Of a stretch of 64,000 nt of DNA, positions 1 through 64,000 are shown in pieces. The DNA is taken from positions 25,169,398-25,233,397 of the forward strand of contig NC_092577.1 of assembly GCF_037975245.1 (NCBI RefSeq), given 5' to 3'. The translations under genes were made by a program, and so were the position numbers. Under the pieces are notes generated by a model. It did no database searches, was not told the origin of the DNA, and saw only the letters and a list, made by a program, of their open reading frames with translations. The DNA is from Apostichopus japonicus. Lineage: Eukaryota > Echinodermata > Holothuroidea > Aspidochirotida > Stichopodidae. Position 1 is the first letter of the stretch, and the number at the start of each line of letters is the position of its first letter.

Positions 1-2072
1 GAAAGCGCCTTCCAAAGCTCAACAGTGGTTATTCCGCCCCCCAAAATATCATTGACATCGTGGGGAACGGTTTTTGAGATTCCCCTCAATAAATCAGCCT
101 GTGCCGACAAGTCGACATTGCCACGCGTAAACAAACTCGAATAATACTCTTTATATACGCGGACAATGCCGTGAGGGTCACTGACCACGGTCCCATCGGT
201 AGCGCGCACAGACGGGACGCGTCTGTCACCCGCCGATGAGCTAACGGACTGGTAAAACCTCAGTGAAGGGCGCTCCTCGGCTTCCACCGCTTCGACACGG
301 GCCCTGACGCGGGCACCGTGGTACTTTTCATCGAGATACGTCTGCAAAGCGATGACTGCCGAAGGGTCGCCAAACTTCACCTCCGCGCACAGCTTCGAGA
401 ATTTTTCTCTTCGACGCCGTGCGCGGGTCACGCAATACTGAATTGCGTAGCGTTTGATGCGCAACTTGATATTATCCCACCACTGGGATGTAGAAGCAAA
501 GGCCGGCTTCAATGTTTGCCATCCTTTGTACCTGGTCTCGAAACCTTGGCGGAATTCTGCCTCGCCAAGAATCCGACAGTTAAGCTTCCATAGGCCCCGC
601 CCGATCGGGAAAATGGAAGGCAAAACAAAACGTGCTACCACAGTGTCATGGTCAGAGAGCGGACAGCTGAGCGTCTCGCAACTCGAAAATTTAAAACTTA
701 CGGGCGCATACACTCGATCTATCCTGGAGGCATCTTCTCCGTTAGGCCTCACCCACGTATACACCGTACTACACGGGTGTATACGCCTCCAGACATCGGC
801 TAAAAGGTGTGCGGAAGTGAATCTGTCCAGTTCTGTGATCCCAGCGTCGGGACTAGCAGACACAGAAGCCCCGAGTCTGTCAAGACCCGAGTCTGGGACA
901 CAGTTAAAGTCTCCGACCATGACACATGGAGCACTACCAGGAACAAAGGAAGGCAGTGTGTTAAAAAAATCTCGTCTAGCAGAAGGCCGATTGGGAGCAT
1001 ACACATTGCAAAGGGAGATGTTACCCTGTGGATACTTGAAAAGAATGCAAACCAATCGGCCCTCGTGATCCGTCTCCACCCTAGTGGCACAACCCGCCTG
1101 ACGAGTGAATCCGCACCCGTTTCCCCCTCCTTGCGTGGAGCTTCCTCCGGGGCAGTAGGTGCGCCAGAACTTGGCGCCTTTGCTTGACCCCCACTCTTTG
1201 TCATAAAGACATAAGAGGAGGGACAAGCGCGAAAGACATGTCCCTCCTTCCCACAGAGTGAGCACACGACTTCGCTTGGGGCAAGCAGAGGTATCATGCC
1301 CAAGACGAAGGCAGCGCCCACATTTTTTATTTGGGCAGCCCTTGGCTTCGTGCCCGGTCTCCCCACACCTGAAGCAGGTACGGGGCTGACCGGGGTAACG
1401 CACGTGAGCTTTATGCCCGGCAATAAAAAGGAACGAGGGAATGTCCTGCTTGAGGTCGATCCGAACCTGTCGGTGCCCGTTGAACACCCCAGGGGCCTGT
1501 GCGTAGGAGCACATTTTAATAGCCTTGACAGCCCCGAACCGACCTAAAACAGTTGCGACAAGTTCTTGACGCACCTCTAATCCTACGTGGATGACAGTTA
1601 CCCATACGGAACGTTCGTATGGAGTAACTGTCAAACCTTCAACCCCACTCAGCAACGTGACACCCTTCTGCCGGGTCACGTCACTGGTAAAACGTAGATC
1701 ATACGTATTACGACCCTGGAGAGCTTGTAGAGCATCAACCTCTCCAGGCACAACAACACCCTTACTCTTTAAAATACTAAAAACTTGCACCGGTGGAACC
1801 GCTTGTTCACCGGTGAAGGTCAACTTAACAATTTTCGAATCACGGCGCGATGCCATGATACCGAAGGTGGCTAGGCCACAGAGGAGGAACAAAAACAAAC
1901 TATAAAGACAGGTTTAAACTTAAAACGATATACGATAACTATATACGACAAACGCACACACCCGCCTGGCGGGAAGTATAGCACAGTACAGTACAGTAAG
2001 GTAAGGTAAGAAAGTAGCTGTATCAGATGGAGAGCGAGAGCGAAACACGTCTGCACTCCACGAAAGCCAACA
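1..2072 (-). mobile_element. Tx1-like LINE, family A, copy 1 (internally deleted, runs off left edge)
   Basis: This is a reverse-strand copy of the LINE that is nearly complete at 20,118-24,891. Its 5' end lies near 2,072, where the element start TTGGCTTTCGTGG is read on the minus strand. ORF1 starts at an ATG at 1,856-1,854 (MASRRDSK) and carries CCHC zinc knuckles around 1,240-1,400. Near 1,100 the ORF1 text jumps directly into the middle of the endonuclease of ORF2, so the end of ORF1 and the N-terminus of the endonuclease are missing. The rest of the endonuclease (NVYAPNRP, GDFN and SDHD motifs) and the start of the reverse transcriptase continue to base 1. Several frame changes make it a dead copy. 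It abuts a truncated family B copy at about 2,076, as if it had inserted into that copy. Confidence 0.85.
1105..1856 (-). pseudogene. LINE family A ORF1 (gag-like, CCHC zinc knuckles), broken
   Basis: This is the nucleic-acid-binding ORF1 protein of a Tx1-like LINE. The translation gives an N-terminal region followed by zinc knuckles (CFRCWETGHE-type, then SLCGKEGHVFRAC). The reading frame changes between the second and third knuckle, compared with the copy at 20,340. In the intact arrangement the protein would coat the LINE RNA. Here it runs through a deletion junction near 1,100 into endonuclease sequence, so it would yield a chimera. Confidence 0.75.
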
Positions 2073-2329
2073 GTAAGGACGCCGTCCCGATAGTAGACAG
2101 GCTTCCGCCAGAGTCTACGAAAGGCAGTGTCGGGAAGCCGTGCACGGTCCGCCTCCATGCGCAACCTAATGTCACTTTACTCGAGGGGGACAGCATCCTC
2201 TGCCCTCCAGACGTCCCCATCGAAAACTAGGCGGCATCTGCTGTGTCTCGTGATGACGGCGGCAAACAACAGCGGATCCCTAACCCAGGTTGGGCACACA
2301 GAGAGCAACAAAGCATACAAAAAAAATCA

Positions 2330-3806
2330 CTACTGATGGCCTACTGTGTGCAACCAATAACGAAGGCGTGAAACCATTCCCACACCAACCGGACAAAAGG
2401 GACACTCCAGCAAAAGGTGTTGCATAGTCTCGATGGCTTTACAGCCCACACGGGGACAAACCCCATCACCTAATCGCCACCTGACTAGGCGAAAATTGTT
2501 AGTGATGAGTACCCCATGTCCAATCCTCCTCGTCAAGTTCCGGAGACGGCTATCTAGCGACTTACAACACACAGACCGCCACACATCTGGAGAGTTTGCG
2601 GTTTGACAAGCCGACGGGCACACTGGCCGGTCATTGGAAAAGGATCCGGGCCAGTGGTGGCGAAAAAGAAACCCACCCCAGAACCTAACAAAAAAAGGCA
2701 AAGGGACACGAAGGATTCTCAAAAGCAACAAAAACACCTTTCAAGAGGAGAAAGCGCAGTTTAGATGGTAGGTGGACCAAGCCAAGCCCACCACTCAAGG
2801 GGGTCTTATACAGGGTTAGCGCTTATACTGGTTAGCGCTTTCCCCAAATGAAATCGCACCAAGGCATGTTCCGGTGCACCGATCACCGTACCAGGATACC
2901 AAAGGAGAGGAACACTAAAACGATTAACAACTGTAACCTTCCCAGGGAGGGAGAGCCACCTCCGACTGAATGTGTCGAGCCTTGTCTCCACCTGATCAGC
3001 CTTCTCGGTCCAAGTGGTGGGGCACCATAACCTAGCCAGATGCCGTTTACCCTGATCATGACATCTGACCAAGTAGCGTCGAACGGGAGAGATTGGCCGC
3101 GCCAACCTCCTAAACGCAGCCCTTTGGCCCCAGTAGCCTCTTGGAAGGTGGCCAAAACATTCGATATTGAAGGAGACGAGGTCCGACAAAATACAAGTGA
3201 CGTCATCGGCATACTGCACGCATTTAACTCTAGCCACACCCGGTACATTGAAGGGTCGAAAACCCAAGCATCTGTCCAGCGACGTACTAAGCGTTTCGCT
3301 GAAGAGAACATACAACAACGGGGAGAGGGGACAACCCTGACGGACTCCCGTTAACAGTGACCATGCTCCTTATAAAGTAAAATGACCCAACGAATAAACA
3401 CTAGGTTGAATCCGAAGGACTCTAAGGTTCTGAACAGGAAGTCATGATCTAGCATGTCAAAGGGCTTCTCCTGGTCCAAAGTGACCATTGCACATGGCAA
3501 ATCAGGAACTTTAACAAACTCGATTTCCTAATGCTTTGGCCAGGATTTTGTAGTCCACATTTAACAGCGTTATTGGACGCCGACTTTGGGAGGAGAACAA
3601 TATTTCCAACCCGCTGTGTTTGGCTCATGTAATTCAACTGGAAAGCGGTAGCGAACACATCTCTCAAGTCCCCACCGAGGACCTCCCAGAAGGTTCTTTA
3701 GAACTCTGCAGGGAGGCCGTCGGGACCGGGGGACTTTCCCTTCTTTATCGCTGCTACCGCTGTCCAGAGCTCACCAACGGAAAGATTCGAACCCAAGCTA
3801 TAGTTT
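2330..3806 (-). pseudogene. LINE family B ORF2: reverse transcriptase and C-terminal region, broken
   Basis: The minus strand shows fragments of a LINE reverse transcriptase. The YADD catalytic box (QYADDVTC) lies at about 3,200-3,220, the start of the LFSETLSTS helix near 3,310, and motifs resembling GNIVLLPKS near 3,600. The C-terminal segment contains RRIGHGVLITN and a CPRVGC/H/C metal-binding-like cluster near 2,400. Frame changes occur every few hundred bases. Without the reverse transcriptase the copy could not move on its own. Confidence 0.75.
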
Positions 3807-5006
3807 TTACTCTCGGGAGGGGGAGGGGGGCTTGTCTATACCAGACAACAAGTCCTCCTGGAGATGCTCGGTTACAGCAGCCCTGGAGTACAGGTTCGAA
3901 AACAACGACCCAAATACCCCTAGTACTGCCTGCGGGCTCTCCACGACGACCCCACCAGGATGACGCACTGCCCTAATTCTGCGTTCAACCACAGACTTGG
4001 TATCGTCCCGGTAAAAACGAATAGTGGGCTTCTCGTCCGCTTCAACAAACTGGATTCTGGCACGCACTCGGGCTCCGTGCAGTTTCTCATCGAGAAACAC
4101 CCCAAGTGCATGCAGATCATACGATGAAGAACCATCCCTTCCTCTACTGCACAGGGAGGGAATGGAACTTTGGTGAGCTCTCTCAACACAATACCTAATT
4201 GCGAACTGCTTAATAACAATTTCCGTGTTCAGCCAAAGTCCCTTCTCCACATGAAAGGACTCCGGCAGCTGCAAGCGCAAAACAAGTGCGTCATGATCAG
4301 ACAAAGGAAATGAAATAATCGAGCACCGAGATCGAGGAAACTTGCGTGGGGCATATAACCTGTCGAGTCTGGATGAAACTGATCCATCTGGTCTATGCCA
4401 CGTACAAGCAACCACCTGGAGATTTTGGGACCTCCAAACATCCACAAGATCTCGGTGCTTGACAAACAAGCCTAGCTCAATGAAGCCAGTGGTACAATTG
4501 GGGGCTCTTTCCTCGAACGTCTATCTAAAGCAGAGTGAAGGACACAGTTGAAGTCCCCACCAAGGATACAATTTGCCCTACCCGGTACAAAGGATGGCAA
4601 GACCGTCAAGAAATCTTTCCTACATGCTGGCCGGTTGGGGGCATAAACATTGCAGACTACCAACTCACCCTACCAACTCACCCCGCGTGAGCATTAAATG
4701 TATGCACACACCACCCGACCTTCATCATGGTCTTTCTCCACTTTTCCTCACACAATGACACAGTTTTGGGGACACCAAAATTACAGTCCCGCAAGATGCC
4801 CCTGATCCAAAGGAGGCATAAAGACCTCCCCCTCCCCACTCCAAGGACCAAAGATGAACATCACTCTCCCAAGATATGTGGGTCTCCTGCAAAAGGACCA
4901 CATCCACTTGGAGCAACTTGCAGAACTGTAAAATCCGCCGCCTTTTGGAGGTACCCCTCATCCTATTCACATTAAGGGTGACGAGGGATAAGGTGTCTGG
5001 TGACAT
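3807..5006 (-). pseudogene. LINE family B ORF2 N-terminus: APE-type endonuclease, frameshifted
   Basis: The predicted protein begins MSPDTLSLVTLNVNRMRG at 5,006 and shows the endonuclease signatures in order: the N-terminal TLNV motif, LQETHI, the CGTVI strand, NVYAPNRP, GGDFNCVL, the tyrosine-bearing DRLYAP and the terminal SDHD. In the APE family these place the catalytic Glu, Asp/Asn and His that nick target DNA for target-primed reverse transcription. At least two frame breaks (near 4,690 and 4,470) separate the segments, so no intact enzyme is made. The 3' part leads into reverse transcriptase sequence below 3,807. Confidence 0.8.
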
Positions 5007-5582
5007 AACCTGCGATGTTTTCCCAATACGGGTCTTTTCAGGCCCTTAGCGGTGTTCCCCCTTTTCCTACGGGGAGCAGAGTTCTTCGCTCCTCGTCAAC
5101 ATTGATCGACCATCGTGACCGGTATAGCGGAAGGGTGAAAGGGCCGCTCGAGTCAATGAGATCAGTGGCCTGTTTCCACCAGTCAAACCAATCGGAGGAC
5201 TCCTTAGCCACAAGTACTAAGGCTGTAGAGCAGTCCTCCATTGGCAAGTCAGAATCTGCGCCACTAAATGTCTCTTGGGCCGGTTGCCTCGGGCCCGACT
5301 AGTATCATCGATAGCGGGCGTAGCTACCGGTGAACCAGTACAAGCGCCATCCTGCCCCGCATGCCACTCCGCTAGTACCATCTCCGCCGTTTTGTCCTGC
5401 TCCGCCTCAGTGGGCAGGCTGGCAGTCTCGGCAACTTCGATCAGGGACGAGGTGGGACACGATAGGGGGAACAAAGCCTCCACCGGGGCGCTAGTGTCGG
5501 ACACTGGGGCGATGAGAGGAGCATCAGGTGGTGCGGTGTCAGAGGCCGGGACGGGAACCGCTTCAACGTCGCCCGTAGCCTG

Positions 5583-5757
5583 CCAAGCCTATCCTTCTGC
5601 AGACCGACACTAGTCCATACGGTCTAGGAGCGATTATCAGCCATCACATGCCAGATGGAAGTGAACGCCCAATAGTATTCGCATCACGCACTTTGACTGA
5701 GTGAACGAAACTATGCCCAGTATGAGAAGGAAGGATTATCCATTATATTTGGACTAA
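5583..5757. other. Short unassigned spacer between LINE copies
   Basis: I see no coding signal or recognisable repeat here. It separates the truncated 5' end of the first family B copy from the 3' terminus of the next one. Confidence 0.4.
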
Positions 5758-7557
5758 AGAAGTTCCATAAGTGCTTTTTACGTGCAAGAAAACGGACACG
5801 GACCAAATGTCAACAACACCAAAAAACAACCCGTCTGTTTAACAACCACCAAAAACCCAACTGAAAACCCACAAAGAGAAATCTCTCACTAACCCACAAA
5901 TGTATACAATGTAGCGTTCAACGTGACGTGAAAAGGACACGGACCCAAAGGCCAACAGAACCAAAACAATAAAGCTCTACAAACCAGCCCAAAAAGCCAA
6001 CTCCAAACCACAAACAGAACCCCCAACCCATATTATGTAACGACCACACAACCCCCCCCCCCCACACCTAACAACTAACCCACTCCAAAACTTCATCCGG
6101 GGTACACCGTCCCGATAGTAGACAACAGGCCTACGCATTACCTCCGAAGTTTTCCCAATATGGGTATTTTCAGGCCCCTAGCAGTGTTCCTCCTTTTCTC
6201 GTCAACCTTCATCGAGTGGACCTCCCTGTCAGGAGGTCCACTAGCGACCATCGTGTCCGGTATAGCGGCTGCGGGTAGGGTGGAAGGGCCACTCGAGTCA
6301 ATGAGATCAGTGGCCTGTTTCGTCTCCTCAAACCAATCGGAGGACTCCTTAGCCACAACTACTAAGGCTGTAGTGCAGTCCTCCATTGGCGAGTCAGAAT
6401 CTGGCCCACTTAATGTCTCTTGGGCCAGTTGTCTCGGGGCCCGACTAATATCACCGATAGCGGGCGTAGCTACCGGTGTACCAGTACAAGCGGCATCCTG
6501 CTCCGCATGCCACTCCGCTAGTACCATCTCCGCCGTTTTGTCCTGCTCTGCCTCAGTGGGCAGTCTGGCAGTCTCGGCAAGTTCGATTAGGGAAGAGGTC
6601 GGACACGAAAGGGGGAACAAAGCCTCCACCGGGGCGCTAGTGTCGGACACTGGGGCGATGAGAGGAGCATCAGGTGGTACGGTGTCAGAGGCCGGAACGG
6701 GGAACGCTTCAGCCACGCCCGTAGCCACTCTCGCGGCGTATGAGCGGTCTGGGCATAAACGGGCGAGATGGCCCGTTTTACCACACGAGTTGCATACGAT
6801 ATCCCCTTTTTACTCGGCCAGGGTACGCCCAACCTGCAAACAGCGGCTACACCGCTTGTTCGGGCACAACCTGGCCTCATGCCTTTCCAGCCCACACCTC
6901 CAACAAGTGCGAGGCTGGCCCGGGTATGCAATGTGGGCCCCTGTGACCATTAGCCCGCAAGGTAGAGGGGATATCGGACTTCCATTCTAACTCGTCTAGT
7001 TCCCGGTCTTGACACCCTTACATTCAAGGAATTCCGGCTCCTCGTAGCCGGTCACTTTCCCAAAACGCCCCAGTGTCCGCACAACAACCTGTTCAGACAT
7101 GTCCAGAGGGAGATCGAGGACTGTCACCCACACCGAACTGTCATACGGTGTGACCTTCAGTCCCTCAACTCCCTCCAATACATGGACGCGGGTAGCCTCC
7201 GAGGTGAATCTAACATCAAAACAATTCATACCCCGGAGAGGTTTACACGCTGAAGCGCGTGAACCTCTCCAGGGACCTTTAAACCAACAGAACGCAAATC
7301 TGAAAAAAACTTGTCCGGGGACGACCTTAGCCTCCCCCGAAAAACTCAACAATAAGATTTTGCTGTCACGTCGAACCGCCATGACAGCTAGGGGTGTGGT
7401 AAGCCACGCAACTAAGAAAACCACAAACCACGAAACAAAGCTAAACTACACTAAACAAACTACAAACTATTGAAAGGCCAACGTAAAAAAGACTGTGTGG
7501 TCAACGAAAAGTGGAGAGCAGCCGAAAACATGTCTGCACTCCACGAACACCAACTGC
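5758..7557 (-). mobile_element. Tx1-like LINE, family B, copy 2 (3' UTR joined straight to ORF1)
   Basis: This copy has both termini but almost no ORF2. Its 3' end is the conserved CACGTAAAAAGCAC motif, read on the minus strand at about 5,758-5,770, followed upstream by a C-rich 3' UTR to about 6,128. There the sequence jumps into the end of ORF1, which runs up to an ATG at 7,382 (MAVRRDSK). The 5' UTR ends at about 7,557 with the same start, shared with family A (CAGTTGGxxTTCGTGGAGTGC). It is therefore a roughly 1.8-kb internal-deletion derivative, lacking endonuclease and reverse transcriptase. Confidence 0.8.
6150..7382 (-). pseudogene. LINE family B ORF1 (gag-like), frameshifted
   Basis: The ORF starts MAVRRDSKILLLSFSGEA at 7,382. 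The N-terminal half ends in a VWVTVLDLPLDMSEQ strand/helix region that resembles the RNA-binding part of Tx1-type ORF1. It continues through CCHC knuckles near 6,780-6,900 (the same knuckles read cleanly in the plus copy at 43,960-44,140) into a Pro/Thr/Ser-rich acidic tail ending near 6,150. Frame changes near 7,000 and 6,730 break it. Function is inferred from family: binding of LINE RNA in a ribonucleoprotein particle. Confidence 0.75.
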
Positions 7558-7574
7558 CAACTAACTGTGAGGAA

Positions 7575-7762
7575 ACAGCGTGGTTATTTGATCGACTCTT
7601 GCCCACAGAAAGAGAACAAATAAACCTGGTCTGTGACGTAGAAAAGCGTCCAGTGGAAGCGACAGAGGTGAAACGTCTCACTGACAAAGATCCAGTTTTG
7701 GCACGTGTCAGACAATACATATTAGATGGATGGCCGCAGCAGAGAAATCTTCGGGAAGATTA
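7575..7762 (+). pseudogene. Ty3/Gypsy pol fragment (spacer before integrase)
   Basis: A short plus-strand translation contains EVKRLTDKDPVLARVRQYI followed by LDGWP. This is the well-known pattern between RNase H and the integrase zinc-binding region of Ty3/Gypsy elements of the K02A2.6-like group (I-x-R-x-T-x-x-D-P-x-L-x-x-V ... GWP). Only about 60 residues remain, trapped between the 5' end of a family B LINE (7,557) and the 3' end of a family A LINE (7,764). No LTR is visible nearby, so this is a relic. Confidence 0.7.
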
Positions 7763-7763
7763 G

Positions 7764-9365
7764 TGCTTTTTAGGTGACCCGCCATCCAAAATGTAACTGC
7801 CAAATGGCACTACCGAACCATCCCATTCTGATAAACGAAACTCAGGTCAAGGGAGCCCAAAATAATTATGCCCAGCGACCTGCAGAGACAAACCCCAACC
7901 ACCCACTCAAACATTCGAAAAACCACAAAAGAACGACCAGCACGCAGCGAAACGAAACACCCCAGCACACCACCGTCCAAAAAAGGCAGCCCCAGATAAA
8001 CGACGAAAATCGCCTTCAACATGAAGGCGAATGTCACACTTCACCGCCTCCAGGACTGCCTGCCAACTGGCAAATTTCCCCCCTAAAAACCACATCACAT
8101 CTATTCCGCCAAACATGTTTTTTTTCACAATAGAGCAAACAAAAATAATACGGTGCAACACAGCAACCGAACAAAAACTACCCTTATAAAATAAAGCCCT
8201 GTCCTACCGACCATGAACGGTCTCTCGTTACACGGTCGGTCCAGGTCTGAACCACTCCCATAAGTTTAAAACAAAGCAACAATGCCAAAAAACATGAGCG
8301 GTACTCTCTAAGCTGTCACAGCCGGTCCTTGGGCACAGTCCATCACCCAATCGCCAATGATACCTTTTTAGGTTGGTCACCAAGGCACCGTGTGCAATTC
8401 TCCATGCAAGATCACGGAGCCTGCAACCATTCAGCCTTGAATGCACCGAACGCCATACTTCGGCAGAATGACGTCCCTGTAAAGAAATTGCATTGAAGGC
8501 CCTATCCCGCAACGAACTGTGTGAACGAGGGCCACAGGGGGCAACAGGGGCAACTCAATCAGAGCGGAGCAAATGACACGCACGACCCTGTTTGGAATAC
8601 TAGGTATCATGCCCAAGACGAAGGCAGCGCCTACACTTTTTATTTGGGCAGCCCTTGGCTTCGTGCCCGGTCTCCCAACACCTGAAGCAGGTAAGGGGCT
8701 GACCGGGGTAACGCACGTGAGCTTTATGCCCGGCAATAAAAAGGAAGAAGGGAATGTCCTGCTTGAGGTCGATCCGAACCTGTCGGTGCCCGTTCAACAC
8801 CCCAGGGGCCTGAGCGTAGGAGCACATTTTAATGGCCTTGACAGCCTGGCCAAACCGACCTAAAACAGTTGCGACAAGTTCCTGACGCACCTCTAGTCCT
8901 ACGTGGATGACAGTTACCCATACGGAACGTTCGCATGGGGTAACTGTCAAACCTTCAACCCCACTCAGCAACGTGACACCCTTCTGCCGGGTCACGTCAC
9001 TGGTAAAACGTAGATCATACGTATTACGACCCTGGAGAGCTTGTAAAGCATCAACCTCTCTAGGCACAACAACACCCTTACCCTTTAAAATACTAAAAAC
9101 TTGCACCGGTGGAACCGCTTGTTCACCTTAAACATTTTGGAATCACGGCGCGGTGCCATGATACCGAAGGTGGGTAGTCCACAGAGGAGTAACAAAAACA
9201 AACTACAAAAACAAACAAACTACAAACGATATACGATAACTATATACAATATACGCACACACCCGCCTGGCGGGAAGTACAGCACAGTACAGTAAGGTAA
9301 TAAAGTAGCTGTAGTATGTGGAGAGCGAGAGCAAAAACACGTCTGCACTCCACGAAAGCCAACAA
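7764..9365 (-). mobile_element. Tx1-like LINE, family A, copy 2 (internally deleted)
   Basis: Both ends are present. The 3' terminus (a variant of CACGTAAAAAGCAC) is at 7,764 and the 5' start (TTGGCTTTCGTGG) is near 9,365, on the minus strand. The 3' UTR and the C-terminal part of ORF2 run to about 8,600 (RDLAWRIAHGALVTN and the CPRTGC ... H ... C cluster). At about 8,600-8,605 the sequence jumps into the zinc knuckles of ORF1, which then continues to its start near 9,160. The whole endonuclease and polymerase are missing, so the copy is 1.6 kb instead of 4.8 kb. Confidence 0.85.
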
Positions 9366-10037
9366 TGAGCTGAGTCTTCTTGCAGTGTCATGCCACAGGG
9401 TTCAGACTATTTTGTAACAAAATGTTTTTCACATGAATGTTGACAGAGATTAAAATGTGTTCAAATGTACAAGATTTAACCAAATCAATAAACTCTTGGT
9501 GATTAAACTACACTGATGTAGTCATGACCCCCCCCCCCCCCCGCCAATCACTATGGGCGGCACACCACTATTATTTTTTTCTGTCCTTAACTATTGACTT
9601 TGGATATATATATTTATCAAATATTTCTGGAGTTTTCTGCAATCAATAATGGAGAGCAGTATTGTAGGATTCTACTGCTACATATAACTGAACACAGCCT
9701 TGGTGGAGCAATGTATTGTACTAACCTGATTTGAAAAATGCTGTGATGGGCTGCGTCCCTTTAATGCCATGAACTCGAGTTCGCTTGGACACTCCTGTGG
9801 GTCTTTCAGAGTGCCGACGTTTTGAGATGCATGTCTCTACAAGATATTAAATAGTAGAAAAATGCTGAGGACTTAATATTACATTCAAAGTAGGATTTTC
9901 TTATAAACCTGTCAACTTGTAAACACTTCTCTTATTTTGGGTGTCTGTGGAAGACCTGAACTACAATATCGAATGAGGAAATAAGTTTTACCAGTTTGTT
10001 TGATTTCTCATTCATTTTAAAGTTTTAATGATATCCT
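9366..10037. other. Noncoding stretch, no gene seen
   Basis: AT-rich DNA without coding signal. It includes a C-run at about 9,529-9,542. Nothing else is recognised. Confidence 0.5.
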
Positions 10038-12335
10038 TTTTGGTTCCTTGCTTTTTGCAAAGCAAGGAACCTATGCGTTCAACTTGGCGCGTGTGTGTGT
10101 GTATGTGTGTGTATGTATGTGTGTATGTGTGTGTATGTGTGTGTGTGTGTATGTGACGCTTGGCTTGTGTACATGATATCTCAATAAGGAAATGATGTAT
10201 CATGATCAAACTTGTTGGGTGGATAGCCCATAGTGAGAGGAAGATCCCTATTGTTTTTGGTGCCCGCAAAGGTCAGTTAGATGCCAAAAACCAATATATT
10301 AAAAACAGCAACAACTCCCATTGACAGGGTCCGACATGGTTGATATTTTGGGAGTAGTTGTGAATGGGGTAAGGGATCGTTTCCAAACATAACGGTCATG
10401 TGATCTAAGGTCAACAAAGGTCAATTAATGATAAAAAACTAGTATTTTAGCGATAACTTGAACAAAATGTCCGTTAGAGTTGGGAGTTGCTTTAATGTTA
10501 TCCAATTGTCGACCCGCATCTGGGTGACCTTTGACCTCAATTTGACCTCTGGTGACCTTTACGTGTTTTTGGGGATTTTTACAGTTTTGATGCTATTTTC
10601 AGATGTCAAAGGTACCTCCTGATCATAAATGTCAATAGGTTGACCCCATGTGACCTTTATGTGCCAAGTTACATGGGGTCAAAGTTTTTCGGTCGGAGTT
10701 AGGATGGTTGTACAGACTTGTCGTTTTGTTTTTTGGAATCAGGAGATTAAACTACATCTGAAACCAAGGTCAAAGGTCACATTAGAAAAAATGTGCTTAT
10801 TTTGGGAGGAAACGAGCAAAAAAGAAAATGTTTGGTTTTGATGCTAGATTTGGATATCAAAGGTACCTTCCAATCAAAAATGTCAATTGGTTGACACCCG
10901 TGTGACCTTCGTGTGTGAAGTTATATGAAGGTCAAAGTTAATTTTCACACATTTAATGCAACAACTCCCAGTTCCAAGGTGTGACATGGTTGATATAAGT
11001 TGCAAATGGTATAGGGGAATATTTTCAAAATTAACGGTCATGTGATCCGAGGTCACCAAAGGTCAATTAATGTTAAAAAACTAGTATTTTGGGGATAGAA
11101 AATGGGCAAAGAAAAAAATGTTTGAATTTGTATAGTTTGATGCTCTATTTAGGTCTCATCAATCAAAAATGTCAATAAGTTGACCCAAGGTGACCTTTGT
11201 ATGTTAAGTTATGAGGTCAAAGTTAATTTTCACACATTTAGTGTAATAACTCCCAGTGCCAAGGTGTTACACAGTTGATATTTTGAGACAAGTTGCAAAT
11301 GGTATAGGGGAATATTTTCAAACTTAACGGTCATGTGATACAAGGTCACCAAAGGTCAATTAATGATAAAAACTGGTATTTTTGCGATAACTTGAGAACA
11401 AATTGTCCGTCAGGGTTGGGAGTTGCTTCAATGTAATCCAACTGTCGACCCGCATCTGGGTGACCCTTGACCTCAATTTGATCTCTGGTGACCTTTTCGT
11501 GTTTTGTGTATTTTTACAGTTTCGATGCTATTTTCAGATGTTAAAGGTACCTTCTGATCATAAATGTCAATGGGTTGACCCCCGTGTGACCTTCGTGTGC
11601 GAAGTTATATGAGGTCAAAGTTAATTTTCACACATTTAATGCAATAACTCCCAGTTCCAAGGTGTGACAAGGTTGATATTTTTTGTAGTAGTTGCAAGTG
11701 GTATAGGGGAATATTTTCAAACTTAACGGTCATGTGATACAAGGTCACCAAAGGTCAATTAATGATAAAGTAGTATTTTTGCGATAACTTCAGAACAAAT
11801 TGTCCGTTAGGGTTGGCAGTTGCTTCAATGTAATCCAATTGTCGACCCGCATCTGGGTGACCCTTGACCTCAATGTGACCTACTTAGGTCTCACCGATCA
11901 AAAATGTCAATTGGTTGACCTCCAAGTGACCTTTGTGTGTGAAGTTATGTATACAAGTTTAGACATTTAATGCAATTAAATCTCAATGCCAAGGTGTGAC
12001 ATGGTTGATATTTTGGGACAAGTTGTGAATGGGGTGGTGGAACATTTTGAAACTTAAAGGTCATGTCATCTGAGGTCACCAATGTTATCATATCTGTTGA
12101 CACGCTTGTAGGTCTCATATATTTCTTACATTTTCAATGCTATATTTAGATCTCAAAGTGCCTTTTGATCAAAAATCCGATCACATTTTGTGATCACAAA
12201 AGTGTTGGCTTTAGTGTTGGTTACTTTATGGGAACAAGTAGGACCACAATTACTAGGACTATTTGAGCCCAATCTTGCTTGATAATATTATGTGTATTGT
12301 CATATACCCCAAGCAAGGAACCACAGTGCCCTTGG
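10038..12335 (+). repeat. AGGTCA-rich repeat array with inverted GGTTCCTTGC ends
   Basis: The block opens with GGTTCCTTGCTT followed at once by AAGCAAGGAACC, then a GT microsatellite. It closes near 12,310-12,320 with another AAGCAAGGAACC. Inside are diverged, unequal tandem units containing the same phrases: an AGGTCA pair, TTAATGATAAAAAACTAGTATTTTT, GCGATAACTTGAGAAC, GTCGACCCGCATCTGGGTGACC and CAACTCCCAGT. Units start about 290-640 bp apart. Reverse-strand relatives occur at 36,670-36,840 and 41,095-42,373, and a truncated start at 15,447. No coding capacity is evident, so it is a nonautonomous repeat of unknown class. Confidence 0.75.
10091..10154. repeat. (GT)n / GTAT microsatellite
   Basis: Alternating GTGTGT and GTAT units just inside the left end of the repeat array. 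The same position in the reverse copy at 42,300-42,357 carries an ACAT/AC microsatellite, so it belongs to the repeat family. Confidence 0.85.
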
Positions 12336-12346
12336 GCTCTTGTTAG

Positions 12347-14020
12347 GATCAACATCTCCCGGCCGACGAAAATATTAGACGAATGGAAGAACGAAAAAAG
12401 AAGGCAATGGAGGTGGGGAACAACGCAGAACGGAATAGGTTGCAGCGGACTATAAATAGATACATCTATAGGAAGAGGAGTGAACACTTCGAGAGGATAG
12501 CAACGGATTCCACGTCATTATGGAACTTTCTGAAATCAGTGCGGAATCCTCACAAAAATGATAACAAGGTCACCATATCGAGGGAGCTTGGATCTAAGCT
12601 AGACACCCACTTCGGCCGATTCAACAGTGCGGTTATAAAGGACATTACTCTGAACTTACCGCATCGCTCTGTCAATGACACTCCTGGAATAGAACGAGAT
12701 CAGGTTAAAAGGCAGTTTAGACTCGTCAAGCGAGGTGTCGCATCAGGTATTGATAACATACCCTGGTGGGTTTTTAAATATTGCTCAAATGAAATTGCTG
12801 ACATTTTCACAGTCATTTTCAATGAAAGTATTAAACAGTATGATTCCATCTGACTGGAAACATGCCAAAACTACTCCTGTGCCCAAAATTTGCAGCCCTG
12901 CTTCAGTAAATGATTATCGCCCAATTGATATATCAAGCATAGGGTTCAATTGTGTGCAAAAGTTATCACTTTCGTATGTCACACAATCCATTGATGAACA
13001 TGGTGATCCAAATCAGTTTGCGTACAGAAAAGGTATCTCGTGCCCTGATGCAATCCTCGCCCTTGTCCATGGCATAGTGTCTGGGCTAAACTGTAAACAG
13101 ACGACGATATCTAAGTCCCATTGTGGACTTTTCAACTGCATTTAATGCAGTCCTGCACAATCGTCTACTAAATGACCTGTGTAACTTCATCGATGAGCCA
13201 TGGCTCATTCATTGGCTTAGGGATTTCATGCAGGGATGGTCAAGACAAGTTAAACTAGACAAAGGCGATACAACAACTTCTGAAATCAGAGTAGTTCCAC
13301 AAGGTGGCCCCCTATCAGCCCTATTGTTTACTATTTATACAGATTGCATTCGCTCTAATTGCTCAGTAATTAAATATGCTGATGACACTGATTTATCGTG
13401 CAATATCACCAAAGGCTCCCACCAGCAAAATCAGCATGAGTATCAGGATTTTATCACTAGTGTATCACATTGTCGCCACACTCATGTATATTGCTCCTCA
13501 CTTTCCTGTCCATATACGGGAAAGGGTGTTTGAGGCCTCTATCTTGCCAAATATAATATATGCTGTCCCGGTCTGGTATCACTTTATCCAAATAAAAGAT
13601 AAGAAAAGATTTTTAAGTTTCCTCAGATACTGTGAAAGAATCTTTGGATTAAATCATAACCTACTTAAAGATAAAGTTAATACCGCTGCTAGAAAGGAAT
13701 TTGAGAGGCTACTAAATAACATCCAAAGAAATGAAGGACACCCACTCCATTGTGCAATAAACTCTCTGTGCAATAAGACAAACTACAATTTGAGGAATGC
13801 TGCAACAACTCCCAGATTCAGGATTGAACTTTATAGGAATTCTTTTGTTTATAGGGCGTCCATGTTCATACAGCATGGTGCTCTAGAACCATTGTTGTGA
13901 TTTTGTTTTTCAGTGTTTTGTCTAGTATTTACTATTTTATATCTTTATGATAATTTTATTTATTTTCCTATTTATAAATTTTTAATGATTTATACTGCAA
14001 ATAAAGAATTGAATTGAATT
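12347..14020 (+). mobile_element. CR1/Jockey-superfamily LINE, 5'-truncated, with (GAATT)n tail
   Basis: The element keeps the 3' part of a reverse transcriptase ORF and a complete 3' end. It finishes with an AATAAAG-like signal and GAATTGAATTGAATT at about 14,006-14,020. It is unrelated to the Tx1-like families. Two pieces of the same 3' end lie in reverse at 42,702-42,900 and 43,318-43,737. Frameshifts show it is inactive, and no flanking duplication was identified. Confidence 0.75.
12383..13900 (+). pseudogene. Reverse transcriptase fragment of a CR1/Jockey-type LINE, three frameshifts
   Basis: Successive frames give the linker region before the polymerase (SLWNFLKSVRN), the fingers (ASGIDNIPWWVFK, then NDYRPIDISS), the catalytic Asp in VDFSTAFNAVLHN, the VPQGGPLSALLFTIY primer-grip region and the YADD box at about 13,376-13,387. 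The C-terminal domain ends in NLRNAATTPRFR ... HGALEPLL with a stop at 13,900. Frame changes near 12,850, 13,130 and 13,480 prevent one product. Part of the palm between YADD and the C-terminal domain looks deleted, since YADD is followed only about 100 bp later by thumb/C-terminal text. Confidence 0.75.
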
Positions 14021-14306
14021 CATCTCGATTAATCAATACCTGGAACGTTTTACCGCTCTCACATTGCTCGCGTGGACCCGCTCAAGCCTAGTTTCTATTA
14101 TTGTAAACTGGTCATACATACACGTTTTTCATATAAGGACACTATGACATCGATACTGTATAATAGCCAGAACTAAGGACGCTTGGAATGGAGGAATCGT
14201 CTCAATCATTTTGTCTTTTAAGCGTCGGAAAATCACTGCTGATTATTATTAAATATTATGAGGGTATAAAACAAGTGGGATGTGTGACAATACCGACCAT
14301 AATGTA
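14021..14306. other. Noncoding spacer
   Basis: No reading frame or repeat recognised between the LINE tail and the SINE target duplication. Confidence 0.4.
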
Positions 14307-14320
14307 ACCAGTAGTATTAC
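14307..14320. repeat. Target-site duplication of the U2-headed SINE (left copy)
   Basis: ACCAGTAGTATTAC, repeated exactly at 14,510-14,523. Confidence 0.9.
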
Positions 14321-14509
14321 TGGTTTCTCGGCCTTTTGGCTAAGATCATGTGTAGTATCTGTTCCCTTCGGGAATGGTGATACACACCTGACGATGATCA
14401 CACAGTCACAGTCCCGATGCAAGGGGACTGGGGCTGAGAGCGGATCAGTCGTTTGGTAGTTTGGTTTTCGTGCCCAGGTTCTTTCCTGGGTGACTTTTTC
14501 TTAAAAAGT
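14321..14509 (+). mobile_element. SINE with U2 snRNA-derived head
   Basis: The first about 40 bases match the 5' end of U2 snRNA, including TTCTCGGCCTTTTGGCTAAG and the GTAGTA branch-site-pairing segment. The match stops after TATCTGTTC. The remaining 145 bases are not U2: they form hairpins (TTCG-capped GTTCCC/GGGAAT, then CCCAGG-TTCTT-CCTGGG). The unit is bracketed by a perfect 14-bp repeat ACCAGTAGTATTAC at 14,307-14,320 and 14,510-14,523. That shows integration by reverse transcription and defines the ends. SINEs with snRNA heads have been described in a few animals. The alternative, a U2 pseudogene fused to other sequence, fits less well with the internal hairpins. Confidence 0.8.
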
Positions 14510-14628
14510 ACCAGTAGTATTACAATTTAATTGATATATCTTTCAGCGTAACCTTCGATATACTGTAGATATAAGATTAAACATTGATTTTCTCTTTCCT
14601 CAATTACATCGTGATCCACAACAACTAG

Positions 14629-14706
14629 CAAAATGACGAAACGGATGACAGCCAAATCCACGACAGCCCAGAAGGACCATCACCTCCAGAATCGCCCCAC
14701 CATCAG
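14629..14706 (+). other. Possible small coding exon (acidic, Pro-rich)
   Basis: After a CTAG acceptor the frame reads 26 open codons (NDETDDSQIHDSPEGPSPP and onward, ending in CAG before GTAGTC). A second acidic open stretch, NLPNWHEVQDESDQLEQ, lies at 15,034-15,084 before GTAGAG. Both are acidic and could belong to one low-complexity protein, but the second lacks a good acceptor and no family is recognised. It may be chance. Confidence 0.25.
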
Positions 14707-14709
14707 GTA

Positions 14710-15446
14710 GTCAGGCTAAATTGCTTTTTTGAAGTATAGTAATCTATCTCACTTCCTTGAGTCACCGCATCTTAACTCGTTTCTCCTTTGTTGAAAACCG
14801 CGATAAATTACGGACATGTAATTATCTGAGAGCCGGCATTACTTTACAAAGCTACTTTACTTCTGTATATGCAGACCGAAAGTGTGAAGTTCATTAACGC
14901 CAGACAATCAATGGCTTTAATCCTACTTAATCTTCACCAATCCTAAGTAAAAGAAATACAAGTCGGGGATGGGGGGGGGGGGATGAGGAACAGTATATAT
15001 TATGGTATTTAATATTGATTTATTTATTCACCGAACCTGCCGAATTGGCACGAGGTCCAAGACGAGAGCGACCAGCTTGAACAGGTAGAGGTAACATTTT
15101 TCTGTTGAGATATACGTGCAGGGGCAAATGAGAAAACAGGCCTTGCTACATTTCTTGTTCAAGATTTGAATAACTTATAAGTATTATTTAACGAGGGGTG
15201 GCTAATGCCAAATTCCATTGCAACTAGTATAGCGCACATATATTGTAACTTGAAACAGAAACAAGTGGCATTAAAAAGTCAAGTTGGTTGGGTAAACACC
15301 GTCCTGTGATGGACCTAACCCTGTTTGTATTCTTATTCATCTCTTAAAATATACACTGGCAAATCTGTGTGATGAATTACATTAACAAGTGAACCTTTTA
15401 TTCTGACCCTGCAGTATTATATCTCTGCTCTAAAGCTGTTTTTGGT
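14710..15446. other. Noncoding stretch with G-run
   Basis: Apart from the weak exon candidate at 15,034-15,084, I see only a G-run at about 14,969-14,981 and no gene. Confidence 0.4.
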
Positions 15447-15497
15447 TCCTTGCTTTAGCAAAAGGAACCTATGCAGTCAGGTTGGCGTATGTGTGTG
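15447..15497 (+). repeat. Truncated end of the GGTTCCTTGC repeat family
   Basis: This reproduces the first about 50 bases of the repeat seen at 10,038, including GGTTCCTTGCTTTAGC and CTATGCAGTCAGGTTGGCG. It is cut inside its GT tract by the 3' end of a family A LINE. Confidence 0.75.
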
Positions 15498-15598
15498 CTT
15501 TTTACGTGACCCGCCATGCGGGATACAAAACGTCACGGCCAAACGGCACTACCGAACCATCCCATTCTGACAAACGAAACTAAGGTCTAGCGAGCCAA
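15498..15598 (-). mobile_element. LINE family A 3' tail (about 100 bp)
   Basis: This is a severely 5'-truncated insertion. On the minus strand it ends CACGTAAAAAGC, directly against an AC dinucleotide tract of the repeat into which it inserted. It matches the last 100 bases of the copy ending at 24,891. Confidence 0.8.
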
Positions 15599-16094
15599 AA
15601 AAACATACGAAGTAACATGCAAAAATGTTACCCAAGCACGACGACACGTACAACACTGATGGGTAATGTGAAACACAGCATCACACGCATTAAAACAATC
15701 GAAGACCATTAACAGGGTTGTACTGCTGAGTTTTTGAAGAAAGACTACAAAACAAACCAACTGCTGCTGAAGAAACAAAGTGTAAACATTCAAGAGTTCT
15801 GCTGCCGCCATTGGTCTTTATTATGACTTTTCTGTCAATATCATTGGTGATATGGACATTTTGGCTTCCAGATTAAAGGTACGAATCAAACGTCTGGGAG
15901 GTAAATGCCCCTAAAAAGGTCAATGCCCGTTCCCTTCTGCACATATTATATGACATCACGGTCACGCCAATACTTGTGTCCAAATGCTTCAAAACATGCC
16001 ATTTCTTTCATTGTTGATGTTGGGTGTGGAAAATAACCTTTTCATCCTGAATTAAAAAGTCTTGAATTTCAATATATCAACACTGAGGGAACCC
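15599..16094. other. Noncoding stretch
   Basis: No supported feature. Confidence 0.4.
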
Positions 16095-17043
16095 TTACGG
16101 ATTGATAATCCAACACAATCGTAGTTTAGAAAAGGTGTTTCTGCAGGAATTTCTCAACCAAGGCTTCCTACACAATGAGTTTTCTCCTGGCAACTTGAAT
16201 CCAGTGTAATGACCATTGGCTGGAAATTCACTTCTGATCCTTTGGACTGCACATGATGGTAGCACAACCCTGACGTGTCTTGCTAGGAACCCCAAGTATA
16301 TCATTGAACCTGTTTGACCGTAGGCTATGTATCTGTACTGCCTGGGAAAAAAATTATGAAAGTTCAAAATGTATTAATGTTGGCCCACGATGTCCACAAT
16401 AACAAGCAGGCATACAATGTACAGTTATGGTTACATTTGTTGTGATTTTACACCTTCCATGTATCATGAAACATTCTTTTGTTTCAGAAAATTTATTTCC
16501 AAAACTCCAGGCCAAAGTACTAGCCAAGTAATAATGAGTAGGAAATAACACATATGCCTACCTAGCATGGCTGCATAATGCAACTTACATCCCCGAGCCA
16601 AACTTTCAGTATGCAACCAACCGTACTAGTACTACACACTCTACATATGGGTTGTAAGTTTCCGTAACACAACGCACAATACGGTTTAGGGTGTTCCGCG
16701 AATTCAAACAACACATGCACAAAATGGACTGGATTTTGTTTTTAAATGCTTCGTTAATAAATTCTTACCACGTTGTATGTTCCTTGCAATGGTTTCGAAC
16801 GGATTTCATCTTCGATATATTGTGGAGCTTCAATTTCGGCTCGTTTAACAGGCTCGAACTGATACGGTTCTAACACCTCCGCTCCACCCTCAACATTCGG
16901 TTCAATACTGGAATGATCATCGCCTTCACTCTATGCTTCGAATATGAGAAAGGGCACTCTAATTATAGCCCAATTTCACTGCCTGGTGAAGAACCATTAT
17001 CACTTTGAACTTCGGTTGCCGCAATTGGTTCTGGATCCGCCAT
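16095..17043 (-). pseudogene. Gene with P2X7-C-terminal-like domain, decayed
   Basis: A start-like ATG at 17,043 opens MADPEPIAATEVQSDNGSS, a Ser/acidic N-terminus, but a stop follows after 26 codons. A second segment (about 16,920-16,770) reads GGAEVLEPYQFEPVKRAEIE and ends at GTAAGA. The terminal exon follows a TTTTTTCCCAG acceptor near 16,349 and reads QYRYIAYGQ ... ARHVRVVLPSCAVQRIRSEF, then NGHYTGF, with a stop at 16,095. The phrases YxFEP and (R)YRxIAYxxF ... VVLPxCxVxxIRxEFP ... YTGF are known from the cytosolic domain of P2X7 and from stand-alone invertebrate proteins with that domain. The Cys-rich middle (W-C-x-C-x-x-C ... E-S-x-C-C) was not found, and there are in-frame stops, so I call a pseudogene. 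It may be expressed if exons were missed. Confidence 0.6.
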
Positions 17044-18965
17044 TTCACAGGAAATTTTGATTTGATATCGCACTTGTGATCGGTGTTTTGTTTAGTAACT
17101 ACTGGTGGTATGTGTACTTGTCTACTGTGTACGTGAATGGTATGTTCGGAGGATCGTAAGCAGCGACAACAAATGTGTTCAAAACGTGACGTCACATGAC
17201 GTCATGCGAATCGGAAAATTTTCGAGTAAAGAAAGTTTCAAACGCCGAAAAGGGTAAATTCATTCTAAATTTTCGACTCGAAAAATCAAGTTTTAAACTG
17301 GCAGATTGGTTGATACATGTTCTAGAGAACATTCTTTGATGGATCCCAAAAATTTTGAAATTTTCGTGTCATGGCCACTTTAAGATACAAACCAATCAGA
17401 TTGCTAGCCATACATGTTTTCCTTCTTCAAATGCATGCGCCTCCACATCAGATAAACTAAAGCAAATATGGCTTAAAATAGTGATTGAGTACTTCATGTA
17501 TGCTGTTATGCTGTTATGAGTACTTCATGAATGCTGTTATGTAGTGAATAATATTACCTGCAAGTTATACAGATTCAAAGATACGCTAACTGGTTCAAAA
17601 ATTGCTTATCAAGATAAATTATTTTAATAATATGTGATATCTTTTATGTCCATGATACTTTCAAAACCCAGGCTTGAAATAACGTTGATATGGTGCTTTT
17701 AATGAAGACAATATGCTGGAATTTCCAATTCACAAAAGAGGAAAAAAGCCTTGAAGGGTTACAATGTTAAATGCTTTGTTGGACCGATATGCACGGTCGG
17801 AGCCAGTGGGAGAGGGGCCAACTGGTACTTTTTTTCCAAAATAGCTTACGTGCCTTACTGGCCCAAAAAAAATGGCCCTGCTGTTGAAAATGTGGTTTTG
17901 GATTTCGTAAGCCTTTGTCTATTGAATATTTCATTTTAATATTTATTTCTAGTTTCTATATGCTATTTTTAATATGGCATCTCATATCTTTTTGTAGCAC
18001 AATCACAAGAATATAATTGATAGCATACTAACACATCAAATAATCATACATATTTAAGTTATCGGACAATGTGTACCAGCTTATAGCATAACGAGTTGTG
18101 AATGTGTATGAAAGACTCTTTTTGATGTTTCCCACCCCTACCCTCCCGATATTGCATAATGTCGAAAATAGTACAACATTAATTCCCGTACCATGATTAC
18201 TGAAAACGTCATTGACCAAAATGAAATATAACATGGTGGTACCCACGAATCAAGCTAAATATATATTAGCAACGGCTTATAACTAAACATGTTACCTATT
18301 AATTCATTAGTTGAAGTGTTAAACGAAGTTACTGATTCAGAGTAACCCCACCCCCACCCCCACCCGAAAAAAATTCAGTCAAACTTCTGCAAATCAATGA
18401 GGAAATATGAGCGACCATGCCAAATGGAAGAAAAAATAGTGATATAGGATACCATTATTTGTTTTGCACATCTAAAACGTGGTTCCACACATGAAAATTA
18501 CGCAAGTGATAACCTGTTTGTAAGTTGTGCAAAAAATAATAACAAAAGATAGCTGTTGATGAATTACACAATGTAAATATTTGTGCATAACTTCTATGTA
18601 TTAACATTCATGTTAGTCGTTTAAGTGATCAATATTAGTTTTGGAATTGAAATCATCAGAAGTGAAATATCGAACTTCGGCGAAATCCATATTAAACAAC
18701 ACTATTAAGAAGAGCCAACGAAACATTCAGAGAAAAACATATCAACAATATATGTTTTAGTTGTTCACGTGCAACTTGATAGAAAAGAGATTGGGTGTGG
18801 GGGGCACATGTGCCATAGTGACTCATACAATGCTAATCTGACATTGCTAATTCTATTCTATGTCATGTGGAAGCCTAAGACCACCTTGGTGAAGTGGAGA
18901 ATAATGTGGTTCTCTGAAAGAGTCAACCGTCAGTGGAGGTCAATAAGGTTTGAAGTTTACATTTT
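17044..18965. other. Noncoding stretch, no gene seen
   Basis: AT-rich DNA. A small tandem motif TGCTGTTATG(A/T)GTACTTCATGA recurs at about 17,495-17,545, and a CCCCA tract lies at 18,344-18,365. No coding signal. Confidence 0.45.
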
Positions 18966-20339
18966 GCCAGCATTAGGGATGCACCGGATCCAAATTTTTG
19001 GATCCGGCCGGAACCGGATTTTGCCGGATAGTACATGAAATCCGGCCGGATAAAATCGCCCGGAACCGGATTTTTTCATTACACAAAAGAAAATCATTAA
19101 TAAGAAGTAGAAAACAAGGACCAAATCTGAGGTGAGGTATACACATATAATAAAGAAGGTGAAATTAAGACCCCAATTATGAGATTAAATATGACTTGAA
19201 GTGGTGTAATCTACATTCTTTAATAAAATAACTACAATATAATTGTTCACAAGCTTGATACAGTATGTAAATTTGTTTGCTGGAAAAATACTGCATACTA
19301 CCTATGAAGACTGTTTAAAAACGGGAAGCTACATTTCACAAATCTCATACTTTATACTGAATAAAAAGATTATTTAATTGTTGTATTAACACTACTATCT
19401 GGATTTAGAATTGTCTTTTATTATTCATTATTTGGTAACAAATTTTTACACTGCAATATTATCTGTGAAAAAAAAGCATTGTATCTTTCCAGAAGTGGAA
19501 GAAACTTCTTATCTATCTTTTATCTATCCTTTAAAATGGAATTGAATGTTCATTAGAACACTTAATGATTTAGGTTTTTCATGAACTTTTAGGAACTTTC
19601 ATGGTGACAAGAGATATCTCTTTCTGTGAGAAAATTAGATGTTTTTTCTGTGAATGGCACCCCATTTTGTGGAAACTCTTCTAGTCCATTGCTTCATCTA
19701 TTTATAAAAGTGCCAAGATTACAATTTGCATATTACCATGACCACAAACAATGAGTAACAATTGACCGCTTTCTAGACTGTAGTGGTCCACAAAAAGATC
19801 CATTGTTTGAGCTTTCTAGACAGGAAATGGACTGTAGTGGTTCAGAAAAAGATCCATTGTTTTGACTTCTTAAGGTTCTGATGCACATGTTTGGATTTTG
19901 GACATTTCATGCAAGTGTTTCTCTCTGACAAGTAGTACTGTTGATGAAAGTTATTTCACTATAAGATTTGGAAGCATTTCACTGTTCAGGATCAGGCTGA
20001 TGAAATTGCAGAGTGTGCATTGTGTAAAAAGGTATAAGAAGAGGACCACCAGGATGTCTGCCGAAGAATTTCAGCACCTCTCCTTTGCACAGACATCTTC
20101 AAGCCAAACATACTGATTGGCAGTTGGCTTTCGTGGAGTGCGGACGTGTTTTCGCTCTCGCTCTCGCTCTTCATCTGTTACAGCTGTTTTTGTACTGTGC
20201 TGTGCTATACTTCCCGCCAGGCGGGTGTGATAGCTTGTGTTCGTGTGTTTTCCTCAGTTCGTATATCGTTTGTTGTTTCACTATCCTGTCTTTTGTTTGT
20301 TTTGTGTTACTCCCCTGTGGCCTAGCCACCTTCGGTATC

Positions 20340-21427
20340 ATGGCATCGCGCCGTGATTCTCGGATAGTTAAGTTGTCGTTCACCGGTGAACAAGCTGTTC
20401 CACCGGTGCAAGTTTTTAGTATTTTGAAGAGCAAGGGTGTTGTTGTGCCTGGAGAGGTTGACGCTTTGCAAGCTCTCCAGGGTCGTAATACGTACGATTT
20501 ACGTTTTACCAGTGACGTGGCCCGTCAGAAAGGTGTCACGTTGCTGAGTAACGTCGAGGGTATGACAGTTGCTCCATACGAGCGATCCGTATGGGTAACT
20601 GTCATCCACGTAGGACTAGAGGTGCGGCAGGAACTTGTCGTAACGGTTTTGGGTCGGTTCGGGGCTGTCAAGGCTGCCAAAATGTGCTCCTATGCACAAG
20701 CCCCTGGGGTGTTGAACGGGCACCGACAGGTTCGGATCGACCTGAAACAGGACATTCCCTCCTTCCTGTTTATAGCAGGGCATAAAGCCCACGTGCGGTA
20801 TCCCGGTCAGCCCCGTACCTGCTTCAGGTGTGGGGAGACCGGGCACGAAGCCAAGGGCTGCCCAAACAAGAAATGTGGGCGCTGCCTTCGTCTTGGGCAT
20901 GATAGCACCGCTTGCCCAAACGAGGTTGTGTGCTCACTTATGTGGGAAGGAGGGACATGTCTTTCGAGCTTGTCCCTCCTCTTATGTCTCTAGGACTAAG
21001 AGTGGGGGTAAGTCAAGTTCCGACGCACCTACTACTTCACGAGAGGGGGAATCTGGTGGGATTTTACCCTCCCCTGCACCTGGTTCACCCTCCCCCGTCG
21101 TTGCAGACCCCAACCCCGTGCCCGCACCGAGAAAGTCTCCACCAGCTTCCCCCATCAACTCGTCCAGTTCCGTCCCCAGTCCGCCGCCGGTATCGCCAGA
21201 TCCGGAGGCTGTCTGACGGAGAATCGGTGGTCATCGATTCTCCGGAGGCTCTGTCTGACAGCTACTCCGGTGAATCGGTGATCAGCGAGCCGAAACGTGC
21301 CACTGGGACGAGCTGGTACGACGAAATGGGGGAACCCTCTCTTAAAAGGTCGGCTTCAAGTGACGACTCGGACGACGATATGTCGTCTAGGGCGCGCTTG
21401 AAGCTTACGGAATCGTCGTCTTCGTAG
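20340..21427 (+). pseudogene. LINE family A ORF1: RNA-binding protein with CCHC knuckles, two frameshifts
   Basis: The ATG at 20,340 gives MASRRDSRIVKLSFTGEQ. The N-terminal 160 residues include VWVTVIHVGLEVRQELV, common to both LINE families. At about 20,818-20,925 lie CFRCGETGHEAKGC and CGRCLRLGHDSTAC, then after a frame change CGKEGHVFRAC. The tail is rich in Pro and Ser and ends in an acidic SSDDSDDDMSSRAR stretch before TAG at 21,425. Frame changes near 20,930 and 21,200 split it into three frames. ORF2 begins 20 bases downstream. The protein would package LINE RNA. Confidence 0.85.
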
Positions 21428-21447
21428 TTTTGCCCCACTGCCCTCTC

Positions 21448-24400
21448 ATGGCCCATACACTTTCAGTTGCCACTTTGAACGTGAATGGCATGAGGGATCA
21501 TCGCAAGCGCAGTCGCATTTTCCAATATTGTAAATCAATGGAGGTCGACTGCGTTTGCCTGCAAGAAACACATATTTTGGAAGAAGATGTCCCTCTATGG
21601 GCTTATGAGTGGGGTGGTGAGCTGCATGCTTCGTTTGGTTCGTCTTCATCCTGTGGCACTGTCATCCTTCTGTCAGCTCGTCAGGCGGGTTGTGCCACTA
21701 GGGTGGAGACGGATCACGAGGGCCGATTGGTTTGCATTCTATTCAAGTATCCACAGGGTAACATCGCCATTTGCAATGTGTATGCTCCCAATCGGCCTTC
21801 TGCTAGACGAGATTTTTTTAACACGCTGCCTTCCTTTGTTCCTGGTAGTGCGCCGTGTGTCATGGTCGGAGACTTTAACTGTCCCAGACTCGGAACTTCT
21901 GTGTCTGCAAGTCCCGACGCTGGGATGACAGAATTGGACAGATTCACTTCGGCACACCTTTTAGCCGATGTCTGGAGGCATATGCACCCGTGTAGTACGG
22001 TGTATACGTGGGTGAGGCCTAACGGAGAAGATGCCTCCAGGATAGATCGAGTGTATGCGCCCGTAAGTTTTACATTTTCGGGTTGCGAGACGCTCAGCTG
22101 TCCGCTCTCTGACCATGACACTGTAGTAGCACGTTTTGTTTTGCCTTCCATTTTCCCCATCGGGCGGGGCCTATGGAAGCTTAACTGTCGGATTCTTGGC
22201 GAGGCAGAGTTCCGCCAGGGTTTCGAGACCAGGTACAAAGGATGGCAAACATTGAAGCCGGCCTTTGCTTCTACATGCCAATGGTGGGATGAGGTCAAGT
22301 TGCGCATCAAACGCTACGCAATTCAGTATTGCGTGACCCGCGCACGGCGTCGAAGAGAAAAATTCTCGAAGCTGTGCGCGGAGGTGAAGTTTGGCGACCC
22401 TTCGGCTGTCATCGCTTTGCAGACTTATCTCGATGAAAAGTACCACGGTGCCCGCGTCAGGGCCCGTGTCGAAGCGGTGGAAGCCGAGGAGCGCCCTTCA
22501 CTGAGGTTTTTTACCAGTCCGTTAGCTCATCGGCGGGTGACAGACGCGTCCCGTCTGTGCGCGCAACCGATGGGACCGTGGTTAGTGACCCTCACGGCAT
22601 TGTCCGCGTATATAAAGAGTACTATTCGAGTTTGTTTACGCGTGGCAATGTCGACTTGTCGGCACAGGCTGATTTATTGAGAGGAATCTCAAAAACCGTT
22701 CCCCACGATGTCAATGATATTTTGGGGGGCGAAATAACCACTGTTGAGCTTTGGAAGGCGCTTTCGAAGATGAAGAATGGCAAGTCCCCGGGTTCGGATG
22801 GGCTTCCGAGGGAGTTCTACCGAACCTTCTGGGCAATAATAGGACCCGACATCAGAGCCGTCTTCGAGGACGCCTTCCAAAACGGACTGTTAAACCAAAG
22901 TCAACGTCTGGGCATGATTACTTTGCTGCCCAAGTCTGGGGACCCCTTGGATCCCCGTAACAAGCGTCCGATCACCTTGTTAAATGTGGACTACAAGTTG
23001 CTGGCTAAGGCTTTGTGCAACCGCCTTGCACTGGCTATGCCGCATCTTGTGGGTGATCTCCAGACTTGTGCAGTGAAGGGTCATTGCATCCAGCAGAACT
23101 TGTGGTTGATGCGCGACTTGACCGACTTTGTTATTGAGCGTGATCTGCCATGTGCATTGGTATCTCTGGACCAGCAGAAGGCCTTTGACATGGTGGATCG
23201 CGGTTTTTTAATGAATGTATTGGAGACGTTTCAGTTGCACCCGGTTTTTCGTAAATGGATTTCTGTTTTGTATCAGGAAAGTTTCAGTTCTGTTATCGTA
23301 AATGGGTTTTGTTCGGAGGTTTTTAACGTAGAGAGGGGGGTGCGCCAGGGGTGCCGTCTGTCTCTCTCTCGTCTTTTGGAAAGGGACTCCAGACTTGTTC
23401 CATTCGTTGTGCCAGGGGGTGCCAAAGTGAAATGCGCTCAATATGCAGATGACGTGACATGTGTTGTTTCGAGTCTGGGCTCCTTTCGCGCACTCTCGCA
23501 GGATCTATCTATTTTTGAGAGAGCTACCGGGGCGAAGTTGAATCCAGAAAAGACAAAGGGCCTTCGTCTTGGTAGCTGGAGATACAGAGACTTACCATTC
23601 TGTGCGTCGTAGTCGGATCAGAATATCAAAATTAATGGTATATGGTTCGGCTACGATGCACCTTGTGATGTCACCTGGAGCGAGAGGGCTGAGGTATTTG
23701 AGAGCAGACTCGAAACCTTTCGCACCCGCTGGCTTTCGATCTTGGGGAAAGTCACCGTTATTAATCGTTTCGTTTCGCCCATCTTGTGGTACCCGGGCGC
23801 GGTGTACCCAATTCCGCGTCGCGTCCTGGTGCGGTTGGAGAGGGCGATTTTTTCATTCATATGGTCTGGTGGTACAGAGCTGGTCAAGAGCGCGATATTG
23901 TACCAAAAACTGGAGAAGGGGGGACTAGGGGTGGTTCATCTGGGAAGTAAGTTAACTTGTTTGTTATTTAAGCAATTGTTTGTAGCGGTAACTGACCCAG
24001 GGTTGCCTTGTTCATATTTTGTACGTTTTTGGGGCGGGTTGCACTTGCGTCGATGGGTTCCGGCGCTGTTTAGCAACAGAACCGCATAGAAGCACACCAA
24101 GCAGAGTGGTGCGTGTCATTTGCTCCGCTCTTATTGAGTTACCCCCTGTTGACCAATTTTTGTACAGGGACGTCATCCTGTCGAAGTATGGCGTTCGGTG
24201 CATTCAAGACTGAATGGTTGCAGGCTCCGTGATCTTGCATGGAGAATTGCACACGGTGCCTTGGTGACCAATCTGAAAAGGTATCACTGGCGATTGGGTG
24301 ATGGACTGTGCCCGAGGACCGGCTGTGACAGCTTAGAGAGTACTGCCCATGTTTTTTGGCATTGCCCCTTTGTTTTGAACTTGTGGGAGTGGTTTCAGTC

Positions 24401-24551
24401 CTGGACCGACCGTTTAACGGGAGACCGTTCCTGGTCGGTAGGACAGGGTTTTGTTTTATATGGATTAGATCCTCCAGTTTGTTCCGTTGCTGTGTCGCAG
24501 CGTATTATTTATGTTTGTTCTGTTGTAAAAAAAACTTATTTGGAGGAATAG
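21448..24551 (+). pseudogene. LINE family A ORF2: APE endonuclease and reverse transcriptase, broken
   Basis: The ATG at 21,448 opens MAHTLSVATLNVNGMRDH. Endonuclease motifs are LQETHI, SCGTVILLS, NVYAPNRP, VGDFNC, SRIDRVYAP and CPLSDHD, all in one frame to about 22,540. After a frame change the polymerase runs 22,557-23,610: GKSPGSDGLPREFYR, NKRPITLLNVDYKLLAK, ALVSLDQQKAFDMVDRGF and YADD at about 23,440-23,451. Between VRQGC and the YADD strand a short piece is deleted. A TAG at about 23,610 replaces the TGG seen in the copy at 56,910. The C-terminal part (LAWRIAHGALVTN; CPRTGC ... H ... C) continues in other frames to 24,551. Three or more lesions, so dead. Confidence 0.85.
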
Positions 24552-27019
24552 ATGTGATGTTGTTTTTAGGGGGAAATTTGCCAGTTGGCAGGCAGTCCTG
24601 GAGGCGGTGAAGTCTGACATTCGCCTTCAGGTCGAAGGCGATTTTCGCCGTTTATCTAGGGCTGCCTTTTTTGGACGGTGGTGTGCTGGGGAAGGGTGTT
24701 TTGTTTCGCTGCGTGCTGGTCGTCCTTTTGTAGTTTTTTAATATTTCAGTGGGGGGTTGGGCGTTTTGTCTCTGCAGGTCGGTGAGTATATGTACTTCTT
24801 TTTGGCTCGCTTGACCCTGAGGTTCGTTTGTAAGAATGGGAGGGTTTGGTAGTGCCGTTTGGCATCCCGTATGACGGGTCACGTAAAAAGCACATCCTGA
24901 TACATACAGGCAGGCTAAAGAACAATCAAATGCAGAGAAAAAGCAACTAGATGCATATCCACCACCAAAACAAAGGAAAATGATGTTGATGGGACATCAA
25001 TCAACACTGAAGGATTGCTTGGAGAAGAGAAAGATATGGGATATCAATGATAAGCGAGCAGAGGTTATACACCAGAAGATAATGAAAATGATTGCTATGG
25101 ATAATCAGCCATTCACTATTGTAGAGGTTTTATTGAGCTCATTGGACATCTTCAGCCAAACTACATACTTCCAAAAACATATGAGGACTTACAAAAACAT
25201 ATGAGCTAAGCTGAAAATAGAGCTACTTCCAACAAATGCACCTTTCATATTATTCACTTCAGATATTTGGACATGTCAACATTCTAATGAGTCTTTTGTT
25301 TCCTTAACTGCTCACTGGATAGATCCTGACTTTCAGAGGAAGAATGCTGTCCTTCATGCTAAACATTTTCCTGGCTCACACACAGGAGAAAAAATTGAAC
25401 AAATGATTCGTAGCATGCTGGTCGATTGGGGAATCACTGAGGGGAGACAACACATCTTAGTTCGTGATGGTGCAGCCAACATGGCTTTGAGAACGCGACT
25501 TGCTGATTTAGAAAGTGTTCATTGTTTTTTGCACATACTGGACCTTCTTATACGAAGCAGCATTTTGGATCAACGAGCAGTGATTGACTTGTGTGCAAAG
25601 GTGAAGAGAATTGCCATCCACTTCAGTCATTCAAGTCTAGGTTGCAATGAGCTAAAGAACTTTCAACGCGAGCAAGGGGTGAAGCAACCCTTAATCACAG
25701 TGCAGGATGTCCCAACACGTTGGAACAGTACCTTTATGATGCTGGAACGTGCGCTCACACTTAAAAGGCCTATTTTGCTATATGCTGCAAATCATGTGAT
25801 CCTCATTTTGAGCTCTAATGAATGGAATCTTCTGGAGAAAATGCTGCACATTTTGCAGCCATTCTACGAAATAACCAAACAAGTCAGTTCAGAGCTGTGT
25901 TCTCTCAGTGATGTAATTCCCCATGTTGTTGCCCTCGACAGATACCTATCAAAGGTAGCATCTGAAATTGACAAATATTTCAGTCTACCGATTATTCCAA
26001 GATCCTCTGACCCTGTGGCATTCTGGAAGGAACAAAAGTTCATTTTCCCGACTATTTCTCAACTGGCTCGGTGTTATCTGTCCTGTCCTGCTTCCTCTGT
26101 ATATTCAGAGCGTCTTTTCTCTGAAGCAGGAAAAATTTTTGCCCAGCAACGTGCTCGCCTTCTTCCGAAAAATGGAGAAAAACTTGTCTTCCTTCATCAC
26201 AATTTGAGAAAATATGTTCAACATACAGTGAAAGCGGGAAATTAAATTTGTTTACATTCCCAAATAGCAAGGAATGATATAAATATGGAAATCATGTTGT
26301 TAAATTATTTACTAGGATAATTGTCTCTGTATGTGATAACTGTAGAAAGGTTACTTTTGAAATTGTTTTCATTGTCAGCTCTGGAATTAATCTTTTTTGA
26401 TGAGAATTAAAGTTTTTCTAAGGTTTAAGAATGAACTTTAAGATAAAGTGGTTTCAGACGTACAGTATTTAACTATATAAGAGATTGTTTCAGACATAAA
26501 ATTCATGTTTTCATGTTTTCTCTGAATTTTTATGTCTGAAACAAACATGAATGCCAACAATAATGGGAAAGTAAAGATTCAATGGAACAGTATTTTGACT
26601 GAAAGGTCTATTTTTAACTGCACAATATTAAACTGATGAAGGCTGCAAGAAATGATTTCACTGCAAACTGTATTTGTTGTACAGTATATAGCTTGATATT
26701 ATTACAGTAGTTGTATTACTTTGGTTGATCTTTAGAAACAGTGGGTCAGACCATTCAGAAAATTAAATTAAACATGTTAAACCTAATTTTGTCCTTACTT
26801 TTAATGTTTTTAATTTTTGAAAATAGTTTACATTGATTTAAGTTAATACCAACACCTTTTTAAGGAATAATTCAGGCCAGATTTTGAAAAAGATCCGGCC
26901 AGATTTTGAAAGATATCCGGCCGGATTTTGAAAAATATCCGACCGGAACCGGATAATTTTTCACTATCCGGCCGGATAGTCCGGCCGGACCGGATATCCG
27001 GTGCATCCCTAGCCAGCAT

Positions 27020-27665
27020 GTCAATTGAATGATTTAGATACTTCGCCAGCATAGCTCAATTGCTTCCCAAGGAGAGTTTATGGCCAGGCGTGCTGACAAA
27101 AATTGCATACAAACCAGTAGTAGTGATAACTAGCCCTGACATGCTGTCGCACCATCAAATTGTAATAACAAAAATTGCAAATGATCTATCCAGTATTGCG
27201 TGTCACCAGGGAGTTGTTATGGAACAACTCCCTGGTGTCACTATATCAAGTTCTGTTTCATGAATGGAGGAGGGGTGATTTATGATGTAATTTACTTGCA
27301 GGAAATTAAGTAAGCCCACAGAATGTAAATGAACCAAAATTGTAGCCAGTTTTCCATTTGTGGATGACGCTTATTTTTATTCCTTACTAAGTTCCCCTGT
27401 GATGATCTTTTCAGCATTATTTGAGCATCTCCATGAAGATCTTATTTTCAATGTAGGTAAAGAATTAATTTCTGACTTCAGCATTCCACATTATTTTTAC
27501 AAGATGGTGAGATACAAGTCACCATATACTTGCAAAATGTCTGAATTATATCATTTGAAGGCCATAAAAGGAAGAGATTTTAAGTGTTGTCTAATATTGT
27601 TGCATGTTAACATGTCAAATGACAAGGAACAAAAGCAGCATGTGTTCGTATTCTTCACTTTACAG
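27020..27665. other. Noncoding stretch with a short perfect hairpin
   Basis: Nothing coding is supported. A 15-bp perfect inverted repeat, CACCAGGGAGTTGTT with a 4-base loop, sits at 27,204-27,237. Confidence 0.5.
27204..27237. repeat. Perfect 15-bp inverted repeat, 4-nt loop
   Basis: CACCAGGGAGTTGTT at 27,204-27,218 and AACAACTCCCTGGTG at 27,223-27,237. It could form a stable RNA hairpin or be the scar of a palindromic insertion. Confidence 0.85.
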
Positions 27666-27721
27666 CTCCTGCAACAAAACTCAGAAAAGATAACCTACAT
27701 ATTCATCGCTACTTCAAAACA
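27666..27721 (+). CDS. Candidate small internal exon
   Basis: Strong splice signals bound 56 nt: TTCACTTTACAG before and GTAAGT after. One frame is open and highly charged, PATKLRKDNLHIHRYFKT. It lies 2 kb upstream of, and on the same strand as, the OB-fold-like exons at 29.8-34.9 kb and may belong to the same gene. No family is recognised. Support is splice sites plus composition only. Confidence 0.35.
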
Positions 27722-29759
27722 GTAAGTATAAAAATGTTTTACTTGCTCTTTCCTACTTTCATAGTATTTCAAAAGGAACTGTTTGCCACAATTTAACAAA
27801 AAGCATTGGATGGTCCTGAACATGTTTTTCTATACCTGTGCATTTACCTGTCAACTCATCCTCCAGACTGTTAAAAATACTAATTGTTAGTACTATTATT
27901 CTTAGAAAGCACATGCTGTTTTGAAATGAAGCAATGTTTTACAACAATAACGCAATGAAGTTTTGATAGTTTCTGCAATGCAAACACACCTTTCCGGAAA
28001 AATGCAACCAATTGTTCTTTGCTGCTATAATGATGACACAATACTGTGAAATAAACTGACAAAAACCTTTGCCTGCCATTTCTTTTTCTTAACAACAACT
28101 TGGTGTGTACGCTCGCTCACACATGAATTAATTGTTAAGTCAACAACACAACATGAAAACCCACATTCAAGGACAACCACCTAGCTAGCTACAAAGTGTT
28201 GTGTTACACGGTACTGTGGGAAAAGTGAACAAACTTTGACAACTCCTTATATATACCTAAATAGAAAGGCAGGAGGAGCAGATTTGCGTCATAGTAACGA
28301 CCATGCCAGTCTATCTTGTTAAATGGCGAGAAATTTACGACTACTTTTTAATAGCAAAAATTTGGAACGCAACTGACTTCAAGTAGGACATAGTGCCATG
28401 TGGGTTATTTTTGAACAACCATGGTCTGTTTATAGCTCCATGGAAAAACTAACAGACTTTTCGATTTTAGGGAATTAATGAAAATGACTAACAAGATAAA
28501 AAGATTAGGCATATGAACCAATGGGGGAGGGAGGCGGGTATATTAGCGTGATATTGCGTGGGTTCCATAAACCATTTGTGAAGGCAATATTTGTGAAGGC
28601 TGATGACAACACAAACAATCTTGCTTGACGGTTAGTATTATTGTTATGATGGTAATATATGCTTTTTCACGGAATTCCCTGATTTCTTTCTTAATTTACA
28701 CCTCTCAATTTCCGTGAATTTCAAACAACAGCGTTACTGTAATATTACAAATTCTCTCTTGATTTTCATAACGTTCCCAACATTATTGCAACGATAATTC
28801 ATGATTTTAAACATTTTAGTAGCATTATAGTAGTAACAACTCAGGAAGAAGGTATATTGCTATAGCTACGGGATATTTTTCAAGATTTTAACTGACCATT
28901 GGGTACATTTAATGAACACTACCATATTAATTATGGGTCGCTATGATTGAAATGATGAAGTAGGATGAAAACAACATACTATAGCATGTGGCTACAGAAA
29001 ACTTTAGAGTAAGATTCAAGTGTGCATTTGGTGGATCAGATAAGGGGGAAGAGAAGCAGAAAAAGGAGAAACCTTTCCTGAATAAACAGTCAGTCTACTA
29101 TTAAACGTTATTATTTGAGTGTCGAAACAAAGAGAGTGGATTGGTGTAACACTTTGAAAATGTATAACTTTTGTTTGTTTTCTTAGCCAATGGTAGGTCT
29201 ACTTTTTATAGTAATTACTTTGAGTGATAAAATGTTGTAAAAATTAATCAATTTTGTAGCTACAATTTATACACGACAAACAGCCCTCGCAACACCAATA
29301 AGAGCCCCCGCCATCTCAAAAAAACCCATATATTTTGAGCCCTGCATGTCACCTTTAAATTGTGATAAATGACAAAACAAGGAAACATAGTTTGAGAGAA
29401 TGAGGCGATGATGTAACATTTAGGCTGTGGAATTTACTTTGCACAACACAAGAAATCGTTAACAAACTTGGGATAATTTCACTGGTTGTGCAAACTGGAA
29501 TAATTGACATACCTGTGCATTTGGTAATATTGTTGAATTTCTATACAACATTGCTAAGATATTTGACTTGATATTCTGAACATTAATATCTTTTACAATG
29601 TTCTTCGCATCTGGATTAACAATTTACATCTTACATGTATACACAATTTAATTATCATGTATTGGTCTTCTTTGGAATTAAATTTCAATTGCCAGGATGG
29701 TGATGGCGATTTGCCACCACATTTAAAAATCATCCTGATATTTTTCATTTGCATTTCAG
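27722..29759. other. Intron-like noncoding DNA
   Basis: AT-rich, no open exon with good splice sites found. It probably is intron or intergenic DNA before the exon at 29,760. Confidence 0.4.
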
Positions 29760-32700
29760 AAATGGCATTAAAACGTTACACATTGTATGTCCTGACGGAA
29801 CCCACCAGCAGAGGATGCAACGCGGCATTCTTTGCCCTCTCTGCAAGCCAAGATATCCTTGAGGGATATATACAGAACCCTGGCACGCAGAGCTCTAACT
29901 TGGCAACTAAAGTAAATAAAAAAATCTTTGTGATCCACAAATATAGTATCAACACACACCAGGAGAGTAAAACAATCCGGCTGACACTGTATGAAGACTC
30001 TTCAAAGGTAACTTCTGATGCAGTTGATTGATAAAATATGGCGGCTATTAATACCTTGTGTTCCTTTGATCAAATCAATATTCTTAAAACAGTGTATTTG
30101 GCCATGAAATGTAAGAAATAAGTAAGACGTATATCAAGTCAAAAAAACACAAGAACAAGAATCACCTCATACAACTGCATCTAGAACAGACATGTCAAAT
30201 GTTCAAACCCTGAACCACATTTAACTAAAACGGCAGATGAGGAATCAATCTTTGCCAAATGCAGGAAACAATATCTTTTATACAACCAAAACCCTTACGG
30301 CTATGGGATCTACCAAGAAAAATTGGTGCCTGATTAGGACATATGTGAATTTGAAACACTTTGGAAACATTCTACATAACATACGGCCTTCTAAAACAGT
30401 TTAATATTCAATGAGATCAAAGATAAATGCAGTGACTACATCATTCCCAAAGAACATTGATTTGATGTACTCAACTTAACACATATCTGAATTATTGTAT
30501 ATACTCCATAATTTCTTCCAAATGCCTGACACAGCAATGATATGAGAAATTATTTCCTCTCAACAGATATTCCAGACTGAGAAGTCATTTGAAGTAAACG
30601 AGGAAGTGGTTGAAAAGTTTTTTAAACACCCACAAGCCACTGTGCCAGAGTCTCTGGCATCGCCAAAAAACGAAAGCTGCCGATTGAAGGCAGAATTCAC
30701 CAGGTATGTACATTGACTGCTGAAAGAAGACATAGCTACTCCCTTGTTTACATCTACATACAGCACTTGTGCTGCCCTCACTCGCGCGGATTACTCGCTA
30801 GCCAGCCAGCCAACCATAAAGAGGCAAAGACAGATGTAGCTTTCTGAATTTCCCCACTTGTATTTGTGTGGTTAAACTGTGAAACAAGATAATTGATGCA
30901 AAGTAATACTACAGCTTTACGAGATTAATTACTAAACTAAACAGGATAATGAATGTACTCAGAACAATGATGTGCTAACAATGTCGGTTATGATTAATAT
31001 AGCATAACTATGACTGAGTACAAAAGAGACGAGAATAAAGTAGATTACCTCTAATAGCAATACTACAAAAATGTACCTTCAAATTAACTAACTGAATAAC
31101 ATAGCGATCTATCCGATTACACCCTTGAACTTGAAAATAGAATCTACAAAGACTAATATTAAGTAAATTAATGACATTAATGAAGTAAACTATTGATCCA
31201 ATAGACTTGATATCCCTGTGATATAAACGGTGAGCAAGCACATAGCATGTAGCTGTGCTCTAATGGTACATACTGAGTTGCCGATAAATAAGGTAATTAA
31301 ATAATGCTAATATGTGGTCAACGTTCTTCACAATTGATGACACCTCAATGAAAGAAATTTCCTACATTCTACATAATAAAACAACGAGTACTTACGAACT
31401 ATTAATATGCCAGGACCAAAACTGAAAACACAAAAGAGAGACTTGATAGGCGAATAAAACAATGTTGCCAGCAATACACAAAACTGTATACTGCATAGTA
31501 CAAACCTGCTGAAACAAACTGTTACAGACATATCTGAACTAATGTAAAAATTACAAGGAAAGCTGGAGGAGAAATTCTAATATATGACCATAGACAGCTT
31601 TTTACGATCACAGACACAAAGGAATGTCGCACTGTGGTCGGATTAATGTGACCCCTGAGACCATATAGGCAGACCAGCTCTCCATCTATTGATGAAGGAC
31701 ACTTAATACTAAATATGGTTAAAATATATTTATAAATATAAATATAAATATGGTTAAAATATATTAAAGGGCATGACAGCACTGTTTTATCATTACACAA
31801 CAACACTACACACGTACAACTATTTCAAGCACTAACTAATACGTGAACACCTAATAATAAATACCATAGGGGATACACTGTAATGATCTCATGACGCGTG
31901 ATATACAGGTCCAAATCATTGACATATTCCACCACACTTGAAGAGTATTAAATAGTAGAATCGCGACAAAATTACTCAAGATCAAGCTAACGCTGCAAAC
32001 AATATGCTTCACAAATATTGCCGAATCATTAAAAACAAGCCTTAATGCACCAATGTGCGTTATTCTCGAAATTTCTCCAATGATAGGATACTATAACAAT
32101 AACAACAAGCTAACTGTACAGTTTCAAAATAGAAAAATTCAAATTGAAATAAATTACATTTTCTCATTGGCGTATTTGGAATCTCTGATATCAATACATG
32201 AAATGTTGGCGTTCCCCGAATATTGCCTGTGAATCACATCCACATAGACTACAGTTTTAATGAATGGGGTAAAATCAGAACTTTCATCGTGCGACTTTTA
32301 CACTGGATAGGTCTGAATAACGTTACAAACACACGGATGATTGATGCATTGCCTTAGGCATAAAAGACAATGCATCTATATACGTGTACCACAATGGGGA
32401 TGTTATTTTCCACACTTGGAAACATATAGGATGCAGCTGATCGAAATTTTTGGATCCGGCCGAAACCGGATTTTTCCGGATAGCGCATGAAATCTACCCA
32501 TATAAAACCGGCCGGAAATCATTCTTCATTACACCAAAAAATTCATTAATAAAAAGTACAAGTATGAAACCAGAAGCAAATCTTAGGTGAGGTATACGCA
32601 TATTATAAAGAAGGTGAAATTAAGCACCCATTTTCAGAAAATTAAATTAACATGTTGAACCGAATTTTTCCTTACTATGAATGTCTTCATTGATTTTTGG

Positions 32701-34903
32701 ATATAGTTTACATTGATTAAGTTAACACCAACACCTTTTGAAGGAATAATTCAGGCCAGATTTAAAAAAAGAACCGGCCAGATTTTCAAAAGATCTGGCC
32801 CTATTTAAACAAATATCGCGCCAGAACCGGCACCGGATAATTGGTCACTAATCGCCCGGATAGTCCGGCCGGACCGGATATCCGGTGCACCTCTGAAACG
32901 TATTACAACTCCCATTGGAGTTGTATTCCCAACTCCGCTTCTTCGTTATTTTCTCCTTTGTTTACGTCAAACCTGTAGCAACCACACAACGCAATGTTTC
33001 GCTACCATACGATAAGCCTACGTGTGTGTATTCTTTACTGCAATATATCACCCTTAACCAATTAATGGATCTATTTTTAGCGCCAAATGAAACATAAACA
33101 TGACTTCGTTGATTCATTGATTCTGAATAGGAGGCCTGTAGAGCAAAATATGATAAGTAGTAAATGGTTCAATGTGTCTATAGAATACACACATATCGAA
33201 CGTATATAAGTCTAATTAGGCCGACATAGTTATTGACGATCCAAATTCGAAAAAAAAATAATACAAAATAGCCTCATTTGTCGTTTGTGATTGCAAAATG
33301 ATACAAAAATAGATAGACACGGGAAAACTTCGTAAAAAAAACAGCTCAACGCAATATGCTAATTTCAGCAGCTTGCCACTAAATATCGCAAAATATAACA
33401 GAATCTCACACAACCACACTAGCAACAAGCTATACTGAAAACAAGACCTGCTCCAAATTCGTAGGAAGCATGTTCTAAAGTTGGTAAATATTCTCGGGCA
33501 AACGATTTCACATTTACCAACGATTTACCACTACTTCATCAGTGTACTGGTTGACATTTATCGTTGTCTGATATTATGTGTCAATGCCGACATAGAATAC
33601 CATTTTGCAAGACAGATCTGCCACTAATGTAAAACATAGCCAAGAACGCTGAACACCATTTTACTGAAACACGGCAAAGTAACCATCAAAACAATACATC
33701 ACTCATTGTTCGCTTTTATGCGTGCTACAAGATATAGTAGCCTCGTAGATGCATTTGAAAATTTTTATTTACAATACGATTTCAGAAACGATGTAAATAC
33801 ATGATGTTTTTAGAATTATGATATCCAAGTCTGCAACTAGTACCGACTCCCCCACGCCCCTCCCACCCCACCAAATATGACACCAAATGATCTTTGCACA
33901 TTTTCTTTTCCACGCAACTAACTTTTCAACAAAGTGGCAAATTACCAGGTATTCCCATTAAGAACGGGAAACACATGGAAAAGACAGGACTTTCTCCTGG
34001 AGGATCCCGCCACCACGACCAAAATAAGCTGCATGCTGTGGGGAGAACATGCAGATAGGGTAACGACAGCAGATGCGGGGGCATCTATAAGTCTGACAAA
34101 CGTTGAAGTGGACGTGTGCAATAAGAAGACAAGTATCAAATCCACGGATTTAACAATGGTCAAGGTACAGTTATTTTCGTTCACCGTTTCCAAAAAAAAA
34201 ACATTACTGCACTAACATGTAGCTTTAACACTAACAAAACCACAAATTATGCTGCATAATTGTAGTAAGGAAAATTTATTTTACACAACATCCCAACAAG
34301 AAATTCATATGAGGTGGTTTCCCATAATGTGTTAAGGAATTACATAACAATAAGATATGAATGTTACAAAAACAAAACCCAATAAAGTAGTACACTACAC
34401 ACTGTTCATACAATTTGTTAACAAAATAGTAGCAATGGCCTGATAATTATTGGGGTGAATTGAAACCACAACAAATGATGGCAGCACAATTGCAACACGA
34501 CATTAAAAACACATCCAACAGATCTCCAACAATATGATAAGACAGCACACTCACAATGACTATCTGACACCAAAGGCTGTGTTCTGCTATCACCAAATGT
34601 GGAAGACTTGCTCCTACACTTTAGCACACTACTTGGCAGAAACTTCTTAAACATACACGTTATGATTGAAATAAGAAACATTAACATGCACCTATCAAGA
34701 CAGGAATTTAAATTAAAACGGCACCAAAACCAATTACTAAAAGTTATGTACCAACATCAATCCATCTTTTGAAGAAGACATTGTTTTACGTTGATAGCAG
34801 TTTTGTCTCCTTGTCCTATACCCTACCACACTAAGAAATTTTACTTATTTTATTAGCTTTTCTAGATACACGAATCCATGGTACTTGGGGTGGATGAAGA
34901 TCA
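29760..34903 (+). CDS. Candidate host gene, four exons, OB-fold (RPA/SSB-like) segment
   Basis: Exon a, 29,760-30,007, follows TTTGCATTTCAG and ends before GTAACT. It contains an ATG at 29,762 and reads MALKRYTLYVLTEPTSRG onward for 82 codons. Exon b, 30,567-30,703, lies between CAACAG and GTATGT (IFQTEKSFEVNEEVVEKFF). Exon c, 33,949-34,164, is open for 72 codons: WKRQDFLLED, then ISCMLWGEHAD, then SISLTNVEVDV. Exon d, 34,866-34,903, lies between TTTTCTAG and GTAAGT (IHESMVLGVDED). Exon c has the strand pattern of RPA70/SSB-type OB folds (W-x-R ... D-x-L-E-D ... L-W-G-E ... L-x-N-V-x-V), suggesting single-strand nucleic acid binding. Joints a-b and c-d keep frame. b-c does not (phase 2 to 0), so an exon is probably missed between them, where a hAT MITE sits. 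The end of the gene is not found. Confidence 0.5.
30704..32426. other. Intron-like noncoding DNA
   Basis: AT-rich DNA with a short direct repeat (ATGGTTAAAATATATT) at about 31,716-31,770. No convincing exon was seen, although phase suggests one exists between 30,704 and 33,948. Confidence 0.4.
32427..32894 (+). mobile_element. Nonautonomous deletion derivative of the hAT element (468 bp)
   Basis: The left end TAGGATGCAG ... TTTTTGGATCCGGCC and the right end CCGGACCGGATATCCGGTGCAC match the termini of the hAT at 18,974-27,011. The interior joins the left 180 bp of that element to its right 250 bp at about 32,633, with the transposase removed. Flanks GAAACATA (32,419-32,426) and GAAACGTA (32,895-32,902) are an 8-bp duplication with one mismatch. 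It lies in the probable intron of the OB-fold candidate gene. Confidence 0.88.
32903..33948. other. Intron-like noncoding DNA
   Basis: No supported coding exon or repeat. Confidence 0.4.
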
Positions 34904-36669
34904 GTAAGTATACAAATCTCGTTTAAAACATTTCCTAAACATGTAGTAACTGTAATTAGCTACAAAATCCACATGAGAACGAATTCATTGTTTGGTATAT
35001 TTATGATGTGTCAGATTCTTCAGATATAAGAAGAAACTAATTGACACAGATATGATTGGCATTGAACTGAATAACCGAAATATACTATTTTACAAACGAG
35101 ATTAGTTGGGGGGGGGGGAGGTATATCAAGCTTCCAAAATTCTATAACCAGTTTTATTTTAAAATATTTAAATGATATTAACGACTCTGGAACACAGGAA
35201 CACTATATCAAGTTGACGCCTTAAAAGACAAATTGAGGATGGAAAAGAGAACAACGGATGGCACTCTTTGCTTCATGAATATAACGGTTTCAACAAAAGT
35301 TTCACGGTTTCAACGGTTTCACTACAAGATTTTCAACAATTTCTTCCTAAACAGAGACCACATCACCCTCATCACAGAGACAAGAGAGGCGTTGATAGTG
35401 ACAACAGACCTCATCGCCGAAATGAATATGATATAGATATATGATATATATATGATATATATGCGTAGAGGAATTGACAAACAAGACGCCGATTCAGGTC
35501 ACTGCGACAACAGACAAAGGCAAAATAATGAAAGTAGCATTAGCTCTCGATTCAGATACTGAATAAACCTACAGCCCATCAACATATTAACTCTTGTTTT
35601 CTTTTTATCATTGTGTTATATTAAACGAAAGAGCAATAAACAAAAAATAACTCGAAAGCCAACCGATTTGCTTCACCTTCATCATACAAATCCAGGGACA
35701 TCTTCCCTACAAGATTGACACTATAATCACAAGAATTTAGAAATAATAAAAGTACATTCCGTTTGCATTGACGTGACAAATTTAAACATGATGGTCCACC
35801 ATAATTCCAACAAAAATAATGATAACTAAATAGCATTGAATGCTTCCTTCTCCGCCACCCAAACAATTTGAAAACACCGCAAAGACAAATGTTTCGTTTT
35901 CTAACAATTCAAAACCTAACATTATAACCATTTCTCCAACAGAATATAACATATTGGAAAAACTTTGAAAATCAACCGATCACAAATAGCTCACATGTTA
36001 ATATATGCATCATCGTTAAAAACAAGTTATAGAGAAGCGTTAGTACCAGTCAATATTTTAGAAGGTATCCAAATTACATGGTGTTATAGACGTATTGAAC
36101 ACATTGTTACAAGATTACACATATGTGAAAAAAAACATAATACGTTACCACAGAAGACACGCCTTCGTTGAAAGAGCATGCAAAGAATAACGAAAAGGGT
36201 TACATCCAAATGGCTGCCACGTTTCCTATACCTGCTCCGAATCAAACTAAATACGCGAACACTGCAATCCCATAAAACCCCACTGGATGTTAGTAAACGT
36301 AAAACATCCCTCTCCACACCCCCCCCCCCCCCAAAAAGGAAAAATATCGAAGACCAAAGAAACTGCCGGACATATGCCCCAAAAAAAAACAAATATAGCA
36401 CATGACTGGGATTTTTCTGGCTCCAAAACACACAGAAGTAGAGAATAAAAACACATAAAGCCAATAAACTACGAGATCACGTTACAAAACATGCTGGAGG
36501 CCGACTTCGCAAAGCAGAACTATGCCAACTAGCAATAAAAAAACAAAAATGGATCCTGAAGACAAACAATCACCACACCACAGATAAATCACATTACAAA
36601 AAAAAACACATATAGGACACCATGCATAATTGGACCTTGCATCAAACCTGTAAACATCCCCAAAACACT
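34904..36669. other. Noncoding stretch with simple repeats
   Basis: A G-run at about 35,108-35,118, an ATATGAT microsatellite at 35,427-35,463 and a C-run at 36,319-36,332. Further exons of the candidate gene may hide here, but I could not support any. Confidence 0.4.
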
Positions 36670-36840
36670 TATCAGAGAGGTCATCAGAGGTCAAATTGAG
36701 GTCCCAACCCTAACGGACAATTCGTTCTCAAGTTATCGCGAAAATAATTGTTTTTTAACATTAATTGACCTTTGGTGACCTTGGATCACATGAATGTTAA
36801 GTTTCAAAATGTTCCCCTAAGGTCAAGTGAAACGTAATAG
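36670..36840 (-). repeat. Fragment of the AGGTCA-rich repeat family
   Basis: Reverse-strand match to the array at 10.0-12.3 kb: CCAACCCTAACGGACAATT, CTCAAGTTATCGCGAAAATA and ATTGACCTTTGGTGACCTTG in the same order. Confidence 0.75.
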
Positions 36841-37853
36841 ATTTCCTTCAAACTTGCCAAAAAATTGAGAAGCTACATATCAAAACCCTGTTACTCCAAA
36901 TTAAGTTAATAACCAAGCTAATTCCGTAAGATAATGACGTCACGGGGGGAACCGCCAATGTTACCAAAACTAAGTAGGCATAATATGGTAACCGAGATCA
37001 AAGCCGTAAACAATACGTCACGGACAGTAAACAAAATATCATATGAGAATGGGTGCACAACAGTACAAGAAAGTTTCGTGTTCGTCAAACACTGTATACA
37101 GCGATATCTTAGTACCAGTGCACTCCGCAGCCAGCCTAGCTGCCTAAGTAAAGATTGGCTTGGACCTTCGAGCGAATTCTTATGTGTGCAGTGCGCACTT
37201 CACTAGTTAAAGTTTCGTTTCCTATCGCCTATCCGCGCAACTTGGATTCGGAACACCAACAGCTCGCCGTCTACAAGACAATGCCGTTCCTTCTCTATTT
37301 GGAGAAAGTATCTTCAAATCTCTCGGAGATATAGAAACAAGTAGACCAGTAGTTGCGAAGCTGGATCGGAAAAGAGTAAGGGTATTTTCTGGCCTAGGCC
37401 TACTACAAGGACTAAGTTAGTATTATTACTAACTTACAGTAGGCTAATTCTTATAATTTCGATCAGTTGGTTAGGCCCTAAATTAGGTATGGCGACGATA
37501 AAGTTAGGCGTAGGCTAGGGCTCATTTGATCAGTGGTACATCATGAAGAATCCAGAATGACAAGCATCAGATGTTTACATGTCATTTTGCCCAATAATGT
37601 GCTCCCACCTATCTTCGTACTCAGTCATGGCTCATATGTGGCACAGTAAATGACATCCTTTTATTTTGCCATTTTTGGTGGTAGGGCTGCAATTTTGTTA
37701 CAAGAGGAAACGCTTGTGACAGGTGAACATGCTTTCCAAAAAATCCGACTGCTTTCTTAAATGAACTTTCATAACTTCCTTGTTATTTTCTTTCCCAATT
37801 TTCACTACTTAAATTAATCTAGAAGCTGTTCCCCAACCAACTGCAGTGAAAAT
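36841..37853. other. Noncoding stretch
   Basis: No gene or repeat recognised. It contains a CpG-containing segment at about 37,080-37,300, which could be a promoter or first exon, but nothing proves this. Confidence 0.35.
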
Positions 37854-37867
37854 ACAAAGGCAGGATT

Positions 37868-38084
37868 TTTGGACGCTGGTGTGCTGGGGAAGGATTTTTC
37901 GTTTCGCTGCGTGCGGGTCGTCCTTTTGTATTTTTTGGAATGTTTCTGCGGGGGGGGGGGGGTGTTGGGCGTTTTTGTCGCTGCAGGTCGCTTGACCTGA
38001 GTTTCGTTTTGCAGAATGGGATGGTTCGGTAGTGCCGTTTGGCCGTGACGTTTTGTATTCCGCATGGCGGATCACGTAAAAAGC
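37868..38084 (+). mobile_element. LINE family A 3' tail with perfect 14-bp TSD
   Basis: This is a 217-bp 5'-truncated insertion of the family A 3' UTR. It contains a G-run at 37,952-37,963 and ends CACGTAAAAAGC. The duplication ACAAAGGCAGGATT occurs at 37,854-37,867 and 38,085-38,098. It fixes the 3' terminus of the LINE and shows target DNA beginning AC. Confidence 0.92.
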
Positions 38085-38098
38085 ACAAAGGCAGGATT

Positions 38099-38821
38099 CT
38101 GCAGAATGTACATCTCCATCTAGAGGTAGCATGCTCATGTGCTTGTAAATACCGAAAAACAGTTGGGAAATGGGTGAGGGGAGGACGATGACAGGCATTA
38201 AAGATTTCAGTAGTCAGCTTTGAACGGGATACAAGGAATATCCACCAGTAAAACATCGAGGCATGTATATGGGGGCAAGCTACCAGACAAAAAGGAGGCA
38301 GCAGTATTACGCCCAAAAGGTCCCCATAAATACGCATAAATAGAGTGATGGATGGGGGGGGGGGGAATGTGGTGGAGAAGTGTAACCTAGGGTAATACAA
38401 GGAACAATGGAAAACTCATACATCTATAGAGTATTCTGTAGCAGAAGTGAGTACAGGGGCGAAAATTAAAACTGCACATTGGGGCAGGCTGACTAGGGGA
38501 TAACATACATTGTATTTTATCCATCATATCCGCCTGCCTGACGAGAGTGGTTGAGTAGGCTATACCTGATGGCTTGACAGGAAAATATACAGGCTACATC
38601 TATAGTTACTGAGAGAAGGGAGATTGTAGTTATACTATATGAACCAAGCTGTTCGTCATTTGCAATGCTCATGGTGTGAGTGGCCCATATTTTTGCAGCC
38701 ACATAAAGGAGGATATACTCTCCTTGAGAAAAGATAAGAGAACCATCTAGGCAGCTGACCCCTGTCCATGAGCAGCCTACTGTATGTGTGTGGTATAATA
38801 AGCGTTTATTCTAATTTTCAG
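38099..38821. other. Noncoding stretch
   Basis: Contains a G-run at about 38,354-38,365. No supported gene. Confidence 0.4.
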
Positions 38822-39064
38822 TGAATGTAACACATGTAGAAGTCCAGTGTTCACTGGTCCCCCTACCACCATTGAAGTTGCTGACTGGACCAACACAGAC
38901 AAGAACACCATCAATGCAACCAGGGCCATCTCACAGTGGCGATCATGGTCCGTCTGCTGCCGTGGCATCCTCATCGGGATACACCGAAAAACCGCCAGGT
39001 AGTCTGAACTACACTCCATCAGTTCATCTGATGAATCTGAACATGACAAAGGTGACGCTTCAAG
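38822..39064 (+). CDS. Possible coding exon, Pro/Ser-rich, unrecognised
   Basis: After TAATTTTCAG the DNA is open for 81 codons (NVTHVEVQCSLVPLPPLKLL and onward) to CTTCAAG before GTAATT. The composition is rich in Pro, Ser and Thr. A similar candidate with an acceptor TATTCTACAG lies at 40,312-40,469 (DYVWEIFDCLHNFCRSGTLG), also plus strand. No domain is recognised in either, and their link is only suggested by strand and spacing. They could be exons of an unknown gene or chance. Confidence 0.25.
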
Positions 39065-39817
39065 GTAATTTTCAAGATTGGTGCTATCACTTTCTGGAAA
39101 GAGGATTGTAAGTGTGCCTCATGAATATTCAGTATGTGAGGTCATGCCCTCTGTTTGGATATTCCTGCATGTGCAATTGAGAGTTCCAGGGACCTCACTT
39201 GCATTCCAGAGCTGAGTAGAGTCAGTTGTGACCAGATAGCTTATACCTTATACCTGTACATACACCTACTGTAATACTATACCTGTAACTTGTGCCAGGG
39301 TGTGGCAGCCTGTGCAATATATCCATACTGTGTGACTTTGTCACTGATTTGCGTTTGAATAAGAGTAGAGGATACCAAAGAGGTACGTTTTAATTATTGC
39401 GGTTTATAGAGAATTTATATATATTTTGTAGAATCTGTTTGAGTTGCGTCTTTGAGGTTTGCGTTGTATTTTCTCGTATTTATGTGTTACTTGTATGTTT
39501 GTGACGATTGCGATTTACTGATTACTTTGTGATATATTTGTACGTTTATAGACAATTTATATATATATTTTTTGTAGTTTTCACGGATTAAAATAGACGA
39601 GTGCGTAATCCAGTAGAAGCCTCAGTGTCCTCCTTACTCTATACATCTACCTCTACACCACCACGGCTACAAGGATCATTATTCATTTTGACACCAACAC
39701 TGTGGGGCAGTCTGGAATGTGTGGTGAGGCCATCAGTCTTTACTTCATTTAGCATATACATGCTGTATCTGGTAGAGTTGTCACAGCGGTATGTGAACAC
39801 AAACAAGTAGTTGGAGT
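39065..39817. other. Noncoding stretch
   Basis: No supported feature; a short AATTTATATATAT motif recurs at 39,411 and 39,554. Confidence 0.4.
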
Positions 39818-39886
39818 TTTCACCATTTGTATTCAGTAGCAGATATAATATACTCTGTTATCTGCTACTGAATACAAATGGTGAAA
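39818..39886. repeat. Perfect 28-bp inverted repeat, 13-nt loop
   Basis: The arms are 39,818-39,845 and 39,859-39,886, perfectly complementary (left arm begins TTTCACCATTTGTATTCAGT). The loop is TAATATACTCTGT. It would form a long hairpin of small-RNA precursor size in either transcript. Confidence 0.9.
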
Positions 39887-41094
39887 GTTGCATCCTATAC
39901 ACTCTTTTACCATGGATTACAAGGGGATGGGACAGGATGTTACTCTGTCCACATGTTTACTTTACTACATAAACAGTGGTTAAGCTACTGAGAAAATGAC
40001 CACACATCCTGCTGAAGATTACATAATCCATAATAATTAGGTGCACAAACAGGTGTAGGATTTTTGTTGTAATCAGTAAAGATATATTGGAATTGTTCAG
40101 GCACAAGTTGTCAGGTAAAACCTGACCCATGTATCCACACCAATCGAGGTGTATCAGCTGTCGCCTTAGTTGGGCATCCAAAGACTTGACTGACAACTGT
40201 GCATTGTGCCATGACTATTGACCGAAATGGAGTGATTGGAATGCCTCTATCTAAATGGTATGTTTTATGAAGTATTATTATATTATTCTTCATATCTTTA
40301 CTATTCTACAGATTACGTATGGGAAATTTTTGACTGCTTGCACAACTTCTGCAGAAGTGGAACTCTGGGAGAGGAGTGTCCTGTTCCTGTCAGAAAAGAG
40401 CAACCACCACTTGCAAGCTCCTATCTTCATCCAAACAAAGAGGATGCCATAAAACAAAAGCTTTGCTGAAGTGGTTGATGGCCTCCCAATGTCTAATTTT
40501 GTTTCATTGTAGTGGGGAGCAATCGACTCTGTGTATTGTCTGTTCAAATGATGTTTTCGCACAGCTGCAGAGCAGTGTTAATTAAAAGGTCGCTACCAGC
40601 CTTTAGGGAAGTTGCTAAAGTCTTACGTTAAAGTTTTACTTACATCTGCTTTCCATTGTAAGTAACACAATGATAACATTATATTTAAACAAAAGTTCCA
40701 ATGACAAGTATTCCTCTCTAGAGAGCTTAGACTTCATAAATATCAATTTCATGCGGACTTAATATTTGGTGTTTGAAACATGTTGCAAATTTTTGCTTAA
40801 GAGCCAATTTCCAATGACTTCATAACGGCCTCAATTATTGGGGCATACTAACATGTCAAAATAGAAAGAAAAAAAAGGCCGATGTTGCCTCGTTTCCAAC
40901 TCTTTTTCCCACTTCTGAATCCATTCCCTAGATTGATAAAATCTGGTTATGAAATTAGCTTAAGACGAAAAGCTGGTGTGAGGTGCCACCTTCTCCCTCC
41001 CCCAACTTGTAACAGACTGCTGAAGAAGGTAATACTTTCGAGTTTCAGATTTCTACATACCCAATGCACTGCGCAGAACACTGCGCAGAAGTCA
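39887..41094. other. Mostly noncoding stretch
   Basis: Apart from the weak exon candidate at 40,312-40,469 I see no feature. Confidence 0.4.
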
Positions 41095-42373
41095 AGTCTA
41101 CGTGTCGCTTGACCTCTAACCAGTTCACAACCCGTCCCAAAATATCAACCGTGTCACACTTTCACACTGGGAGTTATTGCATTATATGTCTGAAAATTAA
41201 TTTTCTTTGCCCATTTTCCCAACAAAATATTTTATTTTTTTAACATTAATTGACCTTTGGTGACCTTGGATCACATGACCATTAAGTTTCAAAATGTTCC
41301 CCTAACCAGTTCACAAGTTGTCCCAAAATATCAACCGTCTCACACTTTGGCACTGGAAGTTATTGCATTAAATGTCTGAAGATTAACTTTGACCTTGTAT
41401 AACTTAACACACAAAGGTCACCTTGGGTCAACTTATTGACATTTTTCATCAGTGAGACGTAAATATAGCATCAAACTATAAAAATTAAAACAATTTTTTC
41501 TTTGCCCATTTTCTCCCCCGAAAATACTACTTTTTTAACATTGACCTTTGGTGACCTCGGATTACACATGACCGTTAAGTTTGAAAATAGTCTCCTTTTA
41601 CCATTTGCAACTTGTCCAAAAATATCAACTGTGTCACAAACTGGCACTGGGGGTTATTGCATTAAATGTCTGAAAACTAACTTTGGCCTGGTATAACTTT
41701 GCACACGAAGGTCACACGGGTGTCAACCCATTGACATTTTTGATCGGAAGGTACCTTTCATATCCAAATCTAGCATCAAAACCATACATTTTCTTTTTTG
41801 TTCGTTTCCTCCCTAAATAAGCACATTTTTTTTGAATGTGATCTTTGACCTTGCTTTCAGATGTAGTTTTATCTCCTGATTACAAAAAAACAAAACGTAA
41901 AGTCTGTATACAGCCATCCTAACTCCGACCGAAAAACTTTGACCCCATATAACTTCGCACAAAAAGGTCACACGGGGTCAACCTGATGACATTTATGATC
42001 AGAAGGTACCTTTCACATCTGAAAATAACATCAAAACTGAAAAAATCCCCAAAACACGAAAAGGTCACCAGAGGTCAAATGGAGGGTGAAGGGTCACCCA
42101 GATGCGGGTCGACAATTGGATTACATTGAGGCAACTCCCAACCCTAACGGACATTACGTTCGCAAGTTATTGCAAAAATACTAGTTTTTATCATTAATTA
42201 ACCTTTGGTGACCTCGGATCACATGACCGTGAAGAAGACATCACAACCGAGGACCTGAAATTTTTTTCTTCAAGTCCTCGGTCAGATAGCAAAACAAACG
42301 CACACATACATACATACATACATACATACACACATACATACATACATACACACACACGCCAACCTGACTGCAT
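41095..42373 (-). repeat. AGGTCA-rich repeat array, reverse copy
   Basis: Reverse-strand relatives of the units at 10.0-12.3 kb in at least three partial copies. Recurring phrases are ATTGACCTTTGGTGACCT, CAATAACTCCCAGT-type complements and GGTCACCCAGATGCGGGTCGAC. It ends with an ACAT/AC microsatellite (42,300-42,357) and GCCAACCTGACTGCATAGGTG, which is the reverse of the family start. An inserted or variant phrase around 42,240-42,290 contains an inverted ACCGAGGAC...GTCCTCGGT. Confidence 0.75.
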
Positions 42374-42388
42374 AGGTGTTTTTATTTG

Positions 42389-43330
42389 TAACGTCAGTCA
42401 CACGGTTTTCGGCATCGATTAAAAGGCCATGCAAATCAACTGATAATCTCTAGTTGACATTCCACCCCTTATGCCAACATGTCTCAAGACTGACGTGACA
42501 TGGTTACATGCTCAGTTTTATAGTTATGCCAAGATGTATTCTGGAAAACTGGCAAAAGCGTAACGTGAGTCGCGGTTGAATTGCCCTTCTATTCTTTATT
42601 GTATGTCCCGTCAGGGGGGTGACGTTTCAATTCTTGGTTAGTGCTAACATAGACATGTGTCCCGTCAGGCGGGTGAAGTTTTTATTCGTGGTTAGTGTAA
42701 TTCAATTTCATTTTGTTTTTATTTCCAGTATAAATCATTACAAATTTAATTTATAAATAGGAAAATAAATAAAATTAGGATTAAGATATAAAATAGCAGA
42801 TATAAAATAGCAAATACTAGACATAACACTGAAAAATCATTGCTGCATGAACATGGACGCCCTGTCATCAAAAGAATTCCTATAAAGTTATGTTTTTAAC
42901 AAACACACATCAAAGGATGACTTGATATTAACGACCATTCTTTCTTATGCATACTTTGAGAAGAAATTTTCAATAAAGAAGTGGTTTTTTCGGTTCTTTT
43001 CATGTAACGTCAGTCACACGGTTTTCGGCATCGATTAAAATGCCATGCAATCAAATGGTAATATCTTGTTGACATTCCATCCCTTATGCCAACATGTCTC
43101 AACACTAACAACGTGACATGATTACATGCTCAGTTTTATAGTGATGCAATGATGTATTCCGGAAAACTGGCAAAAGCGTAAACATGAGTCGCGGTGGAAT
43201 TGCCCTTCTATTCTTTATTGGGGATTGTATGTCCCGTCAGGCGGGTGACGTTTCAATGTGTTAGTGTTAACATAGACATGTGTCCCGTCAGGCGGGTGAA
43301 GTCTCAATTCGCGGTTATTGTAATTCAATT
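42389..43330. repeat. Direct duplication of a 320-bp unit (two copies, 615 bp apart)
   Basis: The segment starting GTAACGTCAGTCACACGG occurs at about 42,390-42,700 and 43,003-43,320. Each copy contains two CCCGTCAGGCGGGTGA-type palindromes, and each is followed by the reverse 3' end of the CR1/Jockey LINE. The composite, rather than either part, was therefore duplicated. Confidence 0.8.
42702..42900 (-). mobile_element. CR1/Jockey-type LINE 3' end fragment
   Basis: Reverse match to the 3' UTR at 13,900-14,020, beginning at an AATTCAATTTC tail and ending in C-terminal ORF codons. Confidence 0.7.
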
Positions 43331-43737
43331 CTTTATTTCCAGTAGAAATCATTACAAATTTATAAATAGGAAAAGAAATAAAATTAAGATTAACATAACA
43401 AAATAGTAAATACTAGACACAACACTGAAAAATCACAACAAGGGTTCTAGAGCACCATGCTGTATGAACATGGACGCCCTATTATGAAAAGAATTCCTAT
43501 AAAGTTGAATCCTGAATCTGGGAGTTATTGCAGCATTCCTCAAGTTGTACTTTGTCTTATTGCACAGAGAGTTTATTGCACAATGGGGTGGGTGTCCTTT
43601 ATTTCTATGAATGTCATTTCTATGAAAGTGATACCAGACCGGGATAGCATATATGCTATTTGGCAAGATAGAGCTGAAACACCCTTTCCCGAATATGGAC
43701 AGGAAAGTGAGGAGCAATATACATGAGTGTGGCGACA
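43318..43737 (-). mobile_element. CR1/Jockey-type LINE 3' fragment with ORF C-terminus
   Basis: On the minus strand this reads the 3' tail (TTCAATTC), the 3' UTR and the C-terminal codons (NLRNAAITPRFRIQLYRN ... HGALEPLL). These are homologous to 13,480-14,020, with an internal deletion. A plus-strand LINE B begins right at its upstream edge. Confidence 0.75.
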
Positions 43738-45407
43738 ATATGATACACCCTTGGGGGTGACAGTCCTCCATCTCCCTCTGGACATGTCTGAACAGATTGT
43801 TGTGCGGACACTGGGGCGTTTTGGGAAAGTAACCGGCTACGAGGAGCCGGAATTCCTTGAATGTAAGGGTGTCAAGACCGGGACCAGACGATATCCCTCA
43901 AGTCCGATATCCCCTCTACCTTGTGGGCTAATGGGCACAGGGCCCACATTGCATACCCGGGCCAGCCTCGCACTTGTTGGAGGTGTTGGCTGGAAGGGCA
44001 TGAGGCCAGGTTGTGCCCGAATAAGTGGTGTAACCGCTGTTTACAGGTTGGGCATACCCTGGTCGAGTGTAACGGGGATATCGTATGTAACTCGTGTGGG
44101 AAAACGGGCCATCTCGCTCGTTTATGCCCAGACCGCTCATACGCCGCGAGAGTGGCTACGGGCGTGGTTGGAACGGTCCCAGTCCCGGCCTTACACATCG
44201 TAACACCTGATGCTCCTCTCATCGCCCCAGTGTCCGACACTAGCGTCCCGGTGGAGGCTTCTTTGCCCCTTTCGTGTCCCACCTCGTCCTTCATCGAACT
44301 TGCCGAGACCGCCAGCCTGCCCACTGAGGCAGAGCAGGACAAAACGGCAGAGATGGTACTAGCGGAGTGGCATGCGGAGCAGGATGCCGGTAGCTACGCC
44401 CGCTATCGGTGATATTAGTCGGGCCCCGAGTCAACCGGCCCAAGAGACTTTAAGTGGCCCAGATTCCGACTCGCCAATGGAGGACTGCACTACAGCCTTA
44501 AAAGTTGTGGCTAAGGAGTCCTCAGATTTGTTTCACGAGACGAAACAGGCCACTGCCCGCCCTGCCCGCAGTCGCTTCCGCTATACCGGACACGGTGGTC
44601 GCTTGTGGACCTCCTGTTCCTGACAGGGGGGTCCACTCGACCATAGTTGACGAGGAGATAAGAACTCTGCTCGCTCGGAGGAAAAGGGGGAACACCGCAA
44701 AGGGCCTCAAAAGACCCGTATTATGAAAACCTCGCAATATTATGACACCAGACACCTTATCCCTCGTCACCCTTAATGTGAATGGGATGAGGGGTACCCC
44801 CAAAAGGCGGCGGATTTTACAGTTCTGCAAGTTGCTCCAAGTGGATGTCGTCTTTTTGCAGGAGACCCACATATCTTGTGATAGTGATGTTCATCTTTGG
44901 TCCTTGGAGTGGGGAGGAGGTCTTTACGCCTCCTTTGGATCAGGGGCATCTTGCGGGACTAATTTTGGTGTCCCCAAAACTTTGTCATTGTGTGAGAAAA
45001 GCGGAGAAAGACCATGATGTGGTGTGCATACACTTAAGGCTCACGCGGGGTGAGTTGGTGGTGTGTAATGTGTATGCCCCCAACCGGCCAGCATGTAGGA
45101 AAGATTTTTTCACGGTCTTGCCATCCTTTGTACCGGGTAGGGCAAATTGTATCCTTGGGGGGGGGGGGCTTCAACTGCGTCCCTTACTCTGCTTTAGATA
45201 GACGTTCGAGGAAAGAGTCCCCCACTTGTACCACCGGCATGATTGAGCTAGGCTTGTTTGTCAAGCACCGAGATCTTGTGGATGTTTGGAGGTCCCAAAA
45301 TCCCCAGGTGGTTGCTTGTACGTTGCAGAAACCAGATGGATCAGTTTCATCCAGAGACAGGTTTTACGCCCCGCGCAAGTTTCCTCGATCTCGGTGCTCG
45401 GTTATTT
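43738..45407 (+). mobile_element. Tx1-like LINE, family B, copy 3 (interrupted by a DNA transposon)
   Basis: The copy starts inside ORF1 (VTVLHLPLDMSEQIVVRTL), shows three zinc knuckles at 43,960-44,140 (CWRCWLEGHEARLC, CNRCLQVGHTLVEC, CNSCGKTGHLARLC), then ORF2 from about 44,742 (MTPDTLSLVTLNVNGMRG). Endonuclease codons run to RSRCSVI at 45,404. The text resumes at 52,988 with CPLSDHDALVLRLQLPESF, so the 7.58-kb element between interrupts one formerly continuous LINE. The remaining 3' part ends near 53,130. A G-run at 45,158-45,167 adds a frameshift. Confidence 0.88.
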
Positions 45408-45423
45408 TAGACCATGGGATGAT
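45408..45423 (+). repeat. Left terminal inverted repeat of the 7.58-kb transposon
   Basis: TAGACCATGGGATGAT, perfectly complementary to 52,972-52,987; preceded by the TTT duplication. Confidence 0.9.
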
Positions 45424-45708
45424 GTGGATTATCTTCTTGTTTTGTGAATATTTCAGGGCAGGACGACAACAATACATTAAAATATATTGTTTTAAAAATG
45501 TTACAAGAAACTGAATGTTGTTTTGATTAAAATCTGCTCAAACGGTTTAAATATGATAAAATGTATGATTATTAGCAACATTCTATTGTCCAATCACATG
45601 CCATGTAAGAATACGACAATCCAATCACAGCGAAGCTCTCATGTAGTAACATTTTATTTACAACCTAGCATATAGCATAGCACAGTAGGTCTATATGTGT
45701 TAGTCACC

Positions 45709-48700
45709 ATGGCAGCTACGCCACACGCGGAGAACGAATTGTCTCCTAAATTTTGCTGTATGCACGTCGTAACTAATACTAAACAGAGTTTGACACCTTT
45801 CAAAATTAAGAGCTGGTCGAAATTCATAGAATGCCAAAGTCGGTGGCAAAACTTAGACTGTTTCGTGGGTGAAATTGCCAGGCGAACTACACAACAGTTT
45901 GGCCTGAGCCTAACACAAACGGAGCCTAATGTTATACCCGGGTCTGGTTATCACCGTGAGTGTTACCAGAAATTTTGTAACGTACGAAGGTTACAGACAG
46001 CAGAAAGCAAGAGAAGAAAATTGCAGACAGATGAAGGTATGTAGGCCCATGTATAAAATTAGGGATTTTGTACGATCACTATGCTAGCCTGGAGCATAGG
46101 GTCGACCTATGCTATGGTACTCAAAACTTGAAGCTAGGCCTAACTAGTCTGCAGTGGTTAAGTGAGAGTAACTCCATGTTGACTGCATATTTTCAGTGGA
46201 GGACTGAGTCACAGCTAGTGAAGCAGTGCCCTTTTATCTTGCTGGGAAACAATGGGGGTGGGTAATACTCAGCCGATCATTGGTCATGAATGGAAAAAAG
46301 CTGAATTTTTCATTGTATTTTTAGTGGAGGACAGAGTGACAGCACTTGATGTTTTGTGATGTCTGACTAAATTAATAATAAAGTTTTTCAAATCGAATGC
46401 AGGGCTGCGTTTTCCACGGTTGAGATCATATGGTTTTAGGATACCGTAACATTTATATAGTTTCTCACCCAGGGGGAAAAATGATCAAAACTAGCCCACA
46501 CGTAGCAAATTACTTCAAACTGCTGACTTCAATACATCACAAAGATCTTAAAACCAAGGAGCTACCATGAGTGGGGGTGGGGAGGGGGCTTGCATCACAG
46601 CCCCAACCTTTTGCCTTGTTGAACATTTGTTTGATTTCACAGTTTCTGAAAGTGGTTGTTGGCCCATTTGGGTACATATGGTCCATAGTGGGATAGTTTA
46701 CTCTTAGGTTTTAATCATCATGTAGCTTAGGCTGGTAGTTAATCCTCGGCTAAAGATACTCAGATGCTAGGAAAGTTAAACATAGGCCAAGAGGTAAAGT
46801 CCTGTCAACACAATCATTTATTAAGTCCCATAGTGTCTTAAGAGGAGTGGAAGTTGGGAGAGTTTGTTGTTCCAGTCATTTCTGGTTGGAAGTGGTGAGC
46901 TATATGGTATCTGGTTCTAATAGACACCTTACTTAATTTTTCACACAGATGCTGATATTGAGTCTGATTGCGGTAATGAAGGGGACTCCTCAGTACTTTT
47001 ACAGGCATCAAGCAGTGGTTCAAAGGTCTTGCGGTCCAGTTTCAAAACTCCACAGCATGATAAACAACGAAAAGATGTGCTCTCGAATGTGTGTCTGATT
47101 TGTCAGAAAGATGCATATCTCAAGACTATAACTGGAGCTAGAAGTAAAGTAAAGTTAACGACCTGTGAAAGGAAAGAGGCACACATTTTGCTGGAAGCTG
47201 CACGACTCCATGGTGATCACAGGATCCTACTGCAGATCGAACACAAAGATTTAGTTGCAATCGGAGTCCGTTACCATAACAAATGTTATCGTAACTTTAC
47301 ACGTGGTGTCATTGAAATGAAGTCAACAGCTGAGAAGGAAAGCAAATTTGAACCATCATTCAAAGTTTTTGCAGAGTCAATTGTAACAGCCCGCCTTATT
47401 AAAGGCCAGGAAATCCTCCGTCTCAAGACTCTTAATGTGTTGTTTCGTCAAATAGTCAAGAACACACAGGCTCTTGATGCTTCACATTTCACAACACAAC
47501 GACTGAAGGTTCAGTTGAGGACACGGTTTCATAATCTGGTGTTTGTGAAACCATCGAAAAGGTTTGAAAGTGAAATTGTCTATGCCAAAGATATTAATGT
47601 AGATAACATTGTTGAGAGAGTAGCAGAACAATTCCAAACTCCCATTTCAGAATGCAGCACTACTACTTCTGATGAGTCGGATGCACGTACCATAGATGCC
47701 ACAGCAGATGACTACACTAGACTGAGAACATTGTATCATGCATCACAGGTATAGTGATCGTCTTCTGTATTCCCTCTATCAATTTTATTCTGTCTTTCCA
47801 TTTGTCTGCAAAATCTTCTTCAAATTGATGCTACTGTATAAATAAGGGCATTTATGAATTATGAAAAATCTATGATTACTGTATGATGGACTATCAGGGG
47901 TGTACCATCATTGATCTTTTCACTATCATGTAAACCCAAGAATTTTGAACTATTAACAAATTTGGCATTTCAAGTTTCTCAATTGGGATTCGTTCAAATT
48001 GCAGTCATTGGTTTCACAAATGAGCACGTAAACGTGAGGAGAAAATAAAGTGCAATTTCAATAGTATGATTGTGGAGTAGGATGATCACTTAAAAAAGTA
48101 TCCTCGATAATTATCTACCCTGCTCTTCTCGACAATATGAACTGTAAAATAATACACACCATCCCAATTATCTGATACTGATTATAGTCAATGTCGTTGA
48201 AGCCCATGATCTCCCTATGTTTTACCACCGAACTGTTCAAATCTGACTACTTTCTAAACATTTGATCCTAAAACCACCCCCATCTCCTACGCATTTGATT
48301 AGAGCATAACATCATTATAAGTGTTTGCATCGGGTACCCTGGTACCGGACCATCACGTCACTGCCCCGATCCTTTTTTGTTACTGTAAATTTTGAAATTT
48401 TTCACATCCGGGTGGTGCCGGGCACTGTATCGGGGTGTGCTGGGCCATACTGGGCATGGAAGAAAAAACTAATCATTATATAACAGACATATCTGGCATT
48501 ACTATTTACTTATTATATTTGTATTACTTTATATTTCATAGATCATTAAAAGTATACTACAAAATACAACTAGTGCTCCTCGATGGCCTCCAACTGCAGA
48601 TGACCTGACCATAGATGCAGCAAGAAACATAGTGCCAGTACCACTTTTCAATTTCTTGACTTGGTGTGTAGGCTTTTCCGATGAAGCAGAGTTGACTGAC

Positions 48701-51700
48701 CAGGTTTGCATTTCTGAAGATAATAACCAGCGTATACTTTCCCTTGCACAGGATTTATTGTATACAAGTAAGAAAGGGTGCATTCTTCTGCCAAAGCATT
48801 CATCATTAGCTATGACTATTCGTCATATGACAGGTTCAGCTCGACTAATTGGAATGCTTAACAGATTCGGTCACTGTGTTAGCCATTCAATGGTGCTGGA
48901 ACATGACACAGCTCTAGCTGAAAGCCAACTGAAGAGGGGAGACGATGCTTTGCCTGATGGTGTACAAGACTGTTTCACTACCTTAGTGTGGGATAATAAC
49001 GACTTTGGTGAGGAAACCATATCCGGTAAAGGAACTACTCACAATACTAACGGTATCCTAATACAGAGAAACCAACCCATGATTCAGGAACATGAGGCTC
49101 CAGATAGTATTCCCAAATCAAGGAGAAGGTCTATTAATCCACCAGATTCAGATATTACTCCTTACTTTGGTGCAACGAAGAAAGGTCCCACCCCTGGAGG
49201 CATTGACGTTGACATCAAGGATGAGACCTATCATCCAGCCCAAGATGAAGCATACAACCTGGATGTTACATTTAACCTATCACGGTTACCACATCACAAT
49301 GGATCACTACTACCTAGCTGGACAGGTTACAACACACTACTACGATCTAACAATGTTCCTGTTAAGTCTAACATATTCTACCTACCTGTGATAGATGCAA
49401 GTCCTACAGAAAACAGTACTATCTACACCATTCTGTTGAAGAGTGTAAGAATCGCAGATATACTACAACAGGAATCACTTGTTGTTGTAGTGGATCAGGC
49501 TGTATACTGCAAACTACAACAGATCAGATGGCAGAATCCACATTTCATGAAACGAATTGTAGTTCGACTGGGAGAGTTCCATACTTGCATGGCATTTCTT
49601 TGCTGTATAGGGAAACGATTTTCTGATGCTGGTCTTCGTGACATCCTTATCGAAGCGGAAGTAGTGGCTCAGGGGTCGATGAATGGTGTACTCTCTGGAC
49701 ATCATTATAATAGAAGTCTCAGAGCTCATAAAATTGTCAGTGAAGCATTGGAGCACATGAGGTGGAATGCATTCTTGAACACACTAAATGATGACGAGCA
49801 GGCAAGTGCAACAGATGTGTTACTTCAACTGCAGGTGTCTTTTCCTGGTTCTGGTCATGCAGAGTTCCGGCAAAATAATGCCTATAAAGCTTTATTGGAG
49901 AAGTATGCCTTATTCATAGAATGTCAGTCCACTAAGCCAACGTTTAACTTCTGGTCTTCATACATAGACATGGTGCAATTGCTTCTTAGATTCATCCGTG
50001 GTACAAGGGAAGGAAATTGGTCTCTTCATCTGTCAACTGTTCGTTCTATGCTTCCATGGTTCTTTGCATATGATCATATCAACTATTCCCGTTACTTACC
50101 TATATATTGGCTGGAGATGCAACAACTCTCTTCAACTCATCCTGGAGTCTATGATGCTTTCATGGCCGGTGAATTTGTAGTGCAGCGGCAAGAGTATCAC
50201 GGTTTTGCAGGAATCGCTGCAGACCAGACGATAGAGCAGACAGTCAACAGGGAGTCGAAGATGAAAGGAGGCGTAGTCGGCCATACTACTAGTCAATCCT
50301 ATTTCCACAGATGGGTTCTTTCTCAGCATTTGAGAGCGGCAATTCAGGTCCAGTGTGAGTCCATGGTAGGGAAAGGTAATCAAAACAGAAATGCAAAAGA
50401 GTTAGATGCTACACGAATTGTCAGGGACAATGAATGTGTCCAGGCAGTGTGTGACACTTTGCACTGTATGCTTAATCCATTTGAAGAATCAGGACAACAA
50501 CTGCTACATATTACTTCCGGTGCTGTCGCACCCACAACTGTTGAGGAGCATTTATTAGGGGCAAGGTTAATCGGTGAAAAATCAGCATCAAATTTTTTCA
50601 AGGAGAGACTGCAAGAACTTCCACAAACCTTTGAAACGGTATAAACTTCAGTCTTTCTCCAGCATGGCCAAGACTACCAAGACAAAAATCAAGGGAGGGA
50701 AGGAAGTAGTTTTGAAGCAAGACAGAAATTTGTTTGCAAGATTGCTTATCATCTCACGACATAGAGAATTTAACTTACAAGATATTCTCAAGCACAGCAT
50801 CAATTCAGTCCCACTTCCACTCGCCAATGACAAGGGGGGTATCAACAAAACCAACAAGGCCAGCCTGATGAAATATATTGAATCAATTACTGAACCTCCC
50901 CCCGTTGTAACACAAATTCCACGACAGAGCATTTGGGTATTGGATGCTATGGCTCTCATTCAGGAGACAAATGTGAAAATGTTGTCTGGTATGACATTTG
51001 GAGAATTTGCTAAATATTTATTCAAGAAGGTGGTTACCATGGCTACAAGTGTGTTCTCAACAGCTGTTCATGTTGTCACTGACCGATACCCCGCCATAAG
51101 TATCAAGAATGCAGAAAGAGGTCGACGTTCAACTGGTGGTGTCGAACAGGTGAAGATATTTGGACCAAGACAAACAATTCCAAGCCAGTGGAAGAAATAT
51201 TTAGCAAGTGGCGACAACAAGGAGGCCTTAGTTGAATTCATATACCAAATGTGGACAACATATGATGCCGAATTGTTTGGAGAGGTGACAGTGTTCTTTG
51301 CGCATGGTGACTTGTGTCATTCCTTTCAAAACAAATCAGGAGAGCTCCAGGTACAGGCTGTACACCAGCTTAACTGCAGCCATGAAGAAGCCGACACGCG
51401 ACTTCTACTGCATTGTATGTATATAGCCGAGCACCCACCAACATCAACAGGAACCACCAATATAATCATCCGGAGCCCAGATACAGATGTCTTTGTGATA
51501 GCGACTGGTGTCTGCAGTGAGATGGATGCTAACATCATGTTTCATACTGGAAGAGGAGAAAAGATGCGCACAATAGACATTAAAGCTGTAGCAAGCAACC
51601 TAGGTTCTCAAATGACTGGGGCTTTAATTGGACTTCATTGCTTCACTGGGTGTGACTCGGTTAGTGCTTTTTTTGGGAAAGGCAAGTCGAAAGCTTTAAA

Positions 51701-52249
51701 ACTAGTTATGGCAGACACATCATACCAAGCTGGTTTCCAGAAATTGGGCCAAAGCTTCTGTGTCACAACTGAATTATGTCACCAATTGGAGGAATTTACA
51801 TGTAAGCTGTATGGTCAAGAGTGTGAAGAGGTCAATCTGGCAAGATATAACATGTTTCGGATGGACTGTAAGTTTGAAACATCTATGCCCCCAAACAAAG
51901 ACTCACTACATCAACACATTCTCAGAGCCAATTATCAATCAGCCATTCATCGACGTGCATTGCAACAAGTCCCTGATGTTCCAAGTCCTGTTAACCATGG
52001 TTGGAAACTAGAAAATGGCGAGCTGGCGATTCACTGGGGAGACCTATAACCTGCACCAGATGATCTGTTGGCTGCTACACAGTGTAGCTGCAAAAAAAGC
52101 AAATGCACGACAAGGCAGTGTGATTGTGTTAAAAGTTCTATTTCGTGCACAGACTTGTGCAAATGCTATAACTGCAACAACAAGGCGGATACTGATGAGG
52201 AGTTTGCTGATGATGTAAGCCCACAGGTGGAAGATTCAGATACAGAATA
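45709..52249 (+). CDS. Transposon protein: Cys/His modules, FEN1/XPG-like nuclease, CXC domain (three exons, damaged)
   Basis: Exon 1 is 45,709-46,036 (ATG in CACCATGG; donor GTATGT). Exon 2 is 46,949-47,748 (CACACAG; GTATAG). Exon 3 is 48,542 to about 52,249 (ATTTCATAG). Phases agree at both joints. Exons 1 and 2 each carry a Cys/His module ending YHxxCYxxF (YHRECYQKF and YHNKCYRNF). Exon 3 begins with a large region containing VVVVDQAVYCKL, RLGEFHTCMAFLCCIGKRF and NRSLRAHKIVSEAL. After a one-base frame change near 50,630 follows the nuclease segment. Acidic positions match FEN1: D at 50,943 (VLDAMALIQ), D at 51,081 (VTDRYPAISIKNAERGRRS), E/E/D at 51,384-51,395 (HEEADTRLLLH), D/D at 51,480 and 51,486 (SPDTDVFV), D at 51,654 (GCDSVSAFFGKGKSKAL). 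An in-frame TAA at 52,047 precedes the CXC domain (CSCKKSKC ... CDC ... CKCYNC). Confidence 0.75.
46037..46948 (+). other. Intron 1 of the transposon gene
   Basis: Bounded by GTATGT and TTTTTCACACAG; contains no other coding signal. It joins codons in phase 1. Confidence 0.65.
47749..48541 (+). other. Intron 2 of the transposon gene
   Basis: Bounded by GTATAG and TTATATTTCATAG, phase 0. It contains the palindromic phrase GGGTACCCTGGTACC near 48,330 and no coding signal. Confidence 0.65.
50574..52049 (+). pseudogene. FEN1/XPG-type 5'-nuclease segment of the transposon gene
   Basis: This is the part of exon 3 in the second frame. The N-terminal block (D124 of this frame) and the DxxPxxKxxxxxRR-like block (D170 in VTDRYPAISIKNAERGRRS) correspond to the FEN1 N region. 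The HEEADTR block, the SPDTD block (residues 303/305) and the GCDS block followed by a Gly/Lys/Ala helix (residue 361) correspond to the FEN1 I region with its helix-hairpin-helix. All metal-binding acids expected for a flap/XPG 5'-nuclease are present. It would cleave branched or flap DNA; a role in processing transposition intermediates is inference. TAA at 52,047 appears to replace a Gln codon (CAA), since the frame continues openly beyond it. Confidence 0.7.
52068..52249 (+). CDS. Tesmin/TSO1-type CXC domain tail of the transposon protein
   Basis: Same frame as the nuclease segment, separated by one stop. The Cys pattern C-x-C-K-K-S-x-C ... C-x-C ... C-x3-C-x-C-x2-C-x-N is the CXC fold, known to bind DNA with Zn. 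It ends with an acidic tail (DTDEEFADDV ... DSDTE) and stop at 52,247-52,249. Confidence 0.75.
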
Positions 52250-52345
52250 GATAAAGGTTGATGGGTGACAAATAGCAGGAACTTTTTGGAGTTAATTTGC
52301 ACGATGTGTATGTAAGCAAATGATTTTTAATCAAACCAATATAGG

Positions 52346-52926
52346 CTATACAAATTCATTTTTTATGTGGGGTGCCCCTTTAATTATTTAAGAAGCTAAT
52401 TAACCTTCCATCGAGCAAGTTCAGAGAAAAACAACTTCTTCCAAAATCAGCACCTTCAAAAAAAATCAGTTGCCAAATTTTAGCTCCTGTCTACAAATTT
52501 AATTTTTCATGTGGGGTTCCTCTTTAATTTATTGGGGAGCTAATTAACCTTTGATTGAGCAAGTTTGGAGGTGAGTAACACTCTTTTTCAAAATCTGCCC
52601 CTTAAAAAGTACTTACCTGACAATGTTCAGCTCCTGCCTATAAATTCAATTTTTAATAGGGAGTACTCCTTTAATTAACCAATTAGAGAGCTCATTAACT
52701 TTGATTGTGCAAGTTCAGAGAAAAAAAAATCACTTATTCAAAATGAGCCACTTCAAAAGTACTCTATTGCCCAATTTCAGCTCCTGCCTATAAATTCAAC
52801 TATTCATGTGGGGTTCTCCTTTAAATAATCAATTAACTTGTGATTGAGCAAGTTTAGAGAAAAACAACACATTTTTTCGAATTCAGCACCTTCGAAAGTA
52901 CTTGCTTGCCAAAATTCAGCTCCTGC
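52346..52926. repeat. Four tandem 140-150-bp units near the transposon's right end
   Basis: Units start at about 52,346, 52,491, 52,640 and 52,790. Each has a CAAATTxAATTTTTCATGTGGGG start, CTCCTTTAATTAAT, GATTGAGCAAGTT(C/T)AGAGAAAAA, CACCTTCAAAAGTAC and CAGCTCCTGCCTA. Subterminal position suggests a regulatory or transposase-binding role, or expansion by slippage. Confidence 0.85.
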
Positions 52927-52971
52927 GCAAAAAATATTCACAGAATTCAAAATCTAAGCATAATTTTGCCT

Positions 52972-52987
52972 ATCATCCCATGGTCTA
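52972..52987 (-). repeat. Right terminal inverted repeat of the 7.58-kb transposon
   Basis: ATCATCCCATGGTCTA, complementary to the left end; followed by TTT and the resumed LINE B endonuclease codons. Confidence 0.9.
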
Positions 52988-53130
52988 TTTCATGTCCTTT
53001 ATCTGATCATGACGCACTTGTTTTGCGCTTGCAGCTGCCGGAGTCCTTTCATGTGGAGAAGGGACTTTGGCGGCTGAACACGGAAATTGTTAAAGAGCAA
53101 AATTTCAAGGAGCAATTTGTCGAGACCACA
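52988..53130 (+). mobile_element. LINE family B copy 3, continuation after the transposon
   Basis: The reading CPLSDHDALVLRLQLPESFH, then EKGLWRLNTEIVKEQNFKEQF, directly continues the endonuclease broken at 45,407. At about 53,130 it abuts a reverse-strand piece of another family B copy. Confidence 0.85.
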
Positions 53131-54045
53131 CAACCCTCACACCTCCCAACTAACTCACTCCAAATTTCATCCGGGGAACGCCGTCCCGATAGTCTACGAA
53201 AGGCAGTGTCGGGAAGCCGTGCATGGTCGGCCTCCATGCGCAACCTAATGTCACTTTGCACGAGGGGGACAACATCCTCTGCCCTCCAGACGTCCCCATC
53301 GAAAACTAGGCGGCATGTGCTGATGACAAGCGGCAAACAACAACAGCAGATCTCTAACCCAGGTTGGGCACACAGGGGGCAACAAACCATACAAAACTAA
53401 ATCACTACTAATGGCCCACTGTGTGCAACCAACAACACCAATAACGAAGGCGTCAAACCATTCCCACACCAAAGGGACACTCCAGCAAAAGGTGTTGCAT
53501 AGTCTCGATGGCTTTACAGATGGCTTGACAAATCCCATCACCTAATCGCTTGTTTCTTCTGTTGGCCTTTGGGTCCGTGTCCTTTTCGCGTCACGTCTAA
53601 CGCTGCGTTAGTGAGAGATTGATGGGATTCACTTGTTGTTTTACAGACTGGGATTGGTTTTGTTTCTGTTGACCTTTGGTCCGTGTCCGTTTTCTTAGCA
53701 CGTAAAAAGCACAAACCCATCACCTATGTGATGAGGACCCCATGTGCAATCCTCAACGCCAAGTCCCGGAGACGGCTATCTAGTGACTTACAACACACAG
53801 ACCGCCACACATCTGGAGAGATGGCGGTTTGGCAAGCCGACGGGCACACAGGCGCGAGCATTGAACGAAACAATGGTGGGTAATAACACAGAGGGGGCCA
53901 CGTTTAGCAGCCCTTTGGTCTTGGACTTGTTAAGTCTGGCACCAGTAGCCTCTTGGAAGGTGGCCAAAACGTTCGATATAGGCTTGAAGGAGGCGAGGTC
54001 CGACACAATACAAGTGACGTCATCGGCATACAACGAATACACACT
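53131..54045 (-). mobile_element. Tx1-like LINE, family B, copy 4 (fragment) with nested LINE B tail
   Basis: Reverse-strand pieces of the B polymerase and C-terminal region run at 53,131-53,546 and 53,713-54,045, the latter ending with YADDVTCIVSDLASF. A forward LINE B tail splits the two. Internal deletions relative to 2,076-3,320 are visible. All frames are broken. Confidence 0.75.
53550..53712 (+). mobile_element. LINE family B 3' tail inserted in another family B copy
   Basis: It contains two diverged GTTGACCTTTGGTCCGTGTCC-like phrases and ends CACGTAAAAAGCAC. CCCATCACCTA occurs on both sides (53,534-53,544 and 53,718-53,728), but the right flank also lost about 28 bp of host LINE, so the duplication is not clean. 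Confidence 0.7.
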
Positions 54046-54049
54046 GAGT

Positions 54050-54893
54050 TCACTGAGTTTTTGTTCTGCTAGCAGTTCTGCAGTCAGTCACTAAGATAGG
54101 AACTCCTCGTCCACGCTTTCCCCTCACCAATAGCATTGTGAGTTTCAGGTTTATCTTCCCAGACATCACGGCCGAGAATGTTAAGAATTGTTGAATTTCA
54201 TCATGAATGCGCATGGTGCTGGAGATTTGATTGGTGTAGTCCTTAACAGTGAGCTGTTCCACTCCTCGGGACGTAAGCGCTTATAGAAGATGACCAACAC
54301 CAAAGTAACAGAGGCAAACTGTTTTTATGCTTCTGGAGATGTAAAACATTCATAAGAAGCCTTCAGCTTTGCTTCCTCACGCTGTAAGGAATGTGTTGAA
54401 AGCCATACAGTATTCTGTCAACGGCAGCAATTTGGGGCGTTCCGTTTGTGTTCTTGACTTTGTCTGTGTGCTGAAGCGGTTACTCGCCCTTTTCACTCCG
54501 TTGCTCTTAAGTGGATAAAGTCGTCAACTGCTGTTTTACTTTTACTCATCTGCAGCTTCATATGGTCATTCTTTACTACCGAAGCCAAGTCTGTTCGTCG
54601 TATCCGGACACCTTTTTGGTGCACTTGACGACCACATCAAACTTCAATGGATGGACAAGGTAAGGTCTCTTGCTGTTTGATTTTTTTCTGTCCAGATCAC
54701 GGGCATGTTGAAAAACTTTGGCAATACTCCGCATTTTTTCTGTTGCCTTTCTTGTGGATTTACTGACATGAAGAATATTCTGCCCGACTTGCGATATATA
54801 ATTGTCATTCCTGACGATCAGTGAGAGGTGGTCCATTGCCATGCTATGGAAGCACTCAGACAGATCTCCAGAAATGTCCTTAAAAGCAATCAT
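54050..54893 (-). pseudogene. Decayed gene of an invertebrate tyrosine-recombinase-like (Crypton-like) family
   Basis: The first open part (54,893-54,576) reads DISGDLSECFHSMAMDHLSL, then GQNILHVSKSTRKATEKMRS and PYLVHPLKFDVVVKC. After a stretch with stops, 54,262-54,050 reads VKDYTNQISSTMRIHDEIQQF and RGKRGRGVPILVTD. I know this order (FDxVVxAxxxxxGYDE ... RLRPxE ... VRGKRGRxVPxLLT) from multi-copy invertebrate proteins. Their C-terminus carries tyrosine-recombinase-like R ... H-x-x-R ... H/Y residues. That C-terminus is absent here, so the assignment to a Crypton-like group is inference. The copy is clearly dead. Confidence 0.5.
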
Positions 54894-55424
54894 CTTCTGC
54901 CTTTTCTAACATGTTTGCTATTAGCAGAACTACAACTGAGATCCCGTACTTAGCAAGTTTTGCTATGTATCCACGGGGAATCTGCGTGGGGCTTATCATG
55001 ATTATCTGTGGGTCTCTTTTGGACAACTTGGTAATTGGTAACCAAGTGTGTTATGTTTATGGTTCCCCCAATACTACGAATTTTCCGACATTCCTATCTA
55101 ATGTCCTGCACATGATCTTTGGAAATACTGCTGAACGGACAGTAGCAGAATTTACCACCAGTGACACTAGTATCTATAAAAGGTACTGACACAGCCCCCT
55201 CTCTGTCAGGATTTGTCCCTCCCTGCAGCCTGAGCAGTAAAATGTTCTTGTTTTTCTGAAATATAACAAATATTACAATGCACTCCATGTTGTTGACTTA
55301 AGGCTAAAAATATGAAGTTTCCCCCCCCCCCAAAAAAAAATCTCTGCTGGTATGATTTTTGTATGGATAAATTTTACGCATTAACAGTCACCAATGTAAT
55401 TGAGATTTGAAACATTAATTCCAA
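54894..55424. other. Noncoding stretch with C-run
   Basis: C-run at 55,321-55,331 followed by an A-run. No supported gene. Confidence 0.4.
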
Positions 55425-56223
55425 GCGAGCCAAACAAAGTACATACGCCCACCGACCTGCAGAGACGGCCAATCACCCACTGAAAATAACTACAAAAGGA
55501 CGACCAGCACGCAGAGAAACAAAACACCCTTCCCCAGCACACCACCGTCCAAAAAAGGCAGCCCCAGATAAACGGGGAAAATCGCCTTCAACATGAAGGC
55601 GAATGTCAGACTTCACCGCCTCCACGACTGCCTGCCAACTGGCAACCTTCCCCCTAAAAACCACATCACATCTATTCCGCCAAACATGTTTTTTTTTTCA
55701 CAATAAAGCAAACAAAAATATTGCGATGCATACAGCAACCGAACAAACTGGAGGGTCTACCCCATATAATATAAAGCCCTGTCCTACCGACCATGAACGG
55801 TCTCCCGTTACACGGTCGGTCCAGGTCTGGAACCACTCCCCATAAGTTTAAAACAAAGCAACAATGCCAAAAAACATGAGCGGTACTCTCTAAGCTGTCA
55901 CAGCCGGTCCTTGGGCACAGTCCATCACCCAATCGCCAATGATACCTTTTAAGGTTGGTCACGAAGGCACCGTGTGCAATTCTCCATGCAAGATCACGGA
56001 GCCTGCAACCATTCAGCCTTGAATGCACCGATCGCAATACTTCGGCAGAATGACGTCCCTGGACAAAAATTGCATTCAAGGCCCTATCCCGCAAGGAACT
56101 GTCAACGAGGGCCGGCTGTGACAGGTCAACAGGGGGCAACTCAATCAGAGCGGAGCAAATGACACGCACCACCCTGTTTGGAGTACTACTATGCGGTTCT
56201 CTGTTGCTAAACAGCGCCGGGAC

Positions 56224-56480
56224 GCGTAATTTTTTTTCCCAGGACGAACGTGGGTTTCAGGTTTTTCTGGAATTTACAAATTCGTTTGAAATCAGGGGTA
56301 GGGTTTAGAAAGTGGGTTAGGGATCCAGTTTCTATGAAAATGAAGGATTGTCGTTCATAATCTGGGGTCAAAACTAGGAAAAAAGATTCACAACATGTTT
56401 TTTGAAAAAGCGTCACATGTTTGGAATCCAGGGATTTGATTGGCCGATGCCCACTTTCGTCCTGGAAAAAAAAAATACGC
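56224..56480. mobile_element. 257-bp Mutator-like MITE in LINE A
   Basis: The inverted ends are about 31 bp, GCGTAATTTTTTTTCCCAGG at 56,224 and, read from the right end, GCGTATTTTTTTTTTCCAGG. Both continue ACGAAxGTGGG. A perfect 9-bp duplication CGCCGGGAC lies at 56,215-56,223 and 56,481-56,489. The empty site is seen in the LINE at 24,050-24,072. Nine-base duplications and TIRs beginning with G fit the Mutator superfamily. No coding capacity. Confidence 0.85.
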
Positions 56481-56489
56481 CGCCGGGAC

Positions 56490-58540
56490 CCATCGACGCA
56501 GGTGCAAACCGCCCCAAAAACGTACACAATGTGAAAAAGGCAACTTTGGGTCAGTTACCGCTACAAACAACTGCTTAAATAGCAAAAGGTGAAATTCCCA
56601 GATGAAGCACCCCCAGTCCCCCCTTCTCCAGTTTTTGGTACAATACTGCCCACTTGACCACCTCTGTACCACCAGACCATATGAATGAAAAAATCGCCCT
56701 CTCCAACCGCACCAGGACGCGACGCGACGCGCCCGGGTACCACAAGATGGGCGAAACGAAACGATTAATATCGGTGACTTTCCCCAAGATCGAAAGCCAG
56801 CCAAAGGTTTCGAGTCTGCTCTCAAATACCTCAGCCCTCTCGTTCCAGGTGACAACACAAGGTGCATCGTAGCCGAACCATATACCATTAATTTGGATAT
56901 TCTGATCCGACCACGACGCACCGAATGGTAAGTCTCTGTATCTCCAGCTACCAAGACGAAGGCCCTTTGTCTTTTCAGGATTCAACTTCGCCCCGGTAGC
57001 TCTCTCAAAGATAGATAAATCCTGCGAGAGGGCACGAAAGGAGCCCAAACTCGCAACAACACATGTGACGTCATCTGCATATTAAACGCATTTCACTTTG
57101 GCACCCCCCTGGCACAACGAATGGAACAAGTCTACAGTCCCTTTCCAAAGACGAGAGAGGGACTCGCTAAAGACAAAGCAATGGGGACAGAGGGCACCCC
57201 TCCCTCTCTACGTTAAAATCCTCCGAAGAAAACCCATTTACGATAACAGAAGCGAAACTTTCCTGATACAACACAAATCCATTTACGAAAATTTGGGTGC
57301 AACTGAAACGTCTCCAATACATTAAAAAACCGCGATCCACCATGTCAAAGGCATTCTGCTGATCAAGAGAGACCAATGCACATGGCAGATCACGCTCAAT
57401 AACAAAGTCGCTGAAGTCGCGCATCAACCACAAGTTCTGCTGGATGCAATGACCCTTCACTGCAGAAGTCTGGAGATCACCCACAAGATGCGGCATAGCA
57501 AGTGCAAGGCGGTTGCACAAAGCCTTAGCCAGCAACTTGTAGTACAAATTTAACAAGGTGATCGGACGCTTGTTATGAGGATCCAAGGGGTCCCCAGACT
57601 TGGGCAGCAAAGTAATCAACCCGGGGACTTGCCATTCTTCATCTTCGAAAGCGCTTTCCAAAGCTCAACGGTGGTTATTCCGCGCCCCCCCCCCAAAAAA
57701 AATATCATTGACATCGTGGGGAACAGTTTTTGAGATTCCCCTCAATAAATCGGCCTGTGCCGACAAGTCGACATTGCCACGCGTAAACAAACTCGAATAA
57801 TATTCTTTATATACGCGGACAATGCCGTGAGGCTCGCTAACCACGGTCCCATCAATAGCGCGCACAGATGGGACGCGTCTGTCACCCGCCGATGAGTTAA
57901 CGAACTGGTAAAACTTCAGTGAAGGGCGCTCCTCAGCTTCCACCGCTTCGACACGGGCCCTGACGCGGGCACCGTGGTACTTTTCATCGAAATAAGTCTG
58001 CAAAGCAATGACAGCCGAAGGGTCGCCAATCTTCACCTCCGCGCACAGCTTCGAGAATTTGTCTCTTCGACGCCGTGCGCAATACTGAATTGCGTAGCGT
58101 TTGATGCGCAACTTTGCATCATCCCACCATTGGGGAATGTAGAGGCAAAGGCCGGTTTCAAAGGTTTGCCATCATTTGTACCTGGTTTCGAAACCTTGGC
58201 GGAACTCATCCTCGCCAAGTATCTGACAGTTAGCTTCCATAGGCCCCGCCCGATCGGGAAAATGGAAGGCAAAACAAACCGTGCTACAACGGTGTCATGG
58301 TCAGAGAGCGGACAGTTCAGTGTCACGCAACCCGAAAATTTCAAACTAGCGGGCGCATACACTCGATCAATCCTGGAGGCATCTTCCCTGCTAGGCCTCA
58401 CCCACGTGTACCCCGTACTACACGGGTGCATATGCCGCCAGACATCGGCTTAAGTAAACCTGTCCAGTTCTGTAATCCCAGCGTCAGGACTAGCAGACAC
58501 GGAAGCCCCGAGTCTGGGACACAGTTAAAGTTTCCGACCA
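56490..58540 (-). pseudogene. LINE family A ORF2 (endonuclease end and reverse transcriptase), broken
   Basis: Recognisable blocks are WVRPSREDASRIDRVYAP and NCPLSDHDTVVARF (endonuclease), RRVPSVRAIDGTVVSEP, NKRPITLLNLYYKLLAK, LVSLDQQNAFDMVDRGF (polymerase) and LGSWRYRDLPFGASWSDQ, which keeps the Trp lost at about 23,610. The YADD box lies near 57,060-57,085, but the frame is altered there. Lesions in most segments. Confidence 0.75.
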
Positions 58541-58589
58541 TGACACAATGGTGCACTACCAGGAACAAAGGAAGGCTGATGCGTCCTGG

Positions 58590-59642
58590 ATTCCTGCGCA
58601 TAAAGCTTACACACTCATCATCATATGCACTCTTGATCGGCACAAACAGCACGGTCCAAGGGTTGCAACCAGTTGGTGGGGTTGGCAGACACAGCAAGTA
58701 AATTCGCTCTGCTTTGGCCACAACGCCGAGGGTGATGTGGGAGTCATGGCCATCCAGCAGCAACAGCAATGGTCTGGCTGGTGGGACCTGCTTCACGAAG
58801 AACCGGAACCACTGTTCAAATAGTTCACTGTTCATTTAACGATGTCTTGAAGCAGGCAAAGGCTGTACCAGGGGAAGCATTCCCCATCTGGGACAAATTC
58901 TTCCACTTGAATACAACAAAGGGCGGAATGAAATGTCCCGATGCACTGGCTGCCGCACAAACAGTGGTGTGTACCCCTCTCGTAACTCGTTTTTGCATGC
59001 AGCTGTCGTTTTTTCCCTTGAGGCCCACAATCTTAATGGGCTTATGCACCAACGAAAATCCAGTCTCGTCTACATTGTATATCTGTGACGGTTTGGCATG
59101 AATAGCCATCTTGGTGATGGTTTCATCCATCAAGTTGAAGAAACCATCACAGAGCTCTGTTCATGTGGGTTGACCTTGCATTGCAGCTGATAAGGCCTCT
59201 GGTTTACGAACTGAAAGTTGAGGATGGCGCATGAGGAATTGCCCAAACCAGCCAAATCCTGCATTTTCCTTTTCAGTATTGAAGGTATGCTTCCTCCCAC
59301 TGATATCGACGATATGATAGGCCAGCCGGCAAATACTAGCTATGGTGAGGCTAAATCCTCTCGATTACATGTTCAGAATATGACCAACCAATAGATTCTC
59401 TTCAGTGGTTGTAAGCACTAACTTCCGATTGACTGGATTATTGTGCTTTTTACGTGCAAAGAAACGGACACGGACCAAAGGTCAACGAAACCAACTGGAT
59501 TACTTATACTTCTCCTTTTCAAGTGTCTTACTAGACTGAGTCGTTCGTGGCACACTAAACTGGGCAGCTGCTTTTCTATGAGTTACCTTCCCGAACGAAT
59601 AGCCTGTAATGACTCCTCTAGAGATACCCGTGACCGTTTCAT
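58590..59642 (-). pseudogene. pogo-type (Tc1/mariner superfamily) transposase, broken
   Basis: The start at 59,642 reads MKRSRVSLEESLQAIRSGR, then after a frame change HRKAAAQFSVPRTT, the Psq-type helix-turn-helix of pogo elements. A LINE B tail splits the DNA at about 59,451-59,508. Further on come SVRKPEALS (about 59,190), SQIYNVDETGFSLVHKP with the first catalytic Asp (about 59,090-59,050), GVHTTVCAAASASGHFIPP, then LFEQWFRFFVK and LLLLDGHDSHITL with the second Asp (about 58,760). The sequence fades near the LINE A junction at 58,576. Frame breaks and stops make it inactive. No TIR was found. Confidence 0.82.
59451..59505 (-). mobile_element. LINE family B 3' tail (about 55 bp) in the pogo gene
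   Basis: On the minus strand it ends CACGTAAAAAGCAC and carries GGTCCGTGTCCG. ACTGGATTA occurs on both sides (59,440-59,448 and 59,503-59,511), consistent with a short target duplication. Confidence 0.75.
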
Positions 59643-59960
59643 CTGCGGACCCCGTTTTGTGGCATTAAAGTGGCGGACCATCCTGAAAGACGAACAACAC
59701 GTGCAGTTAGATACTGTTTATTGCCTCAATTTTTCACCTATTAGCTTTCTTTAGCAGCACCCACGACTCTTTTTCCAGTTGTCGGGCACTGGATTGTTTC
59801 CCTACTCCGATGCTTAAGCGGAACCTAACGTAGATCAAGTACCAGGTGGCATTGGCAGTCCGAGCGGGGAATGGTCAAAATTGGCAGATCCATTACACAT
59901 CATGTTGAAAAATCGAACACAGCACTCTAAATGTTACAGAAGAAGCAACACACACCCATC
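59643..59960. other. Noncoding spacer
   Basis: No gene seen; could be pogo 5' noncoding DNA. Confidence 0.35.
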
Positions 59961-60061
59961 TGCTTTTTACGTCACCCGCCGTGCGGGATACAAAACGTCA
60001 CGGCCAAACGGCACTAACGAACCATCCCATTCTGACAAACGAAACTCAGGTCAAGCGAGCC
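59961..60061 (-). mobile_element. LINE family A 3' tail (about 100 bp)
   Basis: Matches the last 100 bases of the family A LINE. It is the only 3' end here not followed by AC in the target (AG instead). CACAC(C)CAT-like words on both sides may be a poor target duplication. Confidence 0.75.
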
Positions 60062-61544
60062 CACACCATGTGCATCAAGAAATATTCTATACTAAATGTT
60101 CATTACAACGGATTTGTTAAAAAAATACACTGCGAATGACTGGTCCACTTGCCCCAAGCTGTTGGTGCAACTGGATCACCTAATTTGCATATATGTTAAT
60201 TAGTCCCTATTTCAGTGGTACGTTCAACTGGTTTATTTCCAGTTTCTAGAAGGCCTCCCCCTATTGCAGTGTGCACGCATTGTAAACAGTACCCCCAATA
60301 TACACCGAAGGGCAGGCGTACACATGCGTTGAAAAACACCCACATTCTGAAGTTTAGAGAGACCCCTACCTAAAACAATTGTGTTCATGAATTCCTAAAT
60401 GTATTATTCAAGGCATAGATTCATGAAAAATGTGATTATTCTGAGCACCGTGCATATAAAGGATGATATCACGAACCCCCATGGTGCAGGTCGACCAGTT
60501 TTACATGCCCCTCAACAACAATGACAGACTACAGCACACACATTCCATTGCCGACACAGTGTACACACCTGTTACACATACGCCGCAACGCTAACCAGTA
60601 CTGTCATTTGGTTAATCCTAATCATACTACTAGTACCAAATGTGCGAAAACGACGACAGAAAATTAAAAACAACTTCTTCTACCTTCCAGAGTGCACAAA
60701 CGTTTGTTTGTCCTGAACACTTCCTGGTATCAAACAACTTCTAAAATAGTGAGAATGTAGAATATTTGGCATACTTTAAGCTGACACGAAACGAATTACC
60801 ATACTATAATATGATGTGCTGCATGCCGAAAACTACGGTAGCCTGCAGTGACCACCTGATATTTGATGACTGGTCCAATTGCCCCAGTGGTCCAGTTGCC
60901 CCAATCTCCCCTATATTTTCCACAATCATTTCATTTCAACATCTTTCTGCACATGATATCACGTGAAAGTTTATTTGTGCTTTCCTTTCTTTTGAACGTC
61001 TCAAAATAAGGTTGAAATCTCTTGAAGCATGCATAGAAAGTAGGTGCAAAACTAATATTATTACCATAAATAAGGTATAAAGTTAAACGCAGGATGAAAG
61101 TTCCACTTTCTTTTTATATACAGTACATATATATGAATATATATTTGTATATGAATATAAATTTGTAAAGTTCCGGTCCGGGCCAGAATCAAGCACAGTT
61201 CCAGCTGTAACGCCAACATTGTAAAGTGAAGGGTTCCGATCTGAACCGAGTTCCAGTGCACCCCTAAAAAAGGGGATGTAAGGGCCTCTGTTTGAATATC
61301 TCAAGACATATGATTGCTTGCAAACTTAACTTCAGCAATGTTAACTTCAGCAATGTTCATCTAAACGGCAGCATACGCTAAAGCAACCAACTCTTCTTTC
61401 CGGCCACCCATCTTAGACTATCGTTTCATTGAAAATTCCTTCAGTCTGTGAACTTTCCAAAGTTTAAACTCTTTCAAACTTGTAGGAATATCCATCCCGA
61501 AGCGAAAAAACACAGTAAGTTTAGTACTGTAAGTACTCATTAAG
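60062..61544. other. Noncoding stretch
   Basis: AT-rich without supported genes. The phrase TGACTGGTCCAxTTGCCCCA occurs twice (about 60,137 and 60,868). An ATATATGAATATAT microsatellite lies at 61,124-61,165. Confidence 0.4.
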
Positions 61545-61880
61545 TTAGCGTGGGTACGCGAACAGACAACTCTCTTCTCAACGCGAGTATTCTTATTTCA
61601 CCTCTTCACCTCCATTGCGCAATGCGAATAAACTATTCCCTCAACTCGCTTATTGACCAAGAAGCACAACAAGCAACTGAAAGTGCTAATTCGGTGGCGA
61701 GGAACTAACGTGCTACGAAGTCAGAAGTTCCCTAACCTCTAACCCTAATCCCTAACCTTGTTTTTAAGTAAACCCAACGGGCTACGAAGTCACAAGTGGT
61801 GGAATGGAGGTTGAATTATTTATTGGCGACGAACCAACGGGCTACGAATTCAGAAGTTCCCCAACCCCCTAACCCTATTT
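61545..61880. repeat. Short tandem repeats with CCCTAA-like words
   Basis: The phrase CGGGCTACGAAGTCAGAAGT recurs with variation at about 61,711, 61,778 and 61,838, interleaved with CTAACCCTAATCCCTAACC near 61,738-61,757. The latter resembles the CCCTAA animal telomere repeat, in degenerate internal form. Confidence 0.65.
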
Positions 61881-64000
61881 AGGACCAATGCCCACTTGGG
61901 ACGTGATGGTCTCTAACCCAATTTTTTGTCGTCATTCTCAAAAATTGTTGGGGGGTGCCAATTTTTTTTTTTACAATTTAGAACATGCGTCTGCACGAGT
62001 AGAGTGACCCAAAGTGACAATTTTTTTTAAAAAGTTGACCGGAAGTGACCAAAAAATTATACTATGTAATAGGTGCCTACGTCCCAGGTTAAGGCACTTT
62101 CACGTCCCTGGTGTCCATTTTTTGGGTTCGATCTCGGAAAGTTGGGGATCGGGATGTCCAATATTTGGTCAAAGGGTGGAACTTGTCACTGTACACCCAC
62201 CCACACTTCCGGTCAGTTTGGGTGACATGACTGTTTATTACAGCCAAAAAATGCAAGTGATTTGCTATATTACCTTACTGTTTCATTTTTTAAAATTACT
62301 ACCCCTAGGGTTAAGGTCGAAAATCGTAAACTTTGTCCTCCAAATTTCTTGTGGATATTAAGGGTCAATAGGGCACTGACATATGCAAAGGGCAAGTATA
62401 TGTCACTTCCGGTTCATGTGTTATAGGGGGTCAAAGGGTCAAAACTGTCGTTCCTTCCAAAAAAAAAAAGGGTCAAAGATCATGAGAGTGACCGATTTCC
62501 ACGAAACTTGCAACGATGACGTGTGAGGTCATAAGGAATGGTCTGAAAAATTTCGCCCATGATGTCATCGGGTCAAAGGTCAATCAGAGGTCAAAAATTT
62601 AATTCATCAATTTTTTTTTTATCTCAATACATTACATGTATAGAGATATTGTAACAGTAAGTGGGACTCTCTCTTCTCTTAAAAAATTTTCAGCGTCTTC
62701 TTACAAAGCTCTTTTTCTGTGGAATTTCCAGAGCAAGAATATATCATATAGACCAACAAAAGTTACTATTTATGTCGAAATCGGGCCACGAAATCGGGGA
62801 ACTTTTCCCCACGTTTTCCTGCTCATTTCTTAATTATTATTCGATGTCTATGGTTTATTATGGGCACGTGACATATTACTTTCTGCAGTCTAATGTTTTA
62901 TGAAAGAGAATAGAATAAAATTGTTTTTTAACAGTGGTATCGTCTAAGATAGGGTCCTATTTATTATATTTTTTATTAACATTTTAAACTTCCATTTCTT
63001 TTTACAGGTAGGTATGAATAAAACTTCGGACATGCCGAATCCATTGGTGCTATTTTGGAAACGATCGAATGTTCCGTTGTTGAGATATGGGTACAGATGA
63101 GTCGAAAAGTGGGTCGATGTGACGTCACGCTACATCAAAACCGGGCATCCGGTGGGAACGGGACATCCGGTGATAAAAGGTCACAGATAGGGCTATCCAT
63201 CGATTATAACTTTGCCTGATTTCCATTTGACCTTACGTGGTAAAAAAGCTACTCAAATGTTGACGTCGGCGCTGGCATCCCTGTTTACAAACACCTATTT
63301 GTTGGGGGACCTGAAAGACATAGACTATACCCCCTTCCCGAAGATTAATGCTACCGTATGAGTTGTCTACACATAGCTAGGAATCTCCTCTCCCATATAA
63401 GAACAATTTATTCCAGTCAGATAATTACACGAAATTGGTATATGACAAAGACTTCTACTCCGCGTCTAATTTAAATGTCGATGGGTGTTTAAGAAAGGAC
63501 GAGAGAGGGGGCTGAAAAGATGGGGTTTTCCAACTTTTGCACTTATGAAGAACACGTATTTCCATCGGGTCCTCTGGGACCACATATCTCCCGAACGGAA
63601 GCAGGACCTATGAGTTGCAGATTTGGGCTCCTGGGCATCGATTACCCCCTGTGACGTCATTTTGACGAATTCCATTTTTCGGGCAATTTCGGCAAAAACC
63701 GTACCCCTTATGTTTTTTTTTTTTGGGTGCAAATAATTTTTGTTGCAATGAGGGGAATGTGTATCTTATCTAGTAGTTCTTGACACGCTGATCACGAATC
63801 TGAAGTTTAATTTTGCATAGCAGGTTTCTACTGGGTATGTGGAGCCGATAACCCCCGTGGGGGTGGGGATGGGGACGGGACTGTTACCAAAAAACTCGAA
63901 CCATACCTAGTCTGGTACTTCTTGAGGTATGATTCAGAATCTGAGGTCTATTTTGGCATATCAGGTGTGGTCCACCGATAACAAATGACACTTTTGACAC
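61881..64000. other. Noncoding repeat-rich stretch to window end
   Basis: Contains scattered GGTCAAAGGTCA words (62,430, 62,573), TGACGTCA words (63,120, 63,651) and a diverged two-unit direct repeat at about 63,770-63,850 and 63,925-63,990 (TTCTTGA ... GAATCTGA(A/G)GT(T/C)TA). No gene is supported. Confidence 0.45.

Follow-up and report, generated by a model that had tools for sequence, protein, structure and literature searches.

The window analysed here, a 64,000-nucleotide stretch of the Apostichopus japonicus genome, contains a DNA transposon of 7,580 bp (positions 45408-52987) that, judging from its sequence, is very probably a decayed cut-and-paste element of the AcademX type, in which a single ancestral protein would have united a DDE transposase and a metal-dependent, FEN/XPG-like nuclease with zinc-finger-like motifs and, at the C terminus, a CXC domain. 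The original prediction had described the nuclease and the CXC domain and overlooked a DDE-transposase-like domain upstream of them, which is likely to be the main engine of the element. The features of the element and its insertion site, in window coordinates, are:

4214-4940, minus strand: empty site with a single TTT, a paralogue of the joined flanks within a LINE-like repeat (from alignment)
45405-45407: left target-site duplication, TTT (from comparison of the flanks with the empty site)
45408-45423, plus strand: left terminal inverted repeat of 16 bp, end sequence TAGACCATGGGATGAT
45709-46036, plus strand: exon 1, encoding a zinc-finger-like motif, C-x2-H ... H-x2-C-Y (splice context, motif)
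46949-47748, plus strand: exon 2, with a second motif, C-x2-C ... H-x2-C-Y (splice context, motif)
48542-50641, plus strand: exon 3, with the DDE-transposase-like region (frames, splice context, conserved acids)
50571-52046, plus strand: frame of the FEN/XPG-like nuclease (motifs, profile comparison)
50617-50618, plus strand: frameshift where the C8 copy has 11 additional bases
52047-52049, plus strand: in-frame stop TAA, which is CAA in the C8 copy
52077-52184, plus strand: CXC domain (tesmin/TSO1-like, Pfam TCR, PF03638, E 1.8e-7), downstream of that stop and in frame with the nuclease
52415-52987, plus strand: 3' tail, containing divergent direct repeats with a mutual similarity of about 73-76% (sequence comparison)
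52972-52987, minus strand: right terminal inverted repeat of 16 bp, exact reverse complement of the left end
52988-52990: right target-site duplication, TTT (from comparison of the flanks with the empty site)

Element boundaries and insertion site

The two ends are exact reverse complements bordered on both sides by TTT, just as the original prediction had it when it called perfect 16-bp terminal inverted repeats and a TTT duplication. Its placing of an empty-site homologue on the minus strand near 4,310 was likewise correct, because the joined flanks align with window positions 4940-4214 on that strand (90% over 735 bp), and the junction there holds one TTT (ATTATTTCATTTCC) against two at the filled site. 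The multi-copy ends, the 3-bp duplications and this empty site bear out the claim that the boundaries establish mobility; the element moved as a whole, with a stagger of 3 bp. The flanking repeat is LINE-like: a frame near the paralogue (2809-3369, minus strand) matches reverse transcriptase in Pfam (E 2.8e-7), and zinc knuckles are found by Pfam in frames 43867-44409 (plus) and 6141-6809 (minus). The frame running across the empty site itself (3810-4520, minus) has no Pfam match at E 0.01, and we read it as the endonuclease region of the same repeat. The window also carries a frame with a hAT dimerisation domain (25205-26242, plus; Pfam E 5.8e-20) and a frame with an endonuclease/exonuclease/phosphatase domain that probably belongs to a LINE (21391-22677, plus; E 1.2e-17).

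Gene structure and decay of the window copy

The proposal of one spliced gene filling the element holds for the splicing, as three exons join in phase across GT-AG splice sites, but not for the intactness of the gene. The frameshift near 50,617 separates the transposase frame from the nuclease frame, and the TAA at 52047-52049 cuts off the CXC part. The window copy is unable to produce the complete protein, and any present mobility would depend on another copy.

The DDE-transposase-like region

Three acids encoded by exon 3 likely constitute the DDE transposase triad, by our own assignment from conserved motifs: the D of WDNND (48992-48994), the D of VVDQA (49493-49495) and the E of DQTIEQ (50234-50236). 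The frames that cover these positions retain them throughout (7 of 7, 9 of 9 and 10 of 10, respectively). As first acid we had considered the D of VIDASPT; it was abandoned in favor of WDNND because L016, L017 and L020 have N, P and Q, respectively, in its place. The region has no Pfam match, and a PDB profile search with the alignment of the region (A1) returned nothing.

The FEN/XPG-like nuclease

All five motifs that had been read from the product are present in the order given, beginning at 50937 (VLDAM), 51075 (VTDRY, within VTDRYPAISIK), 51381 (HEEADTR), 51474 (SPDTD) and 51648 (GCDS). In the nuclease alignment (A2) the seven active-site acids are invariant columns. In an alignment of 17 rows they agree in 15, 16, 17, 17, 17, 17 and 15 rows; these rows are not independent of each other, since some are near duplicates (L121 of L017, L114 of L020, and L115 and L117 of L030). 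The misses fall in two decayed related rows (L115 and L117, with Y at the first position and a gap at the last) and in one misaligned row (L116).

For profile comparisons, a contig scan with a three-sequence alignment yielded 444 FEN relatives, of which 80 were kept and 79 entered the profile; a first scan of genome contigs with human FEN1 had matched 18 stretches, none of which was confirmed, and in viral contigs 29 and 100 stretches fitted a pattern, none being confirmed as a relative. When aligned by HHalign against 82 FEN sequences, nine rows of the element nuclease scored 35.5 (E 6.7e-4; reversed profile 14.6, DDE profile 20.4), a value that the best of 100 column shuffles approached at 31.6, and 17 rows scored 36.8 (E 4.4e-4), with none of 200 shuffled versions above 24.7. 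The resulting register pairs VLDA with AIDA, VTDRYPAISIK with VFDGKPPE-FK, SPDTD with SQDYD, and GCDS..GKGKSKALKL with GTDY..GIGPKKALEI. HEEAD stands where FEN proteins have EAEA; the alignment does not fix which of its acids correspond to E158 and E160 of FEN1. The element nuclease resembles FEN1/XPG (Rad2) enzymes in the order and spacing of its acid blocks, the K/R after the second block and a helix-hairpin-helix-like block, and differs from them in HEEAD, in its location within a transposon protein and in lying below the reach of Pfam and PDB sequence detection.

The assignment to the FEN1/XPG class stands in part: the motif order, the acids and a moderate profile match speak for it, whereas Pfam, PDB sequence searches and single-sequence structure prediction give none. 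It is on the latter results that the main alternative for this domain would draw, namely that the block belongs to the transposase, or is some other metal enzyme whose acids follow a similar pattern, and is no homologue of FEN/XPG. Neither Pfam nor PDB sequence search finds XPG in the region, and a PDB profile search with A2 recovered no nuclease, only the LIN54 chain 5fd3 (E 0.013). The HHalign probability is only 27-34% (34% in the 17-row test), and AlphaFold2, given the single sequence of the nuclease, returned a pLDDT of 31.8. Against this reading, four motif blocks align with FEN in order and in register, including the helix-hairpin-helix-like GKGKSKAL, and the FEN score exceeds those of all 100 and all 200 column shuffles, the reversed profile and the DDE profile. 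We therefore consider this alternative unlikely, and retain a FEN/XPG-like nuclease as the preferred reading.

The CXC domain

The CXC domain claimed for the product is clearly there: after the nuclease, the window frame matches Pfam TCR with 31.8 bits, against a gathering cut-off of 23.5. Among the members of A2, in which the window row stops before the domain, TCR matches at E up to 10 were obtained for 3 of 7. The significant TCR match, together with the weak profile match to chain 5fd3, relates this part to the Tesmin/TSO1 CXC proteins such as LIN54; the LIN54 chain has two aligned stretches, in contrast to the one TCR stretch of the window frame. In a literature search that did not extend to the 2020 paper defining AcademX, we found no published description of a CXC domain in AcademX or Academ.

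Copies of the window element in the genome

The original prediction had proposed to search the genome with the terminal inverted repeat for further copies with 3-bp duplications, and had named a lack of other copies with these ends as evidence against it; such copies do exist. The exact repeat occurs 11 times in the 671.6-Mb genome, on each occasion as the end of a copy of the window element. Allowing at most one mismatch gives 19 occurrences, against 11 for the pattern read backward as a control. Six one-mismatch matches lie outside known copies (G000 C9 169425-169440, and on C4, C7 at 23.78 Mb, C14, C21 and C22); they may be remnants, or mere chance, given the 11 that the backward pattern produced. 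Genome-wide, 8 matches were obtained with the left end and 22 with the right, 15 of the latter being to internal tail repeats with 68-76% identity. These tail repeats are spaced about 140-150 bp apart and are present in sister copies as well.

Copies with both ends and duplications were found on C20 (AGG), C15 (TAA), C16 (AAT) and C7, where one end begins AAGACC instead of TAGACC and the duplication TAC depends on reading this odd end as TAAGACC, with one extra A in the repeat. Two copies on C7 (L008 and L009) lie 1 Mb apart in the same flanks, which would reflect either duplication of part of the chromosome or an artefact of assembly, and the second was left out of the insertion count. The C8 copy is 99.2% identical to the window copy over 6,890 bp and is without the right end, and places on C10 and C12 match at a single end.

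Exon 3 is unmatched in the C20, C15, C7 and C16 copies (L006, L007, L008 and L010), which can thus encode neither transposase nor nuclease. In the C15 and C7 copies both edges of the deletion are the same (element positions 2672 and 6916) and the insertion sites differ; a shortened, non-autonomous form of the window element has thus probably been mobilized in trans, with outside help. The C8 copy is open through the positions of the frameshift and the stop of the window copy; its own frame, however, starts downstream of WDNND, and this copy is interrupted as well. Among the nine places found for the window family (the window, C8, C20, C15, two on C7, C16, C10 and C12), none holds an intact copy.

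Sister families and target-site duplications

The nuclease frame matches at least 95 places in the genome (87 of 377 candidates were scored), and 22 further regions were examined out of this match list. Frames of 1,551 to 1,572 amino acids, counted from stop to stop, run unbroken through transposase, nuclease and CXC-like tail in L013, L014, L015, L017, L018 and L020. L013 and L014 share 99.98% identity across 8,392 bp, with none of 1,572 codons differing; along with a third copy known from its two ends alone (L122 and L123; G000 C19 23288854-23297244), they lie on three chromosomes with the duplications GGA, ACA and GTA. The unbroken 1,572-residue frame, the three different duplications and the near identity suggest that this family was recently active.

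The other sister insertions show ATG and TAG (L017 and L018, 99.84% identical), TGA, ATG and ATA (L019, L020 and L021) and CAG (L016). In total, exact 3-bp duplications, read by eye on printed flanks, accompany all 14 independent insertions in the window and sister families whose two ends can both be read. All ends start with TAGAC or TAGTC apart from two: that on the right of L016, which starts with TAGGC, and the aberrant one on C7. The dN/dS values of the near-identical L019, L020 and L021, 0.57-0.87, are based on 18-28 changes and are of little informative value. L015, L022 and L030-L033 yielded no recognizable ends; no case of a homologue in a fixed host locus lacking the terminal repeats was established.

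Relationship to AcademX and AcademH

AcademX (Kojima 2020, as cited in PMC10045372) is a lineage of the Academ superfamily that combines a DDE transposase, an XPG nuclease and target-site duplications of 3 or 4 bp, as opposed to the 9 or 10 bp of AcademH; according to the same source, Kojima suggested that duplication length is tied to the enzyme encoded, a nuclease in AcademX and a helicase in AcademH (PMC10045372). The window element is like AcademX, as portrayed there, in its 3-bp duplications (14 of 14) and its terminal inverted repeats, and probably also in its nuclease type and its DDE-like transposase; the likeness is to a published description, and the CXC domain that follows the nuclease, undescribed for Academ in the literature found, sets it apart. 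The original prediction of an uncommon class of transposon carrying its own nuclease gives way here, since the same protein also harbors a likely DDE transposase. Nor is the class new, because the pairing of a DDE transposase with an XPG nuclease, along with duplications of 3-4 bp, is what defines the published AcademX lineage. AcademH belongs to the same superfamily in the published scheme, but is ruled out by the 3-bp duplications in 14 of 14 insertions and by a Pfam scan of the five window frames (E up to 1) that brought up no helicase.

A further view would place the element in a separate superfamily outside Academ that independently combined a DDE transposase, a FEN-like nuclease and a CXC domain. 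The lack of a CXC domain in the Academ literature found, and a comparison made with a description in place of reference sequences, speak for it; the nuclease type and the 3-bp duplications, both of which agree with AcademX as published, speak against it and leave it improbable, slightly more so than the non-FEN reading of the nuclease. That a host gene family merely looks mobile, as the at least 95 matching places might suggest, is scarcely credible: ends, duplications and empty site coincide exactly, three sister insertions sit on three chromosomes with different duplications, and the host XPG_I matches are four other places. This idea was rejected on the strength of the empty site and the independent duplications, and the AcademX-type transposon is the interpretation that we favor.

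Proposed mechanism of transposition

A division of labor along the protein may be envisaged: 1) The DDE part would bind the ends and join them to target DNA cut with a 3-bp offset, this domain being the likely catalyst of strand transfer. 2) More speculatively, the FEN-like nuclease, with its helix-hairpin-helix-like block, might serve in excision or in the processing of gaps, by trimming flaps, hairpins or the non-transferred strand. 3) The CXC domain and the zinc motifs might, equally speculatively, bind DNA.

Implications

We tentatively advance, as a possibility that we hold well short of conviction, that in this genome the proteins of AcademX combine, within one chain, two catalytic centers and a CXC domain, undescribed for Academ, and that at least one sister family moved recently. 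If so, they could be the first system in which to test directly what a flap nuclease does in cut-and-paste transposition; the near-identical sister copies with their unbroken frame and fresh duplications are natural material for such a test. The element also explains the multi-copy proteins with HEEADTR and GCD motifs in this genome as transposon proteins, and not as host repair genes.
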